In this document: one piece after another, positions 1 to 64,000 of the stretch
Numbering within the stretch: the first letter of the stretch is position 1
How the letters are laid out: each line of letters opens with the position of its first letter
Notes under the pieces: model-generated
Databases searched by the model: none
Seen by the model: only the letters and a program-made list of their open reading frames with translations
Told to the model about the DNA's origin: nothing
Assembly: GCA_035710515.1 (NCBI GenBank)
Contig: DASTDE010000001.1
Coordinates: forward strand, 558,001-622,000
Source: Candidatus Rubrimentiphilum sp.
GTDB lineage: Bacteria; Vulcanimicrobiota; Vulcanimicrobiia; Vulcanimicrobiales; Vulcanimicrobiaceae
Direction: 5' to 3'
Length of the DNA stretch: 64,000 nucleotides
Position numbers and translations under genes: made by a program

Positions 1-307
1 CTTTGAACGGCACGCCTTCCTTGCGGAGGCGCTCGCGTTGTCTTCGTCCTTGCGTCACGCTGCCGTCGGCTCGCACAACGCGATGCCACGGGATGTCCTG
101 CGTCGTTGTTGCGAGCACATGACCGACGAGACGCGGCGCGTGCGCGTCGATGTCGCCGTACGTTTGGACGAAGCCCTTTGGAATAGCACGCACGAGCGCC
201 AGAATGCGCGCGGTGCGTTCGTCTGGGACAGGAATAAGGTGCCTAGGGCGCCGGTGCAGGCTTTGCTGAGAGCGCGCCGATTGCAGCGAGAGCCGCGAAA
301 CCGGCAT
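1..307 (-). CDS. Alkyltransferase-like (ATL) DNA-repair protein, 3' end beyond window
   Basis: The minus-strand reading frame encodes a protein of the O6-alkylguanine-DNA alkyltransferase fold. It shows GFVQTYGDI, then a glycine- and threonine-containing helix, then IPWHRVVRADGSV. In true alkyltransferases the active-site motif is PCHR; here it is PWHR. ATL proteins, which bind alkylated guanine and hand it to nucleotide excision repair without removing the alkyl group, have this kind of substitution. The protein runs off the window at base 1, so its C-terminus is not seen. The start is uncertain. The first in-frame ATG is at 307 and would overlap the amine oxidase by 65 bp. Family length suggests that translation could begin nearer 235, where only an ATT is found. 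Confidence 0.75.
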   Translation of the reverse strand, partial: MPVSRLSLQSARSQQSLHRRPRHLIPVPDERTARILALVRAIPKGFVQTYGDIDAHAPRLVGHVLATTTQDIPWHRVVRADGSVTQGRRQRERLRKEGVPFK

Positions 308-1610
308 CGGTTCCGGAAGCCCACGCGCCGTGCACCTGACTATGCGAATGGACGCTGCAGGCTTCGCCCGCAAACCACACTTGGTTATTGATCGGCTTCG
401 CGAGTTCCAGCCGTGCTGAAGCTTTGCCGGGTTTAGCATAGCTGATGCATCCCAATGTGTAAGGATTCGATTGCCACGTACTCGCCAAGATTTCTCCGGT
501 CCATGCGGCAGTAATTCCGGGGAAGGTTGGTTCCAGCATCGTACAGATTTGCTTTCCCGCGGCTGACGGCGCCAGCGCCTCAAATGAGAGAGCGTCCTCT
601 CCTTCGCAGGCAATCATCAGGAACGGTCCGGCGCCGGGATTCATGTCGGCAAGATAGTTCGCGAAAAATGTCGGCGTCGTTCCGTCTACCAACGGCACGA
701 GATTGGCCATCTTGCCGGCCTTGACGCCGAGCGACGCGTTAACAAACGGTTCTCCGTTAAATTTTAGGAGTGCCTTATAGGCATGGCCCATGGTAATTCC
801 CGACAGCGCGGTCGTGTACGCCGCGGGCAATGCCGGAGAAAATGCGATCGAACCGGCCTTCAGCACGTTTACGGAGGCGGTAACGATAACCGCTTTGGCC
901 TGGTAGGTTGCGCCGGCCGCGGTCTTAACGCCGACAGTGTTCCCACCGTACGTGATGCTCTGGACTGGAGATGAGATCTGAATCGGCAAGCCTTCGGCAA
1001 GCCGCGACAAGAGCGCGCCATAACCGCTCGGTACAAATAGCGAATCATTCGGTGGATAGAAGAATGGAAGCGGCGAGAATTGACCAAAGTTGTAAAGATC
1101 TTCGACCGATTGATCGGCCGGGTCGCCGGTGTCCACCACCGAGACGCAAATCTGTTCTACGAGTTTTACGTAATCTGCATTTGCAAGGCCGGCTCCGGCA
1201 ATCACTTGATGCGCCGATAAATCCGGCTCCCCGAGTGTAATACTGAGACCGTAAGCCAGCAGCGCAGTGTTCGCTAATCCAAACGTTGCGGCAAAATCGG
1301 CTTGCTCGAGGTCCGATGACTTCGTTCCGGTGGCAAGATCGAAGAAAACCGGCGGAAAGACTGCTCCGTCGACCGTGTCAATGCCAAGTTGCTTGGCGAT
1401 CGGGTAGAGTACGGTGTTGAGCGACTGAGCCTGCGAAATGAATTGCGCCCCGGGCTCGTAGGGAACGCCGAGCGACGTGTCCGTCCAACAACGCCCGCCG
1501 GTGCGGTCCATCGCTTCGAGCACGAGCACCGAGCGGTTCGATGACTGCACGGCGCGAGCCGCGGCGATTCCCGCTGACCCTGCGCCTATCACGATTACAT
1601 CATATTCCAA
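243..1610 (-). CDS. Flavin-containing amine oxidase (MAO/LSD1-type oxidoreductase)
   Basis: This 455-residue protein opens with the FAD-binding Rossmann motif VIVIGAGSAGIAAA, followed by the ARxRTGGR-like segment MDRTGGRCWTD. It closes with the C-terminal FAD contact WFAGEACSVHSH and a GAWASG segment, which is the classic amine-oxidase layout. Family members oxidise amines or amino acids with oxygen, giving aldehyde and hydrogen peroxide. The substrate cannot be read from sequence. No signal peptide is present. The start is a TTG at 1610, which puts the Rossmann strand at the very N-terminus as expected. A 14-bp perfect palindrome overlaps this start. The gene is divergent from a second, only distantly similar amine oxidase at 1676. 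Confidence 0.88.
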   Translation of the reverse strand: MEYDVIVIGAGSAGIAAARAVQSSNRSVLVLEAMDRTGGRCWTDTSLGVPYEPGAQFISQAQSLNTVLYPIAKQLGIDTVDGAVFPPVFFDLATGTKSSDLEQADFAATFGLANTALLAYGLSITLGEPDLSAHQVIAGAGLANADYVKLVEQICVSVVDTGDPADQSVEDLYNFGQFSPLPFFYPPNDSLFVPSGYGALLSRLAEGLPIQISSPVQSITYGGNTVGVKTAAGATYQAKAVIVTASVNVLKAGSIAFSPALPAAYTTALSGITMGHAYKALLKFNGEPFVNASLGVKAGKMANLVPLVDGTTPTFFANYLADMNPGAGPFLMIACEGEDALSFEALAPSAAGKQICTMLEPTFPGITAAWTGEILASTWQSNPYTLGCISYAKPGKASARLELAKPINNQVWFAGEACSVHSHSQVHGAWASGTDAGFAALAAIGALSAKPAPAP

Positions 1611-1620
1611 AACGTTTTGG
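1607..1620. promoter_or_regulatory. 14-bp perfect palindrome between divergent amine oxidases
   Basis: The sequence CCAAAACGTTTTGG is identical to its reverse complement and covers the TTG start codon of the minus-strand amine oxidase. It has a central CG as in LacI-family operators. No regulator gene of that family is seen nearby, so its use as an operator is only a suggestion. Confidence 0.4.
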
Positions 1621-1675
1621 CGGGCTTCGTCCGCCCGAAGAAGCCACCCTTGCGCCCGGCCGGGGCCTCGCCGAG

Positions 1676-2998
1676 ATGTGGTCGAACGAAAAGCCGGTGA
1701 CGGACATCAACACAGAAGTAGCAATTATCGGGGCCGGCGCCGCCGGACTCGCAGCCGCCCGGCGGTTACATGAACGCGGAATCGATGCCGTCGTTCTCGA
1801 GGCGCGCGATCGGATAGGAGGCCGCGCGTACACGCTGCAGCCGTCACGCGAGTCGGCGCCGGTCGAGCTCGGAGCCGAGTTTATCCATGGCACGCCGCCC
1901 GTCACGCTTTCGTTGATGCACGAGTGCGGCGAAAAGGCCGCAGATGTCCCGAGCCGAGCCTTCCAGTTCGGGAACGAAGACTTCGAAGACCGGTCCGATC
2001 TGTGGGACACTGCTGAGCGGCTTCTGCGGCGTGTGGACCCGAACGCACCTGATCGGAGCGTTGCCGATTTTCTGAAAGCACTGCCGCCGGATGAAGCGAC
2101 TACAGAGCAACTCGACGCCGTCCGTATGATCGTCGAAGGCTTCGAAGCCGCCGATACGTCCGACGCCAGCGTCATCGCGATCGCAAACGAGTGGCTCGGC
2201 GGGACGGAACGCGGTACGCTGCGCCCGCTCAACGGCTATGCGCCACTTATGGCTTGTCTGGCGCGTATTGGTGAAGCCCGCATTCTACTGCAAACGCGGG
2301 TTGATGAAATCCGCTGGTCGTCAGGAAACGTTCGGGTTCTGGCTACCGACGCGGACGGGCAGTTGGAGGTTCAAGCGCGGCGAGCCGTCATCACGCTGCC
2401 GATCGGCGTGTTGCGGGACAACGCCGTGTTGTTCACGCCTCCGCTGCCGCCGCCGAAGCGAGCGGCAATCGACGCGATGAGAATGGGCCCCGTCATCAGA
2501 GTCGTCCTCGCGTTTCGTTCGCCGTTTTGGGAACATACCGAAGGCGGCCGCTATCGCGACGCCGCGTTTTTTTATGCGCCGCAGGGGAAGTTTCCGGCAA
2601 TTTGGACGCGCTTGCCCCAACACGCGTCCTTCCTGGTCGCGTGGGCCGGCGGCAGCGCGGTAAAGCGGATCGCCGCAGCGGGACTCGACCCGATCGAGGC
2701 CGCGTTACAAGCTTGTGCCGCGATCTTCCCGTCAGTCGATGTGCGCAGTGAATTGCGGGAGGTGTATCATCACGACTGGCAAGCCGATCCATTTGCGCGC
2801 GGCGCATACGCTTATCTTCGCGTCGGCGCCGGCGATGCGCGGGACGCGCTCACGACTCCGATTGAAGAAACACTCTACTTCGCGGGCGAGGCGACGTCAA
2901 ACGACGAGCCGGGCACGATCGCGGGAGCGTTGGAGAGCGGCTATCGCGCCGCCGATGCGATTACCGGTTCTGAATCTGGTCGGCTGCCAAGTACGTGA
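1676..2998 (+). CDS. Flavin monoamine oxidase family protein
   Basis: The 440-residue protein has the FAD dinucleotide fold VAIIGAGAAGLAAARRL near residue 15, the GG doublet motif DRIGGRAYT, and the C-terminal FAD motif YFAGEATSNDEPGTIAGA. These place it in the flavin amine oxidase family, near plant-type polyamine oxidase/LSD1-like proteins. The reading frame is open from 1541, but the ATG at 1676 sits just before the Rossmann fold and is the likely start. The segment TPPLPPPKRAAIDAM matches the substrate-domain region of polyamine-oxidase-like enzymes. The 3' end overlaps the convergent membrane-protein gene by 38 bp. Substrate unknown. Confidence 0.87.
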   Translation: MWSNEKPVTDINTEVAIIGAGAAGLAAARRLHERGIDAVVLEARDRIGGRAYTLQPSRESAPVELGAEFIHGTPPVTLSLMHECGEKAADVPSRAFQFGNEDFEDRSDLWDTAERLLRRVDPNAPDRSVADFLKALPPDEATTEQLDAVRMIVEGFEAADTSDASVIAIANEWLGGTERGTLRPLNGYAPLMACLARIGEARILLQTRVDEIRWSSGNVRVLATDADGQLEVQARRAVITLPIGVLRDNAVLFTPPLPPPKRAAIDAMRMGPVIRVVLAFRSPFWEHTEGGRYRDAAFFYAPQGKFPAIWTRLPQHASFLVAWAGGSAVKRIAAAGLDPIEAALQACAAIFPSVDVRSELREVYHHDWQADPFARGAYAYLRVGAGDARDALTTPIEETLYFAGEATSNDEPGTIAGALESGYRAADAITGSESGRLPST

Positions 2999-3503
2999 CG
3001 ATATCCCATGCGTTGCGAATGCCCATGAAAATGAGCAGCATGGTGGCGCCGGCGAGGACGAAGAGCGCCCACGGTGCGTGGAATGGAAGAAGGATAGCCG
3101 CTACCACGATCGCGCCATACGCGACGAATGGAAAGACTGCGAACCAGGTCCAATCCTCGAGATCTAATTTGTACGTGGTCAAGCACTGGGCCGCGTAGAT
3201 CGCGCGCACCACGTACACGATTCCCGCGAGACCCGTGAGCCCGATCAGGATATCGGCCGGAAGCAGCCCCCACCACGGCGCGCTCACTATCCCCGAAATA
3301 AAAAACGCCGCGCAAAAATGGACCACCGTCGGAGTACTGAACGTGGCGAACCCCGCGTTCATCTGTCCCTCCTGCCGCAGTATGCGGCTCCCGGTGGTCA
3401 GCGAGATCACGACGAACATCAAGCCGGTCAGCGCCGCGGCCGACGATCCCGTTATGATGTAGAAGTTCGACCAAACGGCGAAGATCGAGAGGCCTTCATG
3501 CAT
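2961..3503 (-). CDS. Multi-pass membrane protein of unknown function
   Basis: This 180-residue protein has four hydrophobic stretches: FYIITGSSAAALTGLMFVV, the region around TVVHFCAAFFISGIV plus ILIGLTGLAGIVYVV, WFAVFPFVAYGAIVVAAIL, and ALFVLAGATMLLIFMG. It ends in a short hydrophilic tail. I recognise no catalytic motif and no named family. An in-frame open region extends upstream to 3599, but that stretch is Arg/Pro-rich and overlaps the divergent AraC gene, so the ATG at 3503 (MHEGLSIFAVW) is the better start. The C-terminus overlaps the amine oxidase gene tail-to-tail by 38 bp, the largest convergent overlap in the window. Confidence 0.65.
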   Translation of the reverse strand: MHEGLSIFAVWSNFYIITGSSAAALTGLMFVVISLTTGSRILRQEGQMNAGFATFSTPTVVHFCAAFFISGIVSAPWWGLLPADILIGLTGLAGIVYVVRAIYAAQCLTTYKLDLEDWTWFAVFPFVAYGAIVVAAILLPFHAPWALFVLAGATMLLIFMGIRNAWDIVTYLAADQIQNR

Positions 3504-3593
3504 GCGCCGTGTTTTGGCGGGTGCGGCCCAGCGCGCCTTTCGCAAACCTGGTACTAGACGCTCCGGCGCTTCGCGTATACCATTAGAGCCGAT

Positions 3594-4412
3594 ATGCACG
3601 CCCTAAAACCGGCCGGCGTTTTTCATCCTGGAGAGTTCACGGGTGAAACCCACTCATGGCAAATCGCGGATGCTGTACTCTCCGAGGTGCGTCACTACCG
3701 CGCAAAAGCCGTTCCGGTCCACCGGCATAGTGCGCCCTACTTTAGCTTGTTGCTCGACGGCTCGTACGAAGAAAGCTCGGACGATTTCAGCATCGTCTAC
3801 CAGCCGTACAGCTTTATTTATCACGCCGCTCAAACGCCGCATCGCGACGCTATCGGCGAAGACGGATGCCGCATGTTTTTCATCGAGTTGCTCGATGCGT
3901 GGACGGAAGCGCTGACGGGCGAGGACCCGCCACGTCAGCATCTCTTCGAACTCGACGGCAGCGACCCGTGTTGGATCGCACTCCGGCTTCACCGCGAATT
4001 CATGCAGCGCGAATCGGGCTCGGCGACTACGGTCGAGTCGCTGCTTTACGAGCTGTGCAGCTATGTCACCCATTCCGCGAGTGACGATGCGCGCGAACCG
4101 CGCTGGCTGGCGTCAGTCGAGTCGCGTTTGCGCGAGTCATTTGCGTCATCGTTCAGCTTGTCGCTCCTGGCAAGCGAGATCGGCATCAATCCGGCGCACC
4201 TGTGCCGCTCGTTCCGCCGCTTCCGGGGCCGAACCATCGGCGATTTCATCACCAACCTGCGCATCCAATACGTTTGCCGGCGTCTCACGGCGAGTACCGA
4301 TACGCTCAGCGACATCGCGCTGGCCGGCGGGTTCACCGATCAGAGCCACATGACGCGCACGTTCAAGCGCTTTACCGGATATTCGCCGGGAGCGTACCGG
4401 GATGGCCATTAG
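3594..4412 (+). CDS. AraC-family transcriptional regulator
   Basis: The 272-residue protein has an N-terminal cupin-like ligand region (about residues 30-110, with PVHRHSAPYFSLLLDGSYEE) and a C-terminal double helix-turn-helix (about 170-270). The first helix pair includes LSLLASEIGINPAHLCRSFRRF. The second has the AraC signature DIALAGGFTDQSHMTRTFKRF followed by TGYSPGAYR. Such proteins activate nearby genes when a small ligand binds the cupin. The gene overlaps the next one, a retropepsin-like secreted protein, by 11 bp, so the two are probably co-transcribed. A TATACC element lies 12 nt before the ATG with no clear Shine-Dalgarno sequence. Confidence 0.88.
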   Translation: MHALKPAGVFHPGEFTGETHSWQIADAVLSEVRHYRAKAVPVHRHSAPYFSLLLDGSYEESSDDFSIVYQPYSFIYHAAQTPHRDAIGEDGCRMFFIELLDAWTEALTGEDPPRQHLFELDGSDPCWIALRLHREFMQRESGSATTVESLLYELCSYVTHSASDDAREPRWLASVESRLRESFASSFSLSLLASEIGINPAHLCRSFRRFRGRTIGDFITNLRIQYVCRRLTASTDTLSDIALAGGFTDQSHMTRTFKRFTGYSPGAYRDGH

Positions 4413-5868
4413 CGCTTTTGCGCTTGTCGCGTTGCTGTTGCAAGTCGCGAATGCGCCGGCGCCTCATTGCGATGCGTCGCGCATCTTTAGTCAAGTGCGA
4501 ACGGCCACGGGCGGAAATCACTGGAACACCGTCGGAGAAATCGTTGCCGACGGCACCATAACGGATTCAGGCGCCGTGGGCTCCGTCCACTCCGCCCGCG
4601 ACGTGGTGGCCGGGCGCAATCTGTTTGCCGAAGCGCTCGACCAAGGCCGCGTATCGTACATCTACGACGGACACACCAAGTGGGAGCTCGACCAAGGCCT
4701 GGGCGTGCACGCGATGAACGCGCCGGATTCCATCCGGCGTGCCGTCACCGATGCATACCTTGCCCGCAACGGCTTCTGGAAGCCGAACGACCCGGCACGC
4801 GTCGAGTGCTTGTCCGGCGTCTCGGCGAACGGAGCGAGCTTCGACGTTGTGCGCATCACGCCGCGCGACGGAAGTGCCGTCGAGGTATGGATCGATCGGG
4901 CAACGCATCTCGTTGCGCGCACGATTCAACAGCTCCCGACAACCTTGCGTACGGAACTTTACGCGGATTATCGTAAAGCCGGCGGCTTAGTTCTGCCTTA
5001 CAGCATAACGCAGCAGTTTCTGGATGGGTACGGCAAGCCGGCCGTCATCGCGCAGAGTATCAAGCAATATCGGCTACTGCCCGCGGTGCGGGCCGCGGAT
5101 TTCCGGCGGCCGCCGGATCCGGTGAACGGACGCATTGCCGGCGGAGCTTCGTCAACGCAAGTCCCTTTTACGCTGGACAAGGGCGTCATCGTTTTTCAAG
5201 CCCGGATCAATGGCCAGGGACCGTTTGCATTTACGTTCGATCCCGGCGCGCAAGGCGTGCTTACATCTGTTGCCGCGGTCCGGCTCGGTTTGACGCCCGG
5301 TAAAATGGCGAATGTGGGACGCCTGGAAGTTGGCGGTGCGGAGATAGACAACATCGCGCTCCCGGTATATGCGGGAAATCCGACGGATTTATTTCCCGCG
5401 CGCGATCCGAATGCTGCGCCGATTGCGGGTGCGCTCGGTCCGGAATTGCTGGACCGCTTCGTTGTTCGCTTGGACTATGCTGCCAAGACCTTGACGCTCA
5501 CGCCGATGACGGGCTCGACGAGCGCTCCGACCGGCACGACGCAGCGCTTCACGCTGCAGGAAGACGACGACATCCCGCTCATCCCGGCGGCGATAGACGG
5601 CGTGCCGGGACTGGTGCAATTTGACGTGCGTGCGCCGGCGCCGCTGTTGCTCTTTCGGCATCCGGCCGGAACGGGAACCGTCCAAAGCCTGAAACTCGGC
5701 GGCGTCGAGCTCCACGACGTGCCGGCGCGCTTCACGGATGCGCAAGCCGGAAAGTTTTCATCCCGCACGGAGGCCGGGCTGATCGGATCCCGCGTGCTTT
5801 CGCAGTTCGTCACGACGCTGAACTATCGCGCCCAGACGATCCGCTTCGAATACCGGCCCATTCCCTAA
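4402..5868 (+). CDS. Secreted retropepsin-like (aspartyl protease fold) protein
   Basis: This 488-residue protein starts with a short signal peptide (AFALVALLLQVANAPA). Residues about 30-240 form a lipoprotein-carrier-like domain (KWELDQGLG, VEVWIDRATHLV). After about residue 250 come two pepsin/retropepsin-type lobes: FTFDPGAQGVLTS with IAGALGPELLDRF, and a second lobe around VQFDVRAPAPLLL. In active enzymes the first motif is D-T/S-G; here it is DPGA, and the second lobe has DVRA, so catalysis is doubtful. The protein has the same architecture as the one at 21827-23323. It follows and overlaps an AraC regulator. It may be a periplasmic binding or processing factor; function not known. Confidence 0.72.
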   Translation: MAISAFALVALLLQVANAPAPHCDASRIFSQVRTATGGNHWNTVGEIVADGTITDSGAVGSVHSARDVVAGRNLFAEALDQGRVSYIYDGHTKWELDQGLGVHAMNAPDSIRRAVTDAYLARNGFWKPNDPARVECLSGVSANGASFDVVRITPRDGSAVEVWIDRATHLVARTIQQLPTTLRTELYADYRKAGGLVLPYSITQQFLDGYGKPAVIAQSIKQYRLLPAVRAADFRRPPDPVNGRIAGGASSTQVPFTLDKGVIVFQARINGQGPFAFTFDPGAQGVLTSVAAVRLGLTPGKMANVGRLEVGGAEIDNIALPVYAGNPTDLFPARDPNAAPIAGALGPELLDRFVVRLDYAAKTLTLTPMTGSTSAPTGTTQRFTLQEDDDIPLIPAAIDGVPGLVQFDVRAPAPLLLFRHPAGTGTVQSLKLGGVELHDVPARFTDAQAGKFSSRTEAGLIGSRVLSQFVTTLNYRAQTIRFEYRPIP

Positions 5869-5897
5869 TCATTCGCAAGGCCTTCCCGGTCGTAGGC

Positions 5898-5903
5898 TAC
5901 CGT
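5898..5903 (+). promoter_or_regulatory. -10-like box six nt before uspA start
   Basis: TACCGT is followed by exactly six bases and then the ATG at 5910, with no Shine-Dalgarno sequence. The spacing would put the transcript start at or next to the start codon, giving a leaderless message. This is the weakest match of the set described in the findings. Confidence 0.35.
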
Positions 5904-5909
5904 GTTCCT

Positions 5910-6371
5910 ATGTTTAAGCAAATCATCGTTCCGATCGATGGGTCGGACTGCGCCGAGAAGGCTATTGAGGTCGCTGCCGTGCTCGCCAAGGAACAGGGAG
6001 CGACCTGCACGGTGTGCATGGTCGTCGATATTGCCCAGGCGGCGGGATTAGGTTTCGCCACGCCGGAGCTCGTGAGCGGCTGGCTGAAAACCGTCCAGAC
6101 GCAAGCTGAAGTGGTAGTGCTCGAAGCGGCCGCGCGCTTGATGGTCAAAGGCGTACCGGCAAAAACCGAGGTTGTCGAAGGCCATCCAACCGATGCGATC
6201 CTTCAAGTCGCCAAGAAACATCGCGGCGACATTATCGTGATGGGAAGCCATGGCCGCACCGGCTTGCGCCGTTTGTTTTTGGGGAGCGTAGCTGAAAGCG
6301 TATTGCGTAGTGCCGATATCCCGGTGCTCGTCGTACGCCAAACCGGCGTGAAGGCGGCGCAAGCCGCCTAG
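5910..6371 (+). CDS. Universal stress protein, UspA family
   Basis: The 153-residue cytoplasmic protein begins with IIVPIDGSDCAEKAIEVA. It ends with the nucleotide-binding loop GSHGRTGLRRLFLGSVAE and then ADIPVLVVR, matching the G-2x-G-9x-G-(S/T) ATP-binding pattern of ATP-binding Usp proteins. Such proteins help survival under energy, oxidative or DNA stress. It stands alone, with its stop codon sharing four bases (CTAG) with the convergent response-regulator gene. The start is supported by family length and by a -10-like element six bases upstream. Confidence 0.93.
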   Translation: MFKQIIVPIDGSDCAEKAIEVAAVLAKEQGATCTVCMVVDIAQAAGLGFATPELVSGWLKTVQTQAEVVVLEAAARLMVKGVPAKTEVVEGHPTDAILQVAKKHRGDIIVMGSHGRTGLRRLFLGSVAESVLRSADIPVLVVRQTGVKAAQAA

Positions 6372-6736
6372 GACGAAAGCGCATCGTTGACGATGCGCAC
6401 AAGTTCCTCCGGCTCCGACGGCTTCGGAATGACGTGCTCGACGCGCGCGACGTGCATGAAGTCGCGCAGCGCTGCATCGGGGCGCGTGGCGGAATAAAGC
6501 GCGATCCTTGTGTCGCGCGTGCCGGGATCTGCACGCAGCGCCTTAACGAGCTCAGTGCCGCTCATTCCCGGCATGAACAGATCGACGACAATAAGGTCAG
6601 GCACTAAGTCGTGCGCCAACTGCAATCCCTCGGTGCCGTCGGCGGCTTCGAATACCTCGTGCCCGTGCGGTTGAAGAACGGCGGCGACGAGCAAGCGGTT
6701 TGCGGCCTCGTCATCGACAACCAAGATCTTAGACAT
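6368..6736 (-). CDS. Single-domain response regulator (CheY-like)
   Basis: This 122-residue receiver domain has the acidic pocket VVDDE (D8, D9), phospho-acceptor D52 in VVDLFMPGMSG, the conserved Ser/Thr region YSATR and the Lys loop IPKPSEPEE. There is no output domain, so it probably signals by protein contact or relays phosphate. Its ATG overlaps the stop region of the upstream receiver gene by 8 bp, and the pair follows a histidine kinase. All three genes are read in the same direction as one unit. Confidence 0.88.
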   Translation of the reverse strand: MSKILVVDDEAANRLLVAAVLQPHGHEVFEAADGTEGLQLAHDLVPDLIVVDLFMPGMSGTELVKALRADPGTRDTRIALYSATRPDAALRDFMHVARVEHVIPKPSEPEELVRIVNDALSS

Positions 6737-7118
6737 GCGTCGAGCGGCGATGTTCGGGCAAGAACGCGTCGATCTGTTTGACGAATGCGGTGGGTTCGAT
6801 CGGTTTGGCAATGTAGCCGCTAAATCCGGCCGCCAGAATCTGCTCGCGGTCGCCCGCCATTGCGAGTGCCGTGACGGCGATGACAGGCGTATCGAAAGCG
6901 TCCACGCCTTCCTTTAAGCTTCGAGCAATCGCAAAGCCGTCCAGCTCCGGCATCAAGATGTCGGTGATGATGGCGTCGTACTCGTTGTTGCGCGCTGCCT
7001 CTAGGCCGGCACGCGAATCGGCGACGCCCTCCGCGGTGTGTCCAAACGCTTCCAGCAGATAGACCATCAAATCCAGATTTGCGCGATTGTCGTCGATGAC
7101 TAGAATCCGGGCCGGCAC
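6729..7118 (-). CDS. Single-domain response regulator (CheY-like)
   Basis: This 129-residue receiver domain begins ILVIDDNRAN. Its phospho-acceptor is D53 (ITDILMPELDGF), with the switch residue in VIAVTALAM and the Lys loop YIAKPIEP. The sequence resembles the receiver modules usually attached to hybrid kinases, but here it is a free protein encoded 4 bp after a PAS histidine kinase, which is the likely phosphodonor. Two successive receivers after one kinase suggest a split hybrid or a branched relay. Confidence 0.88.
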   Translation of the reverse strand: MPARILVIDDNRANLDLMVYLLEAFGHTAEGVADSRAGLEAARNNEYDAIITDILMPELDGFAIARSLKEGVDAFDTPVIAVTALAMAGDREQILAAGFSGYIAKPIEPTAFVKQIDAFLPEHRRSTHV

Positions 7119-7122
7119 GTCG

Positions 7123-8223
7123 CTACCGAAGCGGCACGGTCAGCGTAAACGTGCTCCCCTTTCGCGGTTCACTTTGTACGTTCAGGCTGCCGCCGATCAG
7201 CGCCGCCAGCTGTTGGCTCAAATAGAGCCCAAGCCCCGTCCCTTCAAAGCGGCGCGTGCTCGAGGTATCGAGTTGCTCAAAAGCTTCAAAAAGCCGTGCC
7301 TGGTCTTGCGCGCTTATGCCGATGCCGGTATCGGCAATGGCTATCTCGACAAGGGCAGCGTTGCCCGATATTTTCCGCGTGAGCTCCACGCGGATCGCAC
7401 CCTTCTCCGTGTATTTAATGGCATTGTTGGTGAGATTGAGGAGAATTTGGTGAAGGGCGCGCCGATCCGTCGTGATGACGATATCGTTCCCGGGGGCAAG
7501 AATCTCCAGTGCCAGACCTTTCTCTTCCGCGAATGAACGCAGACCTGTTGCCACTTCGTCTATGACTTGCTGAACGATAACGGGCTCCAGGTGCAGTTCG
7601 ATCTTGCCCGATTCGATCTTTGCCAGATCGAGCATGTCATTGATGAGTGAGAGAAGATGACGCGCGCTCGATTGTACGATCTGCAGCTGCTTTTTTTGCT
7701 CGTCGGTAAGCGGGCCCGGGAGCTGCATCAGTAGCGTGCCGGTAAAACCGATGATGGCATTAAGCGGCGTCCGCAGCTCGTGGCTCATTCCGGCGAGAAA
7801 TCGATCCTTTGCGAGGCTGGCCTTTTCCAGTTCGGCATTCTTTTCTTGTAGCGCGCGCTCGAAGTGCTTGCGCTCGGAGATGTCGCGAATTGCGCTGGAA
7901 ACCAGCGTACCTTCGGTGGTTTCGATCGGGCTGAGGCTGATCTCGACCGGGAACTCACTCCCGTCCTTATTCAAACCATAAAGGTCGAGGCCAACACCCA
8001 TCGGGCGCGTGCGCGGCGCTTGGAAAAATCCGTCGCGGTGGCCGCCGTGTTTGGCACGCAAACGCGCGGGAACGAGTTTCTCGACGGCTTGCCCAAGCAG
8101 CTCTTCGCGGTTATATCCAAAGAGTTTTTCTGTTTGGGCATTTACGAGCACGATTTTGCCTTGCCGGTCGACGATGACCATGGCGTCCGGCGCGGACTCA
8201 AGGAGATCGCGGAAACTGTCCAT
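7123..8223 (-). CDS. Cytoplasmic PAS-domain histidine kinase
   Basis: The 366-residue protein has a PAS domain (about 5-118: [20 protein letters not shown] and the PAC-type end [13 protein letters not shown]). A coiled linker follows, then the DHp helix with phospho-acceptor H148 in [15 protein letters not shown], then the ATPase domain with N-box [14 protein letters not shown]1 DTGIGIS and G2 [11 protein letters not shown]. There is no membrane segment or signal peptide, so it senses an internal cue. The PAS sequence is close to those of oxygen/redox or energy-type sensors, but no haem or flavin residue can be assigned. It heads a three-gene unit with two receivers. Confidence 0.92.
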
Positions 8224-8560
8224 CGCGCGCGTAAGCTTCGCCTAATCTTCATGGCTTCTTCCAACCGCCGGCGTACGCTGGGAGCATGATTACATGTCAA
8301 CGTGAGGTCCTTGAGGAGCGGCTGCACCGCCATTCGAAACCCGCCGAGGAATCTCGTCACGTTCGGGTTACGATAGAAGTCGCATCCGACGACAAAGAAG
8401 ACGCCGTCCTTCCATGGCGCTACACCGTCGAGCTTGCCCGCCCGCCGGCCGGATTGCTCCTCCATAATTAAGGAAACGTTCCAAGGATTTTCTCCGGATC
8501 GTCACAGCGCAAGGCTACAGTAGAATGTATCCGGCGCCACGCCGGAGAGGAGAATCTTGA
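8224..8560. other. 337-bp intergenic region between kinase and hsp20
   Basis: No gene can be firmly supported here. A 61-codon plus-strand frame (8286-8471) with GGGAGC before its ATG is possible but has no recognisable domain. A small inverted motif GGAA-ACG-TTCC lies at 8472-8482, and a -10-like TAGAAT at 8521-8526 lies about 35 nt before the hsp20 ATG. A purine-rich Shine-Dalgarno sequence (GGAGAGGAG) follows it. The region probably holds the promoters of both neighbouring genes. Confidence 0.45.
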
Positions 8561-8998
8561 ATGGCTCTGTTAGAGCAAAAAAAAGATGTCGACACCCAGT
8601 TCACAGCGCTTGTTGAGCGGATGTTCGACGACTTTCCGTTCGCCGAGTTTCAGCTGCCGCGCTTTGCCTATGCACTGCCGCCGCTGAATCTCTATGACGA
8701 ATTTGGAAAATACATTCTGGAATTGGCAGTTCCCGGGTTCGAACCCAAAGAGATAAACGTCGAAGTGACGGGCAGCACAGTCGTCATCTCCGGGTTCCGC
8801 TCGAGCGCCGACGAGAAGAAATTCACGCACTATCACCGGCGCGAAATTCGCCTCGGATCGTTCGCTCGCACCGTGGCCCTGCCGCAAGACGTCGACCCCG
8901 AAAGAGTGATCGCGACCGTCGAGAAGGGCATCCTGACCATAACTCTTTGGCCGATGAAATCCATCGTGCCGAAGAAGGTGGAAGTAAAAGCCGCTTAA
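8561..8998 (+). CDS. Small heat-shock protein, Hsp20/alpha-crystallin family
   Basis: This 145-residue protein has an alpha-crystallin domain at about residues 45-140. It begins with LNLYDEFGKYILELAVPGFEPKEINVEV in essence, continues through HYHRREIRLGSFARTVALP, and ends with the typical GILTITLWP strand and a short lysine-rich tail. It is an ATP-independent chaperone that holds unfolded proteins under heat or other stress. A good Shine-Dalgarno sequence precedes the ATG. A perfect 11-bp hairpin downstream (9031-9057) probably ends its transcript. Confidence 0.93.
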   Translation: MALLEQKKDVDTQFTALVERMFDDFPFAEFQLPRFAYALPPLNLYDEFGKYILELAVPGFEPKEINVEVTGSTVVISGFRSSADEKKFTHYHRREIRLGSFARTVALPQDVDPERVIATVEKGILTITLWPMKSIVPKKVEVKAA

Positions 8999-9030
8999 CG
9001 GCTGGCCTTCCTCGCGCCGCGCTCAAACAA

Positions 9031-9057
9031 GAGAGAGCCGCTTTATGCGGCTCTCTC
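9031..9057 (+). terminator. Hairpin after hsp20
   Basis: The arms GAGAGAGCCGC and GCGGCTCTCTC are perfect complements around the loop TTTAT. No T-run follows, so it may be a weak or factor-assisted terminator. It is followed within 10 nt by the -10-like box of the cytochrome gene. Confidence 0.6.
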
Positions 9058-9064
9058 CTAATGT

Positions 9065-9070
9065 TATGCT
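9065..9070 (+). promoter_or_regulatory. -10-like box six nt before cytochrome c start
   Basis: TATGCT, then six bases (CTCCTC), then the ATG at 9077. No Shine-Dalgarno sequence is present, which is consistent with a leaderless transcript. Confidence 0.45.
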
Positions 9071-9076
9071 CTCCTC

Positions 9077-9544
9077 ATGAAGATCTGGGGTTTGGCATTA
9101 GCGGCTGCCCTTGCAATCCTTATGGCGCCGCTTGCGCGCGCCGGGGTCGATCCGCTCGTCGCTCGTGGGAAGTATCTTGTCGGCTTCGGCAGTTGTAACG
9201 ACTGCCACACGCCCGGCTGGCGCGAGTCTGATGGGCGCATTCCGGTATCGCAGTGGATGACCGGCAGCAAGATAGGTTATCGCGGACCCTGGGGTACGAG
9301 CTATGCCGCTAACGTGCGGATCGAGTTTTCGCAGATCTCCGAGAAGGACTGGCTTTTCATGGTTCGCACGCGCGCCGGCCGCTGGCCGATGGTCTGGCAC
9401 GATCTGCGCATGCTAAGAACCACCGACCAACAGGCGATCTACCGGTTCGTCCGCAGTTTGGGTGCTCGCGGTAAGCGCGCGCCGGCGGACGTTCCGCCGG
9501 GCCGCGAGCCTTCAACCCCTTATGTTTGGGTTGTGCCGCACTAA
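9077..9544 (+). CDS. Secreted monohaem cytochrome c
   Basis: The 155-residue protein has a signal peptide (IWGLALAAALAILMAPLARA) and one haem c site, C40-N-D-C43-H44, in GSCNDCHTPGW. Several methionines downstream (for example in GRWPMVWHDLRMLR) could give the sixth ligand. The sequence around the haem resembles small periplasmic cytochromes of dehydrogenase complexes. It lies about 1 kb before the ba3-type oxidase genes on the same strand, so it may be an electron donor in that island, though two minus-strand genes separate them. Its stop codon shares four bases (CTAA) with the convergent gene. Confidence 0.85.
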   Translation: MKIWGLALAAALAILMAPLARAGVDPLVARGKYLVGFGSCNDCHTPGWRESDGRIPVSQWMTGSKIGYRGPWGTSYAANVRIEFSQISEKDWLFMVRTRAGRWPMVWHDLRMLRTTDQQAIYRFVRSLGARGKRAPADVPPGREPSTPYVWVVPH

Positions 9545-9960
9545 GCTTTTGCGGTTTTTGGTCTAAGCGCGAAAACGGCTGCCGCGAGAACCAACTGAAC
9601 GACGATGCGCACCAGCATGTAGTTCGCGGGATAGTATTTTCCTAGGTGCATCGCCGTCAAGGCGAAGACGTTCAGGATCGCCGAAGCCACAAGCAAAGCT
9701 ATAAGCGTGTCGATAATTGCAAGGTAGCGGACCGGATCCCGTGCTGCCACGCAGAGCAAATACCCCAGCGCGAGAGCGACGATCCCGATCGCTTTAAAGA
9801 AGATCATCACAAAGTCGCTGTCGCCGAGTGCGAGATTTGCCGGAACGAGTGAGAGCGCCCAATTTGTCGCAAAAAGAAGAATCAGGCCTGCAAGCGCCTC
9901 GAGTACCGACAATGCATAGAGCAGCGTGCTTAGGGTGCCGTAGGGACGGACATTTGTCAT
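9541..9960 (-). CDS. Four-helix membrane protein of unknown function
   Basis: This 139-residue protein has four predicted membrane helices: around LSVLEALAGLILLFATNWAL, VMIFFKAIGIVALALGYLLC, LAIIDTLIALLVASAILNVF, and LVRIVVQLVLAAAVFAL. No catalytic residues stand out and I do not recognise the family. A clear AGGAGA Shine-Dalgarno sequence precedes the ATG, and it follows the SRPBCC-like gene by 22 bp, so the two are probably one transcript. Its place between a cytochrome and an oxidase hints at a respiratory link, but this is context only. Confidence 0.7.
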   Translation of the reverse strand: MTNVRPYGTLSTLLYALSVLEALAGLILLFATNWALSLVPANLALGDSDFVMIFFKAIGIVALALGYLLCVAARDPVRYLAIIDTLIALLVASAILNVFALTAMHLGKYYPANYMLVRIVVQLVLAAAVFALRPKTAKA

Positions 9961-9982
9961 CTAGGTCTCCTATCGTGGCTAT

Positions 9983-10459
9983 TTATGCGGGGTGCTTGGC
10001 GAGAAGTGTTTTCGAAGCTTCCTCGTTGCAGAAGCGTGTTTCCATGATCCGCGCTATTTGCTCCAGGAGCGTACGCGCGGTCGCCGCAGCAATCCTGGAG
10101 CCCACGAGCAGATCAAAGGCTTGTCCGAACGTGCCTAGCGGCGGTGTGTATTCGCCGCGCAGCTCGAGTATCGCGCTACGGTAGCTCTCGTCGGCACGGA
10201 CGATGATTTCGCCGTCGAAATCGGGGTAAGGTCCGCCGTCTTTCGGAGTCCAATGCACGAGCCACGGTTCGTCGAACCGCATGGGATCTTCGCCGCGCTC
10301 GTACGTGACCAGGACGGGTTTTTCCAGCGTTCCAGCTTTAAGGGTGAGCGTAACCGTGCGCTGATTGTCGACGACGCCTTGCAGCGCGCCGTGAAGGTAT
10401 TCGCGGGCACGTACATACGGGCAATTCGTCCTGTAGCGTTCGTAGACGCGGGTCGTCAT
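9983..10459 (-). CDS. SRPBCC-like protein, paralogue A
   Basis: This 158-residue protein matches two others in this window (17920-18375 and 18386-18841). Shared features are an N-terminal NCPYVRAREYL, a central FDEPWLVHWTP, GGPYPDFDGEIIVRAD, and a C-terminal long helix after LRGEYTPPLG with GSRIAAATARTLLEQIA. The pattern of strands, a PPLG turn and a long amphipathic helix resembles the START/SRPBCC fold, which binds hydrophobic ligands; this assignment is by eye. The frame is open to 10594, but alignment with the paralogue sets the start at the ATG at 10459. It is followed by the four-helix membrane protein gene. Confidence 0.68.
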   Translation of the reverse strand: MTTRVYERYRTNCPYVRAREYLHGALQGVVDNQRTVTLTLKAGTLEKPVLVTYERGEDPMRFDEPWLVHWTPKDGGPYPDFDGEIIVRADESYRSAILELRGEYTPPLGTFGQAFDLLVGSRIAAATARTLLEQIARIMETRFCNEEASKTLLAKHPA

Positions 10460-10566
10460 AATGAGCCATTCTGCCGTGCTCGCGAGAATCGCCAAGGACC
10501 ACTTTGGGAAGAACCGAAGAAGCTCGCGCTCACACGCTCTTCCAAGGAGCTCGGTAAAGTTTGCCA

Positions 10567-10698
10567 ATGCTGCCGCGAGAGAAAGGGCCGCCACAGGACG
10601 AACCGCTCCCGGGAACGCTGGCCTTCGTCTTCACGATGGGCGCTGTTTTTGCGATCCTGTGGTTCTTGATGTTCGTCTTGCTGAAGTCGCGCTGGTAG
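10567..10698 (+). CDS. Cytochrome c oxidase subunit IIa-like small membrane protein
   Basis: The 43-residue product starts MLPREKGPPQDEPLPGTLAF and is then one hydrophobic helix (GAVFAILWFLMFVLLKSRW). This size, an N-terminal PxGTLA-like segment and a single helix are typical of the subunit IIa of ba3-type oxidases, which supplies a helix missing from their short subunit II. The stop codon lies one base before the start of the subunit II gene. An in-frame TAA at 10555-10557 limits the start to TTG 10561 or ATG 10567, and AAGGAG lies at 10544-10549. It is small enough to be missed by automatic gene callers. Confidence 0.82.
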   Translation: MLPREKGPPQDEPLPGTLAFVFTMGAVFAILWFLMFVLLKSRW

Positions 10699-10699
10699 C

Positions 10700-11167
10700 A
10701 TGCACGTTCATAAGTACGAACGCTGGTGGATGACATTTGGAATCGTCATGCTGCTCGTTTTCCTGGCGACGATCGGCTTTGCCGCCTTCGCCGACAACAT
10801 GAATCCGCCGAGTGGCTTACAGGCGATCGATCCCACGAAGGTTGCGCAGATACCGCCGTTCGATCATCCGGGCCTGCGCCGTTTACCGGATGGAACCTAC
10901 GAAGCCTATTACGTCGCCGAAGTTTTTGCCTTCAATCCGCAAACGCTGACGGTCCCCGTCGGTAAGAAAATCACGTTTTACGTCACGAGCCCCGACGTCG
11001 TGCACGGCTTCTTCATTCCCAAGACGGACATTAACATGATGGCGGTTCCGGGCTGGGTGAACTCAGACTCGCACGTCTTTACGAGCAAGGGGACATACCT
11101 CTTGATCTGTCACGAGTATTGCGGCATCGGCCACCAGAACATGTTTGCAAAGATCGTGGTGCGATGA
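10700..11167 (+). CDS. Cytochrome c oxidase subunit II, ba3 type (CuA)
   Basis: This 155-residue protein has one N-terminal membrane anchor (MTFGIVMLLVFLATIGFAAF) and a periplasmic cupredoxin domain. The complete CuA site is visible: H102 (VVHGFF) and C137-HEY-C141-GIG-H145-QN-M148. The Glu of the CxExC motif is present. Short, single-helix subunit II proteins belong to B-type (ba3) haem-copper oxidases. It accepts electrons from a periplasmic carrier and passes them to subunit I. The gene lies one base after the subunit IIa-like gene and overlaps subunit I by 4 bp (ATGA). Confidence 0.94.
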   Translation: MHVHKYERWWMTFGIVMLLVFLATIGFAAFADNMNPPSGLQAIDPTKVAQIPPFDHPGLRRLPDGTYEAYYVAEVFAFNPQTLTVPVGKKITFYVTSPDVVHGFFIPKTDINMMAVPGWVNSDSHVFTSKGTYLLICHEYCGIGHQNMFAKIVVR

Positions 11168-12777
11168 TCCTCCGAGAGAACCGGGTCGTCATCGCGCACA
11201 TTTACACGGCGACAGCCGCCATCGTCGTCGGTGCGTTCTTCGGCGCGTTGCAAGGGCTCTCGCGCGCGACTGTGTTTAACGCGCCTGCATGGTTCGATTA
11301 CTACCGGATCCTCACGATGCACGGCGTGCTGATGGCATTAGTCTTTACCACGTTTTTCATCACGGGGCTGGCGCTCTTCGTAACCTACCGGTCGATCCCG
11401 CGCGAGCGAAACACGACGCTCGGCTGGGCGGGCTACTGGGTGATGCTCGCCGGCGTGTTGATGGCCGCGGTCGAAATTCTGGCCGGCAACGCGACGGTGC
11501 TCTACACGTTCTATGCACCGCTCAAGGCAAGTCCCTGGTTTTACGTCGGCGCGGCGATCTTCATCATCGGCACGTGGGTTATCGCGGCCGAGATCTTTGG
11601 AAACATTCTTTGGTTCCGCAAGAACAACCCCGGAATGCCGGTACCGCTGCCTGCATTTACCGCGGGCGCAACGTTCCTCATGTGGTGGATCGCGACGCTA
11701 GGCGTCGTCGGCGAGATGTATCTCCTGATTCCTTGGGCATTCGGCTGGACGCACGGCGTCAACGTCATGCTAACGCGTATGCTGTTTTGGTACTTCGGCC
11801 ACCCGCTCGTCTACTTCTGGATCATGGGCGCTTATATTTGCTGGTACAATATCGTCCCGAAGTTCTACAACGGCAACCTTTTCAGCGACGGCCTGACACG
11901 GCTCACCTTCATCATGCTGCTCTTGCTCTCTACGCCGGTCGGCATTCATCACGAGTTCATGGAGCCGGGCATTTCGGCAACGTGGAAGATGCTGCACACA
12001 ATCACGACGTACGGAGTGGCCATCCCATCCTTCATTACGGCGTTTGCTATCTTCGCGTCGTTCGAATTGGCCGCGCGGCGTTTGGGCAAACGAGGTTTTT
12101 GGCAGACCGTGCAATCGCTGCCGTGGAAGAACCCGGCGTTCTGCGGGCCCGCCTACGGCATGCTGCTGTTTATTCTCGGCGGCTTCGGCGGCTTGGTAAA
12201 CGCCTCGTATTCGATGGACTCGCTAGTCCACAATACGATTTGGATTGTCGGCCACTTCCACGTAACAGTCGGCGGCCCGGTTGCGCTCACGTTTTTGGGC
12301 ATCGCCTACTGGATGATTCCCAAGCTTACCGGGCGAGCGTTATGGAAACCGGCTTGGGCGCTTTGGCAGACGCGTCTGTGGTTTATCGGCATGCTCCTGA
12401 TGTCGTTTTCAATGCATATCGCGGGGCTGATGGGCGCGCCGCGCCGCACAGCGGAAATCAGTTACTTCGGATCGGCGCCGAACGAATGGGCTGCTTATAA
12501 CGCAACCGCTGCTGCCGGCGGACTCGTGCTGCTTACCAGCATCGTCATCTTTGCGTGCGTAGCAGTAGGGACGCTCCTCGCCAACAAAAAAGGCGAAGAC
12601 ATGACCGTCGAGTTCGCGCAGCCGCTCGAAGGATCGGAACGTGCGCCCGCCATGCTGCAAGCGCTTTTCCGGTGGGGCCTTGTGGCATTGGTCGCAGCTG
12701 CCCTCGCGTATGCCGGCCCGCTCTTGGAGATGTTGCACAATCCAGGCTTCCCCGCGCCGGGGATGCGCACGTGGTGA
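11164..12777 (+). CDS. Cytochrome c oxidase subunit I, ba3 type
   Basis: The 537-residue polytopic protein carries the haem-copper oxidase core. A low-spin haem ligand is at H53 (TMHGVLMALVF). The CuB ligand H212 is followed by the cross-link Tyr216 (GHPLVYFW), the CuB pair is H261-H262 (GIHHEFMEPG), and the haem ligands are H363 and H365 (VGHFHVTVGG). The GHPLVYFW form, with no Glu of the D-channel, and the short subunit II place it in the B family, which reduces O2 to water with high affinity. The ATG at 11164 overlaps the subunit II stop. Its own stop overlaps the GTG of a response regulator. No subunit III gene follows. Confidence 0.95.
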   Translation: MILRENRVVIAHIYTATAAIVVGAFFGALQGLSRATVFNAPAWFDYYRILTMHGVLMALVFTTFFITGLALFVTYRSIPRERNTTLGWAGYWVMLAGVLMAAVEILAGNATVLYTFYAPLKASPWFYVGAAIFIIGTWVIAAEIFGNILWFRKNNPGMPVPLPAFTAGATFLMWWIATLGVVGEMYLLIPWAFGWTHGVNVMLTRMLFWYFGHPLVYFWIMGAYICWYNIVPKFYNGNLFSDGLTRLTFIMLLLLSTPVGIHHEFMEPGISATWKMLHTITTYGVAIPSFITAFAIFASFELAARRLGKRGFWQTVQSLPWKNPAFCGPAYGMLLFILGGFGGLVNASYSMDSLVHNTIWIVGHFHVTVGGPVALTFLGIAYWMIPKLTGRALWKPAWALWQTRLWFIGMLLMSFSMHIAGLMGAPRRTAEISYFGSAPNEWAAYNATAAAGGLVLLTSIVIFACVAVGTLLANKKGEDMTVEFAQPLEGSERAPAMLQALFRWGLVALVAAALAYAGPLLEMLHNPGFPAPGMRTW

Positions 12778-13481
12778 ATAACGGCGGCCCGTCCGGCGCC
12801 GGCAAGCGCATCCTGATTGTCGACGACGAAGCGCAGATAGGTGAGGTTCTGAGCGCGTACCTCCAACAGGAATCGTTTGAGGTTGTCGTTTGTCAAACTG
12901 TCGCTACGGCATTGGCCGAACTCGAGCGGCAAAGGCCCGACATGATGATTCTCGACATCACGCTGCCCGACGGCAGCGGGCTAGACATATTGCGCCGCGG
13001 AGTCAAATCCCATCGCATTCCGACGATTATGTTGACCGCCCGCAGCGACGAGGTCGATCGGGTAGTCGGTTTGGAGCTCGGTGCGGACGACTACATCGTG
13101 AAGCCGTTTTCGCCGCGAGAGGTGGTTGCACGCGTTCGCGCCGTCATGCGCCGCGTCGACAGGGAAGCCGAAGACACAAGCCAGGCGTTGCGAGTCAAAG
13201 ACCTGGAAATCGACGAAGGCGCTCACGAAGTGCGCGTGGCGGGGTCAGTTGTGCCGATCACGCCGGCAGAGTTCCGGATCCTTCAGGTGCTCGCGCAGAA
13301 TGCCGGGCACGTACTCACCCGCGCGCAGTTGCTGGACCTCGTTCACGACGACGGGAGCATCTTCGAGCGCACGCTCGACCGTCATATCAACAACCTCCGG
13401 CGCAAGATCGAGCCCAATCCCGAGGACCCCGTCTATGTCGTCACGGTGTACGGGGTCGGCTACAAATTGCGCAAAGACTAA
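12774..13481 (+). CDS. OmpR/PhoB-family response regulator
   Basis: This 235-residue protein has a receiver domain (RILIVDDEAQIG, phospho-acceptor D61 in ILDITLPDGSG, Lys in IVKPFSPRE). Its winged-helix DNA-binding domain runs from about 140 to 232 (ITPAEFRILQVLAQNAG, FERTLDRHINNLRRKI, and the wing VVTVYGVGYKL). The GTG start at 12774 overlaps the oxidase subunit I stop (GTGA), so it is translated with the oxidase. It probably controls the oxidase or the neighbouring cupredoxin/porin genes. No full histidine kinase is encoded beside it; only the small DHp-like protein follows. Confidence 0.93.
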   Translation: MNNGGPSGAGKRILIVDDEAQIGEVLSAYLQQESFEVVVCQTVATALAELERQRPDMMILDITLPDGSGLDILRRGVKSHRIPTIMLTARSDEVDRVVGLELGADDYIVKPFSPREVVARVRAVMRRVDREAEDTSQALRVKDLEIDEGAHEVRVAGSVVPITPAEFRILQVLAQNAGHVLTRAQLLDLVHDDGSIFERTLDRHINNLRRKIEPNPEDPVYVVTVYGVGYKLRKD

Positions 13482-13795
13482 TGAATAAGAAGCTCCTTCT
13501 CGCACTCGACCTCTGCATGGCGGAGGATTGGGACGCGGCGAAACTCAGCCTCGAAGGCCTTGACGATGCGGCGGCCGCCCGTTTGGCAATGCTCATAACG
13601 CTGCAGCAAGAACGCGAAAAGAACCATCTCCAAATGCTGAAGAAGGCACGCCACGAGCTGGGCAACACGCTCTCGGTGGCCCAAGCCAATCTGGAGGCGA
13701 TGCTCGATGGCGTTCTTGAGACTACGCCTGAACGATTACGCTCGATTGCGGACTCACTGCGCGCGGCCGGCGCAGTCGTACTCGACCTGAAGTAG
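13481..13795 (+). CDS. Stand-alone histidine phospho-acceptor (DHp-like) protein
   Basis: This 104-residue protein is soluble and mainly helical. Residues 40-104 look like the dimerisation/phospho-acceptor helices of a histidine kinase: ARHELGNTLSVAQANLEAML with H58 as the likely phospho-site, then a second helix ERLRSIADSLRAAGAVVLDL. No ATPase domain follows; the frame stops here. The ATG overlaps the regulator stop (TAATG), so the two are translationally coupled. It could be a phosphotransfer protein feeding the OmpR regulator, or a decoy/phosphatase for it. A sequence loss of the catalytic domain is less likely because no kinase remnant lies downstream. Confidence 0.75.
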   Translation: MNKKLLLALDLCMAEDWDAAKLSLEGLDDAAAARLAMLITLQQEREKNHLQMLKKARHELGNTLSVAQANLEAMLDGVLETTPERLRSIADSLRAAGAVVLDLK

Positions 13796-13845
13796 CCTTC
13801 CCAGAGCGTTCGCAAGTTGTTCGCGTGGCTTGCTCATCGGCAGGC

Positions 13846-13851
13846 TATGCT
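13846..13851 (+). promoter_or_regulatory. -10-like box six nt before cupredoxin start
   Basis: TATGCT, six bases (GACCGC), then ATG at 13858, with no Shine-Dalgarno sequence. Upstream, the elements CTTCCC and TTGCTCA recur before the second cupredoxin gene (14728). Confidence 0.45.
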
Positions 13852-13857
13852 GACCGC

Positions 13858-14211
13858 ATGAAAAGATTCTTTGGTATTGTCTTGCCTCTATTCGCCGTGC
13901 TTGTATTCGCGTCGGTTCCGGTCGCCGCGTCGAGCGCAACCCTAAGCATCACGGCGTCCGATTGGAAATTTACGCCCGGCACGATTACCGTGCATGTGAA
14001 CAAGCCGGTGACCTTGCAGCTAACCTCCAGTCAAGGCGTGCACGGCTTGGCATCGCCCGAGCTGGGCATTAACAACACGATGATCGTTCCGAACGGCCAT
14101 GTGTCGGTAACGTTTACGCCGAAAAAACTCGGAACGTACGTCATTCATTGTTCGCTCATGTGTGGCGCGGGACACGCCAACATGAAGCTCGTCGTGAAAG
14201 TCGTCCGATAG
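13858..14211 (+). CDS. Secreted CuA-motif cupredoxin, copy 1
   Basis: This 117-residue protein has a signal peptide (FFGIVLPLFAVLVFASVPVAA) and a single cupredoxin domain. The ligand pattern is that of CuA: H62 (GVHGLAS) and C98-SLM-C102-GAG-H106-AN-M109. True subunit II proteins have Glu between the two Cys; here that position is Leu, but the Glu binds through its backbone so CuA may still form. There is no membrane anchor, so it would be a free periplasmic electron carrier. Two paralogues lie at 14728 and 16388. It follows the oxidase and its regulator on the same strand. Confidence 0.86.
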   Translation: MKRFFGIVLPLFAVLVFASVPVAASSATLSITASDWKFTPGTITVHVNKPVTLQLTSSQGVHGLASPELGINNTMIVPNGHVSVTFTPKKLGTYVIHCSLMCGAGHANMKLVVKVVR

Positions 14212-14219
14212 GCGCCGGT

Positions 14220-14654
14220 ATGGTCCTGCCGTTGCCGGACGCTGACGTCGAACGGCTGCTGAGCGCCCAGCGGGTCGGGCGTATCGGTTGTTACGCGGAC
14301 GGCCGCACGTACGTCGTGCCTATAGCGTACGCCTATGTTGGCGGCTGCGTTTACGCCCATAGCACGAACGGCGCGAAGGTCCGTATGATGCGGAAAAATC
14401 CGAACGTCTGCTTTGAGGTGGATTGCGCCGAGACGTTTTCCAATTGGAGCAGCGTGATTGCCTGGGGCACCTATGAGGAACTCCACGGCGAACCGGCGCG
14501 CGAAGCGATGCGGATGCTCCTGCTGCACTTCTTGGATCAAAAGGCGCGGCCGGCGGCGCACTCCCTGGCGCCCGATCGCCCCGGCATTTCCGAGGGCGAC
14601 GCCGTCGTCTACCGCATCCGCCTCACCGAAAAGACCGGCCGCTTCGAGTCCTGA
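14220..14654 (+). CDS. Pyridoxamine 5'-phosphate oxidase-like flavin-binding protein
   Basis: The 144-residue protein shows the split-barrel flavin fold: LLSAQRVGRIGCYADGRTYVVPIAYAYV in outline, then YAHSTNGAKVRMMRKNPNVCFEVD and a WSSVIAWGTYEEL strand. This pattern is common in small FMN- or F420-binding proteins of the PNPOx family. It is unlikely to be the PLP-biosynthetic enzyme, which is longer. It sits 8 bp after the first cupredoxin gene and is followed by the second, so it may have a redox role in the island. Substrate unknown. No signal peptide, hence cytoplasmic. Confidence 0.83.
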   Translation: MVLPLPDADVERLLSAQRVGRIGCYADGRTYVVPIAYAYVGGCVYAHSTNGAKVRMMRKNPNVCFEVDCAETFSNWSSVIAWGTYEELHGEPAREAMRMLLLHFLDQKARPAAHSLAPDRPGISEGDAVVYRIRLTEKTGRFES

Positions 14655-14715
14655 GTCTTCCCCAAACCTTCTCAATCGTTCCCTGCGTTTGCTCAGCCTT
14701 TACTCATTAGGGCGC

Positions 14716-14721
14716 TAACCT
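14716..14721 (+). promoter_or_regulatory. -10-like box six nt before second cupredoxin
   Basis: TAACCT, six bases (GAAGGC), then ATG at 14728. GAAGG is purine-rich but too close to the ATG to be a usual Shine-Dalgarno sequence, so a leaderless start is possible. Confidence 0.4.
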
Positions 14722-14727
14722 GAAGGC

Positions 14728-15102
14728 ATGAGAAACCTTGTTTACGCGGCCACGTTCCTGGCTATATCGGGCCTGCTCGCGATTCCGACTTTTGTCAGCG
14801 CGCAGACCGATTCGACTATCAACGTCGTCGCTTCCAACTGGAAATTCACCACGGACTCGGCCTCGCCCGGAACCGTTACGGTGCATCTCAATCAGACGAC
14901 GACACTACGCGTCACATCGAAGGAAGGCGCGCACTCGATCGGATCGACCGCGCTCGGCATTCCTGAAACCATTTTGCTGCCGGGCAAATCCGTTACGCTG
15001 ACGTTCACCCCGAAGAAAGTCGGCACGTACGAGCTGCATTGCAACCTTCCGTGCGGACCCGGTCATCCCGACATGAAGCTCATCGTAAAGGTAGTGGAAT
15101 AA
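14728..15102 (+). CDS. Secreted CuA-motif cupredoxin, copy 2
   Basis: This 124-residue protein has a signal peptide (ending near FVSAQ) and one cupredoxin domain. Predicted CuA ligands are H69 (GAHSIG) and C105-NLP-C109-GPG-H113-PD-M116. It shares the strand NVVASNWKF and the end MKLIVKVV with copies 1 and 3. The stop overlaps the start of the downstream porin-cytochrome gene (TAATG), so the two are made together. This fixed pairing, repeated at 16388/16732, suggests that the cupredoxin takes electrons from the outer-membrane cytochrome and passes them on in the periplasm. Confidence 0.86.
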   Translation: MRNLVYAATFLAISGLLAIPTFVSAQTDSTINVVASNWKFTTDSASPGTVTVHLNQTTTLRVTSKEGAHSIGSTALGIPETILLPGKSVTLTFTPKKVGTYELHCNLPCGPGHPDMKLIVKVVE

Positions 15103-16310
15103 TGAAAAAACTGCTGCTTGCAACAGCGGTTTGCGCGTTCGCCGTGCTGGGCCTTTCGGCCCAGCGCGCGAACGCGATGCCGCCGTTCGCACAATCCTAT
15201 GGAGTTGACTGCAACACTTGTCACACGATGGTCCCGGCGCTTAACGCGTACGGGCGGTATATTCAAAGGACCGCATACGCCGGCTTGAATTATCACGTGC
15301 TGAGGAGCTCGTCGCCATTTTGGATCAGCGAGCGCCTTCGCAGCAAGAGCACCGGCAGTCTGGATCGCTTGCGCCCCAATTTCAAGACCACGGCTGGTAA
15401 TGTGACCGTCGATGCAGTCGGCGCGCTCGGTCCGGCATGGACCTATCGCATCGAGCAGTCGCTCTACAGCAACAACATCGGCGGATCCGTCATGGGCCGC
15501 GCATGGGTAGGCTACAGCAACATCTTCCAGCGTCACGGTCATATCTCGGTTGGGAAATTGGATCCCGCCGTTCCGTCCTTCATGGCCGGCTGGCAAGACA
15601 CCACCGGCTTCGGCGGCAGCACCGGACTCAGCGTCGGCAAGCACAAGTATGCGTTCAGCAGCCCGCGCTGGGGCGCGCGCTTCGACTACGATGCCGAGAA
15701 CTTTGCCGTCGCGCTCTCTTGGGGAGCCGGCACAAGCGGCTTACTGCAAGCGGGAGACTTCAGTGTAAACCCTGGAACCGATAAGGTGTTCGACTGGACG
15801 GTTTCGTACGCGAATCCCGGCAAGCCGTTCGAAGCCGGCATGTACGGAGCCATGGGCGGGTTCGAGGTTTCGAACAAAATTCTGGATCGCTATAGCTTGG
15901 CGGGCTTCTACGCGCAACGCGATCCGTATCGCGGTTTCCCCGGAATCTTCGCCTACTATCAAATCTCGAACGATTCCAATCCTGGGTCCGCGCCGGTTGG
16001 TTCGCCGAAAAACGCGCTGCCGATTCCGGTAACCAGCCACAGCTACGCGTTCGAGATCTACCAAGGGTTCTTCAACGACCAGATCATGCTCGGATACCGT
16101 CCGCTCGAAATCGTGCAGTCGGGACTCGGCCCGATAACGCGGTTCGGCAACATCGACTTCGCCTCACGGATCCCGCACGCTCCGTATCTGTTCTTCAATG
16201 CGGAAGCGTCGTTCGGCGGAAGCTCGGCCGCGCCGTTCGGAAGGCCGACGTGGCAGTACGGACTGCGCTGGGCCGGTCCGATAGGGGACAACCCCTTCAA
16301 GATCCACTGA
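15102..16310 (+). CDS. Cyc2-like outer-membrane monohaem porin-cytochrome, copy 1
   Basis: The 402-residue protein has a signal peptide ending at about residue 25. One haem site follows at once: MPPFAQSYGVDCNTCHTMVP with C37 and C40-H41, then ALNAYGRYIQRTAY. The remaining 340 residues alternate polar and hydrophobic positions, are rich in Gly, Tyr, Phe and Trp, and end in aromatic strands, as expected for a beta-barrel. A PxFA-x-G-x2-CxxCH-x3-PxLN-x-(F/Y)G N-terminus on a 400-residue barrel is the layout of Cyc2-type fused cytochrome-porins, some of which oxidise Fe(II) at the cell surface. The donor here is not known. The start overlaps the cupredoxin stop. Confidence 0.78.
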   Translation: MKKLLLATAVCAFAVLGLSAQRANAMPPFAQSYGVDCNTCHTMVPALNAYGRYIQRTAYAGLNYHVLRSSSPFWISERLRSKSTGSLDRLRPNFKTTAGNVTVDAVGALGPAWTYRIEQSLYSNNIGGSVMGRAWVGYSNIFQRHGHISVGKLDPAVPSFMAGWQDTTGFGGSTGLSVGKHKYAFSSPRWGARFDYDAENFAVALSWGAGTSGLLQAGDFSVNPGTDKVFDWTVSYANPGKPFEAGMYGAMGGFEVSNKILDRYSLAGFYAQRDPYRGFPGIFAYYQISNDSNPGSAPVGSPKNALPIPVTSHSYAFEIYQGFFNDQIMLGYRPLEIVQSGLGPITRFGNIDFASRIPHAPYLFFNAEASFGGSSAAPFGRPTWQYGLRWAGPIGDNPFKIH

Positions 16311-16321
16311 GATCTACCTGA

Positions 16322-16348
16322 GGAAGGAGCGCGAATAGCGCTCCTTCC
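16322..16348 (+). terminator. Hairpin after first porin-cytochrome gene
   Basis: A perfect 11-bp stem (GGAAGGAGCGC with GCGCTCCTTCC) surrounds the loop GAATA 12 nt after the stop codon. No T-run follows. It separates the first and second cupredoxin/porin pairs and may be a terminator or an RNA-stabilising stem. Confidence 0.6.
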
Positions 16349-16387
16349 CTCACGCTCTGAATTCGCGCACGGTAAGGAACGGATCAT

Positions 16388-16729
16388 ATGAAAAAATCTC
16401 TCTCCCTCGCCCTCATGCTTGCGTTTATGAGCCCACTTGCCGCGTGGAGTCACCCAAGCATCGATGTCGTAGCGTCCAATTGGAAATTTACGCCCGATAC
16501 GATTACCGTTCATCTCAACGAACCGACTACGTTACGATTGACTTCGAGCGAAGGAGTTCACGGGATCGAATCGGCCGACTTGGGCATTCCCAAAACAATC
16601 ATCCCCCCGCAACGCTTTGTGACTGTTGCGTTCGTTCCCAAGAAGTTAGGGACTTATAAGGTATACTGCGCGGTCATCTGCGGCGCGGGGCACCCCAATA
16701 TGATACTTATTGTAAAGGTCGTGCAATAG
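16388..16729 (+). CDS. Secreted CuA-motif cupredoxin, copy 3
   Basis: This 113-residue protein has a signal peptide (LSLALMLAFMSPLAAWS) and one cupredoxin domain. Predicted ligands are H58 (GVHGIES) and C94-AVI-C98-GAG-H102-PN-M105, the CuA spacing without the usual Glu. An AAGGA Shine-Dalgarno sequence precedes the ATG, unlike copies 1 and 2. It is followed after 2 bp by the second porin-cytochrome gene, repeating the pair at 14728/15102. The two pairs probably arose by tandem duplication followed by divergence. Confidence 0.86.
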   Translation: MKKSLSLALMLAFMSPLAAWSHPSIDVVASNWKFTPDTITVHLNEPTTLRLTSSEGVHGIESADLGIPKTIIPPQRFVTVAFVPKKLGTYKVYCAVICGAGHPNMILIVKVVQ

Positions 16730-16731
16730 TC

Positions 16732-17919
16732 ATGTTCGATCGCATGCAACGCGCCATTCTATCGGCGGGACTAGTCGCTGCTGCCCTTACCCTTTCGGTG
16801 CCGGCACCGGCTATCGCCATGCCTATTTTTGCAAAGGCCTACGGTTTGCAGTGCAGCGCCTGCCACACGCTGGTGCCGGCGCTCAACGCGTACGGCCGGT
16901 ACGTTCAGCGCACCGGTTACGCTTCGCTCAATCGCGATGTGCTAAAAGATCACTTGCCGTTTTGGCTCGGCGAACAAATCAACGGCGACAGTACCGGCGG
17001 TGTTAGCCGGAATTCGGACACTGCCAAGATTTCGGCGGGGAACGTAGCCATCCACGGCGCGGGTTATCTGGCGCCCGACATCACCTATCACGTTCAGCAA
17101 TGGCTGCTTGAAAGCGATCGAACCGGCGGTTCTCTGGATACCGCCTGGGTAACCTATAACAACCTCTTTCATCGCGACGGCCACCTGTTTGTTGGAAAGA
17201 TTGAAGCGCCTGCGCCGTCGCCGTTCAGTCAATGGTTTGATATTTCGGCCTTTTCATCGGCCGGCATCACCGTTGGCGAACACACGTATCAGCTGGACGC
17301 AAACCGCTGGGGCGTCAAACTCGCTTACGTTCACGGTCCATGGGACGTCGAGGGCGGTTGGCTGTTGAGCGGAAACGGTTTACCCGGTGCTCCCGATTTT
17401 GATACTGTGCCCGGAACAGACAAGACGTTTCAATGGAAGCTCGCTAATGCATCAGGTGACCGTCCGTACGAAGCCGGGTTGTATGGAAGCTCGGGAAGCT
17501 TTATCGTCTCGACCGGCGACGCCGACCGGTACAATTCTATCGCCGGATACTTTCAGCTCGATCCGAACTCGCACGGAGTCCCCGGTTTCTTGTCGATCTA
17601 CCAGTTAGGAAACGATAGCAATCCGGGACTTGACGCAGACGGAAATCAACTCGCCGCTGCGCGCAGCCGTGCATTCAGCGCGGAGATCTACGAACCGCTA
17701 TTTAACAACAATGCCCTGATTGGCTACCGAACCGAGTACACGGACGACGGTTTAGGTACGCTGACTCACTTCGGCAATGTCGACTTCGCCTTCACGGTTC
17801 CTCACGTGCAGTACTTGCATGGGTACATCGAAGCCTCACTTGCGGGGAGTTCCGGAACCGAAAATGACACGCCGGCGTGGCGCTGGTTCCTTTGGTGGAC
17901 GACCCCGCTTGGCCGCTGA
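16732..17919 (+). CDS. Cyc2-like outer-membrane monohaem porin-cytochrome, copy 2
   Basis: This 395-residue paralogue of the gene at 15102 has a signal peptide (AAALTLSVPAPAIA) followed by MPIFAKAYGLQCSACHTLVP with haem ligands C41, C44 and H45, then ALNAYGRYVQRTGY. A barrel-like region follows, sharing the blocks GHLFVGKIE (GHISVGKLD in copy 1), GLYGSSGSF, NDSNPGLDADG and HFGNVDFAFTVPH. The conserved N-terminal haem block and the more divergent barrel fit a common electron-transfer function with different surface properties. It ends directly against the convergent SRPBCC-like gene with no gap. Confidence 0.78.
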   Translation: MFDRMQRAILSAGLVAAALTLSVPAPAIAMPIFAKAYGLQCSACHTLVPALNAYGRYVQRTGYASLNRDVLKDHLPFWLGEQINGDSTGGVSRNSDTAKISAGNVAIHGAGYLAPDITYHVQQWLLESDRTGGSLDTAWVTYNNLFHRDGHLFVGKIEAPAPSPFSQWFDISAFSSAGITVGEHTYQLDANRWGVKLAYVHGPWDVEGGWLLSGNGLPGAPDFDTVPGTDKTFQWKLANASGDRPYEAGLYGSSGSFIVSTGDADRYNSIAGYFQLDPNSHGVPGFLSIYQLGNDSNPGLDADGNQLAAARSRAFSAEIYEPLFNNNALIGYRTEYTDDGLGTLTHFGNVDFAFTVPHVQYLHGYIEASLAGSSGTENDTPAWRWFLWWTTPLGR

Positions 17920-18375
17920 CTAAGAGCTGACGCCGCCTCGTCTGCTCGCCCTTTCAGCGTCCCACTTTCGTTCGATCCGCGCGCACAAATCGGCGAGCAC
18001 TCTTTTCATTGTGATTCGAGCTATCTGCTGTCCCGCAACGGCATCGAAAACTGCACCGGAAAATCCAAATGGCGGCTTGTATCGGCCATGCAGACTTAAT
18101 TCGGCGCCGCGGCCGCTGGGCCGCGCCGTCAATACACCTTGGAAATCCGGAAACATGCCGCGATGACGCGGCTTCCAGGCCAGCAGCAGCGCATCGTGGA
18201 GGCGAACCTCATCGCTACGATCGTCGACGACGGCAGTTCGAGCGTCCACGCTTTCCGAAACGACCGGCACCGGTGAGACGTGCATCCCGGGGCTCTCGTT
18301 CATCGCCTTCTCGGCAAATTCAATCACCGCGGAAAATGGACACGCGCAATATCGCGTAGCGCGAATTTCCCTCAT
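17920..18375 (-). CDS. SRPBCC-like protein, paralogue C (divergent)
   Basis: This 151-residue protein is distantly related to those at 9983 and 18386. It keeps the N-terminal CACPF, the block FPDFQGVLTARPSG, the turn GRYKPPFGFSGAVFD and the final helix QQIARITMKRVLADL. The central region has an extra segment around MHVSPVPVVSE. The frame is open to 18486, but AGGAGA eight bases before the ATG at 18375 marks the start. It lies 10 bp after the paralogue gene at 18386 and is probably co-transcribed. Ligand and role unknown; START/SRPBCC fold suggested by pattern only. Confidence 0.65.
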   Translation of the reverse strand: MREIRATRYCACPFSAVIEFAEKAMNESPGMHVSPVPVVSESVDARTAVVDDRSDEVRLHDALLLAWKPRHRGMFPDFQGVLTARPSGRGAELSLHGRYKPPFGFSGAVFDAVAGQQIARITMKRVLADLCARIERKWDAERASRRGGVSS

Positions 18376-18385
18376 ACCCGGTCTC

Positions 18386-18841
18386 CTATTTTTTCGCCGC
18401 TTCCTCTTCGTTGAACCGCGTTTCCATATGATCCGCGATTTGCTGAAGAAGTGCGCGCGCGGTGGTCGCAGCGATACGTGAACCAAGTGCGAAATCGAAT
18501 ACTTCCCCGACTGCGCCCAGAGGCGGCACGTACTCTCCGCGCAATTCGAGTAACGAATTGCGATAACTATCGTCTGCGCGCACCGTGAGCTCGCCGTCGA
18601 AATCGGGATATGGCCCGCCGCCCTCCGGCGTCCAACGGATGAGCCATGGCTCGTCGAAATGCATCGCGTCGCTGCCGTGCTTGTACGTGACCAAAACTGG
18701 TTTCGCCAGCGCTCCTGCGGTGAGGCCGAGAGTCGTAACGCGGTTATCCTTGGCGACGGCTTCCAGGGATTCGTGCAAATACTCGCGCGCGCGATGATAC
18801 GGGCATTTTGTGGGATGGCTTTCGTAGACGTGCGTTGCCAT
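18386..18841 (-). CDS. SRPBCC-like protein, paralogue B
   Basis: This 151-residue protein is clearly similar to the one at 9983. Shared blocks are KCPYHRAREYLHESL, FDEPWLIRWTPEGGG, PYPDFDGELTVRADDSYR, LELRGEYVPPLG and GSRIAATTARALLQQIADH. The fold looks like START/SRPBCC, with a long C-terminal helix. The repeat of this family on both sides of the oxidase/porin island, always on the minus strand, suggests they belong to the same functional group. It may be a lipid- or cofactor-binding or co-regulatory protein. An AAGGG sequence precedes the ATG. Confidence 0.68.
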   Translation of the reverse strand: MATHVYESHPTKCPYHRAREYLHESLEAVAKDNRVTTLGLTAGALAKPVLVTYKHGSDAMHFDEPWLIRWTPEGGGPYPDFDGELTVRADDSYRNSLLELRGEYVPPLGAVGEVFDFALGSRIAATTARALLQQIADHMETRFNEEEAAKK

Positions 18842-18893
18842 GGTTACCCTTAAGCCGGGCGTTCCTCCCTAAGCGATATGGCGGTTCCTGTAG

Positions 18894-18899
18894 TATAGT
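18894..18899 (+). promoter_or_regulatory. -10-like box six nt before small ORF
   Basis: TATAGT, six bases (GTGAGC), then ATG at 18906. No Shine-Dalgarno sequence is present. Confidence 0.45.
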
Positions 18900-18905
18900 G
18901 TGAGC

Positions 18906-19085
18906 ATGTCCTTGCTCACCAAACTGCGCGAACTCCTTGGAATCGGGCGAAAGAAGCCAGGCCGCGTGCTGCGCAAACCGCAGCCGCCGGATGACGCGCA
19001 AGGGTCGGCGGGCGTGCCCGCAAAGATTCCGCCGCGGGTGCCCACGCTTTCCGGCGCAAACGCCCTCCCATTCCCACCGGAGTGA
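18906..19085 (+). CDS. Small basic Pro-rich protein, hypothetical
   Basis: This 59-residue frame begins MSLLTKLRELLGIGRKKPGR and continues with a Pro-rich tail (PQPPDDAQG, VPAKIPPRVPTLSG). There is an amphipathic N-terminal helix and no other domain. It is preceded by a TATAGT box six bases before the ATG, and its TGA overlaps the GTG start of the acetyltransferase gene (GTGA). These two facts support expression, but I know no homologue. It may be a leader for the acetyltransferase. Confidence 0.5.
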   Translation: MSLLTKLRELLGIGRKKPGRVLRKPQPPDDAQGSAGVPAKIPPRVPTLSGANALPFPPE

Positions 19086-19624
19086 CGACCAGCGTTGCGC
19101 ACGCGCTACAAACTGCGCGTCTGGATTTAGAGCCCATTACGCCGAAGCATGCGGATGAAGCGTGGCCGCATCTTGACGATTCGGAAATGTGGACGTTCTT
19201 CCCGAGTTTGCGTCCAAAATCGTGCGAGCATTTACGCGCGATTTACGATTTGTGGTCGAATCCAGGTCATGTGAAAGGCGAGGTTCGCGAGAACTGGGCG
19301 TGTCGCAACCGGATTAGCGGCGGGCTCGTCGGCACGGTTCAAGCCACAATCTTTCCAGATCAAAGCAACGCTTACATCGCGTACGGAATATTTGCGGCTT
19401 GTCAACGCAAAGGGTACGGGCGTGAAGCGGTGGCTACGGTGGTGTCGCATCTGCTTGACGTGCACGACGTAGAGCGCGTTTACGCGGAGATGGATACACG
19501 CAACAACGCTTCGTTTCGCCTCGTGGAATCGCTCGGGTTTCGGCGCGTCGAGACGCGAGCAGCGGTCGTGCGGGGTCACGGCAACGACGGCGACGAATAC
19601 CTGTACGAACTCAAAAGTAGATAG
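19082..19624 (+). CDS. GNAT-family N-acetyltransferase (RimJ/RimL-like)
   Basis: The 180-residue protein has the RimJ/RimL-type N-terminus TARLDLEPITPKHADEAW and acetyl-CoA binding motif A around YIAYGIFAACQRKGYGREAV. The typical end is AEMDTRNNASFRLVESLGFRRVE. Members acetylate N-termini of ribosomal proteins or small molecules such as antibiotics; the acceptor here is unknown. The start is a GTG that overlaps the stop of the preceding small gene. Confidence 0.88.
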   Translation: MTTSVAHALQTARLDLEPITPKHADEAWPHLDDSEMWTFFPSLRPKSCEHLRAIYDLWSNPGHVKGEVRENWACRNRISGGLVGTVQATIFPDQSNAYIAYGIFAACQRKGYGREAVATVVSHLLDVHDVERVYAEMDTRNNASFRLVESLGFRRVETRAAVVRGHGNDGDEYLYELKSR

Positions 19625-19633
19625 AAGGGTGTA

Positions 19634-20209
19634 ATGATTCAAAGAACATGTTGTAGAATTGTCCTCATCATCGCCGGTCTGGCAATGATGACGCGCCCCG
19701 CTCTATCGCAGGATGTTGTCGTGGAGCACCACACGCAGCAGGTTGTGAGAACCGCCTTTCATGCTAAGCCATTCCCGCAGCTCGTCTCGCTCGACGGGGG
19801 TGCAGTCCCGCCGCCCGCCTCTTTTAGAGATTGCGATCCGGGAGAATTGGCGATGGTGCGCGCGGCGGGAGATCTTGTCGCAAAACTCGTGCAAGAAGAA
19901 GGCGGCGGAAGAAAATGGAGCGCCGCGAGCACGACAGCGCCGTTAAGCGAATCCCAATATGGATTCGATGCATCTGTCCTGCCGTCGCCAAACGGATCGT
20001 ATGTGATCCGGGTTGGGCTCTCTGGTTCTCAGCCGGATGTATTTATGAAGGGCCTCGCGGCCTTCGGCGATTGCCTGACCGTGAGTTTCGGCAGCGAAGA
20101 GCGCGCCACGCAGCTCGGCTTACTCCCGCTTCCCCGAACTGGACTCACCATCGCGCAATACGCGCCGACGGTGGGCTTTTACATCATCCGAATACCGTTC
20201 CGGCGCTAG
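19634..20209 (+). CDS. Secreted protein of unknown function
   Basis: This 191-residue protein has a signal peptide (IVLIIAGLAMMTRPALSQ) and a mature domain with no motif I can name. Two Cys (FRDCDPGE and FGDCLTVSF) could form a disulfide. The ATG follows a GAAGGG Shine-Dalgarno sequence 10 bp after the acetyltransferase gene, so it may share its transcript. Its stop overlaps the convergent gene by four bases (CTAG). Confidence 0.6.
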   Translation: MIQRTCCRIVLIIAGLAMMTRPALSQDVVVEHHTQQVVRTAFHAKPFPQLVSLDGGAVPPPASFRDCDPGELAMVRAAGDLVAKLVQEEGGGRKWSAASTTAPLSESQYGFDASVLPSPNGSYVIRVGLSGSQPDVFMKGLAAFGDCLTVSFGSEERATQLGLLPLPRTGLTIAQYAPTVGFYIIRIPFRR

Positions 20210-21153
20210 AGCGAGGGTTCCATCAGCGGCGGCACGCCCGTTTCCTGGTTGGACGCGAACGTTGACAACGGGGAGTACGCGGGGATCCGGTCCGCGACCA
20301 CGCTTTCGAAAGCGACCGTAGCCGAATCGTAGGTACGTCGCGCCAGCACGAATCGCTGATCGGTGTGCTCCGCTGCGATGTACGGTGCGCCATTGATCTG
20401 ACGGAACGACACCATCCAACGGGTATCTGTCATCCCTCCCTGTGTAAAGTTGCCCTGCGTTGCCAGCTGATCCGTTGCAAACGAACGGGTGTCGATCCAA
20501 AGCTCTCGCAAGCGGTACCGGCCGGGATCGCGCACAGGCTGCAATCCCAAGTGATAATCGGAGTGACCGTTCATCATAACGATACCGTTGATGGTGATGA
20601 CGTACGATCGCCGCACAACTTCAACGCTTGCGATCGTTTTTAGTCCCGAGTCAGTTGACGGCTGCCGCCTTGCCGGCATGGGATCGCAAAACTCGCGGCG
20701 GATTTCCGCTACAAGCTCTTCGCTATTGGCATCAGGGGCGCGTGGCTGGTACGTACTTATTCCGAAGGAGTAATTTGGCGCAAGTACCGGCACTCCGAGG
20801 TAGTCAAAGGTTTGCTCTGGAGCACTGAGCGGGACGTGGCCGCCAAAAGGACTGAAGAAGACGCTGATGCCATGCGGCGTGTACGGATGAGCTAGCTCTT
20901 CATCGCTAACCGCCGTTACGTTAACCTGATTCGCGAGGGCGTCGTAATATGAGTGATAGTGTGCAGCGGAAGTGACTCCGCTCCGCGAGACGGTGACAGC
21001 AACGACATAAGACAGTTGCGAGGGATAGGAGGCCGATTCCCAGCGCGTTCGCGCCGCGGCAAAGACAGCGTACGGGTCTTTCAAGATGATCGGCGGCGCG
21101 GACGTGGGCCGGAGCGCGATTGCGCATGCGCCGATCGCTGCCAGGTGGAGCAT
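20206..21153 (-). CDS. Secreted protein of unknown function (LolA-like region possible)
   Basis: This 315-residue protein starts with a short hydrophobic segment (LHLAAIGACAIAL). The region YDALANQVNVTAVSD followed by YHLGLQPVRDPGRYRLRELWIDTRS resembles the lipoprotein-carrier-like domain also present at the N-terminus of the retropepsin-like proteins in this window (compare VEVWIDRATHLV). No catalytic residues are evident. A TACAAT box lies eight bases before the ATG. Function unknown; a periplasmic role is likely. Confidence 0.58.
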   Translation of the reverse strand: MLHLAAIGACAIALRPTSAPPIILKDPYAVFAAARTRWESASYPSQLSYVVAVTVSRSGVTSAAHYHSYYDALANQVNVTAVSDEELAHPYTPHGISVFFSPFGGHVPLSAPEQTFDYLGVPVLAPNYSFGISTYQPRAPDANSEELVAEIRREFCDPMPARRQPSTDSGLKTIASVEVVRRSYVITINGIVMMNGHSDYHLGLQPVRDPGRYRLRELWIDTRSFATDQLATQGNFTQGGMTDTRWMVSFRQINGAPYIAAEHTDQRFVLARRTYDSATVAFESVVADRIPAYSPLSTFASNQETGVPPLMEPSL

Positions 21154-21269
21154 GCGACCTCATTGTAGCGCAGCCGGCGCCGCCACGCTACTCTGTGCGG
21201 GCCTTGCGGCCTGCAGGCCTCGCTGAGCGCAGGACGACACGTAGCTAAAACGAACCATGAGCCGCGCCC
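21154..21269. promoter_or_regulatory. Divergent promoter region before tdk
   Basis: This 116-bp gap holds the TACAAT box (21162-21167, minus strand) of the secreted-protein gene and a perfect 12-bp palindrome GGCCTGCAGGCC at 21208-21219. No clear promoter for tdk can be named. Confidence 0.35.
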
Positions 21270-21830
21270 ATGGCCAAACTCTATTTCCGATATTCCGCGA
21301 TGAACGCAGGCAAGTCTACCGCGCTTTTGCAAGTCGCGCACAACTATGAAGAGCATGGCCGGAAGGTTCGCATTTTTACGGCCGAGATCGATAATCGCTT
21401 CGGCAAAGGCATCGTCACGTCGCGTCTCGGCCCGCAGCGCAACGTCGAAACCTTCAATGAAGCGACGGAATTTACAAAGGCGCTGGGCGATGTCCACGAT
21501 CTCTCGTGCTTGCTTGTTGACGAAGCACAGTTCCTAACTGTCGAGCAAGTGCGAGATCTTCATCGCATCGCGCATGTGAGCAACGTTCCGGTGATTTGCT
21601 ACGGCCTTCGCAGCGATTTCCTGGGCAACGCGTTCCCCGGGTCGGCGCTCTTGTTGACGCTGGCGGACAGCATCGAGGAGATAAAGACAATTTGCGCCTG
21701 CGGACGCAAGGCCACGATGAACGTTCGCATCGACGAAACAGGAAAACGCATCACGCAGGGTTCGCAGATCGCCATCGAAGGCGAGACGCGCTACATCCAG
21801 ACCTGCGGGCGCTGTTTTTACAATCCTTAA
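21270..21830 (+). CDS. tdk: Thymidine kinase (type II)
   Basis: The 186-residue protein is closely similar to enterobacterial Tdk: it begins MAKLYFRYSAMNAGKSTALL, which contains the P-loop. It also has YTAEID-like FTAEIDNRFG, the catalytic-acid strand LLVDEAQFL, CYGLRSDF, and the zinc site CACGRKA with CGRCF near the end. It phosphorylates thymidine to dTMP for nucleotide salvage. The C-terminus ends just after the last Cys pair, slightly shorter than E. coli Tdk. The stop shares TTAA with the convergent gene. Confidence 0.95.
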   Translation: MAKLYFRYSAMNAGKSTALLQVAHNYEEHGRKVRIFTAEIDNRFGKGIVTSRLGPQRNVETFNEATEFTKALGDVHDLSCLLVDEAQFLTVEQVRDLHRIAHVSNVPVICYGLRSDFLGNAFPGSALLLTLADSIEEIKTICACGRKATMNVRIDETGKRITQGSQIAIEGETRYIQTCGRCFYNP

Positions 21831-23323
21831 GTATTCGGTTTCAAATAGACCGCGCGCCCCTCGTAATCGAAGTACATCGTGTAGTACTCCATGATGTTGC
21901 GCCCGAGAAGGCCGTCATACTGCGGATCGTCTTGCGTTGAGGCGGGCGGCACGGCGACATTTGCGTGTTTGAACTGCGTCGAGCCGAAGGCGAGGTCGTT
22001 CACAGTGTAGCCCGCCATGTCAACGGCACTGCCCATCCACAGTATTTCGACGACGATCTCCATCGACGTCTTCGTGGGGAGCTGGTCGAAATAGTGGCGA
22101 TACAGAACTGTGCCCGACGAGCCGGTATCGAGTTTAAAGAAGCCTTGCACGCCTTCAATTGAAGCTGCCGCGCGGGGCACACCATCGTCGATGACAATCG
22201 GCAGAACGCCCAGGCTGCTTGCGTCCGGAGGCGCCGTACTGGCGGGATAGAGCGCGACCGTCTTGTTCTTGAAGTCGAGTCCGACAACCGCACTGCTCCA
22301 AAAATCCAGGCCTAGAACGCCCACGATATGGTCGTTATCGTCGGGCACATTCAGCGGAGCGACCTTGAAGGCGACGTTATTTAAATGAAGCCCGCCGATC
22401 GCGAGGTCCGGCACGATCGTTTGTGAAGCGCCCTGATCATCGCCGATGGTGGTGCTGCTCAATCCGTAGAGTTTGTATCCCAGCCGCGCGGCGAGCTGCG
22501 GCGCCAACATCAAGCCGTCCGCGCCGCTGTTCAGCAAAAAATTGTACGACGTGCCTGCGATCGTAACCGGAACGACGATGCCGGTATAATTGAAGGTAGC
22601 CGGAATCGGTATCGGCGCGGAGTGAGAAGTGTCGATCAGCTTGCGGCTCGGCGGAATTCCCGGCACTTGTATCGACGAGGCGACGAAAGACGTAATCGTC
22701 GTGACGGTGTCGTTGGCGGGCCGGCCGTCAGTGAAGCGCACCGTGTAAGGAATAAGCTCGCCGAAGACCGGCCGGTATCGTGAAAACGTCCAGACTCGCG
22801 TGCGGCGGTCGGCGCCGGTGATCTCGATGCGATCGAGCAAGTACGTCTGGGCGTCGTAGTAACGCAACTCGCGGGGCGCGCCAAGCGGCGTCACTTCCAA
22901 AACATACTGTTGCGCTGCATCATGCGTGACGCCAAGCATACGGATGGCGGTCGAGCTGTCCGCGCGCGACAAGGCATTCGCGTCAAGATCCTCGGTGTCG
23001 TGAAAACCGGTCTGCCGGATGACGACACCGTTTTCGTTCTGCCGCCACTGTTGGCCATGGTAGGTTCCGAACGCCCTCGTGAACGGCCCCGAGTGTTCGA
23101 CGGTCTCGCGGTCGTCGCCCGAGATTTTGGTTGTGCCGTCGGTATGCAGGCCGCCGCCATCGGAGACGTACGTTCTGACGTAACTTCCGGGTGCGAGCGT
23201 TCCGATTGCCTTGTCGGCTCGCTCAAGTAAGGCCGGCGCGGTCATCGCGGAAGGATCGTACTGCGGCGCAGCGGCCGCCAGTGTCGGCAACAAAAGTAAA
23301 GCAACCATCAAGACGCGCATCAT
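21827..23323 (-). CDS. Secreted retropepsin-like aspartyl protease family protein
   Basis: This 498-residue protein has a signal peptide (RVLMVALLLLPTLAAAA) and a lipoprotein-carrier-like N-domain to about residue 230 (YYDAQTYLLDRIEITG). Two aspartyl-protease lobes follow: NFLLNSGADGLMLAPQLAAR with VLGLDFWSSAVVGLDFKNKT, and FFKLDTGSSGTVLYRHYFD with GLLGRNIMEYYTMYFDYEG. The second lobe keeps DTGSSG but the first has NSGA instead of DTGA. Retropepsins need two such Asp, so activity is uncertain unless two molecules pair. It is a paralogue of the protein at 4402-5868, in which both motifs are altered. Confidence 0.76.
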   Translation of the reverse strand: MMRVLMVALLLLPTLAAAAPQYDPSAMTAPALLERADKAIGTLAPGSYVRTYVSDGGGLHTDGTTKISGDDRETVEHSGPFTRAFGTYHGQQWRQNENGVVIRQTGFHDTEDLDANALSRADSSTAIRMLGVTHDAAQQYVLEVTPLGAPRELRYYDAQTYLLDRIEITGADRRTRVWTFSRYRPVFGELIPYTVRFTDGRPANDTVTTITSFVASSIQVPGIPPSRKLIDTSHSAPIPIPATFNYTGIVVPVTIAGTSYNFLLNSGADGLMLAPQLAARLGYKLYGLSSTTIGDDQGASQTIVPDLAIGGLHLNNVAFKVAPLNVPDDNDHIVGVLGLDFWSSAVVGLDFKNKTVALYPASTAPPDASSLGVLPIVIDDGVPRAAASIEGVQGFFKLDTGSSGTVLYRHYFDQLPTKTSMEIVVEILWMGSAVDMAGYTVNDLAFGSTQFKHANVAVPPASTQDDPQYDGLLGRNIMEYYTMYFDYEGRAVYLKPNT

Positions 23324-23405
23324 TCGCCTGCTTTCGCCTTCCGCTTAACGTTTACTGTGAAACACGCCGCTCGAAGCGGTCGTTTTTCCGGTGAGGTATT
23401 CCGAT

Positions 23406-23882
23406 ATGATACGCATCATCCGATTCTTCACACTCTCCGTATTCGCGCTTGGGTTGGCGAGCTGCGGCGGCGCAGGCCTCGGAGGCATCTTAGGCGGCGG
23501 CGGTATCGGTGGAGCGCTCGGCGGCGGCTCGTGCGATCCAGGCACGCAGGTGCAGCTCGCAAACCCGGTTCCGTTCCAGAGCGGCGTCAATCCAAATATC
23601 GGACAGATCGTGATTGTCGCGAGCGGCAACAACAATTATCTGGGCCGGAGCTATCAGACGTTTAACGTCACGCTGATCGATGATTTTGGAAATCGCATCC
23701 CCGGCGGTTCGCTTCAGCCGGTGGCGTATCCGAACGGTCCGCACCCGTACGACTCAGACTTTTATTACCAGTCCTCGTTCGGTCCGCTGCAGTTTAACTC
23801 CACATATACGGCCGAGTTGACTCTGGCGAATGACAGCACGTTCAACTCGTGCAGCTTCGCCTTACAGCAGTTTAGAACCTAA
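23406..23882 (+). CDS. Glycine-rich lipoprotein of unknown function
   Basis: This 158-residue protein has a lipoprotein signal with lipobox LASC (C20). A run of glycines follows (GGAGLGGILGGGGIGG), then a beta-rich domain with CDPGTQVQLANPVPF and a second Cys near the end (FNSCSFALQ). GAGG-type Shine-Dalgarno sequence (GAGG at 23393-23396) supports the ATG at 23406 over the GTG at 23391. It is probably anchored in a membrane facing the periplasm. No family recognised. Confidence 0.68.
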   Translation: MIRIIRFFTLSVFALGLASCGGAGLGGILGGGGIGGALGGGSCDPGTQVQLANPVPFQSGVNPNIGQIVIVASGNNNYLGRSYQTFNVTLIDDFGNRIPGGSLQPVAYPNGPHPYDSDFYYQSSFGPLQFNSTYTAELTLANDSTFNSCSFALQQFRT

Positions 23883-25051
23883 GCGCTTCGGAGCCGGCGG
23901 CCTGCCACAACGAGTAGCGGCAAACCGGCGGCCTGCAGCACGAGCGAGAAGATGACGAGCGCGGTAAAACTGCGATCGTACAGCAGTCCCATCACGCTGC
24001 TTCCCAAGAACCACGCAACGCCGTAGATTGCGTCGAACGTTCCAAGGGCCGTCGCTCGCCGGTCGGCAGCGGCAAGTTGAACGATCACGGCCGGAAAAAG
24101 CGTGTCCTGCGCGGCCATGCCCAGTCCCCACAGCAAGACGCCGGCGAACGCCGCCCACGACGTTCCCAGGAATGCAAGCGGCGCAAAGATCGCGGTGAGT
24201 CCGAACGCGCCGACCAACACGGCGTTGCCGTAGCGATCGTACGCTTTCCCCAAGAGCGGTGATCCAATAGCACCGACCAGCATCGCAGCCGCATAAAGAA
24301 TCGGGATAAGCCCCAGTTTGAAGACGCCCATTTTACTGAAGTGAAACGAGATCAGTGCGAAGTCGGCAAAGCCCGCTCCCAGACACGCGCCGCCGATGGC
24401 ATAGAGCCAAAAGGAGCGCTGCTGGTTGCCGCCGACCGCGATCGGTTTCGTCTCGAGGTGGCGCGGCACGGGAAACTGCCGCCACGCCACGATCAAAACG
24501 ATGATGGCGAGAAGCGCCGGCACGAAAAGTGCGCCGAATGCGCGCTCGAATCCGCCGTGAAAATACAAGATGAACGCGACGAGAATCGGCCCGATCGTCG
24601 CGCCGGTTTGATCCATCGCCTCGCGAAATCCGAAGACCCAGCCGTGCCCGAGCTCGGATCCCGCGTAGGAGATCAGCGCGTTCGAAGCCGGTTTGCGCAC
24701 GCCGCGCCCGATGCGCTCGCCGACGACCAGCGCGGCAGCACCGGGCCACGAGCGCGCGAGGGCCAAGGCCGGAACGCTGAGTACGTTGATCGTGTATCCG
24801 AGCAGCGCCGTTCCCCAATACTTCCCGGTGCGATCGGCAGCGATCCCCGAGAAGTAGCGTAACCCAAAACCCAAGAGCTCGCCGAAGCCGGCAACAAAGC
24901 CGACCACCGCGCCGCTGGCGCCAAGAAATGCAAAAAACGGACCGGTGACGCTGCGGCCGCCTTCGTACGTCATGTCTGCGAACAGACTGACGAGGCTCAT
25001 TAAGAAGACGAAGCGAAACGCGGTGCGCTTCGCGCTTATTGTGGAAGACAC
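23879..25051 (-). CDS. Major facilitator superfamily transporter
   Basis: This 390-residue protein has about twelve hydrophobic segments and MFS motifs: the loop 2-3 region GIAADRTGKYWGTALLGY and VVGERIGRGVRKPASNALISY, a pattern seen in drug/metabolite exporters of the MFS_1 group. The central hydrophilic loop includes RQFPVPRHLETKPIAVGG. Substrate unknown. The GTG start lies 16 bp inside the upstream OsmC gene, so the two are co-transcribed. The stop overlaps the convergent lipoprotein gene by four bases (CTAA). Confidence 0.85.
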   Translation of the reverse strand: MSSTISAKRTAFRFVFLMSLVSLFADMTYEGGRSVTGPFFAFLGASGAVVGFVAGFGELLGFGLRYFSGIAADRTGKYWGTALLGYTINVLSVPALALARSWPGAAALVVGERIGRGVRKPASNALISYAGSELGHGWVFGFREAMDQTGATIGPILVAFILYFHGGFERAFGALFVPALLAIIVLIVAWRQFPVPRHLETKPIAVGGNQQRSFWLYAIGGACLGAGFADFALISFHFSKMGVFKLGLIPILYAAAMLVGAIGSPLLGKAYDRYGNAVLVGAFGLTAIFAPLAFLGTSWAAFAGVLLWGLGMAAQDTLFPAVIVQLAAADRRATALGTFDAIYGVAWFLGSSVMGLLYDRSFTALVIFSLVLQAAGLPLLVVAGRRLRSA

Positions 25052-25494
25052 TTAACGGGGAAATTTACCGAGCGCGAGATGAAACACATCGCGTGCGCAC
25101 GTTCGTGCAAGGCTGTTGCATCGTTCGAACGTTCGGGATCCGCAAGCTGCACGCGCGGGTGGAGAACGACTTCTTCAAACTCGCCGCTGCCGTCGGCATT
25201 GGCCCGCATGGTACCCTCGGCCTCATCCTCGTAGGCGGTCACCACGATCTTCGCATCCGCGCACAAATGCAAAAACCACAACATGTGACAGGCGGAGAGC
25301 GAGGCGACGAGGAGTTCTTCGGGATTATAGCGGCTCTCATCGCCGCGATACGCTTTTGCGCTCGATCCGGGGATTTGCGAGATCTTATTCGCTGACGTTA
25401 TTTCGTGATCGCGCGAATACTCGCGGTACGAGTTCGTACCGCTTCCCAGGTTGCCGGTCCACCGGGTCGTGGTCTTAAAGTGATGTTTTGTCAT
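25036..25494 (-). CDS. OsmC-family hydroperoxide reductase
   Basis: This 152-residue protein has the two redox Cys of the OsmC/Ohr family: C69 in SLSACHMLWFLHLC and C137 in HAMCFISRSVNFPV. YNPEELLVAS precedes the first. It reduces organic hydroperoxides. The start codon lies inside a dispersed repeat (see 25489-25575), which probably supplies the ATG region. It overlaps the MFS gene downstream by 16 bp. Confidence 0.9.
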   Translation of the reverse strand: MTKHHFKTTTRWTGNLGSGTNSYREYSRDHEITSANKISQIPGSSAKAYRGDESRYNPEELLVASLSACHMLWFLHLCADAKIVVTAYEDEAEGTMRANADGSGEFEEVVLHPRVQLADPERSNDATALHERAHAMCFISRSVNFPVKCLPQ

Positions 25495-25575
25495 CGTGAG
25501 GTATCGAACGACCGCGAGCTACCTTTAGTGCCGAAGTCCTGAGCCTGTCGAAGGGGGCCCTGACGTATCGAAGGG
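25489..25575. repeat. Cluster of dispersed palindrome-type repeat units
   Basis: Three related segments lie here: TCATCGTGAGGTATCGAACG at 25491-25510, GTCCTGAGCCTGTCGAAGG at 25536-25554 and CTGACGTATCGAAGGG at 25560-25575. The same core (TGTCAT-C-TGAGG-TATCGA) occurs at 43711-43757 and in altered form at 54805-54847. Such short dispersed repeats are common in many bacterial genomes. This cluster fills the gap between osmC and the cupredoxin gene. Confidence 0.6.
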
Positions 25576-25881
25576 CTACCGTACCGTGATCATGCCCTTC
25601 ATGTTGGGATGATACGTGCACACGAGTGCGTACGTGCCGGCTTTCTTGAACGTGTAGCTCCACGACTTGTGCTCGTCGAGATTTCCCGAATCAAACGTGC
25701 CGTTAGCTGCGGTCACGGTATGCGGAAACGGATCGTCGTTCACGAACTCCACGGTGTCGCCCACGCTGACGGTCGCCGACGCCGGTTTAAATGAAAAATC
25801 CGTAAGGTGTACGACGAGTGCGGGCTTCGGGGCCGCTGCAGTAAGCAAGGTAAGCGCGAGAACTGCGAGTGCGTACTTCAT
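25576..25881 (-). CDS. Secreted amicyanin-like blue copper protein
   Basis: This 101-residue protein has a signal peptide (YALAVLALTLLTAAA) and one cupredoxin domain. It has type-1 copper ligands H54 (PFPHTVTA), C88, H91 and M94 in VCTYHPNMKGM. The C-x2-H-x2-M spacing is that of amicyanin rather than plastocyanin. It is a periplasmic one-electron carrier. It is not closely related to the three CuA-type proteins at 13858-16729 and has no redox partner beside it. Confidence 0.9.
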   Translation of the reverse strand: MKYALAVLALTLLTAAAPKPALVVHLTDFSFKPASATVSVGDTVEFVNDDPFPHTVTAANGTFDSGNLDEHKSWSYTFKKAGTYALVCTYHPNMKGMITVR

Positions 25882-25901
25882 CGCACTACAGATTCGCGGC
25901 C

Positions 25902-26270
25902 CTACTGCAAAACCTTACTCAGGCTCTCCGCGATCGGGATCCTCGTGTCGAGGCTGGTGATTTTAAAGACCCGGTGAATGACGCTGGCCTCCGGAACGAC
26001 CGCGCAGAGACGGTCGCCGTTTCGCTGATGCGCCCTGACGACAACTTGCAGCGCGGTGGAATCGAGGAAGGTGCAGGTCGCCAAGTCGATGACCAGCAGC
26101 TTGTCCGGCTCGAGCGACTCTTCGGCAATCTTAACGGCCGTCTCAAACTCTTTGGCGTTGGAGATATCGAGCTCGCCGAAGACATGCAGTACTATGACAG
26201 CATCAAACTCTTCGCGTATAAATGCCGCGTTCGGGTGATACGAGATTCTAGCGCCCACCTTTCCAACCAC
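25902..26270 (-). CDS. STAS-domain anti-sigma factor antagonist
   Basis: This 122-residue protein is a single STAS domain with LHVFGELDISNAKEFETAV and the phospho-site segment TFLDSTALQVVVRAH, where S71 would be phosphorylated. Such proteins bind anti-sigma kinases of the RsbW type and free a stress sigma factor. No kinase or sigma gene is adjacent. The start is not settled: GTG at 26270 or GTG at 26258. A strong -10-like TATACT (26272-26277) directly precedes the first, which would leave no room for a leader. Confidence 0.82.
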   Translation of the reverse strand: MVGKVGARISYHPNAAFIREEFDAVIVLHVFGELDISNAKEFETAVKIAEESLEPDKLLVIDLATCTFLDSTALQVVVRAHQRNGDRLCAVVPEASVIHRVFKITSLDTRIPIAESLSKVLQ

Positions 26271-26308
26271 TAGTATAGTGCCGGCGCGGCAAGATTCAAG
26301 CGGGGATT

Positions 26309-26710
26309 CTAGGCGCTCTCCGTTATGGCATGTCCTCTGAACGCCCGAGCCGCCGCCATCAGCGGACCTTGCACCTCGTAGAGGGGCCGCTGGCGTAAGA
26401 GGAGCAGCGGCACGGCGTCGTTCAGGTGCGGGTTGACGCCCTGGAACCAGGCTCGCGCAGTGTGGCGGTCGCTCTTTTCGCAGATAATCCACGCCAACTG
26501 AAGCGCGAATCGCAACACGTGCGGGCGCTGCGGCTCGCGGTCGGTCATCCACTGTTTGACGGCGCGTGCCTCGCTGACGCCGCCGATCGCGGCGACCATG
26601 GTGGCGCCGAGCGCCTTTTCGAGCTCGCGAACTACGTCGCGAATGTTGCTGGACATCGCGTGCTCGTGGGCCCGGAACTCGACCGGGTGCTCCTCCGATA
26701 AGGCCTTCAT
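26309..26710 (-). CDS. Orphan Xre/MbcA/ParS-type antitoxin-like protein
   Basis: This 133-residue protein has an N-terminal HTH-like part (ELEKALGATMVAAIGGVSEARAVKQW in outline). Its C-terminal segment is ARAWFQGVNPHLNDAVPLLLLRQ, which is the toxin-binding pattern of DUF2384 antitoxins that pair with RES-domain toxins. No RES gene lies beside it. The ATG at 26710 is the likely start, although the frame is open to 26917. It may be a solitary regulator derived from a toxin-antitoxin pair. Confidence 0.68.
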   Translation of the reverse strand: MKALSEEHPVEFRAHEHAMSSNIRDVVRELEKALGATMVAAIGGVSEARAVKQWMTDREPQRPHVLRFALQLAWIICEKSDRHTARAWFQGVNPHLNDAVPLLLLRQRPLYEVQGPLMAAARAFRGHAITESA

Positions 26711-26793
26711 GACACCCCATATACCCACCGGAATCCCAGGCCAAATACCAACCAGGCCATCGCCATGCTGTCCAAGACCGCCACGGACCAATG

Positions 26794-26821
26794 CCCTCGA
26801 CCGGGTACCCCTCGACCGGGC
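26794..26821. repeat. Two tandem 14-bp units before ABM gene
   Basis: CCCTCGACCGGG occurs twice with a 14-bp period (26794-26805 and 26808-26819) about 45 nt before the ATG at 26865. The gap between 26711 and 26864 otherwise holds only the Shine-Dalgarno sequence AAGGAG. The repeat could be a regulator site. Confidence 0.45.
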
Positions 26822-26864
26822 GCGGAACGCTGAACGCCCTCGCCGCTCGAAAGGAGCCCGCCCA

Positions 26865-27482
26865 ATGTTTTGTGTGGTCCGCCAATATAAGATGAAGCCC
26901 GTTGAAGACTTCACCAAGCTGATCGACCAAGTCCGCGACGGGTTCTTACCAATCGTTTCGAAGGCGCCGGGCTACGTCGGCTACTCCGTGGCGCGTACGA
27001 CGGACGGCGATCTCGTTACAACGGGGTTCTTTCAAGATCGCGCCGGCGCCGATGAGTCCGTTCGTCTTGCCGCAGATTGGGTTAAGGAGAACCTGGCTTC
27101 GGCAGTTGACGGACCGCCGCGAATCATGGAAGGCGAAGTGCAATTTCACGAGCGCCGCACCGGCGAGCCGGCGTACGGCTTGCTGCGCCGCGGTAAGGTG
27201 CAGGCGGGCAAGTTTCATGAGATGGTCGCCTTTATGCGCGACAAGTTCGTGCCGATGGTTTCCGGGGTGCCCGGGTTCGTCAACATGTCCATGACGCAAG
27301 TCGGGCCGGATGAGTTCATGACGCTGAGCACGTGGCGCGATCGCGACAGCGCGCACGAAGCGACACGCCGTGCCACCGCTTACATGCAAGAAAACGCCGG
27401 CCATTTGGTCGCCGGGCCGCCCGAGATGATCGAAGGTGAGCTTAAACTACGGCACGTCGACGAGGCAGTACTCCGGCCGTAA
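26865..27482 (+). CDS. Protein with two ABM-like dimeric alpha/beta-barrel domains
   Basis: This 205-residue protein is made of two similar halves. The first (1-100) has FLPIVSKAPGYVGYSVART and DLVTTGFFQDRAGADES; the second (105-200) has FVPMVSGVPGFVNMSMTQ and EFMTLSTWRDRDSAHEA. Each is an antibiotic-biosynthesis-monooxygenase-like ferredoxin fold, which forms barrels by pairing, here within one chain. Members act as monooxygenases, haem-degrading enzymes or unknown. AAGGAG precedes the ATG at 26865. The frame continues upstream to 26556, but that part is the shadow of the antitoxin-like gene. Confidence 0.78.
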   Translation: MFCVVRQYKMKPVEDFTKLIDQVRDGFLPIVSKAPGYVGYSVARTTDGDLVTTGFFQDRAGADESVRLAADWVKENLASAVDGPPRIMEGEVQFHERRTGEPAYGLLRRGKVQAGKFHEMVAFMRDKFVPMVSGVPGFVNMSMTQVGPDEFMTLSTWRDRDSAHEATRRATAYMQENAGHLVAGPPEMIEGELKLRHVDEAVLRP

Positions 27483-27491
27483 CCACGCGCT

Positions 27492-28175
27492 TCATACCGC
27501 TGCGGCCTCTGCTGCGCTGACGCGATCGACCTGCTTGAGAAAGTCTTCGGCCGGCGTCTCGGAAGTTTGGCCGCCGGCCTGTTGCCAGCGAAGGATGAGC
27601 TCGTCGAAATTCTTTTCGCCGGCATCTAAGCGCATAGTATCGATCGCGTCAAAGCACCGTTCGATATAGGCGTAGTATTTCGCGAGACTTGGATTCGCTG
27701 CCGCCGGGATCTCGTTCCAGGCGGCCGCGACCCGGTCGTACAGATGCGTCTCGAAGAGATGCTTCAGAAGAGCGTGCCTCCAGCGGGGATACGTAATCGT
27801 GGCCATGTTCCAATTTGACTTGTCGCACCGGACGTCGCTGCGCAGCGCAACCGAACCGTTGGTGAACGTCATCGGATAAACCGCACAGACGCTAGGCCGG
27901 TTTGCGTAAATTCCGCAGCGCTGCACGCCGCCGGAGAGATGCATCAGGAACGTGCACGCGCGAGAGTTCTCTGAATTCTTTCCGAGATAGAGCGCGCTGC
28001 GCTCTCCATCAAGCATAAATGCGCCCGGTGCCGCGGGCATGTCCGGACCGATCGCCAAAAATTGCTCAAAAGGCAGTGCCTGCGCGCGCTTGATCCGCCA
28101 AGCGTCGTAGCCGGTCACGCGCACGACGACGTCATAACAGCAGAGTCCGGTACAGGCCGCGCAAGAGTCGCTCAC
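27492..28175 (-). CDS. YkgJ-family Cys-cluster protein (zinc/iron-chelating)
   Basis: This 227-residue protein starts VSDSCAACTGLCCYD, with C5, C8, C13 and C14. Later Cys lie in RACTFL, QRCGIYANRPSVCAVYP and DVRCDKSNW, the usual set of the CxxCxxCC (YkgJ) family, thought to hold zinc or an iron-sulfur cluster. The GTG start overlaps the upstream gene stop (GTGA), so the two Cys-cluster genes are translated together. The C-terminal half is helical and not similar to known domains. Function of the family is unknown. Confidence 0.8.
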   Translation of the reverse strand: MSDSCAACTGLCCYDVVVRVTGYDAWRIKRAQALPFEQFLAIGPDMPAAPGAFMLDGERSALYLGKNSENSRACTFLMHLSGGVQRCGIYANRPSVCAVYPMTFTNGSVALRSDVRCDKSNWNMATITYPRWRHALLKHLFETHLYDRVAAAWNEIPAAANPSLAKYYAYIERCFDAIDTMRLDAGEKNFDELILRWQQAGGQTSETPAEDFLKQVDRVSAAEAAAV

Positions 28176-28666
28176 GACGAATATGTGTCCAGCAGATAAC
28201 GGCAGAAATCTTCGTATGTGATTGTTCCCGGCTGCGTCGTCTGCGCCACGTACTCGTTCCACGATTCCACAACGGCTACGTAGCGTTGGCGCGCTTCCTC
28301 TTGTAAGCGCAGTGCGTCGCGATCTCCCGGCTCGCCGGCGACGCCGGACCAATCGCAGGTGCAGCCGGATGTTTCGAATTGAATCTCGTCGTCAACGAGC
28401 TGCGCCGGAAACGTGCAGCACGTCGCGGGCCGTCCCTCACCTAAACCGCAGCGACCAGCGCCGCCGGGAGTGCGCACCAGAAATGTACAGAAGGGAGAGT
28501 CTTCTTCGCGCAGGCGAAGACGCACCAGCGCGGCACGGAACCGTTGATCGCTCTTATCAAGCGCGAATGCGCCGAACTCTCCGATACCGCATGGGAGTGC
28601 AGCCGTGAACGTCCATGGCGGGACTGCAAGCGTGCGGGCGATTCGTGCCAGATCGTCTCCGGTCAC
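28172..28666 (-). CDS. YkgJ-like Cys-cluster protein, start codon unresolved
   Basis: The frame from GTG 28666 gives 164 residues with FCTFLVRT, GRCGLGEGRPATCCTFPAQ and SGCTCDWSG, matching the second half of a YkgJ Cys cluster. The expected N-terminal Cys group lies upstream in the same frame: LRCPDKTCCSYYTVF, about residues -14 to -1 before that GTG. An in-frame TAA is reached further up, with no ATG, GTG or TTG between; only an ATA at 28741 is available. Either a rare start codon is used, or a base error hides the start. It is coupled to the Cys-cluster gene downstream. Confidence 0.72.
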   Translation of the reverse strand: MTGDDLARIARTLAVPPWTFTAALPCGIGEFGAFALDKSDQRFRAALVRLRLREEDSPFCTFLVRTPGGAGRCGLGEGRPATCCTFPAQLVDDEIQFETSGCTCDWSGVAGEPGDRDALRLQEEARQRYVAVVESWNEYVAQTTQPGTITYEDFCRYLLDTYSS

Positions 28667-28737
28667 GAATACGGTGTAGTACGAGCAGCAAGTCTTGTCG
28701 GGACAGCGAAGCCAGTGGTCTAGTCGCGATTCAGTGC

Positions 28738-29265
28738 TTATTGCCTCGGCGCCAACTTGACGTAGAGCGGCAGGTTGGCTTGCGAAGCGCCCAAGTGCTG
28801 CTTATAGACGAACTTGTAGAACGAGCTCTCGCCTTTGACGTCGACAATCATTTTGTCGTTTGTGCTCCGTGCCGACTTATTCTGCGTGCTGCCCCAGCTG
28901 AACGACTCGACGCCGACGGCAAGGTCCTGATTGGCCGGTACTTTCATTGAATAGACGCATGTGCCCGGCGCTTTTCCAGGCATCGCGTTCGTCTTTGCGA
29001 TGATAGGTCCGGAGCCGCCAACGCCCGAGCGAGCCGTCACGACGAGGCTTCTGCACTGGGCCGGTGTCATTTTGTTCGTCCAGTCAAACTTCTGGTAATT
29101 CAGGCTGATCAGCCCGTCAAGCTTAAGAAAGATAGGTTGGCTTTCTGTGGCGACAACCGACGTAACGGGAGGCTTCGCGGAGATCCCGGATGCGCGTACG
29201 ACGCTGGGGACGGCCATTGCGAATGCGATTGCAAGGCACGCTAATAGAACGAAGAGACCGGACAT
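28738..29265 (-). CDS. Secreted/anchored protein of unknown function
   Basis: This 175-residue protein has an N-terminal hydrophobic helix (SGLFVLLACLAIAFAMAVPS) and a periplasmic domain with two Cys (AQCRSLVVTARSG and GTCVYSMKVP), likely a disulfide. The end is basic (LYVKLAPRQ). GGAGG placed five to six bases before the ATG at 29265 fixes the start, although the frame extends to 29310. It is divergent from the multicopper oxidase, so it may share a regulatory region with it. Confidence 0.65.
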   Translation of the reverse strand: MSGLFVLLACLAIAFAMAVPSVVRASGISAKPPVTSVVATESQPIFLKLDGLISLNYQKFDWTNKMTPAQCRSLVVTARSGVGGSGPIIAKTNAMPGKAPGTCVYSMKVPANQDLAVGVESFSWGSTQNKSARSTNDKMIVDVKGESSFYKFVYKQHLGASQANLPLYVKLAPRQ

Positions 29266-29360
29266 AAAACCTCCGACCGAAGTAGCTGTCTCCTCGAGGT
29301 GCGCCTTCACAGAGGGCGCCTCCTTTGTTCGGCCAACCTACCGCGCGGGGAGGTTTCTTG

Positions 29361-31508
29361 ATGGCCAAGCCTTTTTTTGGTTTTGCGCGTGCAGTGGGAG
29401 TCACCGTCGCGTTGATCGCGGTCGCCGGTTCGAGTGTTTCGGCGAGCAAACTGGTCCGCCAGAAACCGCTGAACGCCTTGCGAATCCCGCAATTCGTTGA
29501 GAACCTGCCGGATTTTTCCGTCCTCGGGCGAGTGAACGGCGACGTGCCCTACCGGGTGAGGTTTGAAGCGTTCCAGCAGAAAATTCTGCCGTCTTCATTT
29601 TATGCGACATTGGCGGCGCCGTATTCCGGCGGCACCGCGGTCTACGGCTACGGAATAGATCAAGGTACGAAGCACTATCCGGCGTCGCCGATCAAGGGCC
29701 TGTATCCCGGATACACCGTCGTTGTAACGCGAGGTCATGGCGCCTTCGCGGATTACCGGAACAACCTGAGTTCGAACCTCGCTCGAACGCTGACCATCGA
29801 TCAAAGTATCGATTGGGCGAACCCGGCACACTCGCCGATGTCGACGCGCGGCATGGGAAACGCCACGCCTTATCTCGGCGCGATTCCGGCCGTCACGCAT
29901 TTGCACGGCGCCGAGGATCCTTCGGCTTTCGACGGCAACCCGAACTCGTGGTTCACGCCGGGAGTGAAGGCCCGCGGCCCCGGGTTTAGCACCAACGTTT
30001 ACGGTTATCCCAACACCCAAGAACCGACGACGCTGTGGTTCCACGACCACACGCTCGGCACGACCCGGCTGAATGTTTACGCCGGCATGGAAGCCTTCTA
30101 TTTGATCCGCGGCAACGGCGACGACGGCGTCCCGGGCGCGCGCAAACTTCCGGCCGGACGGCAAGAAGTCGAACTCGTTCTGCAAGACCGCCAGTTTGAC
30201 ACGAACGGCCAGCTCCTGTTCCCGGACGGCTATCCTTCGGGTTTGGACGGACCGCTGCAAAATCCGAAGCTGCATCCGTACTGGATGCCGGAATTTTTCG
30301 GCGACGTCATCACGGTCAACGGCAAAAGTTGGCCCAAGTTCAACGTTGCCGCGAAGCGCTACCGGCTGCGCCTTTTAGACGGCGCGAACGATCGTTTCTT
30401 CAACCTGCAGTTTTGCGTGACTACCTGCGAGACCAAAGCGCCGTTCTACGTAATCGGCAACGATGGCGGTCTGCTCGACAAACCGGTGAAGATCGATCAT
30501 CTGCTGTTTTCGCCCGGCGAACGGTATGACATAATCGTCGATTTTGCCGCGTACCGCGGAAAAGCCATTACGGTCCGCAACGACGCCGTTACGCCGTATC
30601 CCAGCAAGTTTGCAAAATTCACGCCCGCACTGCAAGGCCAGGTGATGCGATTCATCGTCTCGCCGAGCGCTGCGGCCGACGTAAGCTACAATCCGGCTAG
30701 CGGTGCGCCGTTGCGCGGTGCGGGCAGCAGCGTAGCTCCGGGGCTGGCGAAGATCGTCCGGTTGCCCGGAACGAGAGGCGGTTTGCCGCTGAGCTCGCCG
30801 ATTGCGGACGGAAAGAAGGTTCAAGTCTACCGTCAACTGACGCTGAATCCGATCTTTGGATCGGGCGGCTGTCACTGGCCCGGCGCAGGCAACGGCGACG
30901 TCATCAACACCATGCTGCTGAACAACACGAAGTTTAGCGCCAAGGCGACGGAGAAGCCGCGCGTGGGATCGACGGAAGTCTGGGACATCATCGACTTGAG
31001 CAACGACGACCACCCGATCCACGTGCACTTGGTGCAATTTCAAGTCATCGGCCGGATTCCGTTCGATCTGGCCGCGTACGGCCCCGCCTACTACGCGGCG
31101 TTTGGACACGGCCGGTGCAATCCCGAGTCCGGTCCGCCAAGACCGTACAATGTCCCGAATAGCGCCGGCGCCCTCGGCGGAAATCCTGACGTCACAAAGT
31201 TTTTCCTAAAGAGGACGCTGCCGTATTGTATGGACGACGGCACCGTGGATGGCACGAACGGACCGGCGAGACTTGAAGAGGGTGGCTGGAAAGACACCGT
31301 TATTGCTTCTTGCGGTCACGTGACGCGCGTTGTCGTACGCTTCACGCCGCAGGATCTGCCGGCGGTTGCCAACGGGAGAGCCATCGACTATACGGGGCAA
31401 AACAAATTCCCATTTGATCCGACCCAAGGGCCAGGTTACATTTGGCACTGTCATTTTATCGACCACGAAGATAATGAGATGATGCGCCCGATGATCGTTG
31501 TGAAGTGA
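29361..31508 (+). CDS. Secreted multicopper oxidase
   Basis: This 715-residue protein has a signal peptide (VGVTVALIAVAGSSVSA) and all four copper motifs: H180-L-H182 in THLHGAEDP, H228-D-H230 in LWFHDHTLG, HPIHVHLVQF near residue 560, and the type-1 site HCHFIDHEDNEMMRP at the C-terminus. The order and the long insertions resemble CotA/bilirubin-oxidase-like enzymes. Members oxidise phenols, bilirubin or Mn(II)/Cu(I) with O2. A GGGAGG Shine-Dalgarno sequence precedes the ATG. The stop overlaps the GTG of the next gene, so it is coupled to an ABM/membrane protein. Confidence 0.93.
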   Translation: MAKPFFGFARAVGVTVALIAVAGSSVSASKLVRQKPLNALRIPQFVENLPDFSVLGRVNGDVPYRVRFEAFQQKILPSSFYATLAAPYSGGTAVYGYGIDQGTKHYPASPIKGLYPGYTVVVTRGHGAFADYRNNLSSNLARTLTIDQSIDWANPAHSPMSTRGMGNATPYLGAIPAVTHLHGAEDPSAFDGNPNSWFTPGVKARGPGFSTNVYGYPNTQEPTTLWFHDHTLGTTRLNVYAGMEAFYLIRGNGDDGVPGARKLPAGRQEVELVLQDRQFDTNGQLLFPDGYPSGLDGPLQNPKLHPYWMPEFFGDVITVNGKSWPKFNVAAKRYRLRLLDGANDRFFNLQFCVTTCETKAPFYVIGNDGGLLDKPVKIDHLLFSPGERYDIIVDFAAYRGKAITVRNDAVTPYPSKFAKFTPALQGQVMRFIVSPSAAADVSYNPASGAPLRGAGSSVAPGLAKIVRLPGTRGGLPLSSPIADGKKVQVYRQLTLNPIFGSGGCHWPGAGNGDVINTMLLNNTKFSAKATEKPRVGSTEVWDIIDLSNDDHPIHVHLVQFQVIGRIPFDLAAYGPAYYAAFGHGRCNPESGPPRPYNVPNSAGALGGNPDVTKFFLKRTLPYCMDDGTVDGTNGPARLEEGGWKDTVIASCGHVTRVVVRFTPQDLPAVANGRAIDYTGQNKFPFDPTQGPGYIWHCHFIDHEDNEMMRPMIVVK

Positions 31509-32446
31509 ACGGCGGCGAGAGCAGCGCGCACTTTTTGGTAGCCGCAGAGCCGCGCACGGCCGCCGCAAGCGACTTTGCGCAATGGGCGTCGCGGCTGCAG
31601 AAAGCGATGCTGGCGTTCAAAGGCGGTCTAAGCTGCGAGTTTTGGCCGCCGGCGCCGCCCGACCAAGAAGAGTGGGTTGCGACCATGCGCTTCGAATCGG
31701 TCGATGCGTTACGCGCGTGGCGGACTTCCGAAACATTCCGTGGGCTGATTGCCGAGGCCGAACCTCTGGTTGAAGACGGCCACGTTACGCAACTCGTCGG
31801 CGGCGCCGCCACCGAGTTCTACGTGCAGAACAGCGCGACCGAGGTGATCGTCACCGAGCTCAAACCCGGAAAGGAAGCGGAGTATCGCGATTGGGCCAAG
31901 CGCACCGATGAAATGGAAGGCACGTTCCCCGGCTTCCGCGGCTCCTACGTGCAAGCGCCGGAGCCCGGCGACAACGTGTGGACGACCCTGTTGCGCTTCG
32001 ACACCGTCGACAAACTCAACGCCTGGCTCAACTCGCCGCAGCGTGCAGCACTGTTAAAAGAGTCCGAGGGCCTCACCAACCGCGTGCTCGTGCACCGCGT
32101 CGACACGTCGTTCCCGGGTTGGGTACCGAAGGATCCGGTTACCGGAAAATCACCGCCCGATTGGAAGACGGCGATCCTTGTCGTGATGGTGCTGTTTCCA
32201 ATCGTCATGCTCGAGCTGAAATTTCTTTCGCCGCATTTACGTGTTTTGAACTCTGCCCTCGCAACGCTGATCGGCAACTCGATCAGTGTCGCCCTCGTCA
32301 CCTATCCGTTGATGCCGCTGGCGATCAAGGCGTTTCGCTGGTGGCTCTTTCCTGACGGCCGGCCAAGCTGGGTGGGCCTTGCGGGACCGCTCGCGGCAGC
32401 GCTTATCTTCGCTATCGAACTCGCTGTGTTCTGGCGCCTTCTATAA
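31505..32446 (+). CDS. ABM-domain protein with C-terminal membrane helices
   Basis: The 313-residue protein has two ABM-like barrel domains (about 5-100, with WVATMRFESVDALRAWRTSE; and 110-205, with VWTTLLRFDTVDKLNAWLNS). About three hydrophobic segments follow (AILVVMVLFPIVMLELKFL, IGNSISVALVTYPLMPLAI, GLAGPLAAALIFAIELAVFW). This layout occurs in ABM-domain membrane proteins. It starts with a GTG inside the multicopper oxidase stop, implying the same message. The soluble domains may bind a haem or aromatic substrate at the membrane; activity unknown. Confidence 0.8.
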   Translation: MNGGESSAHFLVAAEPRTAAASDFAQWASRLQKAMLAFKGGLSCEFWPPAPPDQEEWVATMRFESVDALRAWRTSETFRGLIAEAEPLVEDGHVTQLVGGAATEFYVQNSATEVIVTELKPGKEAEYRDWAKRTDEMEGTFPGFRGSYVQAPEPGDNVWTTLLRFDTVDKLNAWLNSPQRAALLKESEGLTNRVLVHRVDTSFPGWVPKDPVTGKSPPDWKTAILVVMVLFPIVMLELKFLSPHLRVLNSALATLIGNSISVALVTYPLMPLAIKAFRWWLFPDGRPSWVGLAGPLAAALIFAIELAVFWRLL

Positions 32447-32461
32447 AGGAAGCAACTCTCC

Positions 32462-33274
32462 ATGAACCTCAATACCGTCAACGATATCAAGCGGCCCAAA
32501 TCGGCGGATGAAATCCGTCAGTGGCGCGACGGCTTTGCGTGGCTGGCCGGCGGAACCTGGCTTTTCTCCGAGCAGCAGATTCATGTGGACACGTTAATCG
32601 ATCTGCACACGCTGCAATGGCCGTCGCTTACCACCACGAAAGACGGGCTCGAGATTGCGGCGACCTGCCGCATCGCGGAATTGTACGCGTTCGAACCGCC
32701 GAAGGAGTGGGCGGCAGGCGCGCTGATCGGCGAGTGTTGCCGCTCGTTTTTGTCGTCGTTCAAAATCTGGAATGAAGCCACAGTAGGCGGCAACATCTGC
32801 ATGTCGCTGCCGGCCAGTCCGATGGTGTCGCTGGCCGTTGCGCTCGAGGGAGTTCTCACGCTGTGGCCGCGCGACGGCGCGCCGCGCGAGGTGCTTGCAT
32901 CGAACTTCGTGACGGGAAATCACGCCAACGTGCTTGCACCAGGCGAGCTCCTGCGCAGCATTCGGCTGCCCGCGGAAGCCCTTTCGAAACGTTTCGCATT
33001 TCGCCGTTCGTCGTTGACACATTTGGGACGTTCGGCGGTGTTGCTGGTTGGAACGCGCGCGCCGGCCGGCGATTTGATCTTGACGATTTCCGCCGCGACC
33101 GCACATCCCGTGCAGTTGCGCTTCAAAGGCAATCCGTCGGTAGCCGAACTCCGCAATGCCATCGACGCCGGCGTTCCCGATTCGTTGTGGTTTGACGACG
33201 TGCACGGTTCGCCGGCGCACCGCAAGCATTTGAGCTACCATTTCGGTGAAGAGATTCGTAAGGAGCTGGAGTAA
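32462..33274 (+). CDS. FAD-binding subunit of a xanthine dehydrogenase-family enzyme
   Basis: This 270-residue protein matches the medium (FAD) subunit of molybdenum hydroxylases. It has an N-terminal FAD-binding region with WLAGGTWLF in place of the usual AGGT dinucleotide loop, and the second motif NEATVGGNICMSLPASPM. The CO-dehydrogenase-flavoprotein C-domain lies at about 170-270 (FAFRRSSLTHLGRSAVLLV). Its stop overlaps the start of the large subunit gene (TAATG). It passes electrons between the iron-sulfur clusters and the final acceptor. Confidence 0.9.
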   Translation: MNLNTVNDIKRPKSADEIRQWRDGFAWLAGGTWLFSEQQIHVDTLIDLHTLQWPSLTTTKDGLEIAATCRIAELYAFEPPKEWAAGALIGECCRSFLSSFKIWNEATVGGNICMSLPASPMVSLAVALEGVLTLWPRDGAPREVLASNFVTGNHANVLAPGELLRSIRLPAEALSKRFAFRRSSLTHLGRSAVLLVGTRAPAGDLILTISAATAHPVQLRFKGNPSVAELRNAIDAGVPDSLWFDDVHGSPAHRKHLSYHFGEEIRKELE

Positions 33275-36009
33275 TGAAACTCAAGGTCAACGGCAAAGAG
33301 TTCTCCGCCTCTCCCGCGCCGGGTGAATGTCTGCGCATGTTCTTGCGCGACCTTGGCCACTTCAGCGTCAAGAAAGGGTGCGATGCGGGCGACTGCGGCG
33401 CGTGCACCGTGTGGGTGGACGAAAAACCTGTGCACAGCTGCCTCTATCCGGCTTTCCGCGCGGACGGGCGCGACGTTACGACGCTCGAGGGACTGGCACA
33501 CGACGGCAAACTGCATCCGATGCAGCAGGCGTTTCTGGATGCCCAAGCGTTTCAGTGCGGTTACTGCACCGCCGGCATGATCATGACGGGTGCGGCCCTG
33601 ACGGACGAGCAGAAAAAAGATCTGCCTCACGCGCTTAAGGGCAATCTCTGCCGCTGCACGGGTTACGGCTCGATCCGAGATGCGTTTGACGGGAAGACGA
33701 ACATCGAGACCGACGGCGCGGGAAAGTCGAGCGGAACCAGCGTGCGCAATCCGTTCGCGGAAGCTATCGTTACGGGCCACGCGCGCTATACAACCGACCT
33801 TCCGTTGCCCGAGGGAACGCTGCATCTCAAGGTGCTGCGTTCGCCGCACGCGTTCGCGAAGATCGTTTCGATCGATAGCAGCAAGGCGATGGCCGTGCCG
33901 GGTGTCGTGGCGGTTTATACCTGGGAAGACGTTCCGCGTAAGTTGTACACGACGGCGATACACGAGGATAATCGCGTCGATCCCGACGATACGTACGTGC
34001 TCGACAACGTCGCGCGTTTCGCGGGTCAGCGGATCGCCGCGGTCGTCGCTGAAACGGAAGGCGCGGCCGAAGAAGGCTGCCGCAAACTCGAGGTGACCTT
34101 CGACGTCCTGACTCCGGTTTTTGATCCGGAGGAAGCGATGGTTCCCGGTGCGCCGGCGCTGCATGACCGCGGCGGCGACACGCACATCTTGCATCCCGAA
34201 AAAAATATTTTTGTCGAGATTCACGGCGAAGTCGGCAGCGTCGCCGAGGGCTTCGCGCAGGCTGACGCAATCTACGAGGGCGACTACGACGCGCCGCGTC
34301 AGCAGCACGTCCACCTCGAAACGATGCAGTCGCTGGCCTGGCGCAGCGAAGACGGACGCTTACACGTGCGCACCAGCTCGCAAGGGCCGTTCATCGTGAA
34401 GGGCAAGCTCTGCTATCTCTTCGGCATCTTGCCGGCGGATCTGCACGTCTTCACCGAACGCGTGGGCGGCGGCTTTGGCGGCAAGCAAGACATGATGAGC
34501 GAAGATCTCACGCTCTTTGCCGCGATGAAGACCGGACGTCCGGTGAAATGGGAGTTCACGCGCGAAGAGCAGTTCATCGGCGCGACGACGCGCCACCCGA
34601 TGAAAGTTCACGTGAAACTCGGCGCCAAGAGCGACGGAACGCTGACGGCGATTCAGTATCGCATCGTCTCCAACACAGGCGCGTACGGAAATCACGGCGG
34701 CGAAACACTGGCCAACGGCATGTCCGGTCCGTGGGCTATCTATAGATGCCCGAATAAAAAGGGCGACGGCTACGCGGTCTATACGAATCTGCAGTGCGGC
34801 GGCGGCTTCCGCGGATACGGCACGACGCAGCCGACCTTTGCGATGGAGTCGGCGATGGACGAACTCGCCGATCTCTTGAAGATCGATCCGATCGAGATGC
34901 GCCGGAAGAACGTCGTCGGGCCGTCCGACAAGATGGAGGCGTTCTCGAAAGAGTCGTCCGACCTCACGATGGGCAGTTACGGGCTGGACCAATGTATCGA
35001 CGCGATCGAAAAGGCGTTGGCCAGCGGGCGCGGCCTGAAGAAGCCGGCGGGCGACGATTGGCTCGAGGGAAGCGGAACAGCGATCTCCATGCTGGATTGC
35101 GTGCCGCCGACCGAGCAGCGATCGGGCTCGGAAGTTTCACTCCTGGCGGACGGAGGCTATCATTTCACGGTCGGTTCGGTAGAGATCGGGAACGGGTTGG
35201 TGACGGCGCAGCAGCAAGTCGTGGCGCAGGTCATGAATTGTCCGGCTTCGCGTGTCTCGCTCATCAATGCGGACACCGACAAGACGCCGTACGACAGCGG
35301 CACGTTCGCGAGCGTCGGCATGATGGTGCCGACCAAGGCCGTGGAAAACGCCGCGCGCGCGCTGCACGACAAGATCGTGTCATACGCCGCCCTATCGACG
35401 AAAACCAAACCTGAAGACTGCCGGATCGAGGACACGGTAGTGGTGTGCGGCAAACGCCGTGTGCCGCTCACGGAGTTGTATGCGTCGGCCGAAAAGGACG
35501 GCGAAGAACTTTCCGCGTTTCGCAAAGCGTACGGCTCTCCGCGGACGGTGGCATTTATGGCGTACGGTGTGCGGCTAGCAGTGCACCGCATCACCGGCGA
35601 GATTCAGATTTTGTTCAGCGCCGAAGCGGTGGACACCGGCACCGTCATGAATCCGAACCAGCTGCGCGGTCAATGCATCGGCGGCGTGGTGCAAGGCATC
35701 GGCTACGCGCTTCAAGAGAAGATGGTCTACAACGAGAACGGCGGCGTGATCAATGCGCAACTGCGCAACTACCGCATTCCGGCCTTTGCCGACGCTCCGG
35801 TCACTGAAGTCTTCTTTGCCGACACGTACGATGCCATCGGACCGCTGGGCTCAAAATCGATCGCCGAAAATACGATCAATCCGGTCGCGCCGGCTATCGG
35901 CAATGCACTCAAGGCGGCCACGGGCGTGCGCTTCACCGCGCTGCCGTTTACGGAAGACCGTATTTTCGCGAAACTGCAAGACGTCGAGAAGGCAACCGTA
36001 CCGGCTTAA
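33274..36009 (+). CDS. Fused [2Fe-2S]/molybdopterin subunit of a xanthine dehydrogenase-family enzyme
   Basis: This 911-residue protein combines the small and large subunits. Residues 1-150 hold two [2Fe-2S] clusters: GCDAGDCGACTVWVDEKPVH followed by SC, and CGYCTAGM with GNLCRCTGYGSI. From about residue 165 come the molybdenum domains, with FTERVGGGFGGKQDMMSE, GGGFRGYGTTQPTFAMES and, near the end, a GPLGSKSIAE loop with the expected Glu. Usual enzymes have order FeS-FAD-Mo on one chain or three genes; here FAD is a separate gene upstream. Substrate (purine, aldehyde or aromatic) unknown. Confidence 0.92.
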   Translation: MKLKVNGKEFSASPAPGECLRMFLRDLGHFSVKKGCDAGDCGACTVWVDEKPVHSCLYPAFRADGRDVTTLEGLAHDGKLHPMQQAFLDAQAFQCGYCTAGMIMTGAALTDEQKKDLPHALKGNLCRCTGYGSIRDAFDGKTNIETDGAGKSSGTSVRNPFAEAIVTGHARYTTDLPLPEGTLHLKVLRSPHAFAKIVSIDSSKAMAVPGVVAVYTWEDVPRKLYTTAIHEDNRVDPDDTYVLDNVARFAGQRIAAVVAETEGAAEEGCRKLEVTFDVLTPVFDPEEAMVPGAPALHDRGGDTHILHPEKNIFVEIHGEVGSVAEGFAQADAIYEGDYDAPRQQHVHLETMQSLAWRSEDGRLHVRTSSQGPFIVKGKLCYLFGILPADLHVFTERVGGGFGGKQDMMSEDLTLFAAMKTGRPVKWEFTREEQFIGATTRHPMKVHVKLGAKSDGTLTAIQYRIVSNTGAYGNHGGETLANGMSGPWAIYRCPNKKGDGYAVYTNLQCGGGFRGYGTTQPTFAMESAMDELADLLKIDPIEMRRKNVVGPSDKMEAFSKESSDLTMGSYGLDQCIDAIEKALASGRGLKKPAGDDWLEGSGTAISMLDCVPPTEQRSGSEVSLLADGGYHFTVGSVEIGNGLVTAQQQVVAQVMNCPASRVSLINADTDKTPYDSGTFASVGMMVPTKAVENAARALHDKIVSYAALSTKTKPEDCRIEDTVVVCGKRRVPLTELYASAEKDGEELSAFRKAYGSPRTVAFMAYGVRLAVHRITGEIQILFSAEAVDTGTVMNPNQLRGQCIGGVVQGIGYALQEKMVYNENGGVINAQLRNYRIPAFADAPVTEVFFADTYDAIGPLGSKSIAENTINPVAPAIGNALKAATGVRFTALPFTEDRIFAKLQDVEKATVPA

Positions 36010-37142
36010 GGGCCGAACGCCAAGCCGGCCCAGTTCTTGCGGACGCACCGGGCGCTCATGGGGCAGCCGAATTTGGTTGTTGGCCTCGCCGGCGCCGTAA
36101 CCGGGCCATCGAACCGCACGACGCCGCCGGTGCTATAGAGCTGCGCGTAAAGATTCTGCGCCGAATCAAACGCCAAGCTCATGGGAGCATCGCCGGCATG
36201 TAACGTGAACGCCGCGGTCTGGCCGGCAAAGAATGGCGGCAGATAGACCCCGATTTGACCCTTGAGCGCTCCATGTTCGAATCCGACGTACAGGCGGCTG
36301 CGCTGGTCTACCGCCAATGCGGTCGGTGCGTTTTTCCCAAGTGCAATTCGCGCAACCGGCGCCCCAGTGTAAGGAGCGGGAACGACATCTACGTAACACA
36401 ACGTCGCTGCACAGCTCCGCGCACCGCCCGCATCGGCGATGAACATAATGCGGTTAACGATATCGAATGCGAGTCCCACCGGCTGCGTAGCATGCGTGTT
36501 TTCAGCAATGGCTTTGCTCGAGCCGGAAAACGGCGCACGGAACTCATAAACCTTCGCCGCGAGATCGTCCGTGATCCAAAGGTCCCCAAGGTCGTCCCAC
36601 GCGATCTGCCGCGGGTGGCGAAGCCCGGGCGGCATGAACGCTATCGCCGGGGCCGACGCGCTTGAGAACGGCGGATTGTAGATGCTGATCGACAGCTTTC
36701 CGAAGACTGCGCCCGACGCAACTGCCAGTTTGCCCGTTGATGCATCGAACGCAATGGAATTACTGCAGGGCTGCGCGATCGCAGCGGTTGCAGACTGCGA
36801 TGGCTTAAACGGTGGCGTAAGAATGAAGATTTTATTGGAGAAACATTGCGCGACGTACATGCGCGTGAATGATTGCGGTACCGCGGGTCTGGATGGCTTT
36901 GCGAGGATTATGTCCATCATCAGGCTGACAGCGCCGAAACCGAAGAATCCCATCCCTAGTACGCCCGAGATGAAGTAAAACCACCAATTGAATCGGTCTT
37001 TTTCCACCGGCCACATGTAACTGGGCCACTTCTGCCTGCTGAGTACATCCAGTGCATTTGACGTAAAAAGCGCGAACCAAGCGCAAACACCAAGTCCGGC
37101 GAAGAAGAAGATCGCTGGAAATATCTCATCCCAGTGTTGCAC
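36006..37142 (-). CDS. Membrane-anchored NHL/SMP-30-like beta-propeller protein
   Basis: The 378-residue protein has two N-terminal membrane helices (IFPAIFFFAGLGVCAWFAL and WFYFISGVLGMGFFGFGAV). A region of repeated short beta motifs follows: RHPRQIAWDDLGDLWITDD, PVGLAFDIVNRIMFIADAGG, PTALAVDQRSRLYVGFEHG, PMSLAFDSAQNLYAQL. Each has the AxD-x-NLY form of propeller blades. It is the last gene of the uronate run, overlapping the isomerase stop (TAGTG). SMP-30-type propellers include gluconolactonases, so it could supply the missing aldarolactonase, but no metal-site residues are clear. Confidence 0.65.
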   Translation of the reverse strand: MQHWDEIFPAIFFFAGLGVCAWFALFTSNALDVLSRQKWPSYMWPVEKDRFNWWFYFISGVLGMGFFGFGAVSLMMDIILAKPSRPAVPQSFTRMYVAQCFSNKIFILTPPFKPSQSATAAIAQPCSNSIAFDASTGKLAVASGAVFGKLSISIYNPPFSSASAPAIAFMPPGLRHPRQIAWDDLGDLWITDDLAAKVYEFRAPFSGSSKAIAENTHATQPVGLAFDIVNRIMFIADAGGARSCAATLCYVDVVPAPYTGAPVARIALGKNAPTALAVDQRSRLYVGFEHGALKGQIGVYLPPFFAGQTAAFTLHAGDAPMSLAFDSAQNLYAQLYSTGGVVRFDGPVTAPARPTTKFGCPMSARCVRKNWAGLAFGP

Positions 37143-37918
37143 TATTCGAGCCAGTTGCGCAAAGTAGCCGCGTCTTCAATGAAAGCGGCTGGATCGTCCT
37201 CTCGTACGAACTCAAGGAACGCATATCGGGAACTGTCGTTCCAGGCGCAAACCCGGTCGAGCACCGGTTGCCAAAAAGTCTCCGCGGCTTGTAGCGGCAG
37301 GCGTTCGCGTTCGGGACCCCAGTTGAAGATGTGCAGATGCGAAAGGCGCGGCCGAAGCGCTTCGAGCTCCGCAATTGCAGCTGCGGTGTTGTTCCTCTCG
37401 GGTTGCCAATAAGCGGGCTGCCAATAGGTAAAGACGTTCGGATCGGCCGTTTCGTCCAGCAGCCGTAACGTTGAATCGAGTGAATCGGTGAGTGTTTCGC
37501 GATGAAACTCGAGCGAAAGCGTTACGCTTGCTTTTGCGGCCGCGAACGCGAATGCGCGCAAGGCCGCGACGCACTTCGCGCGATCTCGGGCAGTGACGTC
37601 GGTGGAAGCAATGCCGCGGCGGCCGGCCCAAATACGAATGTTTGGCGCGCCGAGCGCCGACGCGGTTGCGAGGACATCCGCGAACGCTTCGTTCGAAGTG
37701 ACCCCGGCTTCGACGTAGCTCCCATACGAAGCAACGGTGATTCCGCAGGCGGCGCTTTCAGCTTTAACTGCTTTCGCGCGTTCTGCATCGCCGGCCGGCA
37801 CGTGAATGTCGGCGCCCCACTCGATGCCGCGCACGCGGGCGCTGGTTGCAAGTTCGAGAACGTTCGCATAATCAAGTTTGCGGAACGTGACGGAACAGAG
37901 CCCCAGCTCCAGGGCCAT
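37142..37918 (-). CDS. Sugar phosphate isomerase/epimerase-like TIM-barrel protein
   Basis: This 258-residue protein is an AP-endonuclease-2-like TIM barrel with VRGIEWGADIHVP, LGAPNIRIWAG, VTLSLEFHRETLTDS, HLHIFNWG and YAFLEFVRED. The paired E/H/D residues of metal-dependent xylose-isomerase-type epimerases are present (GIEWG, LEFH, HLHIFNW, FLEF). It probably isomerises a sugar or sugar acid in the uronate-linked pathway. It starts within the previous stop (TAATG), in one long coupled run. Confidence 0.82.
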   Translation of the reverse strand: MALELGLCSVTFRKLDYANVLELATSARVRGIEWGADIHVPAGDAERAKAVKAESAACGITVASYGSYVEAGVTSNEAFADVLATASALGAPNIRIWAGRRGIASTDVTARDRAKCVAALRAFAFAAAKASVTLSLEFHRETLTDSLDSTLRLLDETADPNVFTYWQPAYWQPERNNTAAAIAELEALRPRLSHLHIFNWGPERERLPLQAAETFWQPVLDRVCAWNDSSRYAFLEFVREDDPAAFIEDAATLRNWLE

Positions 37919-38931
37919 TATGCGAGGTGCTCTAGCGCGGCGGCATCAATGCCGTGTGCGAGCGGCAGTCCGTGCGCGTAGCGATCGATCTCCTCGAGAA
38001 TCGTTTCCGTTAGCCGGTGGGTCTCGGCCCCGGCCGCGCCGGCGATATGCGGTGTAAGCAAAACGTTCGGCAGCGAGTAGAGCGGCGAATCGCCGGGCAG
38101 CGGTTCGGGATCCGTTACGTCGAGCACCGCATCGATGCGGCCTTGCGAAAGGACTGCAGCAAGCGCTTCCGTATCCACGAGCGACCCCCGCGCCGTATTG
38201 ATCAAGATCGCGCCCGATTTCATCGAGGCCAAGCCGCGGGCGTCGATCATCCGGTACGTCTCGTGTGTTTCCGGTGCGTGAATTGAAACGACATCAGACT
38301 TGGCAAGCAGTGCGTCCAGCTCTACCTTGCGTGCTCCCAGGCGTTCCGCTTCGGCCTTGTCTACGTATGGGTCGTATAAGAGAATATCGAACGCAAACTG
38401 TTTGAGCAACGCGATCACTTTGCGCCCCACGCGCGACGCGCCGATAATGCCGATTGTCTTGCGGTAGTTTCCGAGGCCCGGCGCATGATCGCGCAAAGGC
38501 CGCGGCCACACGTGAGACTCGCGATACGCGTCGCGCAGTTTGAGCGCCCGCTTGTTCATCAAGATGATCGCTGCGAGCGTGTACTCGGCGACCGGATCGG
38601 CGTTGGCTTCGGCTGCGCTCGTCACGAGAATGCCGCGCTGCCAAACCGCGGCGTCGAGAATGTTCTTGACGCTTCCGGCCAGATGCGCGATCAAGCGCAG
38701 CGCCGGCATGCGCTCAAGCGTCGCGCGATCGACGCGCGGCGCGCCCCAGCCGGTGATCAGCACCTCGGTTTGCGCTAGCACGGCGCGCGCGTCATCGAAG
38801 TGCTCGACCGGATCCGGCAACTGCAGGGTGACGAGCGATTCGAGGCGAGCGCGCTGTTCGGGCGCGATCGTGTCCGGGTTACGCGCCGGCGAGAAGGCGA
38901 GCAGTGTTTTTGGGCGTCGCGATGCGCTCAC
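37918..38931 (-). CDS. D-2-hydroxyacid dehydrogenase (NAD-binding)
   Basis: The 337-residue protein has a catalytic domain followed by an NAD-binding Rossmann fold (KTIGIIGASRVGRKVIALL). It continues with DVVSIHAPETHETYRMIDARG, the catalytic Arg-containing segment INTARGSLVDTEAL, the Glu around ITDPEPLP-like VTDPEPLPGDSP, and the His of LTPHIAGAAG. It reduces a 2-keto acid or oxidises a 2-hydroxy acid; members act on phosphoglycerate, glyoxylate or sugar acids. The GTG start overlaps the transporter stop (GTGA). Confidence 0.86.
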   Translation of the reverse strand: MSASRRPKTLLAFSPARNPDTIAPEQRARLESLVTLQLPDPVEHFDDARAVLAQTEVLITGWGAPRVDRATLERMPALRLIAHLAGSVKNILDAAVWQRGILVTSAAEANADPVAEYTLAAIILMNKRALKLRDAYRESHVWPRPLRDHAPGLGNYRKTIGIIGASRVGRKVIALLKQFAFDILLYDPYVDKAEAERLGARKVELDALLAKSDVVSIHAPETHETYRMIDARGLASMKSGAILINTARGSLVDTEALAAVLSQGRIDAVLDVTDPEPLPGDSPLYSLPNVLLTPHIAGAAGAETHRLTETILEEIDRYAHGLPLAHGIDAAALEHLA

Positions 38932-39947
38932 GCTCCGGCCATCTCCTCCGGCGGCGGCGTAACGTTGCGCATACGGATCGCGACCGGCACGAGTATGCCC
39001 AGCCCCACAAACGCAATCACCAACGCCTGTTCGATCGAAAGGTTTTTCAAATAAATGATGAGGGCGCCGACCGCCATGATCGCGCTTCCGAGCAGCTTGC
39101 GGCCGACGCCGCGCTCTTTGAAGACCAGCCATCCCAGCAACACGACGATCAGCGTGCCGGTTCGGCGCAGCGCCGCGTTTATCACGACCGGCATGACGGC
39201 ATAGGCCGCATATTGTGAAACGAGCACGATCGAGTCTGAGAGTGAGAGCCAGAGTGTCGTGAGGGGCGCCTTAACGTACGGAGTCAGCGGATTGTCCTTA
39301 CGCGCGAGCGCTATAATAAGGAAGAGCAGCGCTGTTCCAAACGCGTACCAGGTGCCTTCGGTGAACGGTCCGCTCATCAGCACGATTTTCTTTTCGATTG
39401 GTCCGGAGATGCCGTACAGCAACGCGACCGACATCATGTAGCGGCTTCCCGGATCTTTGACGACAGCCTTGAGCGGCTCCAGCCAACCTCTTGAGACCAG
39501 GTCGACGTGAATGGCAAACGTGCCGGCCACCACCAGAATGATGCCGATTAGGCTGGTGTACATTGGGACTTCGTGCAGCGTGAACCAAGCGACGAACAGC
39601 GTGAAGACCGGGATGAATGAGAGCAATGGTGCGGTTGTCGACATGGCCGATAACTGGAACGCTTTGAGGTGCGCCCACGACGCGTAGCCTAGAAATGCGG
39701 TGAGCACGAGGATATAAGCTGCGAACACACCGATGTTGGTGATGTGCTCGGGATGTCCGTGCGTAAAAAACCACCAGCCGACTAACGCGATCAGGATCGT
39801 CGAGATGGTCCTGTAGGCGAAGGTGACGGCCGTTGCGCTGTACCGCAGCATCATCTGCTTGCGGAAGACCTCGCCGGTGACGTTTCCGATGGCTCCGACC
39901 GTCGCCATCGTCAGGCCGAAGGTCGAGAGTGGTTCGCCTCCGCTCAA
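38928..39947 (-). CDS. EamA/DMT-family transporter
   Basis: The 339-residue protein has about ten hydrophobic helices in two EamA-type halves, for example ISTILIALVGWWFF, YILVLTAFLGYASWAHL, APLLSFIPVFTLFVAWFTL and LIVVLLGWLVFKERGVGR. DMT transporters export or import small metabolites. Its TTG start overlaps the kdgD stop (TTGA), and its stop overlaps the dehydrogenase start, so it belongs to the sugar-acid operon. A later ATG (39908) is an alternative start. Confidence 0.82.
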   Translation of the reverse strand: MSGGEPLSTFGLTMATVGAIGNVTGEVFRKQMMLRYSATAVTFAYRTISTILIALVGWWFFTHGHPEHITNIGVFAAYILVLTAFLGYASWAHLKAFQLSAMSTTAPLLSFIPVFTLFVAWFTLHEVPMYTSLIGIILVVAGTFAIHVDLVSRGWLEPLKAVVKDPGSRYMMSVALLYGISGPIEKKIVLMSGPFTEGTWYAFGTALLFLIIALARKDNPLTPYVKAPLTTLWLSLSDSIVLVSQYAAYAVMPVVINAALRRTGTLIVVLLGWLVFKERGVGRKLLGSAIMAVGALIIYLKNLSIEQALVIAFVGLGILVPVAIRMRNVTPPPEEMAGA

Positions 39948-40861
39948 GCGAGCGCGCCGCGAGACTTCATCGTAGGGACGTTGAGTTTTTTCAGCAGATC
40001 GCGGATCTCTTCGTACTCCGAACGTGATACGGCCGTGATGGGCGGACGCGGCGGTCCGGCCGCGTACCCTAGGATCTCCGTTGCTGCCTTCATTACGGAG
40101 ACTTCATAGCCGCGCTTGCGCGCGCGCAACTCGTAAAACGGCCGGATTGCCGTTCGATGTATTTCTTGAAAGCGCGCGCGGTCATTCTTCACGGTCGACC
40201 ACAGCTCGGCCGCGATCTCCGGCCAGAAACACGCCATCGACGATGTGAAGCCCTCGGCGCCGGCTGCCGCGTACGGCGCGAGCAAATCGTCACCGACGCC
40301 TCCCAGCCACGCCAGGCGACCGGGGCCTAACCGGTCGATGACATATTCGCGGATGCGCATGAATGTGCGGATATCGCCGCGGCCGTCCTTGAAGGCAGCG
40401 AAGGTCGGCGCATCTTTGGCAAGACGCTCGACGAGGTCGGGCGTAAAGTACGCGGCGTCGCGCGCATACACTGCGAACGGCAGCGGCGTGGAACGTGCAA
40501 TCTGCATGTAATAATTGAAGAGGCCATCTGCATCGGGGTTTTGGTAGTACGGCGGTAGGACAAGTATGCCGTCGGCTCCGTTCGCCTCGGCACTCCTGGC
40601 GAGTTCCGACGCCGCGCGCGGCCCGAATCCAACGGAGGCGATCACGGGCTTGCGTTTGTTAGCGGCCTCGACCGAGGCTTTCGTAATTGCGGAGCACTCG
40701 GCTTCCGTGAGCGAAAACAATTCGCCCGTTCCGCTCGGAGCGACGATTGACGCGACACCGCTGGACGCGATCATCTCTAAATTCGATCGAACGCCGGCAA
40801 TATCCACGCTGCCGTCGGATTGGAACGGCGTAACCGGGAAAGCGATGGCACCGTTGAACAT
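39944..40861 (-). CDS. kdgD: 5-Dehydro-4-deoxyglucarate dehydratase
   Basis: The 305-residue protein belongs to the DHDPS/NAL aldolase family: a TIM barrel with Schiff-base Lys K158 (AAFKDGRGD), Tyr132 (FAVYARD) and the GTGE motif APSGTGELFSLTE. The strings ADGILVLPPYYQNPD and RKRGYEVSVMKAATEILG match 5-dehydro-4-deoxyglucarate dehydratase, which makes 2-oxoglutarate semialdehyde. With glucarate dehydratase at 49293 and the semialdehyde dehydrogenase at 51470 the steps from glucarate to 2-oxoglutarate are complete. It is coupled to the neighbouring genes by overlapping stops and starts. Confidence 0.9.
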   Translation of the reverse strand: MFNGAIAFPVTPFQSDGSVDIAGVRSNLEMIASSGVASIVAPSGTGELFSLTEAECSAITKASVEAANKRKPVIASVGFGPRAASELARSAEANGADGILVLPPYYQNPDADGLFNYYMQIARSTPLPFAVYARDAAYFTPDLVERLAKDAPTFAAFKDGRGDIRTFMRIREYVIDRLGPGRLAWLGGVGDDLLAPYAAAGAEGFTSSMACFWPEIAAELWSTVKNDRARFQEIHRTAIRPFYELRARKRGYEVSVMKAATEILGYAAGPPRPPITAVSRSEYEEIRDLLKKLNVPTMKSRGALA

Positions 40862-42105
40862 TACGACGCTCCTAACTTCACTTTGTCCAGCCGTGGCATC
40901 AGGACTTGAATCACGCCGAGCGCGAGCAGATACGCAACGGCCGGAAATAGAAAGACAAACGCGTAGCTGTTCGTATAGAAGAGAACGAAGCCCATCCCTT
41001 TGGCGGCGAGCAGGCCGCCAAGCGAGCCCGCCAGCTGGCCGATGCCGACGACCGAGCCGACGGTTTTAGTCTCGAACGTATCGGACGTGAGCGTGAACAG
41101 ATTCGCGGAGAATCCCTGATGCGCGCCGGCTGCCAAACCGATGACGCCCACGACGAGCCACAGCGAGGCAATGTGCGTGGCAAAGGCGATCGGCAGTACG
41201 CAGAGCGCGCAGATCAACATGGTTAGTTTGCGTGCGCGGTTCGCGCTCCAGCCATTTTTTATGAGCGTTGACGAAAGCCAGCCTCCCGCGACGCTGCCCA
41301 AAGCCGCGCAGACGTAGATCATCGCCAGCGGCAAGCCGAAGCTCTTCAAATCCAGCTGACGCGTCCGGCTGAAGAAGTCCGGCAGCCAAAACAGATAGAT
41401 TGTCGTCCAAACGGGATCCGTCAGGAGCTTCGCGATCGCGAATCCCCACGTCGCGCGGTGAGGAAAGACGTCGATCCACTTCGAGCGCTCTTGTTTGGTC
41501 GGGATGAGCGGAATAGCTTTTTCCCGTTCGGGCTTGCGGTGCAGAAATAGCCAAAACGCAAGCCAAATGAACCCGAGCAGTCCAGTGCCGATGAAGCCCG
41601 CGCGCCACCCGAAATTCAGCACGACGATCGGCAAGAGAAGCGGAGTAATGATCGCGCCGATTGCCGTTCCGGAGTTGAAGAGGCCCGTTGCAAACGCGCG
41701 CTCGCGAGCCGGAAACCATTCGGCGGCGGCTTTAATAGCAGCCGGAAAGGACGCCGACTCGCCGATGCCCAGCACGACCCTCACGCCCATGAAACCGGCG
41801 ACGGTCGAGACAGCGGCATGCGCCATCTCGGCCAGACTCCAAACGGCGATCGAGAGCGAGAAGCCGCGTTTGGTGCCGAGGTAATCCATCACGCGCCCCA
41901 TGGCGATCGCGCCGAAACCGTAGGCGAGCGTAAACGCGAACACGATGTTGGAATAGTCGATGTCGTTCCAGTGAAACAGTTGCGTCAAAGTCGGCTTGAG
42001 GAGCGCCAGCGACTGGCGATCCATGTAGTTGATGATCATCGCGACGAAGAGCAGTGCGCAGATCGTCCAGCGGTGGCGGTTCAAGCTCGCCAGCGTTGAC
42101 TTCAT
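40861..42105 (-). CDS. MFS hexuronate/sugar-acid transporter (ACS family)
   Basis: The 414-residue protein has about twelve helices and the ACS-family start RHRWTICALLFVAMIINYMD followed by RQSLA, then the MFS motif GRVMDYLGTKRGFSLSIAVW and GESASFPAAIKAAAEWFP. ExuT/GudP-type proteins with this sequence import hexuronates or aldarates with protons. A GGAGG sequence seven bases before the ATG at 42105 supports that start over the upstream GTG at 42111. Its ATG overlaps the isomerase stop (ATGA). Context supports uptake of galacturonate, glucuronate or aldarates. Confidence 0.88.
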   Translation of the reverse strand: MKSTLASLNRHRWTICALLFVAMIINYMDRQSLALLKPTLTQLFHWNDIDYSNIVFAFTLAYGFGAIAMGRVMDYLGTKRGFSLSIAVWSLAEMAHAAVSTVAGFMGVRVVLGIGESASFPAAIKAAAEWFPARERAFATGLFNSGTAIGAIITPLLLPIVVLNFGWRAGFIGTGLLGFIWLAFWLFLHRKPEREKAIPLIPTKQERSKWIDVFPHRATWGFAIAKLLTDPVWTTIYLFWLPDFFSRTRQLDLKSFGLPLAMIYVCAALGSVAGGWLSSTLIKNGWSANRARKLTMLICALCVLPIAFATHIASLWLVVGVIGLAAGAHQGFSANLFTLTSDTFETKTVGSVVGIGQLAGSLGGLLAAKGMGFVLFYTNSYAFVFLFPAVAYLLALGVIQVLMPRLDKVKLGAS

Positions 42106-42935
42106 ACGCACGCCTCCGCAACGAATTGGTTGTAGCGTTCCACTGCAAGCCGGACGACGTTATCTTGATTTTCCGTCCAGAGACGCGAATTAAGAACCTC
42201 GATCTCAATAGGCCCTGTGTAACTCGCGGATTCGATACTTGAGCCCAGGCGCGCGAAGTCGATGCAGCCGTCGCCCATCATGGCGCGCCCGGCAGCCACA
42301 TCTTCATAGCCGTCGGGCGTTACCCAGTCGGCGACCTGATAACTGAAGATCGTCTCGCCGGCTCGCGCAATTTCGCGCTCGACTTGTGCATCCCAGAAGA
42401 CGCAGTACGCGTCAACGACGACGCCAACGACGTCCTTGGCTCCGAGTGCATCGACTAGATCATTCGCCTCGCTTAACGTCGTGATCGCGCTGCGCTTCGC
42501 AAGCAGCATGGGATGGAGCGGTTCGATGCCGAGTTTAACGTTTGCGGTGCGCGCATAAGGAACGAGCGAAGCGATGCCGTCCTCGATCTGGGCGCGGGCG
42601 CCGGACAGATCGCGCCCGATCGGCGGACCGCACACCAGCACCAGCACGTCGGCGGCGAGGATCGCGGCTTCATCGATCGCGCGAAGGTTGTCGTCATAGC
42701 GCGCTTTCTTTTCGTCGGCGCTGCCGGTGGGGAAAAAGCCGCCGCGGCAAATGCTCGAAACACGCAAGCCGCGCGCCACGATCTCCTCGGCCGCGCGTTT
42801 TGCGCCGGTCTCGGCTATCTTGTCGCGCCAGAGTGCAATCGATGGTATGTGGTGACGAACGCAAGCGTCGGCCGCTTCGATCAGCGAGAGCGGCTTGACC
42901 GTGTACTGGTTGAGGCTTGCGCGCTCGAGGCTCAC
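42102..42935 (-). CDS. Sugar phosphate isomerase/epimerase-like TIM-barrel protein
   Basis: This 277-residue protein has the xylose-isomerase-like TIM barrel: IPSIALWRDKIAETG, RVSSICRGGFFPTGS, KLGIEPLHPMLLAKRSA, DVVGVVVDAYCVFWD and GPIEIEVLNSRLW. The E, D and H residues of the metal site can be placed in GIEPLHP, VDAYCVFWD and IEIEV. It is not a close relative of the protein at 37142. Its GTG start overlaps the DUF993 stop. Three TIM-barrel carbohydrate genes in this run suggest a further branch beyond uronate breakdown. Confidence 0.84.
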   Translation of the reverse strand: MSLERASLNQYTVKPLSLIEAADACVRHHIPSIALWRDKIAETGAKRAAEEIVARGLRVSSICRGGFFPTGSADEKKARYDDNLRAIDEAAILAADVLVLVCGPPIGRDLSGARAQIEDGIASLVPYARTANVKLGIEPLHPMLLAKRSAITTLSEANDLVDALGAKDVVGVVVDAYCVFWDAQVEREIARAGETIFSYQVADWVTPDGYEDVAAGRAMMGDGCIDFARLGSSIESASYTGPIEIEVLNSRLWTENQDNVVRLAVERYNQFVAEACV

Positions 42936-44137
42936 GGGCAGCCTGCCAGTTCGAGCACGGGCTTCATGCGCGCTACCGCACGTTCGGGATCCGCCAAAAG
43001 CGCGGCCGCATCGGCGAGCTGAAAAACGCGCGCCAGATGTTCGATGGAGCGCGCGCTTTCCAAACCGCCGACCATACGAAAGTGATTTTGATGGCCGTTG
43101 AGATACGCCAGAAAGACGATGCCGGCTTTGTAGGCGTAGGTGGGCGCTTCGAAAATGGCGCGTGCGAGCGGCACCGTGGGGGCGAAGATGAGGTCGTATG
43201 CGGCTCGGTCGCCGCGATCGCGCGCCGCCAGGGCTGCACTCGCTGCCGGTGCGATCGCCGCAAACACGCCGAGTAATGCGTCACTGTGCCCCTGCTCGTC
43301 ACCCGCGATCAGTTCCGGGTAATTGAAATCGTCGCCCGTATAAACGCGTACGGGTTTTGGAATCTCACGCCGGAACGCAACCTCGAACGAGGCGTCGAGC
43401 AGAGAGATTTTTATCCCGTCGATCTTGGGCGCGTGGCGAGCGATAATGCGTTTGACTGTCTCAGCTGCGGCCGTCAGGTCGCGCGAGCCCCAATACCCCT
43501 CGAGCTGCGGATCGAACATCGCGCCGAGCCAGTGCAGAATGACCGGGCGCTTCGCCGCCGCGATGACGCGATCGTACACGATCTCGTAGTCTTCGGACGA
43601 CTGTGCCGTTTTGCACAGCGCGCGGCTGCACATGAGAATCACGCTTCCGCCGCGCGACTCAATGAAGTCGAGCTGCTCGAGATACGCTTCGATAATGCGA
43701 TCGAGTGTGAGTCCCCTCGATACCTCAGGATGACAACCGGATGCCTCACGATGACAATTCAACTGGTCTGTGCCGGCGCCGCACGTGATTAGGCCGCCTA
43801 CGGTTTTCGCTTCACGCAGCGAACGATCGACGAGTTCTTGCGTGAGCGGCCAGCTCAATCCCATACCGCGTTGCGCGGTGTCCATCGCTTCGGCGACGCC
43901 GAGTCCCAATGACCAAAGATAATGCCGGAAGGCCAGCGTGCGCTCCCAATCGAGTCGCGGATCAACGAGCGGATCGCCCGCCAGCGGATCGGCCACCACG
44001 TGCGCGGCTGCAAATGCAACACGCGTTTTGAGTTTGCGAGCTGTCGCAAACTCGGAAGACGATCGCCCGCTCAAGCGATAACTCGTTATAGTGCCGTTGG
44101 CGTCGGGCAATCTAACGGCGAGGGTGGTTGCGTTCAC
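42932..44137 (-). CDS. DUF993, dihydrodipicolinate synthase-like protein with repeat insertion
   Basis: The 401-residue protein belongs to the DUF993 family of TIM-barrel aldolase-like proteins: ERTLAFRHYLWSLGLGVAEAMDTAQRG, RPVILHWLGAMFDPQLEGYW, HAPKIDGIKISLLDASFEVA (with the lysine of KISLLD) and RVYTGDDFNYPELIAGD. Between GLITCGAGTDQL and TLDRIIEAYLEQL is an extra in-frame piece NCHREASGCHPEVSRG, encoded by a dispersed repeat at 43711-43757. The GTG at 44137 overlaps the Gfo/Idh stop, which fixes the start. Substrate is unknown. Confidence 0.86.
   Translation of the reverse strand: MNATTLAVRLPDANGTITSYRLSGRSSSEFATARKLKTRVAFAAAHVVADPLAGDPLVDPRLDWERTLAFRHYLWSLGLGVAEAMDTAQRGMGLSWPLTQELVDRSLREAKTVGGLITCGAGTDQLNCHREASGCHPEVSRGLTLDRIIEAYLEQLDFIESRGGSVILMCSRALCKTAQSSEDYEIVYDRVIAAAKRPVILHWLGAMFDPQLEGYWGSRDLTAAAETVKRIIARHAPKIDGIKISLLDASFEVAFRREIPKPVRVYTGDDFNYPELIAGDEQGHSDALLGVFAAIAPAASAALAARDRGDRAAYDLIFAPTVPLARAIFEAPTYAYKAGIVFLAYLNGHQNHFRMVGGLESARSIEHLARVFQLADAAALLADPERAVARMKPVLELAGCP
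43711..43757. repeat. Dispersed repeat inserted inside the DUF993 gene
   Basis: Two arms TACCTCAGGATGACA (43721-43735) and TGCCTCACGATGACA (43742-43756) stand in direct order after CCCCTCGA. The same core lies in the noncoding cluster at 25489-25575. The insertion keeps the reading frame and adds about 16 residues with two Cys and two His to the protein. Confidence 0.7.
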
Positions 44138-45294
44138 GCTGTTAACTTCGGAACGTCGAGCCAGCGGCGTTCCGACCAAGACTGCAATGCGATCTCCGCA
44201 AGCTGTACGCCTTTGGCGCCGGCGAGAAAGTCCCACGGAAAAGGTGTGTCGAGCGCGATGTGTTTGAGGAAGAGTTCCCACTGAACGCGGAAGGCATTGG
44301 CAAAGGTTTCCTTGTCGGACACCGGCAGCCAGCCCTCGCGAAACGGAATCGTGTTCGGCTCGTCGGGATTCCAAACCGGCCGCGGAGTGTTGCCGCGCGT
44401 CTGTACCACCACGTCGCGCAAGCCTACAACTGCGCTAGCCTGAGTACCGTCGATCTGAAACTCTAGCAGTTCGTCGCGATGGACGCGCACGCACCACGAC
44501 GAATTGATCTGCGCGACCACCCCGCCCTCAAGTTCGAACGTTCCGAAGGCTTCGTCGTCGGCCGTAGCCGGGTATGGTTTTCCGTCTTCGTCCCAGCGCT
44601 TAGGAATGTGCGTCACGCCGTAGGCCGAGAGCGCGCGAACCTCGCCGAAGAGATTGTCGAGCACATACCGCCAGTGGCAGAACATGTCGACCATGATGCC
44701 CCCGCCGTCTTCCTTGCGGTAATTCCACGATGGACGCTGCGGGGTTTGATCGTCGCCTTCGAAGACCCAGTAGCCGAACTCGCCGCGAACGGAAAGTGTG
44801 CGGCCAAAGAAACCGGCGTCGATAAGACGCCGCAGTTTGATCAAGCCCGGTAAAAACAGTTTGTCGTGAACGACGCCGTTCTTGATGCCGGCAATCTTGG
44901 CTTCGCGCACTAACCCCATTGCGGTTGCCAGATCCGGTGCAATCGGCTTTTCGCTGTAGACGTGCTTACCGGCTTTGATGGCGGCGCGAATTGCCTGCGG
45001 ACGCTCCGCCGTGACGAGCGCGTCAAAGTACACCTCGACATCGGGATCCGCCAGCACGGCATCGAGATCCGTGCTCACGCGCGCGATGCCGCAATCGTCT
45101 GCGAGTTTGCGCAGTTTTGCTTCATTGCGTCCCACCAGCACTGGCTCGGGCCACAGGATGCTGCCGTCCGGCAACGCGACGCCGCCGTCTTGACGAATCG
45201 CAACGATCGAACGAATCAGATGCTGGTTGCGGCCCATGCGGCCGGTAACGCCGTTCATGGCGATGCCGACCGTGCGACGTTTTGTGGTGGCCAT
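44134..45294 (-). CDS. Gfo/Idh/MocA-family NAD(P)-dependent oxidoreductase
   Basis: The 386-residue protein has an N-terminal Rossmann fold (VGIAMNGVTGRMGRNQHLI), the strand YFDALVTAERPQAIRAAIKA and the family core KHVYSEKPIAPDLATAM (EKP with catalytic Lys). The C-terminal alpha/beta domain includes DMFCHWRYVLDNLFGEV. Members oxidise or reduce sugars at C1, C3 or C5. Its overlap with DUF993 and nearness to isomerases suggest a linked sugar-oxidation branch. It begins 3 bp after the dienelactone-hydrolase-like gene is passed on the other side, in the same transcription unit. Confidence 0.9.
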   Translation of the reverse strand: MATTKRRTVGIAMNGVTGRMGRNQHLIRSIVAIRQDGGVALPDGSILWPEPVLVGRNEAKLRKLADDCGIARVSTDLDAVLADPDVEVYFDALVTAERPQAIRAAIKAGKHVYSEKPIAPDLATAMGLVREAKIAGIKNGVVHDKLFLPGLIKLRRLIDAGFFGRTLSVRGEFGYWVFEGDDQTPQRPSWNYRKEDGGGIMVDMFCHWRYVLDNLFGEVRALSAYGVTHIPKRWDEDGKPYPATADDEAFGTFELEGGVVAQINSSWCVRVHRDELLEFQIDGTQASAVVGLRDVVVQTRGNTPRPVWNPDEPNTIPFREGWLPVSDKETFANAFRVQWELFLKHIALDTPFPWDFLAGAKGVQLAEIALQSWSERRWLDVPKLTA

Positions 45295-45297
45295 CGC

Positions 45298-45939
45298 TTA
45301 CTTCAGGCGGTCGAACATCGAAAAGACTCTCGTCTCCGCCGCTTGTGCGGCGACGGCATCGTACGCCGGATGCGTGGGAATGGAAAAATTATGCCCGGCG
45401 CCCGGATAGACGAAGACTTCGGCCTGCGGGTCGTTCTGCAGCGCGCGTTTCACTGCGTTCACTTCGCTCATCGGCGCGACCGAATCGCTGTCGCCGTAGT
45501 GTAAACTGATGGGCGCGTCAGCGTGCTCGAGTTCAGCGATGTGCTGGCCCGCTTCGGAGGCGTGATATGCGCCGGCCGCATCCACGTCACCGTCGATTGC
45601 CGCCAGCAGCGCGTAGCGTCCGCCGAAGCAGATCCCGAGCGCGGCGACCTTCCCGTTGCACTCAGGCATGGCGCGCAGCTCCGCGATCGTGGTTTTCACG
45701 TCGCGGCGCAGTTGATCCACGTCCACCTTTTTCTTGCGGTCGACCGCTTTGCTGTAGTCGTCGCCCGTGCGTTTTAGCGCGCCGGGCAGTATTCGGGCAA
45801 AGAGATCCGGCGCGACGACCACGTAGCCGCGCTGCGCATAGCGCCGCGCAAACTCGCGGATGTCGTCGTCAACGCCGAAGATAGATGAGAGAAGAACGAT
45901 CCCCGGTGCCGGCGTTACATCGGGGATCGTTGTCTGCAT
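45298..45939 (-). CDS. Dienelactone hydrolase family protein
   Basis: The 213-residue protein is an alpha/beta hydrolase with IVLLSSIFGVDDDIREFARRY, nucleophile C in LGICFGGRYALLAA (the Cys of G-x-C-x-G in dienelactone hydrolases), Asp in HYGDSDSVAPM and His in YPGAGHNFSIP. Family members open lactones such as dienelactone. In this locus it could act on an aldarolactone made by uronate dehydrogenase, a step with no other clear enzyme here. The ATG starts directly at the TonB receptor stop. Confidence 0.87.
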   Translation of the reverse strand: MQTTIPDVTPAPGIVLLSSIFGVDDDIREFARRYAQRGYVVVAPDLFARILPGALKRTGDDYSKAVDRKKKVDVDQLRRDVKTTIAELRAMPECNGKVAALGICFGGRYALLAAIDGDVDAAGAYHASEAGQHIAELEHADAPISLHYGDSDSVAPMSEVNAVKRALQNDPQAEVFVYPGAGHNFSIPTHPAYDAVAAQAAETRVFSMFDRLK

Positions 45940-48900
45940 TCAGTTTCCGATTCTCCTGGTGAATTGGATGACGAATCGCGTCGGACCGATGTTTAATCCG
46001 TTGGTCAATCCGGCCAGCGTGGGCCGTGCCGGATTCTGTCCTGCGATGGTTGGTATCAAGATGCCCAAGTCTTGTTCGGTATAGCCCTTGGGATAGGCGT
46101 TGAAGAGGTTATATGCGGCAAACTGAATTGAGCCTTCGCGTAGGCCGCCTCGCAGGGGATAGGTCAGACCGGCGCTGGCTACCAAAAATGCCGGACGGTT
46201 GTACGTGTTGTTGTTGCCGTAGTATTGATCGCCGAACCAGTACTTGGTGCCGTTGCTGGACGTAAAACTCAACTCGGCATACGCCTGCGAGTAAGGAATG
46301 GCATTGCGCGCCGTACCGGTGACGTTGCCTTGCGAGGTGTTGACGCCGGTTCCGCCACCGGGAACCAGGTAGTTAACTCCGGGAATCTCCGCCAGGTTGC
46401 CACTCGGGTTGATGCATCCCGCCGTCGTCGTCGGCAAGCCGTAGACGTAGCATGGGATGTCATACGGATACGACCGCTGCAGCGCTCCGCTGAGTAGGTA
46501 ACCCCATCCTCGCGACGGAGCGCGGACGAGCGAGAACTCAACGCCCATCATCTTCGCCTTGGCGACGTTCGTCGGACCTGTGATAAAGAGCGGCCATGTG
46601 CCGTTGGTGCCGTCGTCGGCGGTTCCGTTGAGGAAGCCGCCGCCGCCTGCGCCGATCAGATATTGATTGAAGATGTTTTGCAGATACCCATCGACCGAGA
46701 GCACTGTGCCGCCGTCAAAGAGCCGGAAGTCTCCGCCGACGTCGTATCCGAACGACGTTTCGGGCTGCAGATTTGGTGAAGCTTCGGTTTGCGTATAGAA
46801 ACTGTTCGCGCCTTGATTGACGAACGTAGGCAGAACCGCGGCTCCCGGAATATGCGAGCCGCTGCTGAGAATGCCGAAGATGTACGGCGGCGCGATCGAA
46901 CTGCCGGCCGAGAACCGCAGCGACATCCTCGAGTTGGGCTGGTACGTCAGCCCGATCCGTCCATCGAAGTGCGAACTCGCCGTGTCCTGAAAGCTGAATC
47001 CGTTGTCGAGCGAGATGTGGAATAGGTATCTGTTCTGGTATAGGCTTACAATCGCGTTGAACTTCGGAGAGAGCTGGAAGTTCCCACGCTCCATATAGGA
47101 GATGAAGGATTGCTTGTCCCCCGGCGGGACAGGCATAATGTCCGGCATATTTTGGTAGTAAAACTGCTGAACTTTCGTTTCGTTCGAGTCGTAAGAGAAC
47201 GTGTACACGTTCGGACCGGCGGTCAAGAAGAACTCGAGGGTTCCGCCGAGGATGCGGTCTTTTTCGTTGGAGGCGAAGTACGCGCAGTTCGGTACGCCGG
47301 TGTAGTTGTTGCAACCGCTGATGCCCGTCTGTTTGAGTCCGACGTACCCGGGCGAGCCGACATTGCACGCCAGGCCCAGCACGGTGGACGAGGCCACGCC
47401 GGTTTGCCTCCCGGCAGCGTTGAGGCCGGTGGCTCCGGTTCCCGTTGCTGACATGTAGTAGCCATTTGCCGACGGGTTGGCCGGATTGAAGTTCGGGTTC
47501 AAACAGTAGGGGCTTTGTTGCGGGCCCGGACCGTACGTGATCGGTTCCAACTGACCGTTGTAGATGATGGGATTGGCTTTGTTTGTTCCGGACCCGCCGC
47601 AGCTGGCCGAATAGTTATTGCCGTAAGCTGCGTTCAGCCCGGTTATCCCGGTAGCGCCATAACATGGAACGAACGATCCATAGACCTGCGCATATGTCGT
47701 GGTCGTGCCATCGGGCGAGTCGACCGTATTGCCGGCGATATTCGTCGTGACGGCCGAGAAGGCTCGCCCAAGGAATGTGATATTCTTGCCGATGGAGGTG
47801 CGCAGATCGAGCTGGTTGATCGGTTCGTCCTGATGGCGGAGCTGTTGCGGGATAAGGAAGTTGTCGTCGTACACGAACTGTCCGCCGACGGGCACGTTGT
47901 ACGAAGCACCCTGCACGGCCGAGATCTGGGCCGCCGTTGCGTTGTTCATGTTCAACACGGGGTTGAAGAATGTGTTGGCCTGCCAAAGGTGGTTGCCGTT
48001 TTCGTCGGTTTGTCCGTGCGTCGCCATGTACGTATACGTCAGCGATGTCGCGTCCGAGAGTTTGTAACGCAGTTTTAGGAGTTGCGCCGTCTCGTTATTG
48101 AACGTCGACGGGGTTCCGCAACACGCGTACAATCCTGTTTCACCGTAGTTGTTTTGGTTGACCGTCAGCGGATTGAGAATGTTCAAACCATGGTTGGCTG
48201 CAGTCGGTGCCGGCGGAGCGACCGGACTCACGTTGTTGTCGACGTACGCGAAAGCGCCGGTCGGTGCAGCGCCCGTTGATTGGCGCGCGCCCGCGGTTCC
48301 GACATTCACCCATTGTCCAAGCGGATACGCCGTGCGGAAGTTCTGCAGATAGCCGTTCTGGCCGTTGCTCGCGTAGACGGCTGCATATGAGAGGCGGCCG
48401 ACCGTACCGGTAGAGCGCATGCTGAATGTTTGGCTGCCCCAGGTGTCGATGCCGAAACGCAGCGTCGTTACGGGTTTCAGCGTTGGTTCGAGCGTGACAT
48501 AGTTCACGGTTCCGGCGATCGCGTAATTGATCGAAGGCGTCGTGGCTCCCGGCCCCTTAACAATTTCGACGTTCTGGAAGAGTGCCGGATTGAGATATTG
48601 TGACCGGAATCCGCCGCCCACGCGTGCGACGGCGTGGCCGTCGATCATCGAGGCGGTTTCGTAGGTTTGTGCTCCGCGAATGTTTGGATACGAAGCTGCG
48701 CCCGGCGCAGCAGGGTTGTTATTCGCCGACTCGTGCGCGGTTGAGAAACCCGGAAGTTGGTCGAGTACCTGCATGACCTGCGCTTGGCCCTGCTGCGCGA
48801 AAACATCGGCTCCGACGCTGACCTGTGACGCCGCCGTATTGTTGAAACTGCCGCGTCCACCGCGCGCGCTGGAGGTGACTTGCGCGATCGTGCGGAGAGA

Positions 48901-49242
48901 GTTCAGCGTGACGGGCTGCAAGCCGACCGTCGCAGTGTATGACGATCCCGCCAACACGACGTAGTCCGTAATCCGCTGCGTGACGAACCCGTTCGCCGTG
49001 GCGACTAGTGTATAGACGCCAGGCGCGACGTTGCCGATGGTAAAGGAGCCGCGAGCGTCGGTCGTCGTCTTATAGGAACTTACTCCCGACAACGAAACCG
49101 CCGCGCCGCTGATGGGCGCGCCGGTGTCGCTGTTGCTGACAACGCCGGTGACCGTTCCGGCCGTGCTCGTCTGAGCAAGCACCGGAGCAATCGAGGTAAA
49201 TACAAACACTGCCGCGAGCAGTAACGTCACCAACCTAGTCAT
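45940..49242 (-). CDS. TonB-dependent receptor with carboxypeptidase-like N-domain
   Basis: The 1100-residue protein has a signal peptide (LLAAVFVFTSIAPVLAQ), then a carboxypeptidase-regulatory-like domain (residues 27-110: GTVTGVVSNSDTGAPISGAA), a plug (VLDQLPGFSTAHE, GHAVARVGGGFRSQYLNPAL) and a long barrel ending in the outer-membrane signal RFVIQFTRRIGN. This layout is that of SusC-like or Acidobacteria-type OMR receptors, which import glycans or siderophores. It sits in the same run as glucarate dehydratase, so oligouronide or aldarate import is likely. An AAGGAA sequence precedes the ATG. Confidence 0.9.
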   Translation of the reverse strand: MTRLVTLLLAAVFVFTSIAPVLAQTSTAGTVTGVVSNSDTGAPISGAAVSLSGVSSYKTTTDARGSFTIGNVAPGVYTLVATANGFVTQRITDYVVLAGSSYTATVGLQPVTLNSLRTIAQVTSSARGGRGSFNNTAASQVSVGADVFAQQGQAQVMQVLDQLPGFSTAHESANNNPAAPGAASYPNIRGAQTYETASMIDGHAVARVGGGFRSQYLNPALFQNVEIVKGPGATTPSINYAIAGTVNYVTLEPTLKPVTTLRFGIDTWGSQTFSMRSTGTVGRLSYAAVYASNGQNGYLQNFRTAYPLGQWVNVGTAGARQSTGAAPTGAFAYVDNNVSPVAPPAPTAANHGLNILNPLTVNQNNYGETGLYACCGTPSTFNNETAQLLKLRYKLSDATSLTYTYMATHGQTDENGNHLWQANTFFNPVLNMNNATAAQISAVQGASYNVPVGGQFVYDDNFLIPQQLRHQDEPINQLDLRTSIGKNITFLGRAFSAVTTNIAGNTVDSPDGTTTTYAQVYGSFVPCYGATGITGLNAAYGNNYSASCGGSGTNKANPIIYNGQLEPITYGPGPQQSPYCLNPNFNPANPSANGYYMSATGTGATGLNAAGRQTGVASSTVLGLACNVGSPGYVGLKQTGISGCNNYTGVPNCAYFASNEKDRILGGTLEFFLTAGPNVYTFSYDSNETKVQQFYYQNMPDIMPVPPGDKQSFISYMERGNFQLSPKFNAIVSLYQNRYLFHISLDNGFSFQDTASSHFDGRIGLTYQPNSRMSLRFSAGSSIAPPYIFGILSSGSHIPGAAVLPTFVNQGANSFYTQTEASPNLQPETSFGYDVGGDFRLFDGGTVLSVDGYLQNIFNQYLIGAGGGGFLNGTADDGTNGTWPLFITGPTNVAKAKMMGVEFSLVRAPSRGWGYLLSGALQRSYPYDIPCYVYGLPTTTAGCINPSGNLAEIPGVNYLVPGGGTGVNTSQGNVTGTARNAIPYSQAYAELSFTSSNGTKYWFGDQYYGNNNTYNRPAFLVASAGLTYPLRGGLREGSIQFAAYNLFNAYPKGYTEQDLGILIPTIAGQNPARPTLAGLTNGLNIGPTRFVIQFTRRIGN

Positions 49243-49292
49243 AACGAGCGGTTCCTTTCACCATAAGCGAATTCCAGTACGAAGTGCAAGAC

Positions 49293-50618
49293 TCACCACG
49301 CCGGTACGATTCTCTCCCATTGTGGATCGACGTGTTTGCGCATTTCATCCGCATCGTTGCGCCTGCGGTATGGGGTCTTTTCATAGCGCTCGCGTGCGCG
49401 CGCGAGCTGGTCGTAATCGAGCGTAGCGCCGATTCCCGGCGCGTCCGGTACGCGAACGGCACCGTCCACAATAGGGACGCGGCCGCCAACAATGATTTCA
49501 TCGTCTGCGCTTTGCCACGGATAATGCGTGTCGCAGGCATACGTTAGCTGCGGCGTCGCGGCTGCCGTATGAGCCATGGCGAGCAGCGAGACACCCAAAT
49601 GACTGTTCGAATGCATGGACAATCCGAGCCCGAACGTTTGGCAAATGCGCCCGAGCTGTGTTATCGCTCGCGGGCCGCCCCAGTAATGATGATCGCCCAA
49701 GATGATCTGCGCGGCGTCGCACTGCAGTGCGGCGGGAATATCCGCAAAACTTGTGATCGCAACATTGCTCGCCAGCGGAATCGAGCAGTTAGCCGCGCGC
49801 ATCTCCGACTGCAGGGAACCCATCCCCGGTATTCCGGGAACCGGATCTTCGAGATACTCCAGAATGCCCGCCAGCCGTCCGGCGACCTGCAGCGCCGTTG
49901 GAATGGACCACGCGGCGTTGGGATCGATGCGCAGCGGCGCGCGCGGAAACGCATCGCGCAATTGGAGAATGGTTTCGATCTCGATGTCGGGCGGTAAGAC
50001 GCCGGCTTTGAGTTTGTACGTGCGAAAGCCGTGGAGCTTGGTTAGCGTTCTAGCCTGCTCGACGATGTCGCCGGGCGCCATACATTCGCCGAACCGATCG
50101 TCGCGCGCGTCGCTGCCCTCGCCGCCGCCGCCGGCATGCTTATAAAAGAGATAGGCGCTGAACGGAATCGAGTCCCGTACGCGCCCGCCGAGTAAATCGC
50201 ACATCGGCCGCCCGATAGATTTGCCGATTAAGTCCAGCGCCGCAACTTCGAGCGCCGCATAGATTCGCAACTCCGCGTCGTGGCGGTTTTCGCCCGGGAC
50301 ATGGTAGGTTTGGCTGCGGTCGACCGGCCCGTTTATCGAGAGCGGGACCAGCCCGGCCAGCTTGCGGCCGACCCGCTGGGAGAGCCCCGTCAGGTCGTAG
50401 GCGTCGGACCCCACAACGGTTTCCCGGATTCCCTCGAAACCGGCGAGGGCTTGCTCGCCTCCGTGGGTCTCGGCGATGCCGACGATGCCGTCCTCGCTGC
50501 GGAGTTCAATGATGGAACGAAGCGCATAAGGGGCGTGGAGCCCGTACGAGCTGCGCAGAGGCGGGTCGGCAAAGGCGATCGGCGTAACCGTCATAGCGAC
50601 GATGCGAATAGGCTGCAA
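49293..50618 (-). CDS. gudD: Glucarate dehydratase, enolase superfamily
   Basis: The 441-residue protein has VTPIAFADPPLRSSYGLHAPY and the enolase-superfamily residues: K202 and K204 (YKLKAG), metal ligand D232 (RIDPNAAW), E257 (LEDPVPG), N285 (LASNVAITS), and H336 and H340 in LSMHSNSHLG, with the characteristic HHYWGG and DTHYPWQ. These fit GudD, which dehydrates glucarate or idarate to 5-keto-4-deoxyglucarate for KdgD. The TTG at 50618 is used as start; the ATG at 50594 is an alternative. It is divergent from the GntR gene with an operator-like site between them. Confidence 0.9.
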   Translation of the reverse strand: MQPIRIVAMTVTPIAFADPPLRSSYGLHAPYALRSIIELRSEDGIVGIAETHGGEQALAGFEGIRETVVGSDAYDLTGLSQRVGRKLAGLVPLSINGPVDRSQTYHVPGENRHDAELRIYAALEVAALDLIGKSIGRPMCDLLGGRVRDSIPFSAYLFYKHAGGGGEGSDARDDRFGECMAPGDIVEQARTLTKLHGFRTYKLKAGVLPPDIEIETILQLRDAFPRAPLRIDPNAAWSIPTALQVAGRLAGILEYLEDPVPGIPGMGSLQSEMRAANCSIPLASNVAITSFADIPAALQCDAAQIILGDHHYWGGPRAITQLGRICQTFGLGLSMHSNSHLGVSLLAMAHTAAATPQLTYACDTHYPWQSADDEIIVGGRVPIVDGAVRVPDAPGIGATLDYDQLARARERYEKTPYRRRNDADEMRKHVDPQWERIVPAW

Positions 50619-50634
50619 CCCCTTAATCTGTCTG

Positions 50635-50647
50635 CTTGTCAGACAGG
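50635..50647. promoter_or_regulatory. FadR/GntR-type operator candidate
   Basis: CTTGTCAGACAGG is a near-perfect inverted repeat about one central A, with the TTGTC-n-GACAA form typical of FadR-subfamily operators (one mismatch). It lies between gudD and the gntR gene, so it could control both. Confidence 0.55.
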
Positions 50648-50694
50648 ATGATGAGATGACGGTTAGAAACCAACCTATCCATCACCTGCTGGCA

Positions 50695-50700
50695 TAGAAT
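50695..50700 (+). promoter_or_regulatory. -10 box eight nt before the regulator start
   Basis: TAGAAT, then eight bases, then ATG at 50709. No Shine-Dalgarno sequence is present in the gap, which allows only a leaderless or near-leaderless message. Confidence 0.4.
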
Positions 50701-50708
50701 GCTATTAC

Positions 50709-51473
50709 ATGGGACCTAAGGCCCAAGGTGGTCAATTGAAGCGATTGGTCCGGACAGGCCTCGAGCCGATCGAACGGCGTTCCGTCGTAGACGAGCTCGT
50801 CACGAGCCTAGGCGAGTACATCGTGCAGCACGGCTTGCAGCCCGGCGAAAAGCTTCCGCCGGAGCGCGAGTTGATGGAATCGTTGCGCGTCGGGCGTTCA
50901 TCACTGCGCGAAGCCATTAAGGCATTGTGCGCGGTCGGCGCGATCGAAGTGGTCGCCGGCGGAGGCATGTACGTCGGACGCGGCGGATCGAAAGCTGTTT
51001 CGCGGCCGCTCTCGTGGGCCGTCTTTCTGAACTCGTCAAGCATTCGGCAAGCGATTGAAGCGCGCGAATTGATCGAGGTCGAACTTGCTGCGCTGGCCGC
51101 GGAGCGCGTCACCGACGAGGAACTCGAAGAGTTGCGCCGCTGTATTGTGGAGATGCGCTCCGCTGCCAGCGATACCGAGCGATATCTCGCCGCCGACATC
51201 ACCTTTCATTTGGCGATCGCTAGCGCTGCCCGCAACGACATCTTGTATTACGCGCTCGAGATGCTGCAGCACGTCGTGCGAGCCTGGATCAGGCGAATAT
51301 TGCGCGACGCGAACGGCGAGCCCGTTTCGCTCGACGAGCACACGGCAGTCTACGACGCGCTTGCGCGGCACGATCCTGCCGACGCGCGCCGGTTTATGAA
51401 AGAACACATCAGCGCGGCTAGCCGGCGTTTGTTGGCGGCATCGGGCGAACTCACCAAAGAACAACTACGATGA
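50709..51473 (+). CDS. GntR-family regulator, FadR subfamily (uronate/aldarate control)
   Basis: The 254-residue protein has a GntR winged helix (VVDELVTSLGEYIVQHGLQPGEKLPPERELMESLRVGRSSLREAIKAL in outline) and an FCD ligand domain with metal ligands in DITFHLAIASAARND, LDEHTAVYDALARHD and MKEHISAASRR. UxuR/ExuR/LldR-like proteins of this type repress sugar-acid genes and let go when the acid binds. The stop overlaps the dehydrogenase start (ATGA), so regulator and enzyme are made together. Its likely operator lies 70 bp upstream. Confidence 0.91.
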   Translation: MGPKAQGGQLKRLVRTGLEPIERRSVVDELVTSLGEYIVQHGLQPGEKLPPERELMESLRVGRSSLREAIKALCAVGAIEVVAGGGMYVGRGGSKAVSRPLSWAVFLNSSSIRQAIEARELIEVELAALAAERVTDEELEELRRCIVEMRSAASDTERYLAADITFHLAIASAARNDILYYALEMLQHVVRAWIRRILRDANGEPVSLDEHTAVYDALARHDPADARRFMKEHISAASRRLLAASGELTKEQLR

Positions 51474-52936
51474 GCGTCGCGACGGCCGTGCATGGAAATT
51501 ATATCGGGGGCGAATGGCGCGACGGCGCTGAGACGTATCGCAGCGTCAATCCGTCCAATACTTCCGACGTCGTCGGCGAATATACACGCGGCGATCGCGA
51601 CGACGCGAAGAAAGCGATAGAGGCGGCGCGAGCCGCATCTCCGGCGTGGTCGCGCTCCAATCTTCAGCAGCGTTTCGATCTGCTCGATCGCATCGGCAGC
51701 GAGATTCTCTCGCGTGCGCAAGAGCTCGGAACGCTTCTGTCGCGCGAGGAGGGGAAGACACTTCCCGAGGGCGTCGGCGAAGCGACGCGGGCCGGCCATA
51801 TCTTCAAGTTCTTTGCGGGCGAAGTCTTGCGACTGAGCGGCGAGCTCGTGCCGTCGATGCGTCCGGGAATCGGCGTCGAGATAACCCGCGAGCCGGCCGG
51901 CGTCGCGGCACTGATCACACCGTGGAACTTTCCGCTGGCGATTCCCGCTTGGAAAATCGCACCGGCGCTAGCGTATGGCAATTGCGTTGTTTTTAAACCC
52001 GCCGAGCTCGTGCCGGCCTGCGCCTGGGCGCTCAGCGAAATCATCGTTCGCAATTTGGCGGAGATCTACGGCGCCTCGGCCGCGGGAGCGTTTAACCTCG
52101 TGATGGGCAGCGGCTCGAGGGTTGGCGACGCGTTGGTAACCTCGGCGGGTGTGGACGCGCTGAGTTTTACCGGGTCGGTTGCCGTGGGCAAGTCGTTGGC
52201 GGTCAAGGCCGCAGATCGTTTCTTGCGCATTCAGCTGGAGATGGGCGGTAAGAATCCGCTCATCGTTCTCGACGATGCGGATCTCGACGTTGCCGTGAAT
52301 TGCGCTGTTCAAGGTGCGTATTATTCTACGGGCCAGCGCTGCACGGCGAGCAGCCGTCTGATCGTGACGCAAGAGATCCACGACCGGTTTGTGGCGGCGA
52401 TGATTGAGAAGATGAAGACGCTCGTGGTCGACGACGCGCTCAAGCCCGGAACGCATATTGGCCCCGTGGTAGACGAGCGTCAACTTGCGCAGGACGTGTC
52501 GTATCTCGAAATCGCGGAAAGCGAAGGCGCCCGCCGCGCTCATGGCGGCGAGCGTGTCGCCTGCGGCACCGAGGGCTACTATCTTTCGCCGGTTCTTTGG
52601 ACGGAAACTACTCCGGAGATGCGCATCAACCGCGAGGAGATATTCGGTCCGGCGGCTGCGGTGATTCGCGTGAAGGATTACGACGACGCGATCGCCATCG
52701 CCAACGACACAGAGTTCGGACTATGCGCCGGAATCTGTACGACGTCGCTGCGGAATGCCGCGCGCTTCAAGCGTGATTCGGAAACCGGCATGGTCATGGT
52801 AAATCTACCGACGGCCGGCGTTGACTATCACGTTCCTTTTGGCGGGCGCAAGGGTTCGAGCTATGGGCCGCGCGAGCAGGGCAGCTACGCACGCGAATTT
52901 TACTCGATTGTCAAAACGGCTTACATTCTTCCGTGA
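51470..52936 (+). CDS. 2,5-dioxovalerate (2-oxoglutarate semialdehyde) dehydrogenase
   Basis: The 488-residue aldehyde dehydrogenase has N153 (TPWNFPLAIPAWK), the NAD loop FTGSVAVGKSLA, E257 (LEMGGKNPLIV) and the nucleophile C291 (GQRCTASSRLIV). The NAD(P)-binding and C-terminal LPTAGVDYHVPFGGRKGSSYGP segments match the subgroup that oxidises 2-oxoglutarate semialdehyde. It follows KdgD in the pathway, giving 2-oxoglutarate, and is coupled to the regulator gene. Specificity is inferred from context. Confidence 0.88.
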   Translation: MSVATAVHGNYIGGEWRDGAETYRSVNPSNTSDVVGEYTRGDRDDAKKAIEAARAASPAWSRSNLQQRFDLLDRIGSEILSRAQELGTLLSREEGKTLPEGVGEATRAGHIFKFFAGEVLRLSGELVPSMRPGIGVEITREPAGVAALITPWNFPLAIPAWKIAPALAYGNCVVFKPAELVPACAWALSEIIVRNLAEIYGASAAGAFNLVMGSGSRVGDALVTSAGVDALSFTGSVAVGKSLAVKAADRFLRIQLEMGGKNPLIVLDDADLDVAVNCAVQGAYYSTGQRCTASSRLIVTQEIHDRFVAAMIEKMKTLVVDDALKPGTHIGPVVDERQLAQDVSYLEIAESEGARRAHGGERVACGTEGYYLSPVLWTETTPEMRINREEIFGPAAAVIRVKDYDDAIAIANDTEFGLCAGICTTSLRNAARFKRDSETGMVMVNLPTAGVDYHVPFGGRKGSSYGPREQGSYAREFYSIVKTAYILP

Positions 52937-52942
52937 CCCGCT

Positions 52943-53701
52943 TCAACGAACGCCGTCGAGCGGCCAAAATCCATACAGCGCGCGACCTGGTTCGAGATCC
53001 CAGAAGCGCGTGAGATTGTCGCCGACGCCGTACACGACACCGAACGGAACGTCGCGGTCGAGAATCGCGCGTACCAGCCGCGCAAAATCGCGTTTCGACA
53101 TCCACGTGGCGGCATAGCGCGCGTGCGCGTCGCTGGGTTTGAGTTTCGGCAGGAAGGGCGGAACGCCGAGCGACGGATCCGTGGGCGAGTCCACTTCGAG
53201 AATCGATCCGATGCGCACGCAGGCAACATGGAGGCCGAACGCCTCGCTGTAATATTTTCCGAGTACTTCTCCGAACGCTTTAGCGACGCCGTACAGACTG
53301 TCGGCGCGAAAGGGCTCGTCGTTGCGAATAACTACGCCGGCGCCCGGCTCGTACAACTCTCGCCCGCCGGCCATTTCGTGCATCCCGACGGCGTGATTGG
53401 AGCTGGCAAAGATCACGTGTTTGACGCCCGCCTTTCGTGCCGCCTCGAAAGCATTATACGTCCCCGCGATATTCACGGCGGCGACATTTTCCCACGTGGC
53501 GAGCACGTCGGAATAGCCGGCCAGGTGAACCACCGCGTCGCAGCCCGCAAAGGCTTTCGTCAGCGCTTCCAACTCCCGCACATCCAGTATAGTGTCCGCG
53601 TCACGCAGATCGATGGCGACCACCTCGTGATCGCGCCGAAGATCATCGCAAAGTGCGCGGCCGACCACGCCCGCGGAACCGGTGACTGCAATTTTTTTCA
53701 T
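52943..53701 (-). CDS. udh: Uronate dehydrogenase, SDR family
   Basis: The 252-residue protein has the NAD fold KKIAVTGSAGVVGRALCDDL, VVHLAGYSDV, the segment HVIFASSNHAVGM, and the catalytic Y137-x3-K141 (LYGVAKAFGEVLG). FASSNHAxGM with LYGVxKxFGE and CVRIGS is the pattern of uronate dehydrogenases, which oxidise galacturonate or glucuronate to the aldarolactone. This fits the adjacent GudD and KdgD. It is convergent to the semialdehyde dehydrogenase with a 6-bp gap. Confidence 0.87.
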   Translation of the reverse strand: MKKIAVTGSAGVVGRALCDDLRRDHEVVAIDLRDADTILDVRELEALTKAFAGCDAVVHLAGYSDVLATWENVAAVNIAGTYNAFEAARKAGVKHVIFASSNHAVGMHEMAGGRELYEPGAGVVIRNDEPFRADSLYGVAKAFGEVLGKYYSEAFGLHVACVRIGSILEVDSPTDPSLGVPPFLPKLKPSDAHARYAATWMSKRDFARLVRAILDRDVPFGVVYGVGDNLTRFWDLEPGRALYGFWPLDGVR

Positions 53702-53732
53702 ACGGCCGATTCTACCACAGAGAGGAATGTTT

Positions 53733-54791
53733 ATGCGTCATAGGGTTTTGGCATTGACCCTCTCGCCATTTCTACTCACGACGCTTGGCGCGGCGGCGCA
53801 GACTACACCCTTGAAGAGCCCGTCAGCGGGATTAGTTGCGGCCGTAGCCGCCCTACCCGCCACGCCGCAATGCGCGCCGGTCCCGCCAGCGGTGCGCAAC
53901 ATCATCGGCGTTTCCTACTACATCGATAGCGCGCATCATTCGGTCGTCGACCCGAAAAAACTGGCGCAAAACGAAGCCAACCTCAATCCGATCCGAAATT
54001 ATCTTCAGAGCGTTACCGATGCGAGCGATGCTGCCGCGCGCGGCGACGGCAACGCGGCGGCGTGCGGCCTTCGTTTGCTTTTCGCCTGGGCACAGGGCGA
54101 CGCGATGAACGGTACAGTCAATCATCAGGGCGAGTACGAGCGCGAATGGACGCTCGGCGGTTTGGCACTGGCGTATCTGAAGATTCGCGATACCGGCGCG
54201 GCCGATCCTAATGCGGCAGTAACGACCGCATGGTTTGCACGCTTGGCGCGCGCGGTCGAGCCATACTATCCGCCGTCCGGTGAGTTGAACAATCACGACT
54301 ACTGGGCCGGCGTCGCGGTCGCCAGCGCCGGAATCGCCGCCAACGACGGCGCGCTGTACGATTGGGGAATCGCCACGTATAAAACCGGCGTCGATCAGAT
54401 TCAATCTGACGGCACGCTGCCGCTTGAGATGAAGCGCGGGACGCGCGCACTCCACTATCATCTCTTTGCCATCGAACCGCTGGTGATCTTGGCGGAGATC
54501 GGCCGCGCCAACGGCCAGGACCTCTACGCGATGGATGGCGGGGCGATTGCGCGCCTGGCGCAGCGGTGTGTTTCCGGCATCGCAGATCCGTCGTTCTTCA
54601 CGCGACAAAGCGGCGTGGCGCAAGACATCAAACCGGGCGGGAAATTGCGGGTCGATGAGATTGCATGGATGGAGCCCTATCAGGCTCGCTTTCCGACGCC
54701 GCAAATGCTGGCAATTTTGCAACCGTACCGCCCGGTAATTTACTCTCGCCTCGGAGGGAATCTGACACAATTGTACTCACACGCCCGTTAG
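53733..54791 (+). CDS. PL5-type alginate lyase (mannuronate-specific)
   Basis: The 352-residue protein has a signal peptide (VLALTLSPFLLTTLGAAAQ) and the AlgL signature: N186-N187-H188-D189-Y190-W191 (ELNNHDYW), and R238 and Y242 in RGTRALHYHLF. PL5 alginate lyases cleave polymannuronate by beta-elimination using N/H, R and Y at these places. DGTLPLEMKRGTRALHYH is very close to the AlgL core. AGAGGA six to seven bases before the ATG at 53733 fixes the start. With the uronate genes it suggests use of alginate-like polymers in addition to pectin. Confidence 0.85.
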   Translation: MRHRVLALTLSPFLLTTLGAAAQTTPLKSPSAGLVAAVAALPATPQCAPVPPAVRNIIGVSYYIDSAHHSVVDPKKLAQNEANLNPIRNYLQSVTDASDAAARGDGNAAACGLRLLFAWAQGDAMNGTVNHQGEYEREWTLGGLALAYLKIRDTGAADPNAAVTTAWFARLARAVEPYYPPSGELNNHDYWAGVAVASAGIAANDGALYDWGIATYKTGVDQIQSDGTLPLEMKRGTRALHYHLFAIEPLVILAEIGRANGQDLYAMDGGAIARLAQRCVSGIADPSFFTRQSGVAQDIKPGGKLRVDEIAWMEPYQARFPTPQMLAILQPYRPVIYSRLGGNLTQLYSHAR

Positions 54792-54804
54792 GAGCGGTGT
54801 CCGA

Positions 54805-54847
54805 TGTGTCATGGTGACCCTTCAACTCGCTACGCTCGCTCAGGACT
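54805..54847. repeat. Degenerate copy of the dispersed repeat
   Basis: Between the alginate lyase and the next gene lies TGTCATGGTGACCC followed by TTCAACTCGC and TACGCTCGCTCAGGAC. It shares TGTCAT, GTGA and the CTCAGGAC end with the units at 25489-25575. Confidence 0.45.
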
Positions 54848-54856
54848 GCGGCACAA

Positions 54857-57190
54857 ATGTGCATGAAGCGTAGGCTTAGCGCGATCGCGGTGGCAGCGTG
54901 CGTGCTGTTGCCAAGCGCTTCCACACCCGCACAAACGCCGGAGCAACTTTTGCCACAGAGTATTTTGTCGGTCATGCAACTCGCAGCGCATTGGCAAATG
55001 ATGCACTTGCCGGCGGATCGGGCGCCGACCGATTGGACGATGGGCGTGTACGATGCCGGCCTGACGGCGCTGGCCGGCATTTCATCAAACCCCACCTATC
55101 TGCAAACGATGGTCCAGACGGGGCGGCAATTGAATTGGCAGCTTGGCAAGCGAATATATTTCGCCGACGACTATGTGATCGCGCAAAGCTATCTCGACAT
55201 GTACGAACGCTACCACGAAACCGCAATGCTGCAGGCCGCGCGCGCCGCGTTTGACACGATCATAGCAAACCCGGCTCCGAACGCAACAGATCTCCGCCTC
55301 GATTCACCGCGCGGCACCGACAAGTGGTCGTGGTGCGACGCGTTGTTTATGGGGCCGGCAACCTGGGTCCGCCTGACGGCCCAAACCGGCGACACTCGCT
55401 ACATCGATTGGATGGATCGCCAATTCTGGCAGACCGTCGCCTATCTCTACGATCCAAAGCAGCATCTCTTTTATCGCGACAACAACTATTTCGCAAAACG
55501 CGAAGCTAACGGCCAACCGGTATTTTGGGGCCGAGGAAATGGCTGGGTGCTGGCGGGCATCGCGCGGACTCTGGAGACCATGCCGGACAACTATCCGTCG
55601 CGGCCAAAGTACGTCGCGCTTTTTCGCGAGCTGGCAGCGCGCCTTGCGAGTCTCCAAGATACCTCCGGCGCGTGGCATGCAAGTCTGCTTGATCCCTCGG
55701 CGTATCCCGAGCCTGAGATGAGCGCAACGGGCTTGATCGATTTCGGCCTCGCGTGGGGTGTGAACGCGCACATTTTAGACGCGCGCGTTTATGGGTCGCA
55801 TATCGTCGCGGGTTGGAATGCTTTGACAGCGCACGTCGGCGCGGACGGCATGCTGGGTTTCGTGCAGCCGCACGGCCGCGATCCGCAGCACACCACCGCG
55901 GCGCAGAGCGAAGTCTACGGAACCGGCGCACTGCTGCTCGCCGGCGCCGAACTGTACAAATACGAACTCTTGAGACAGACGCTGCCCGTTACGGTGACGG
56001 TCTCGAATCCGCTGCCATTATACCGCTTCAGCGAAACGATCGAGGTGCGTGAATGCCGCGACGACCCCGCGTGCCGTGATGAACCGGTCGAATGGCCGAG
56101 CTTGCATAAGCCGGAAGACTTCATGGTATTGCGCGGAAGCTATGCGCAAGTCGTCGATTCCCAGTTAACGAGCAAAGATAGGGGCGCCGGTCACAATTCG
56201 TTGATCTTCCAAACCGACATCGCACCCAAGGGCTCGCAAGTGTTTTACGTTGTTCACAAACCCGACGGTCTCGCGACGCCGGCGCCTATCGTGAAAACGT
56301 TTGCGCGCTACGTTCCTGAGCGTCAGGAGGACTTTGCGTGGGAAAACGATCGCATCGCGCACCGGGTCTATGGCCCGATGCTCGCACAAGTTGAGGGAAC
56401 GAACAACAGCGGTATTGATGTCTGGGTGAAATCCGTGCGGCATCTTGTTGTCGACGAGTTTTACGCGGGCGCTAAGTATCACGTCGATCACGGCGAGGGT
56501 GGCGATTTTTATGATAACGGGACAAGCCGGGGAGATGGCGGGTCGGGCATTTGGTCGGGTGACACGCTGTACGTGTCGAACAACTATGCGACTTGGCGCC
56601 TCGTCTCGAGCGGCCCGATCCGCGCGGAATTCGCTTTGACGTACTCGCCGTGGCAAGCGGGAACGCGAACCGTGTCCGAAGTGAAGTATTTTACTCTCGA
56701 CGCAGGCTCGAACATGACGCGAATCGAGGAGACATTCTTGTCGCCGCAAACCGGACCGCTTACCGCCGGGATTGCGGTCGTGAGCTCCGATTGGCCCGGG
56801 CGTCACGCGCACTCTAGAATTCCACGGAACTTACAGCGGGTTAATGTGCCGCCCGAAGATCTGCGTGGACGGTTCGTGAACGGTGCGAACTGGATCGCGG
56901 ATTTCCAGGGAATGACTGCGGCGCCGAAAGGAATGCCGGACAATGGGATGGCCGGCGTGGCGGCGATTCTTGCGCCACCGGCGATCGCGCGGCTCGGCTA
57001 CGCCGAAGGGCACGAAGTGCTGTCAACGCGAGCGAAGCCCGGCGTGCCGCTCATTTACTATATTGGTGCCGGTTGGAGCACATTCGATTTTCCCGACGCG
57101 CAAAGCTGGAGCTCGTACGTTAGCAGCTATGCCGCACGGCTTGCCGCACCGCTGCGGGTTACAATAGCCAGACGCGGGAGTTCGTTCTAA
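54857..57190 (+). CDS. Glycoside hydrolase 105/88-like plus DUF4861 protein, secreted
   Basis: The 777-residue protein has a signal peptide (IAVAACVLLPSASTPAQ). Its (alpha/alpha)6 domain covers about residues 30-375 with GKRIYFADDYVIAQSYLDMY, KWSWCDALFMGPATWVRL (catalytic Asp) and VFWGRGNGWVLAG, matching unsaturated rhamnogalacturonyl hydrolases. DUF4861 follows at about 385-777 (LPVTVTVSNPLPLYRFSETI to FDFPDAQSWSS). Such enzymes remove the unsaturated uronic acid left by polysaccharide lyases. The start is ATG 54857, or 54863 (MKRR). Confidence 0.86.
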   Translation: MCMKRRLSAIAVAACVLLPSASTPAQTPEQLLPQSILSVMQLAAHWQMMHLPADRAPTDWTMGVYDAGLTALAGISSNPTYLQTMVQTGRQLNWQLGKRIYFADDYVIAQSYLDMYERYHETAMLQAARAAFDTIIANPAPNATDLRLDSPRGTDKWSWCDALFMGPATWVRLTAQTGDTRYIDWMDRQFWQTVAYLYDPKQHLFYRDNNYFAKREANGQPVFWGRGNGWVLAGIARTLETMPDNYPSRPKYVALFRELAARLASLQDTSGAWHASLLDPSAYPEPEMSATGLIDFGLAWGVNAHILDARVYGSHIVAGWNALTAHVGADGMLGFVQPHGRDPQHTTAAQSEVYGTGALLLAGAELYKYELLRQTLPVTVTVSNPLPLYRFSETIEVRECRDDPACRDEPVEWPSLHKPEDFMVLRGSYAQVVDSQLTSKDRGAGHNSLIFQTDIAPKGSQVFYVVHKPDGLATPAPIVKTFARYVPERQEDFAWENDRIAHRVYGPMLAQVEGTNNSGIDVWVKSVRHLVVDEFYAGAKYHVDHGEGGDFYDNGTSRGDGGSGIWSGDTLYVSNNYATWRLVSSGPIRAEFALTYSPWQAGTRTVSEVKYFTLDAGSNMTRIEETFLSPQTGPLTAGIAVVSSDWPGRHAHSRIPRNLQRVNVPPEDLRGRFVNGANWIADFQGMTAAPKGMPDNGMAGVAAILAPPAIARLGYAEGHEVLSTRAKPGVPLIYYIGAGWSTFDFPDAQSWSSYVSSYAARLAAPLRVTIARRGSSF

Positions 57191-57243
57191 GCTTCGCTTT
57201 GCCGTACGAGGGAAAGCTTGACAAATGCCGCAATGCACAGTCC

Positions 57244-57825
57244 ATGTCGCCGGAAGTGTGGACAGCAGTCGGGTCGCTGGTCTCTGCGGTAGTGATCGCG
57301 GCAACAGCAATCGCGGCACTCATCCAAATCCGGCAACTGCGCACCGGCAACGCGATTAACGCGATGCTGACTTTGCGCTCCAATTTTAGCGACGCGCAAT
57401 TCAGCGACGCGATGGACGTGCTGCGCGGCAGCTCGCTGGCAACGGCGATGCAAGACCCATCGTTCCGGGCGTTCGTCGCACGTCGGGCTCCGGCGCCATC
57501 GGACGCTGCGACGAAACTGTATAGAGCTTACGTGCACGTCGCCAACTGGTACGAGGTTTTAGGCGCCATGGTGCTTCAGAACGTCCTCACGATGCGCGCC
57601 GTCGGCGACACGTACGCGAACGTGGTCAATTATGCCTGGACGCTTTGCGAGCCGGCAATCATCTATATGCGCGCCGTGCGAAGGGACCAAACCATATTCG
57701 AGGCGTTCGAATGCCTCACGGTACTCAGCCGTCAGTGGATGCGCGATCACCCCAGCGTCTATCCGCCGGGCGTCCCAAGAATCGCCGCAGCTAACAAGTA
57801 TCCGATCGAGGAAGAAGCCTCGTAG
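57244..57825 (+). CDS. Single-helix membrane protein, DUF4760-like
   Basis: The 193-residue protein has one N-terminal membrane helix (VWTAVGSLVSAVVIAATAIAALI) followed by a cytoplasmic region of alpha helices with FRAFVARRAP and YVHVANWYEVLGAMVLQNVL. This layout resembles DUF4760 proteins, whose function is not known. The frame is open to 57199 (TTG), but the ATG at 57244 puts the helix near the start. It lies 53 bp after the GH105 gene and is probably unrelated in function. Confidence 0.62.
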   Translation: MSPEVWTAVGSLVSAVVIAATAIAALIQIRQLRTGNAINAMLTLRSNFSDAQFSDAMDVLRGSSLATAMQDPSFRAFVARRAPAPSDAATKLYRAYVHVANWYEVLGAMVLQNVLTMRAVGDTYANVVNYAWTLCEPAIIYMRAVRRDQTIFEAFECLTVLSRQWMRDHPSVYPPGVPRIAAANKYPIEEEAS

Positions 57826-57871
57826 GGGTTCCGGCTCTGCCCGCGCTGAAGTGAACCGCGAGGTAAGGACG

Positions 57872-58774
57872 ATGCGCGTTTTTGCATTGGCTGTCTTGGC
57901 CGTTTTCGTTGCGGCGCCGCTGGCCGTATTCGCGGACGGTGATAAGCAACTTCAAAGCGTAAAGGGTTCCGTCTCGTACCAGCACGGAAAAGGTACGCGC
58001 CCGCTCGCGCGGTCGGCGACGATCGTTTTGGTCGACAAGGACTTTGCCATCACCGGCGACGCATCGCTGGCCGCCGTGGTGTTGCCGGACAGCTCCCGAG
58101 TGACAATGGGGTCGCTCACGCGCGTGCAGATGGCATATTTCACGCAACTCGAGGGAACGACCGCAAAATTCGTCCTCTACGGCGGAAAAACGCGTTTCAA
58201 GATCGAGCATCCGAACGGAAAGCCCGCCAACTACACCTTTCAAACTCCGACGGCGCAGATTGCCGTGCGCGGAACCGAAGGCGACATCGGCGTGGACGGA
58301 CGCGACCATCTCGTTGTGAACGTCTACGGCCTAACCGATCCCAATCTTCCGGTCGTCGTGACTACGGAAGACGGAAAGCAGTACGTGTTAAAAGCGGGTC
58401 AACAGTTGCTGGCCAACTGGGTGAACGGCCAGATTCAAACAACCGTCGGAACCTTGACGGAGCAGGCCGTCGCGCAGTTCGAGGAGATCGGCGCGCCGGT
58501 TTCGGATTGGGCCACTGCGGTGCAGAATTTGCCGCAAGAGACAGTGGATAACGCGGTTTCGCAGGTGCCGATCATCGGCGGTTTGATCCCGCATATCTCA
58601 TTCGGCCACCGCTCTCATGCGGTAGCGCAAACAACGCCGAATCCATCGCCATCGCCGTGCGTGACCGCACCGCCGGGCAAGACGAACTATTTCGGCAAAC
58701 TGCTCGGAGCAGCTGCGACGCCCGCGCCGTGTGTCTCGCCCTCGCCCTCACCGAAACCCGCATCCGCGCGATAG
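57872..58774 (+). CDS. FecR-domain periplasmic protein
   Basis: The 300-residue protein has a signal peptide (VFALAVLAVFVAAPLAVFA) and a FecR-type domain (about 25-160) with SVKGSVSYQHGKGTRPLARS, GDASLAAVVLPDSSRVTMGS, and RFKIEHPNGKPANYTFQTPTAQ in outline, then AVRGTEGDIGVDG. A long linker follows and the C-terminus is rich in Ser, Thr and Pro (TTPNPSPSPC, SPSPSPKPASA). FecR domains sense or transmit signals in the periplasm. The next gene is a CHASE2 cyclase 11 bp away, and FecR and CHASE2 cyclase genes are often neighbours, so a joint sensor is likely. An AAGGA sequence precedes the ATG. Confidence 0.85.
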   Translation: MRVFALAVLAVFVAAPLAVFADGDKQLQSVKGSVSYQHGKGTRPLARSATIVLVDKDFAITGDASLAAVVLPDSSRVTMGSLTRVQMAYFTQLEGTTAKFVLYGGKTRFKIEHPNGKPANYTFQTPTAQIAVRGTEGDIGVDGRDHLVVNVYGLTDPNLPVVVTTEDGKQYVLKAGQQLLANWVNGQIQTTVGTLTEQAVAQFEEIGAPVSDWATAVQNLPQETVDNAVSQVPIIGGLIPHISFGHRSHAVAQTTPNPSPSPCVTAPPGKTNYFGKLLGAAATPAPCVSPSPSPKPASAR

Positions 58775-58785
58775 CGGCGAGCTGA

Positions 58786-60630
58786 TTGCGCCGTTTTCGC
58801 AGGCTGGGCGTCTCGCTCGCGCTGGCTTTATGCGCGAGCGCCGCGGGCGCGGCGTTCTATCTCGTTCCTTTACATAGTTTCGCCTTCGCTAACCGGATCG
58901 AAGACTATCGCGTGCATGCCGACGTGCTCGCGCATACGAGTGCGTACGAAGAACCCAACGATGCGCTGGCGCTGATAACGATCGACGAGGAGTCGATTGG
59001 AAATACGCGCGCGGGCTTGGGCGCGTGGCCATTCCCACGCAGCGTTTACGGAAAACTGCTGCGCCGCTTGGCGCAAGCCGGCGCCAAAGCCGTTGCGTTC
59101 GACATCGATTTCTTGGAACCGTCGGCCGATCCGTCGCAAGACGTGGCGTTCGCGACAGCCGCGCGCGGGATTCCGGCGGTAATCGGATATACCGTCACGA
59201 CGACGTCGGCCGGCATTCCGGGCGCCGAGATTCCACCGGCGCCGTTGCGTTCCGCGATGCGGCTTGGGTTTACGACGATCGATACGCCGGGCGGCGTCGT
59301 GATCGGTCAGCCGCTGCGCATCGTTCCGGTGCCGCAAGCGCCGGGCGGTGCCGCTCTTTCACTCGCGCTCGCTGCCGCGCAAACCTATGGCGGAAAACGG
59401 ATCGATGCTAACGAGATCCCGGCGCTCGACGGCGCGCTGCTCATCGTTCCGTTCCACGAAACGGGACATGTCGACACAACCGGCCGCGCCGGAGCGCAAG
59501 CCGTGGACGTCGGTTTCGTTTCTCAGAGTCTCTCCTTTGCTGACGCGCTGACCGTCCCGCCGGACCAGCTACGCATCTTCGCGCGCGGCCGGCTGGTGCT
59601 CATCGGGGCGACCGCGCAGGCTTTATCGGACGTCGCTCCCACGGTGAACGGCCTCTATCCCGGCGTCTACGTGCACGCGCGGCTGATCGATCAGCTGCTG
59701 ACGGGAATGTTTGTGCGCCCCGCGCCGGGCTGGCTGAATCTCGCGCTGATCGTATTGCTGCCTGTGCTGCTCGCCGCCGGACTCGCGCAGCTTCGTCCGC
59801 CCGTCGCGATCGCAATTGCGTTGCTGGCAATTCTCGCCTACGCCGGCTTGGTCGCCGCGCTTTTTGTCTATCGGCTCTACTGGCTCGACCTCGTGCACGT
59901 CGCCGGCGCGATGGTGCTCACCGCGCTCGCCGTCATCGCATATTTAGTGTTGACCGAGGCCGCGCAGCGGCGGTTTGTAACGGAGATCTTTGGCCGCCAC
60001 GTGAGCCCGGCCGTGGTTGCCGACATCCTGAAATGCGAAGACCCGAAAGCGGCCTTTGCGCTCGCGGGCAAACGCGCGAAGGTGACGATATTTTATTCGG
60101 ACATTCGCGGTTTCACCTCGACATCCGAGAAGATGACCGCGGAAGCGATCTACGATCAGCTCAACGAGTATTTTGACGCCATGTGCGAAGTGATCTTCAA
60201 ATACGGCGGTTACGTGGATAAGTTCATCGGCGACTGCATCATGGTCGTGTTTTCGGCCCCCGAGCCGACGCCCGGCGACGCACGCAAAGCGGTTGAGGCA
60301 GCGCTGGAGCAGCAGCGCGTCATCGGCGAGCTCGGCAAGCGGTGGGAGCGCGAAGGCAAGCCGCCGTTTACGGTTGGAATGGGCATCAACACCGGCGCGG
60401 TGGTGATGGGCAATCTCGGCTCGTCGTCGCGGATGAACTACACCGTGATAGGCGACGACGTCAATATTGCGGCCCGCCTCTACAACGTTGCTGCGGGCGG
60501 GCAGATCATCGTCAGCGAGTCAACATATAATGAAGTCAAAGACTTCTTCGAGCTGCGCGAATTGGAGCCGGTCAGCGTCAAGGGCAAGAGCGCGCCGCTG
60601 CGCAACTTCGAGGTGATCGGCCCGCGTTAG
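58786..60630 (+). CDS. CHASE2-domain adenylate/guanylate cyclase
   Basis: The 614-residue protein has an N-terminal membrane segment (VSLALALCASAAGAAFYLV) and a periplasmic CHASE2 sensor (about 40-305, with DALALITIDEESIGNTRAGLGAWPFPR and AVAFDIDFLEP). Three helices lie at about 315-400. The class III cyclase domain is at about 420-605: ATIFYSDIRGFTSTSEKM-like VTIFYSDIRGFTS, YVDKFIGDCIMVVFSAP, and GMGINTGAVVMGNLGS followed by VIGDDVNIAARL. D and metal-binding residues are intact, so it should make cAMP (or cGMP). The start is TTG at 58786, 11 bp after the FecR gene. Confidence 0.9.
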   Translation: MRRFRRLGVSLALALCASAAGAAFYLVPLHSFAFANRIEDYRVHADVLAHTSAYEEPNDALALITIDEESIGNTRAGLGAWPFPRSVYGKLLRRLAQAGAKAVAFDIDFLEPSADPSQDVAFATAARGIPAVIGYTVTTTSAGIPGAEIPPAPLRSAMRLGFTTIDTPGGVVIGQPLRIVPVPQAPGGAALSLALAAAQTYGGKRIDANEIPALDGALLIVPFHETGHVDTTGRAGAQAVDVGFVSQSLSFADALTVPPDQLRIFARGRLVLIGATAQALSDVAPTVNGLYPGVYVHARLIDQLLTGMFVRPAPGWLNLALIVLLPVLLAAGLAQLRPPVAIAIALLAILAYAGLVAALFVYRLYWLDLVHVAGAMVLTALAVIAYLVLTEAAQRRFVTEIFGRHVSPAVVADILKCEDPKAAFALAGKRAKVTIFYSDIRGFTSTSEKMTAEAIYDQLNEYFDAMCEVIFKYGGYVDKFIGDCIMVVFSAPEPTPGDARKAVEAALEQQRVIGELGKRWEREGKPPFTVGMGINTGAVVMGNLGSSSRMNYTVIGDDVNIAARLYNVAAGGQIIVSESTYNEVKDFFELRELEPVSVKGKSAPLRNFEVIGPR

Positions 60631-61058
60631 CGCGCGGCGAACATCTCGGCGTCGTCAGCTTCAAGCATATCGACCGCTAATTCAATATCCGGCCGCCGCT
60701 CAAGGATCGGATATCGCTTCACAAACCCTTCCGGATCTCTGGCCTTGAGGTCTGCCACGCGACGCGTGAGAATACGCTCGTTAAACTCCGCATACTTCTC
60801 GGTGTTGGCATGCGCGCGTAACCAGGCGGCGACATCATCGTCGGTTTTGGCCTGGGCGACAGCCTCACGGAACTGGTCCTCGGTCACGCCGATTGCATCC
60901 AGCATGACCATCGTGAAGCCGGTAATGTTATAGACGCCGGGGTTGCCGCCGGGAAGGCGCGAGCGCATCTTGTCGATCGAACGGGGCAGGTTTGCGAGGC
61001 CGTCCAATTTCTCGCGCGGGCTGCGCGGCGGGGCTTTGGTTAAATCTAACGGTTCCAT
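60627..61058 (-). CDS. DUF5069 protein
   Basis: The 143-residue protein matches DUF5069: MEPLDLTKAPPRSPREKLDG near the start, LPRSIDKMRSRLPGGNPGVYN, and a central helix with TEDQFREAVAQAKTDDDVAAWL. The family function is unknown. The ATG at 61058 overlaps a possible upstream stop (TGATG), while TTG at 61064 gives two more residues. The stop overlaps the cyclase gene by four bases (TTAG). Confidence 0.85.
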   Translation of the reverse strand: MEPLDLTKAPPRSPREKLDGLANLPRSIDKMRSRLPGGNPGVYNITGFTMVMLDAIGVTEDQFREAVAQAKTDDDVAAWLRAHANTEKYAEFNERILTRRVADLKARDPEGFVKRYPILERRPDIELAVDMLEADDAEMFAAR

Positions 61059-61230
61059 CAGCAACCGCGTTCGCTACTGCGTCCTTTTAACTCTTTTGCT
61101 ATCTCGTTGGGAGCCCGTCCGTTGGAGCTGTGCATGAGGTGGTGATCCGAGTCACACAATTCACAACTGATCTCGGTTCCCTCGTGACCTACGACCAGGG
61201 AGTGGCCGCCGGTCAGCTCGGCGTGCGGGC

Positions 61231-61245
61231 CCTTTCTTGGAAAGG
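61231..61245 (-). terminator. Short hairpin after the TMEM175-like gene
   Basis: CCTTTC-TTG-GAAAGG forms a 6-bp stem just beyond the TMEM175-like stop codon at 61249. No T-run follows. It may be a weak stop or RNA end. The 190-bp gap 61059-61248 otherwise holds a short Cys-containing frame but no supported gene. Confidence 0.35.
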
Positions 61246-61248
61246 CCG

Positions 61249-61848
61249 TTAAGTGGCCAGGTCCGTATCGGCGCCGCGAGGCACCAAGAAATATCCTATG
61301 ATTAAAAGGTAGAGCGCAAAGCTGGCGATCGGCCAGACCAGCGCGACGAGCGTTGCAATTGCGTACGTTATCCAACCGATGCGGAAAGCCACGATCGTTG
61401 GGCGGATTGTTTGGCCGGTCACGCCGGCGGCAAAGGCTTTGCTGTTTACCAAGTGCATGAGCAGCCCGTTGTATGCGGTGGCGGATGCGGTAAGCGTTAA
61501 TCCGTAGAGGAGTTCTGCCGGCCTCAGCGTCGGGTACGATCCCAGCGTTGATGTCGCGAATGGAATAAAAACAACCACGCAGAGCAAGGCCAGGTTCAGG
61601 AATACCGTCCGACGATCGATGCGGTCGACCAAACGAAACAACGCGTGATGGTTTTGCCACATGAGGCCGATGACGGCGAAGCTCATCAGGTATGCCAGCA
61701 GGTTCGGCCACAGACTCAGCAAGTGTTGCGTCAGGGCTGCTTCATTCAGCGGCCCCGCTATCGCGCCCAGCGAGATGCCCAGGATCAGCAGCGTGATTGC
61801 AAACGCAAAGACGCCGTCGGAAAACGCCTCGAACCTGCTCTTATTCAA
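61249..61848 (-). CDS. TMEM175-like (DUF1211) potassium channel
   Basis: The 199-residue protein has six hydrophobic segments and the TMEM175 signature RFEAFSDGVFAFAITLLIL in the first. Other helices include LLAYLMSFAVIGLMW, TVFLNLALLCVVVFIPFA and ALYLLIIGYFLVPRG. The conserved FSDG with Arg just ahead is a diagnostic of bacterial TMEM175 K+ channels. The start is TTG at 61848. An inverted repeat (GTGTC-n5-GACAC) lies next to it. Confidence 0.88.
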   Translation of the reverse strand: MNKSRFEAFSDGVFAFAITLLILGISLGAIAGPLNEAALTQHLLSLWPNLLAYLMSFAVIGLMWQNHHALFRLVDRIDRRTVFLNLALLCVVVFIPFATSTLGSYPTLRPAELLYGLTLTASATAYNGLLMHLVNSKAFAAGVTGQTIRPTIVAFRIGWITYAIATLVALVWPIASFALYLLIIGYFLVPRGADTDLAT

Positions 61849-61851
61849 GTC

Positions 61852-61866
61852 GTGTCAATTCGACAC
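61852..61866. promoter_or_regulatory. Inverted repeat between TMEM175-like and zinc-ribbon genes
   Basis: GTGTCAATTCGACAC has 5-bp inverted arms and lies just before the TTG of the channel gene. It could be a regulator site for the divergent promoters. Confidence 0.3.
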
Positions 61867-61917
61867 GCAGCCGCCCAAACTGTGCAATTTTGACCATTCT
61901 CCAAGGTAGGGGCTGAG

Positions 61918-61923
61918 TATACT
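61918..61923 (+). promoter_or_regulatory. -10 box six nt before zinc-ribbon start
   Basis: TATACT, six bases (TTTGGC), then ATG at 61930. No Shine-Dalgarno sequence is present. It is the clearest leaderless candidate in the window. Confidence 0.5.
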
Positions 61924-61929
61924 TTTGGC

Positions 61930-62121
61930 ATGATTTGGCGTGGGGTACGGCCGTCGCTTACGCTGTACGCAACGGGGGCAATAGTGGCCACTGCCGAGAG
62001 AATCGCGATGGGCGCGCGGCTGGCGCAAGCGCGCAGGCCGGTCTGCGAACCGTGTTTCGAACGGATGCTGGCGACCAACGATCGCTCGTTACTCTGTTTC
62101 TCGTGTAGCAGGCTCGGCTAA
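61930..62121 (+). CDS. Small CxxC zinc-ribbon-like protein
   Basis: The 63-residue protein ends with CEPCFERMLATNDRSLLCFSC, two CxxC pairs 15 residues apart, as in a small zinc ribbon or rubredoxin-like knuckle. The N-terminal part (MIWRGVRPSLTLYATGAIVA) is weakly hydrophobic. If translation began at M27 the product would be a 37-residue knuckle. The -10 box placement supports the first ATG. Convergent to another tiny zinc-ribbon gene with a 6-bp gap. Confidence 0.55.
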   Translation: MIWRGVRPSLTLYATGAIVATAERIAMGARLAQARRPVCEPCFERMLATNDRSLLCFSCSRLG

Positions 62122-62127
62122 AAGAAG

Positions 62128-62268
62128 CTAACCCCCGGGGCTTTCAACGCCCCCTTCGAGCGCGGCGCACTCTACGCCGTCCCGCTCGCAATCCTTGCAG
62201 TGGCGGCCGTGGTGACTGCTCATCGGATGGCCGCACGCCGGACACTCGGTAATGTGTATCTCTTCCAT
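62128..62268 (-). CDS. Small zinc-ribbon-like protein
   Basis: The 46-residue frame begins MEEIHITECPACGHPMSSHH and continues with HCKDCERDGVECAALEGG. The Cys pairs CPAC and CKDC, with C and H residues between, form a zinc ribbon; a fifth Cys lies in GVEC. GGAGA lies upstream of the ATG. It is divergent from the large secreted protein at 62348. Function unknown. Confidence 0.6.
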   Translation of the reverse strand: MEEIHITECPACGHPMSSHHGRHCKDCERDGVECAALEGGVESPGG

Positions 62269-62347
62269 TTCAATCGGTTCTCCGCGGTTTGGCAAATAGG
62301 CCTTTCCTCGACGACGCCTAACCCCACGGTAGCCGCGGAGGTGCTCT

Positions 62348-64000
62348 ATGGTTCGAGCGTTCTTTGCCGTTGTGTTGCTGGGTGCGCTGGTCGCTGCCGC
62401 GCCCGCTTCGCTCACGCCTGTTGCGCCAAGGTCCGAAGCGGGCAGCGGTGCGGAGACCGGCGTTTACGCGCCACCGCTCGCGGGGCCGCGCGCGAAGATC
62501 AGCGGCACCGTCCAGAGCGATACCGCCGGGCCAACGGGTTTTTACGTAGTCACTTTCGACTCGCAAGGCAATCAGAAGTATTTCCATAGCACTACCGACG
62601 CGCGCGGAAAATATCGCTTTGCTATTCCGGCCGGCGTGGCCGCATTTATGGTGTTCCGTCATTTTGACGCGCAGGGACATCCGGATGAAGGTGCACGCTG
62701 TATCGTTTCGGGCGATCCGGCGCAACGCGTGGCCGGTACGCGCGAGTTGTTGCGCGCTAGTTCACATACGCCGGCGATAACCGGCGGCAACTCAGTTTTC
62801 GAACGCAGTCAACCACTGACACTGCAGACGCGCGGCGTGGACGGTTCTGCCGCGAGCGTTCTGGTAGACGGATCGGCGCAAAACGTCGATACGCTGGCCG
62901 CGTCGGACCGCAGCATCGTCGCGCAGGTGCACCCCGGCACTCCGCTCGGACGTCACGAACTCAGCGTGCAGTCCGGCTCGAAGCGCAGCGAGGCGGTTCC
63001 GGCAGATTTCATCGATGCGACTTTAACAGCTGGAGGTTCGCACGAAACCGGAGGCATTCAAACCGCCGTGCTCACGGTAACCGGCCTTCCGCCGGGCGAT
63101 CGCGCGATCGCGGATTTCGAAGTAAGCGGCAGCGCGGAACTTGCGCGGGGTGGATCGCAAACCAGCGTTCCGGTAGTCGGCGATCGCGCCAGCGTGGATG
63201 TGCGCGGCACGCGCGCGGGGCCGGCATTGATCCGCTGGCACTTGCAAGTGGACATTCCACCGTATTGGGGGCAGCAGGTCGCAGAGTCGACGCCCGTTCC
63301 TACGGCAACGCCGTATCCGTATTACACGACTTCGCGTCCTTCGCCGACGCCGACACATAAGATGACGGCGACGCCCACGCCGAAGCCGCCGAACAATAAC
63401 GATCACACGACGTCGCGCGAGTACACGCCGCCGCCCTACGGCCGCCGTACGCCCGGGCCCAAGACCACGACGCAGCCAACGCCAACGCCGCCGCCGCCGA
63501 CTCCAACCGCATACCCGACGCCGAGCGGCAGTCCATCGCCCACCCCAACGCCGTGCAACTACGAGATCGCGGACGGCGCGTTCGAACCGACGCAAGGCGT
63601 GTGGCAAGACGATCCGTTCTTTCCGAATATGCCCGGCAAACAGCTCACGCGACTGCACGACCTGGATCCGACGCCGCACTTTCTGGCGGAACTCGACATG
63701 ATCGAGGGACGCGACACCGTGCTTTGGGGCGTCAACCATTACATGGATCAGGGAAGCCGCGTCGATATCAACAGCCGCCACGCGATTACGTTCGTGATCA
63801 TGACGAACTGCACGCAAACCAAAGCCGTGCGCATCGCGTTCACCGTCTCGCAACGCGGCCAAAAGAAACTCATCATGAATTCGCAGGTGTTCAACGTGCC
63901 GCTCGAAGGGCCACGCAATGCCGACGGTACGATGAAGCGCTTCGTCTTGAACTTACCGCTGAGGACCGGCATACCGGCCGTGCCGTTCACGCTGGACGAA
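62348..64000 (+). CDS. Large secreted Thr/Pro-rich protein, 3' end beyond window
   Basis: The frame is open and uninterrupted for 551 codons to the window end. The signal peptide is RAFFAVVLLGALVAAAPASL. Residues about 55-125 form a carboxypeptidase-regulatory-like domain (AKISGTVQSDTAGPTGFYVV, FHSTTDARGKYRFAIP). A beta-rich region follows, then a low-complexity linker about 315-400 (TPTPTPKPP, PTPTPPPPTPT, SPSPTPTPC), and a C-terminal domain starts near YEIADGAFEPTQG. A GGAGG Shine-Dalgarno sequence lies 6 bases before the ATG. The protein is probably anchored or exported; role unknown. Confidence 0.78.
   Translation, partial: MVRAFFAVVLLGALVAAAPASLTPVAPRSEAGSGAETGVYAPPLAGPRAKISGTVQSDTAGPTGFYVVTFDSQGNQKYFHSTTDARGKYRFAIPAGVAAFMVFRHFDAQGHPDEGARCIVSGDPAQRVAGTRELLRASSHTPAITGGNSVFERSQPLTLQTRGVDGSAASVLVDGSAQNVDTLAASDRSIVAQVHPGTPLGRHELSVQSGSKRSEAVPADFIDATLTAGGSHETGGIQTAVLTVTGLPPGDRAIADFEVSGSAELARGGSQTSVPVVGDRASVDVRGTRAGPALIRWHLQVDIPPYWGQQVAESTPVPTATPYPYYTTSRPSPTPTHKMTATPTPKPPNNNDHTTSREYTPPPYGRRTPGPKTTTQPTPTPPPPTPTAYPTPSGSPSPTPTPCNYEIADGAFEPTQGVWQDDPFFPNMPGKQLTRLHDLDPTPHFLAELDMIEGRDTVLWGVNHYMDQGSRVDINSRHAITFVIMTNCTQTKAVRIAFTVSQRGQKKLIMNSQVFNVPLEGPRNADGTMKRFVLNLPLRTGIPAVPFTLDE

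Follow-up and report, generated by a model that had tools for sequence, protein, structure and literature searches.

Cyc2, an outer-membrane cytochrome-porin, serves as a marker of iron oxidation. It is recognised by a signal peptide, a single N-terminal CxxCH preceded by the motif AXPXFAR[Q/K][T/Y] and followed by PXL, a length of at least 365 aa and a 16-strand porin (Keffer 2021, PMC8406198). In Acidithiobacillus, the rus operon has the order cyc2-cyc1-cup-coxBACD-rus (PMC10654088). Closer to the present host, a Cyc2-like protein has been reported from Eremiobacterota MAG 15, and the available part of that report, with which comparison is by description only, mentions no cupredoxin pairing or fusion (PMC8357290).

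The locus described here lies in a 64-kb window, the whole stretch of DNA analysed, from an Eremiobacterota (WPS-2) genome. Every gene that an earlier note on this DNA had named between 9077 and 17919 is present at about the position given there (Table 1). The order it described for two of the three cupredoxins, each followed by a barrel protein, holds for cupredoxins 2 and 3, while cupredoxin 1 is followed by a PPOX-family gene and not by a barrel. As in the rus operon, an outer-membrane cytochrome-porin, a periplasmic cytochrome, a copper protein and an oxidase share one cluster (PMC10654088); the island differs in its ba3 (B-type) rather than aa3 oxidase, in a cytochrome that is not recognised as c4, and in phylum. 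The lineage is unrelated, as had been claimed, but a Cyc2-like protein of the phylum was already on record (PMC8357290). We consider it probable, at roughly 0.6, that electrons travel, by way of the island's proteins, from an outer-membrane haem through a periplasmic CuA carrier and a ba3 oxidase to oxygen.

Table 1. Genes of the island, in positions of the 64-kb window
Feature	Positions	Strand	Basis
Secreted monohaem c-type cytochrome, 155 aa, CNDCH, one only	9077..9544	+	ORF list
Subunit IIa-like single-TM ORF of B-type oxidase, 43 aa	10568..10699	+	Position and TM only, read from sequence
CoxB, CuA subunit II of ba3-type oxidase	10700..11167	+	PF00116 (COX2) E 1.6e-12; PF09125 (COX2-transmemb, ba3-type) below cut-off
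CoxA, subunit I of ba3 (B-type) oxidase	11164..12777	+	PF00115 E 1.6e-87; Thermus ba3 E 3.5e-116
OmpR-type response regulator, overlapping CoxA 3' end	12771..13481	+	PF00072, PF00486; start codon by inspection
HisKA-only protein, about 104 aa	13478..13795	+	PF00512 E 3e-4, below cut-off
Secreted CuA cupredoxin 1, without own barrel	13858..14211	+	PF13473 and PF00116 over cut-off; CuA ligands
PPOX-family flavin protein, membership of system uncertain	14220..14654	+	PF12900 E 5e-19
Secreted CuA cupredoxin 2, stop overlaps barrel 1 start (TAATG)	14728..15102	+	Pfam; CuA ligands
Cyc2-like cytochrome-porin 1, 402 aa, AMPPFAQSYGVDCNTCHTMVPAL, predicted 16-strand barrel	15102..16310	+	AlphaFold, Foldseek, motif
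Secreted CuA cupredoxin 3, 2 bp upstream of barrel 2	16388..16729	+	Pfam; CuA ligands
Cyc2-like cytochrome-porin 2, 395 aa, AMPIFAKAYGLQCSACHTLVPAL	16732..17919	+	42-43% identity to barrel 1; same family tree

Architecture of the cytochrome-porins

Both barrels begin with a signal peptide, judged by inspection of the N-terminus, and carry a single CxxCH at residue 37, counted in barrel 2 from the inner start at 16744. Their lengths (402 and 391-395 aa) exceed the Cyc2 minimum, and the PXL that follows CXXCH is present in each (CNTCHTMVPAL and CSACHTLVPAL). The motif that precedes the haem site in Cyc2 is narrowly missed: AMPPFAQSY and AMPIFAKAY retain the A, P, F, A and Y, but the R[Q/K] of Cyc2 (PMC8406198) is changed to Q or K followed by S or A. 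The exact motif is found in a paralogue from the same genome (AIPVFARQY). Across the family, CxxCH is invariant in 58 of 58 aligned members, and the Cyc2-like motif is kept throughout.

Neither copy belongs to a family in Pfam or NCBIfam, and searches of PDB sequences with one barrel and with a profile returned no match. The structure prediction that the earlier note had called for gives a barrel: AlphaFold predicts 16 long strands for barrel 1 (pLDDT 82.5, pTM 0.81), and its top Foldseek matches are ordinary 16-strand porins (E 4e-11). The fold of barrel 2 is assigned by homology alone. A profile comparison with six Cyc2-like proteins from Pseudomonadota gave 96.8% over the full length and 0.4%, equal to the reversed control, for the barrel alone. 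Only the haem segment aligns above that control, and the barrel part has no detectable sequence homology to its Pseudomonadota counterparts. In their predicted architecture and their near-match to the Cyc2 motif the two proteins are Cyc2-like, and the claimed likeness is supported for the barrel fold and the N-terminus.

Pairing and fusion with CuA domains

Rusticyanin is a mononuclear blue copper protein. In place of the rusticyanin and Cup of the rus operon, the island has CuA cupredoxins, and their ligand set and Pfam matches agree with the CuA identity first read for all three. Each exceeds the Pfam cut-off for Cupredoxin_1, and two pass that for COX2, cupredoxin 2 falling just short (19.6 versus 22 bits). 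Within the cupredoxin fold, the arrangement H ... CxxxCxxxHxxM is present, with the ligands H, C, C, H and M invariant in 44/44 aligned copies; the C/C/H/M ligands were part of the selection of these copies, the upstream His was not. A cupredoxin-type periplasmic protein with a CuA site outside an oxidase is already known in PmoD, but in PmoD, which carries a TM helix at its C-terminus, the CuA site forms between two subunits from another ligand set, whereas the island cupredoxins hold the whole classical set within one chain (PMC6189053).

Throughout the family, a CuA cupredoxin gene lies directly upstream of 41 of the 66 barrel genes, mostly with a 4-bp overlap, and a C-terminal CuA domain is fused to the barrel in 4/66 (P0003, confirmed by Pfam, P0006 and L051/L100). 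Twenty barrels are without a CuA neighbour, and the pairing is lost in one clade. As the chance rate is about 1 in 100 barrels (78 CuA-motif ORFs in 1.16 Mb), chance is excluded as the origin of the pairing. The outcomes named beforehand as counting against the proposal (no barrel, a soluble or unrelated cytochrome family, a pair not conserved in related genomes) were not found. Distances between cupredoxins correlate with those between barrels (Mantel r 0.74, 0/1000 permutations), the species tree not being factored out. Being paired with or fused to a CuA cupredoxin sets the island barrels and their fused relatives apart from Cyc2 (PMC8406198); the pairing and the fusions with a cytochrome-porin appear to be undescribed so far.

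An origin of the 508-516-aa fusions as frame artefacts was rejected: they are present at four loci, which come from three genomes, and their frames are open and include a linker. A structure model of the fused protein (pLDDT 78, pTM 0.65) has a linker below 50 and gave no usable docking. Because the termini of porins lie on the periplasmic side, the haem segment and the CuA domain would lie on the same side of the membrane. P0004 and P0005, which belong to separate branches of the tree, carry a C-terminal cytochrome c domain in place of CuA, so that the partner acts like an exchangeable carrier of electrons. Gene order, together with fusion in some genomes, indicates the periplasmic partner of these distant Cyc2-like barrels, and both kinds of fusion add support that lay beyond the reach of the earlier note.

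The ordinary porins returned by Foldseek would suit two proteins of independent function, with a haem-tagged porin for solute passage and the cupredoxin as a general oxidase donor. The fusions, the 4-bp overlaps and the invariant CxxCH argue against such independence, which we regard as improbable. A better, though still unlikely, candidate is copper homeostasis, in which barrel and cupredoxin would bind, oxidise or pass on copper, in a Pco/Cop-like manner or by loading the CuA site of the ba3 oxidase. The island is dominated by copper proteins, and PmoD is tied to copper-dependent growth (PMC6189053). In the same genome, a multicopper oxidase gene follows a cytochrome-barrel paralogue, and genes for a TonB receptor and an ArsP-type permease lie nearby, a setting that allows a copper-related role. 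The replacement of CuA by cytochrome c on two branches does not, however, fit a copper carrier easily, and the barrel keeps its CxxCH and Cyc2-like motif throughout. Nor was any Sco, PCuAC or CopA-like family recognised when sequences of the commonest neighbour clusters were inspected by eye.

The ba3 oxidase and the proposed electron path

The best PDB matches of CoxA are the Thermus ba3 oxidase, A-type oxidases reaching only about 1e-14, and together with the short CuA subunit II this places the enzyme in the B-type. Its subunits I and II are homologous to those of Thermus, from whose enzyme it differs in being linked to cytochrome-porins. That linkage, claimed from the IIa, II and I genes of the island, recurs elsewhere: ba3 genes are present in 15/74 loci, against about 0.5 expected by our own estimate, and are missing from many others. 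The IIa-like ORF matched no profile, and the 155-aa cytochrome matched nothing in Pfam. This cytochrome has homologues in a few loci, and at three of them ba3 genes or a CuA-barrel pair are found as well (L075, 76%; L082, 58%; L081).

In the proposed path, the barrel would be a 16-strand outer-membrane porin whose short N-terminal segment holds one c-type haem on the periplasmic side. A small reduced donor arriving through the barrel would give up an electron to this haem, which would hand it to the CuA cupredoxin encoded directly upstream. The cupredoxin would in turn reduce the CuA subunit of the ba3 oxidase, either directly or via the 155-aa cytochrome c, and the oxidase would reduce oxygen and conserve energy. 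By this route the gene set may let the cell take up electrons from its surroundings, dissolved iron being one possible source. The earlier reading of a Cyc2-type chain free of rusticyanin is supported in its barrel fold, Cyc2-like N-terminus, CuA carriers, ba3 linkage and conserved pair, and sequence homology to Pseudomonadota Cyc2-like proteins shows in the haem segment only.

Electron uptake is the most likely direction. In principle such a conduit could carry electrons in either direction, and a periplasmic CuA carrier might instead reduce the barrel haem and, through it, an outside acceptor. Such outward flow is the least probable of the readings weighed here: the partner is a CuA carrier, a type whose potential is usually high, the oxidase reduces oxygen, the system resembles an oxidising one, and no multihaem exporter was seen among the ORFs of the island.

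Electron donors, host and distribution

Among candidate donors to the electron path, Fe(II) leads and Mn(II) comes next. The same parts could serve an external reductant other than Fe(II), such as Mn(II) or reduced humics, a possibility that overlaps with the path set out above and that we hold less likely than Fe(II), yet likelier than a copper role. Two barrels in the genome, the changed R and Q/K of the motif and the presence of multicopper oxidases would fit another donor; Mn(II) oxidation, however, needs a potential above that usual for CuA sites. Cyc2 counts among the candidates for Mn(II) oxidation in Ca. Manganitrophaceae as well (PMC9040806), but Fe(II) is the donor measured for Cyc2-type proteins (PMC8406198).

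RuBisCO and a type II reaction centre were searched for and not found. With no detectable RuBisCO, lithotrophy, if it occurs, would probably supplement the energy of a heterotroph. The cultured member of the phylum did not grow lithotrophically on H2, sulfide or thiosulfate, and iron is not among the donors in the main text of that study (PMC9758169). Should the electron path be real, it would provide a mineral-linked energy source for a poorly known phylum, recorded mainly from soils, mosses and permafrost, and would add to the roles of CuA that of a mobile carrier linking the outer membrane to the oxidase.

More tentatively, and with the balance somewhat against it, most of the class Eremiobacteria might possess an undescribed surface electron-uptake chain. 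Its CuA proteins, either paired with Cyc2-like cytochrome-porins or fused to them, would stand in for cytochrome c and rusticyanin and pass electrons to a ba3 oxidase; these bacteria would then be iron or manganese oxidisers of soil and permafrost. Exact peptide patterns were scanned for in 84,980 species genomes, and within that scope barrel relatives turned up only in records of Eremiobacterota or in unnamed MAGs. In viral_contigs no relative was detected, and in plasmids none of P0001, while a paralogue led to Cyc2-like proteins of Caballeronia, Ideonella, Acidithiobacillus and others.

Gene content and predicted fold of the island

The genes named in the earlier note, which had read the island as a candidate extracellular electron uptake chain, are all present. 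Against the PDB, CoxA (subunit I) matches the Thermus ba3 oxidase with an E-value of 3.5e-116 and A-type oxidases only at about 1e-14; the island oxidase is B-type. Subunit II possesses a full CuA site and weakly matches the Pfam ba3-type transmembrane model, and the 43-residue, single-helix open reading frame immediately 5' of it fits a candidate subunit IIa. The complete CuA ligand set is found in all three secreted cupredoxins. Two of their genes, as previously described, lead straight into genes whose products have a signal peptide and a single CxxCH: the cupredoxin 2 stop overlaps the barrel 1 start (TAATG), a gap of 2 bp separates cupredoxin 3 from barrel 2, and cupredoxin 1 is without a barrel partner.

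The proposal that these partners are barrels was borne out by prediction for barrel 1. Its AlphaFold2 model, built from an alignment of 58 relatives (mean pLDDT 82.5, pTM 0.81), has 16 long strands preceded by short helices that surround the haem site, and this predicted architecture is that published for Cyc2 (PMC8406198). Foldseek matches the model to 16-strand porins in the PDB (OmpT of Vibrio, PorB and chitoporin, E about 1e-10), with OprP also among the matches.

A HisKA-only protein in the island lies immediately 3' of the response regulator, and genes for histidine kinases or regulators are found again at 20 of 74 barrel loci. Three proteins bordering the island have no Pfam matches; two of the three have a GGGPYP(D/S)F segment in common, or the resemblance lies in the C-terminal part, and a protein resembling them lies near barrels in 21 of 74 loci.

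Features in the window and at loci with relatives (L-numbers)
Locus	Position	Strand	Feature
Window	9983-10594	-	Bordering protein
Window	13478-13795		HisKA-only protein
Window	13858-14211	+	Cupredoxin 1
Window	14728-15102	+	Cupredoxin 2
Window	15102-16310	+	Barrel 1
Window	16388-16729	+	Cupredoxin 3
Window	16732-17919	+	Barrel 2
Window	17920-18486	-	Bordering protein
Window	18386-18841	-	Bordering protein
Window	29325-31508		Multicopper oxidase
L055	7648-14238		Second cytochrome-barrel kind
L082	8013-9551		Barrel-CuA fusion
L098	9962-11503		Barrel-CuA fusion
L100	9962-11509		Barrel-CuA fusion
L143	7656-9179		Barrel-CuA fusion
L150	2220-5941		Plasmid Cyc2-like gene, neighbours
L154	3860-6156		Plasmid Cyc2-like gene, cytochrome
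L155	2860-4700		Plasmid Cyc2-like gene, cytochrome

Relation to Cyc2

In profile comparisons with a reversed-sequence control, the barrels scored 96.8% over full length against six Cyc2-like proteins from Pseudomonadota, but the barrel part alone scored 0.4%, the level of reversed sequences. Against same-class paralogues, homology extends over the full length (99.6%; barrel part alone, 97.1%). One such paralogue carries the exact Cyc2 motif, whereas two of its defining letters are altered in the island barrels. Membership of Cyc2 in the broad sense is therefore likely but short of proof, and we call the barrels Cyc2-like without classing them as Cyc2 proper.

On a Caballeronia plasmid (L150), a Cyc2-like gene whose haem site lies outside the annotated start adjoins genes for a HiPIP, a c-type cytochrome and a PPOX-family protein; a PPOX gene also occurs in the island. 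Plasmids of Acidithiobacillus ferrooxidans and Acidiphilium (L154, L155) pair a Cyc2-like gene with a c-type cytochrome, with transposase genes close by; the annotation splits the Acidiphilium multivorum copy in two.

Pairing and fusion with electron carriers

The cupredoxin-barrel pair is kept in relatives: a CuA cupredoxin gene lies directly upstream on the same strand of 41 of 66 barrel genes, mostly with a 4-bp overlap, where chance would give a CuA neighbour to about 1 barrel in 100. Four further barrels of the 66 carry the CuA domain as a C-terminal fusion, and these natural fusions are well suited to structure work. In four more (L086, L144, L103, L105), a cytochrome c domain occupies the same C-terminal place; P0004 (L046, which is the L144 contig) is one of these. 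Among the barrel-family proteins, Pfam confirmed the cupredoxin in P0003 and cytochrome c in P0004 and P0005. On the barrel tree, CuA pairing spans nearly all clades, while CuA fusion is confined to a single clade adjoining one cytochrome c fusion; a second lies on a distant branch, and one clade has lost the partner. At L086 and L137, a multihaem cytochrome c gene takes the upstream position, and this family recurs near barrels at 23 loci. Genes for ba3 oxidase occur at 15 of 74.

The strongest case for the barrel partner being an electron carrier is that cytochrome c can stand in for CuA at a single position, and this swap speaks against the main rival explanation, that the set serves copper handling, for which the company of the L055 paralogue (multicopper oxidase, TonB receptor, permease) can be cited. 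The best reading, to which we give a probability of roughly 0.6, is that electrons would pass from a donor to the barrel haem, thence to the CuA cupredoxin and finally to the ba3 oxidase. By analogy, Fe(II) would be the leading candidate donor.

The L055 paralogue, on contig 3 of the window's own genome, joins a CxxCH barrel, a cytochrome c domain and an extra C-terminal stretch in one 576-residue protein, preceded by the TonB receptor and followed by the multicopper oxidase and the permease, which is ArsP-type; similar reading frames of 440-670 residues occur in many kin genomes. Separately, a 727-residue, CueO/PhsA-like multicopper oxidase lies 11 kb downstream of the island, adjoining a molybdenum hydroxylase-like gene set.

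Literature, distribution and host metabolism

A Cyc2-like protein has already been reported from an Eremiobacterota MAG (PMC8357290). Searches linking Cyc2 to cupredoxins and CuA, or Eremiobacterota to Cyc2, iron oxidation or extracellular electron transfer, covered mostly non-subscription journals and found neither CuA pairing nor fusions described, so that the novelty of pairing and fusions is provisional.

All taxonomically named barrel relatives belong to Eremiobacterota (WPS-2), the nearest being from isolate palsa_1523 (74% in barrel 1). At least one homologue, paralogues counted, is present in 53 of 60 kin genomes, whereas the five genomes that represent other classes within the phylum have none. 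A wider scan, across 84,980 species, relied on exact peptide patterns, which leaves absence outside Eremiobacterota unproven.

The 2.54-Mb host genome encodes two haem-copper oxidases and one cytochrome b; neither RuBisCO nor a type II reaction centre was detected in it. Without detected RuBisCO, classical CBB autotrophy on iron is not indicated, and either electron uptake would supplement heterotrophy or carbon would be fixed by some other route.

Follow-up and report, generated by a model that had tools for sequence, protein, structure and literature searches.

We propose that a 104-amino-acid protein encoded in an oxidase operon of Candidatus Rubrimentiphilum sp. is a histidine kinase cut down to its DHp hairpin, and that it now serves as a histidine phosphotransferase in a chain leading from a PAS kinase (HK7123) through stand-alone receivers (REC1 and REC2) and the DHp protein to an OmpR/PhoB-type response regulator (RR). 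We give this reading, which is built on sequence comparisons, a probability of about two in three. Loss of the ATPase (CA) domain in relatives tracks a second kinase module with few exceptions, which suggests that the remnant passes phosphate in a longer signalling chain. Positions refer to the window, the whole 64,000-nucleotide stretch that was analysed (Table 1).

Table 1 Positions of the oxidase operon and of the HK7123 module in the window.
Feature	Position	Strand	Description
43-aa ORF directly upstream of coxB	10567..10698	+	weak FixP_N match below cut-off
coxB, oxidase subunit II	10700..11167	+	COX2 periplasmic domain, 155 aa (Pfam)
coxA, haem-copper oxidase subunit I	11164..12777	+	COX1, E 1.6e-87 (Pfam)
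RR, OmpR/PhoB-type response regulator	12774..13481	+	phospho-acceptor Asp61
DHp-only protein, 104 aa	13481..13795	+	His58 in HELGN, without CA domain
HK7123	7123..8223	-	PAS 12-117, HisKA 138-206 (His148), HATPase_c 253-365
REC1, stand-alone receiver	6729..7118	-	Asp53; 4 nt past the HK7123 stop
REC2, stand-alone receiver	6368..6736	-	phospho-Asp kept; ATG in the last part of REC1 (8-nt overlap)

A DHp-only protein in an oxidase operon

The operon has the order coxB-coxA-RR-DHp, with an overlap at every junction. The coxB and coxA genes overlap by ATGA. At the coxA/RR junction (ACGTGGTGAATAAC) the coxA stop TGA lies within GTGA and the RR starts with the GTG at 12774, while at the RR/DHp junction (GACTAATGAAT) the RR stop TAA overlaps the DHp ATG at 13481 (TAATG). 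The DHp ORF ends with TAG (13793-13795). An earlier note on this DNA had described an OmpR-type regulator overlapping oxidase subunit I by GTGA and itself overlapped, through TAATG, by a 104-residue protein, and both junctions were as described. The RR, with Pfam matches to Response_reg (E 5.5e-27) and Trans_reg_C (E 3.6e-23), is an ordinary OmpR/PhoB-type regulator. No NCBIfam oxidase model matched coxA or coxB at its cut-off, and we therefore leave the oxidase type unnamed. The short ORF in front of coxB is possibly a small oxidase subunit.

Three cupredoxin-like ORFs lie downstream of the operon, one recognised by Pfam (13858-14211) and two by their likeness to it (14728-15102 and 16388-16729). 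Interleaved with them are two CxxCH proteins of ~400 aa (15102-16310 and 16732-17919), which had no Pfam match at E≤0.001. The same gene cluster contains a pyridoxamine-oxidase-like ORF (Pyridox_ox_2; 14220-14654) with a weak similarity to NimABCDEF far below the cut-off. Three ORFs (9983-10594, 17920-18486 and 18386-18841, minus strand) have similar stretches in common by eye and are apparently paralogues.

We confirmed that the 104-aa protein is DHp-only and has no ATPase domain. Pfam found no HATPase_c (CA) domain in the protein, and a six-frame search of ~1.4 kb downstream of its gene with a CA profile detected no remnant (best E 0.25); the same profile gave E 1.8e-52 on a relative that has the domain. 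A CA remnant was likewise not found downstream of the DHp gene of a relative (G001), with which the window protein shares 58% identity. An assembly or contig-edge artefact is rejected, as the window gene lies inside a 1.2 Mb contig.

Pfam HisKA matched residues 51-100 with E 3.3e-4 and 21.1 bits, which does not reach the curated cut-off of 26.9, and L041, which belongs to the same family and is a complete kinase, scored just 20.9 bits. At E<0.001, NCBIfam matched nothing but the DHp portions of two BaeS models (E 7.1e-7 and 2.7e-4). Pfam gave no match to Hpt (PF01627) at E≤10, and Pfam, NCBIfam and PDB sequence searches gave none to the Spo0B family. The eight PDB sequence matches at E≤10 included no kinase. 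The protein carries a HisKA-type box, with H58, the acidic E59 at +1 and N62 at +4.

AlphaFold2, run on the monomer, predicted a helical hairpin (pLDDT 96.8) formed by helix 30-75, which carries His58, and helix 83-103, with two short extra helices ahead of it. The model agrees with the DHp helix pair with His58 that the note had recognised. The top Foldseek matches were the PhoR DHp, AdeS, HK853 and the SrrAB kinase, all weak (E 0.84 or worse). VIA-align matched the model to LvrB (Z 8.5), the PhoR DHp (Z 8.4, rmsd 1.7, 69 aligned) and HK853 (Z 8.1, rmsd 1.9, 74 aligned), with other hairpins reaching up to Z 7.3; the HK853 alignment, as read from the aligned range, starts with His58 opposite HK853 His260. 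Helical hairpins match widely in such comparisons, which are suggestive only, and the fold by itself offers moderate evidence for a DHp; homology is the stronger evidence. A mini-DHp of 58 aa in G047 (L074) was predicted to be a bare hairpin (helices 2-23 and 31-49, pLDDT 92.2).

CA domain state and the second kinase in relatives

At E≤0.01, 58 of 98 relatives matched the DHp protein, some via ordinary kinases. A DHp profile search at E≤1e-6 matched 79 of the 117 genomes of the class, and 78 were left after one (G020) was scored as an ordinary kinase. The DHp and CA profiles were built from the same genomes that were searched, and the genomes are mostly drafts, in which an absence is weak evidence. 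Among the matches listed in the scan of genome contigs for relatives, at least one relative, an ordinary complete kinase, came from a Chloroflexi MAG.

Sorting 93 DHp genes by their CA domain revealed a full domain in 39, the front part only in 10, a stub (G005 and G006) or PAS tail (G025) in 3, none in 35 and a fusion to a second kinase in 6. One duplicate view, one cut CA-less gene and one cut complete gene were left out of the sort. G077, whose DHp gene is cut by a contig end, was dropped, and G133 (complete type, cut) counts among the 31 complete-only genomes below and stays out of the residue counts. Relatives of the DHp gene are often whole sensor-less kinases (39 of the 93 genes), probably soluble as judged from size and domains. 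One of them, L041, occupies the same place and has a HATPase_c match of E 2e-28. The RR-coupled genes at this place grade from a full CA through its front part and a stub to none. The window gene and those of G001 and G007 are CA-less, and G005 and G006, from the window's genus, keep a tail of ~75 residues. In 36 of 48 RR-coupled homologues, the DHp start and the RR stop share 1 or 4 nt, a count affected by the rule for picking gene starts, which favours closeness to the RR stop. This overlap, the 58% identity to the G001 gene and the low dN/dS of related CA-less pairs argue against a chance ORF.

Phylogenetic analyses revealed that CA state changed repeatedly. A tree of 48 RRs needs 8 changes between full and not full, 6 of them forced by well-supported branches, and the best tree of 70 rows needs 9, again with 6 forced. 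The trees are unrooted; we infer that the changes were losses, because remnants exist and the full CA domains are homologous.

The earlier note had neither the HK7123-REC1-REC2 donor module nor the origin of the DHp protein from a kinase minus its catalytic half. The module is on the strand opposite to coxB, 2.5 kb before it and with other genes between, which weighs against the proposed chain. At many loci, a CA-less DHp gene has as a neighbour, in some cases in back-to-back orientation, a PAS kinase gene with two stand-alone receiver genes behind it. HK7123 was detected in 52 of the 117 genomes at E≤1e-60, a threshold that in several genera admits matches of 43-48% identity, possibly not orthologues. 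It is present in each of the 40 genomes that have no DHp other than CA-defective ones, in two of them trivially, as fusions (38/38 without these), and a receiver adjoins or is fused to it in all 40. Every examined genome without a complete DHp copy also has a second kinase-receiver module. Among genomes with only complete DHps, HK7123 is present in 4 of 31 (G042, G067, G071 and G075). With kinship ignored, the association gives a Fisher p of ~1e-15. In a kinship-aware test on the 70-row RR tree, HK7123 changed the same way in five of six well-supported independent pairs, opposite in none and tied in one (p ~0.06); on a quick tree, four of five pairs agreed, none opposed and one tied (p 0.125). 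The kinship-corrected support for the link is suggestive only.

Three other kinases of the window genome, used as controls, showed no link: 33/40 versus 22/31 (p 0.27), 38/40 versus 29/31 (p 1.0) and 38/40 versus 27/31 (p 0.39). Two of these are weak controls because they are near universal (107/117 genomes). Chance association of HK7123 with CA loss is rejected on the three null controls and on independent pairs that point the same way, though with p not below 0.05. HK7123 and the DHp gene were in the same fetched stretch in 26 of the 40 CA-defective genomes. In the other 14 they were not, and in 10 of these they are on different contigs, so the link is more than physical.

Six mixed genomes were not counted: G025, G034 and G130, which have HK7123, and G061-G063, which lack it. 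The latter have degenerate and CA-less DHp copies beside complete ones, which counts against the link. Each of G062, G063 and G061 (L054, L055 and L056) has three tandem RR-DHp cassettes, one complete, one with part of CA and one CA-less. HK7123 without any detected DHp occurs in G003 (56% complete), G104 (79% complete), G015 (38% identity) and G065 (97% complete), the last with HK7123-REC1 present, which speaks against the proposed chain.

Five genomes encode DHp, PAS kinase and receiver in one chain (six ORFs; two in G025 and one each in G034, G051, G130 and G135). All six have a receiver match behind the kinase and share the variant box HD(I/L)RN, and the two examined by Pfam have PAS, HisKA, HATPase_c and Response_reg. 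Living lineages include those with both kinases alongside each other, with only a portion of CA, with a stub, with no CA and with the DHp fused back onto the donor kinase. G042 and three others have the donor module as well as a complete kinase, so an order with the donor first and CA lost afterwards fits. It is close to an even chance, and slightly less, that in this one class CA was stripped from the kinase several times independently, turning a two-component system into a four-step phosphorelay, with these in-between stages in living lineages, giving bare DHp phosphotransferases (~60-120 residues) free of CA remnants that control a terminal oxidase.

Proposed phosphotransfer and its alternatives

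In the proposed chain, HK7123 would autophosphorylate on His148, presumably upon a signal sensed by its PAS domain, and pass the phosphate to REC1/REC2. The DHp protein, probably as a dimer, would accept it from the receivers on His58 and hand it to Asp61 of the RR encoded in the coxBA operon, and the phosphorylated RR may then adjust oxidase expression at a target promoter. The search for an Hpt domain (PF01627) covered 34 of the 40 CA-defective genomes; it found none in the window genome and 12 others and at least one in the remaining 21, which counts against the relay, and also at least one in 11 of 12 complete-only genomes searched. In the 13 genomes with no PF01627 match, REC1 and REC2 are left without another phosphotransferase of the Hpt family. 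In a genome with no Hpt match, phosphate from a kinase and its receivers would need some other phosphotransferase to get to a DNA-binding regulator, and the natural candidate is a DHp that has its His intact and is encoded beside the RR. The DHp protein appears to have the features of a pseudo-kinase phosphotransferase, as it is kinase-derived, has lost its CA (if the changes ran in that direction) and has kept the phospho-His. It is found together with a kinase and a receiver that could act as intermediate, both in the window (6368-8223) and in 40/40 genomes.

Residues along this chain are conserved. His58, the residue singled out by the note, is kept in 39/39 complete, 32/35 CA-less, 13/13 degenerate or stub-tailed and 6/6 fused proteins. 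Asn62 is kept in 39/39, 34/35, 13/13 and 6/6, respectively, and residue 59 is acidic in 34/35 CA-less proteins. The phospho-Asp of the partners is unvarying (REC1 47/47, fused ones included; REC2 32/32; RR 89/89), as is the kinase His of HK7123 (52/52).

The note had left the function between a hub, a phosphatase and an inhibitor. Our comparisons favour phosphotransfer. In the main rival, an unlikely one, the DHp protein is a phosphatase devoted to the RR, HK7123 phosphorylates the RR without an intermediate, and REC1/REC2 are phosphate sinks or have a role elsewhere. According to PMC3510030, the DHp of EnvZ or NtrB alone suffices for phosphatase activity, which CA greatly increases and for which the box must have its Thr/Asn. 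The near-invariant Asn62 of the CA-less proteins suits a phosphatase, and a link to another kinase would be equally expected of one. That HELGN keeps this Asn counts against the relay. However, the same source describes the acidic residue beside the His as unneeded and the His as merely enhancing in HisKA phosphatases (PMC3510030), and the CA-less proteins keep both. Because the acidic neighbour is kept though unneeded, phosphorylation of His58 is favoured over a pure phosphatase. Nor does a phosphatase role account for the fact that the phospho-Asp of REC1/REC2 does not vary, or for the hybrids and fusions with a receiver after the kinase.

It is much less probable that the DHp protein only binds, acting as an inhibitor or decoy that sequesters the RR or the kinase. 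PhyT is reported to sequester PhyR as well as transfer phosphate (PMC5898713), and the three CA-less proteins that lack the His are the tandem-cassette copies of G061-G063, which persist despite its loss (Ala, Ala and Asp) and are possibly decoys or decaying. Elsewhere, His58 and Asn62 are kept, against a role in binding only.

Split DHp/CA kinases are known, and another gene could supply the CA domain in trans; this is very improbable here, and we reject it. A free-standing kinase-type CA was not found in the window genome at the sensitivity of the search. Its 10 HisKA domains each have an adjoining HATPase, and the four other HATPase matches are a MutL-like and a GyrB-like ORF (both assigned by reading the sequence), a lone HATPase_c_2 protein and a SpoIIE-HATPase_c_2 protein.

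Least probable of all is a decaying kinase pseudogene: CA is eroded to differing degrees in relatives, but the ORFs are intact, the RR coupling is kept, seven residues (H58, N62, A69, E72, D76, G77 and R85) are invariant in 23 diverse DHps, and dN/dS is well below 1 in related CA-less pairs (0.06-0.32, some with saturated dS and one near-copy pair unscorable). By this measure the related CA-less genes are under purifying selection; the window gene, whose relatives there are <72% identical, is in no scored pair.

Comparison with known phosphotransferases

PhyT is the closest in logic to the phosphorelay that we propose. In the Pak-SdrG-PhyT-PhyR system of Sphingomonas melonis Fr1, as presented in PMC5898713, phosphate moves from a kinase to a stand-alone receiver, then to a degenerate kinase acting as His phosphotransferase and on to a regulator, and the authors suspect that PhyT originated from a histidine kinase via degeneration of the catalytic domain. 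The DHp relay would have the same kinase-receiver-phosphotransferase-regulator order. PhyT is described as membrane-anchored, with HRxxN, a degenerate ATPase domain that is kept and a role in the general stress response (PMC5898713). In contrast, the DHp protein has HExxN and no CA, and is encoded beside an oxidase operon.

Spo0B, which keeps a C-terminal domain and serves Spo0A in sporulation, would resemble the DHp protein as a kinase-derived His phosphotransferase. It is described as a dimeric His phosphotransferase between Spo0F and a regulator that may derive, itself, from a kinase through loss of the domains for signal detection and ATP binding (PMC12826061). ChpT, in the CckA-ChpT-CtrA system, is reported as a pseudo-kinase phosphotransferase to the DNA-binding CtrA in which the ATP lid is replaced (PMC3433190, PMC9981736). 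It resembles in kind the intermediates here that keep part of CA; its retained Bergerat-like fold, cell-cycle role and hybrid-kinase donor, as given in these sources, are unlike the window protein. Spo0B and ChpT are older examples than PhyT, and PMC9981736 calls them pseudo-HK. EnvZ domain A is likewise a bare DHp, active without CA, but it is a laboratory construct with phosphatase activity (PMC3510030), whereas the window protein is a natural gene product.

Our literature searches on this organism group and on an oxidase phosphorelay found nothing on this system. Spo0B, ChpT and PhyT are each one case thought to be kinase-derived, while here the change appears several times in one class. 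The class offers forms in between, a fusion form and a candidate condition, namely that a donor kinase and a receiver are present. With proteins of ~60-120 residues, one can test in what order the events took place and how small a phosphotransferase can be and still work. The oxidase operon gains a candidate control circuit. By analogy, the DHp protein would work like Spo0B, ChpT and PhyT, reduced to a bare DHp. It differs from all three in having no CA remnant at all, in its repeated origin, in its refusion to the donor kinase and in its place in an oxidase operon.
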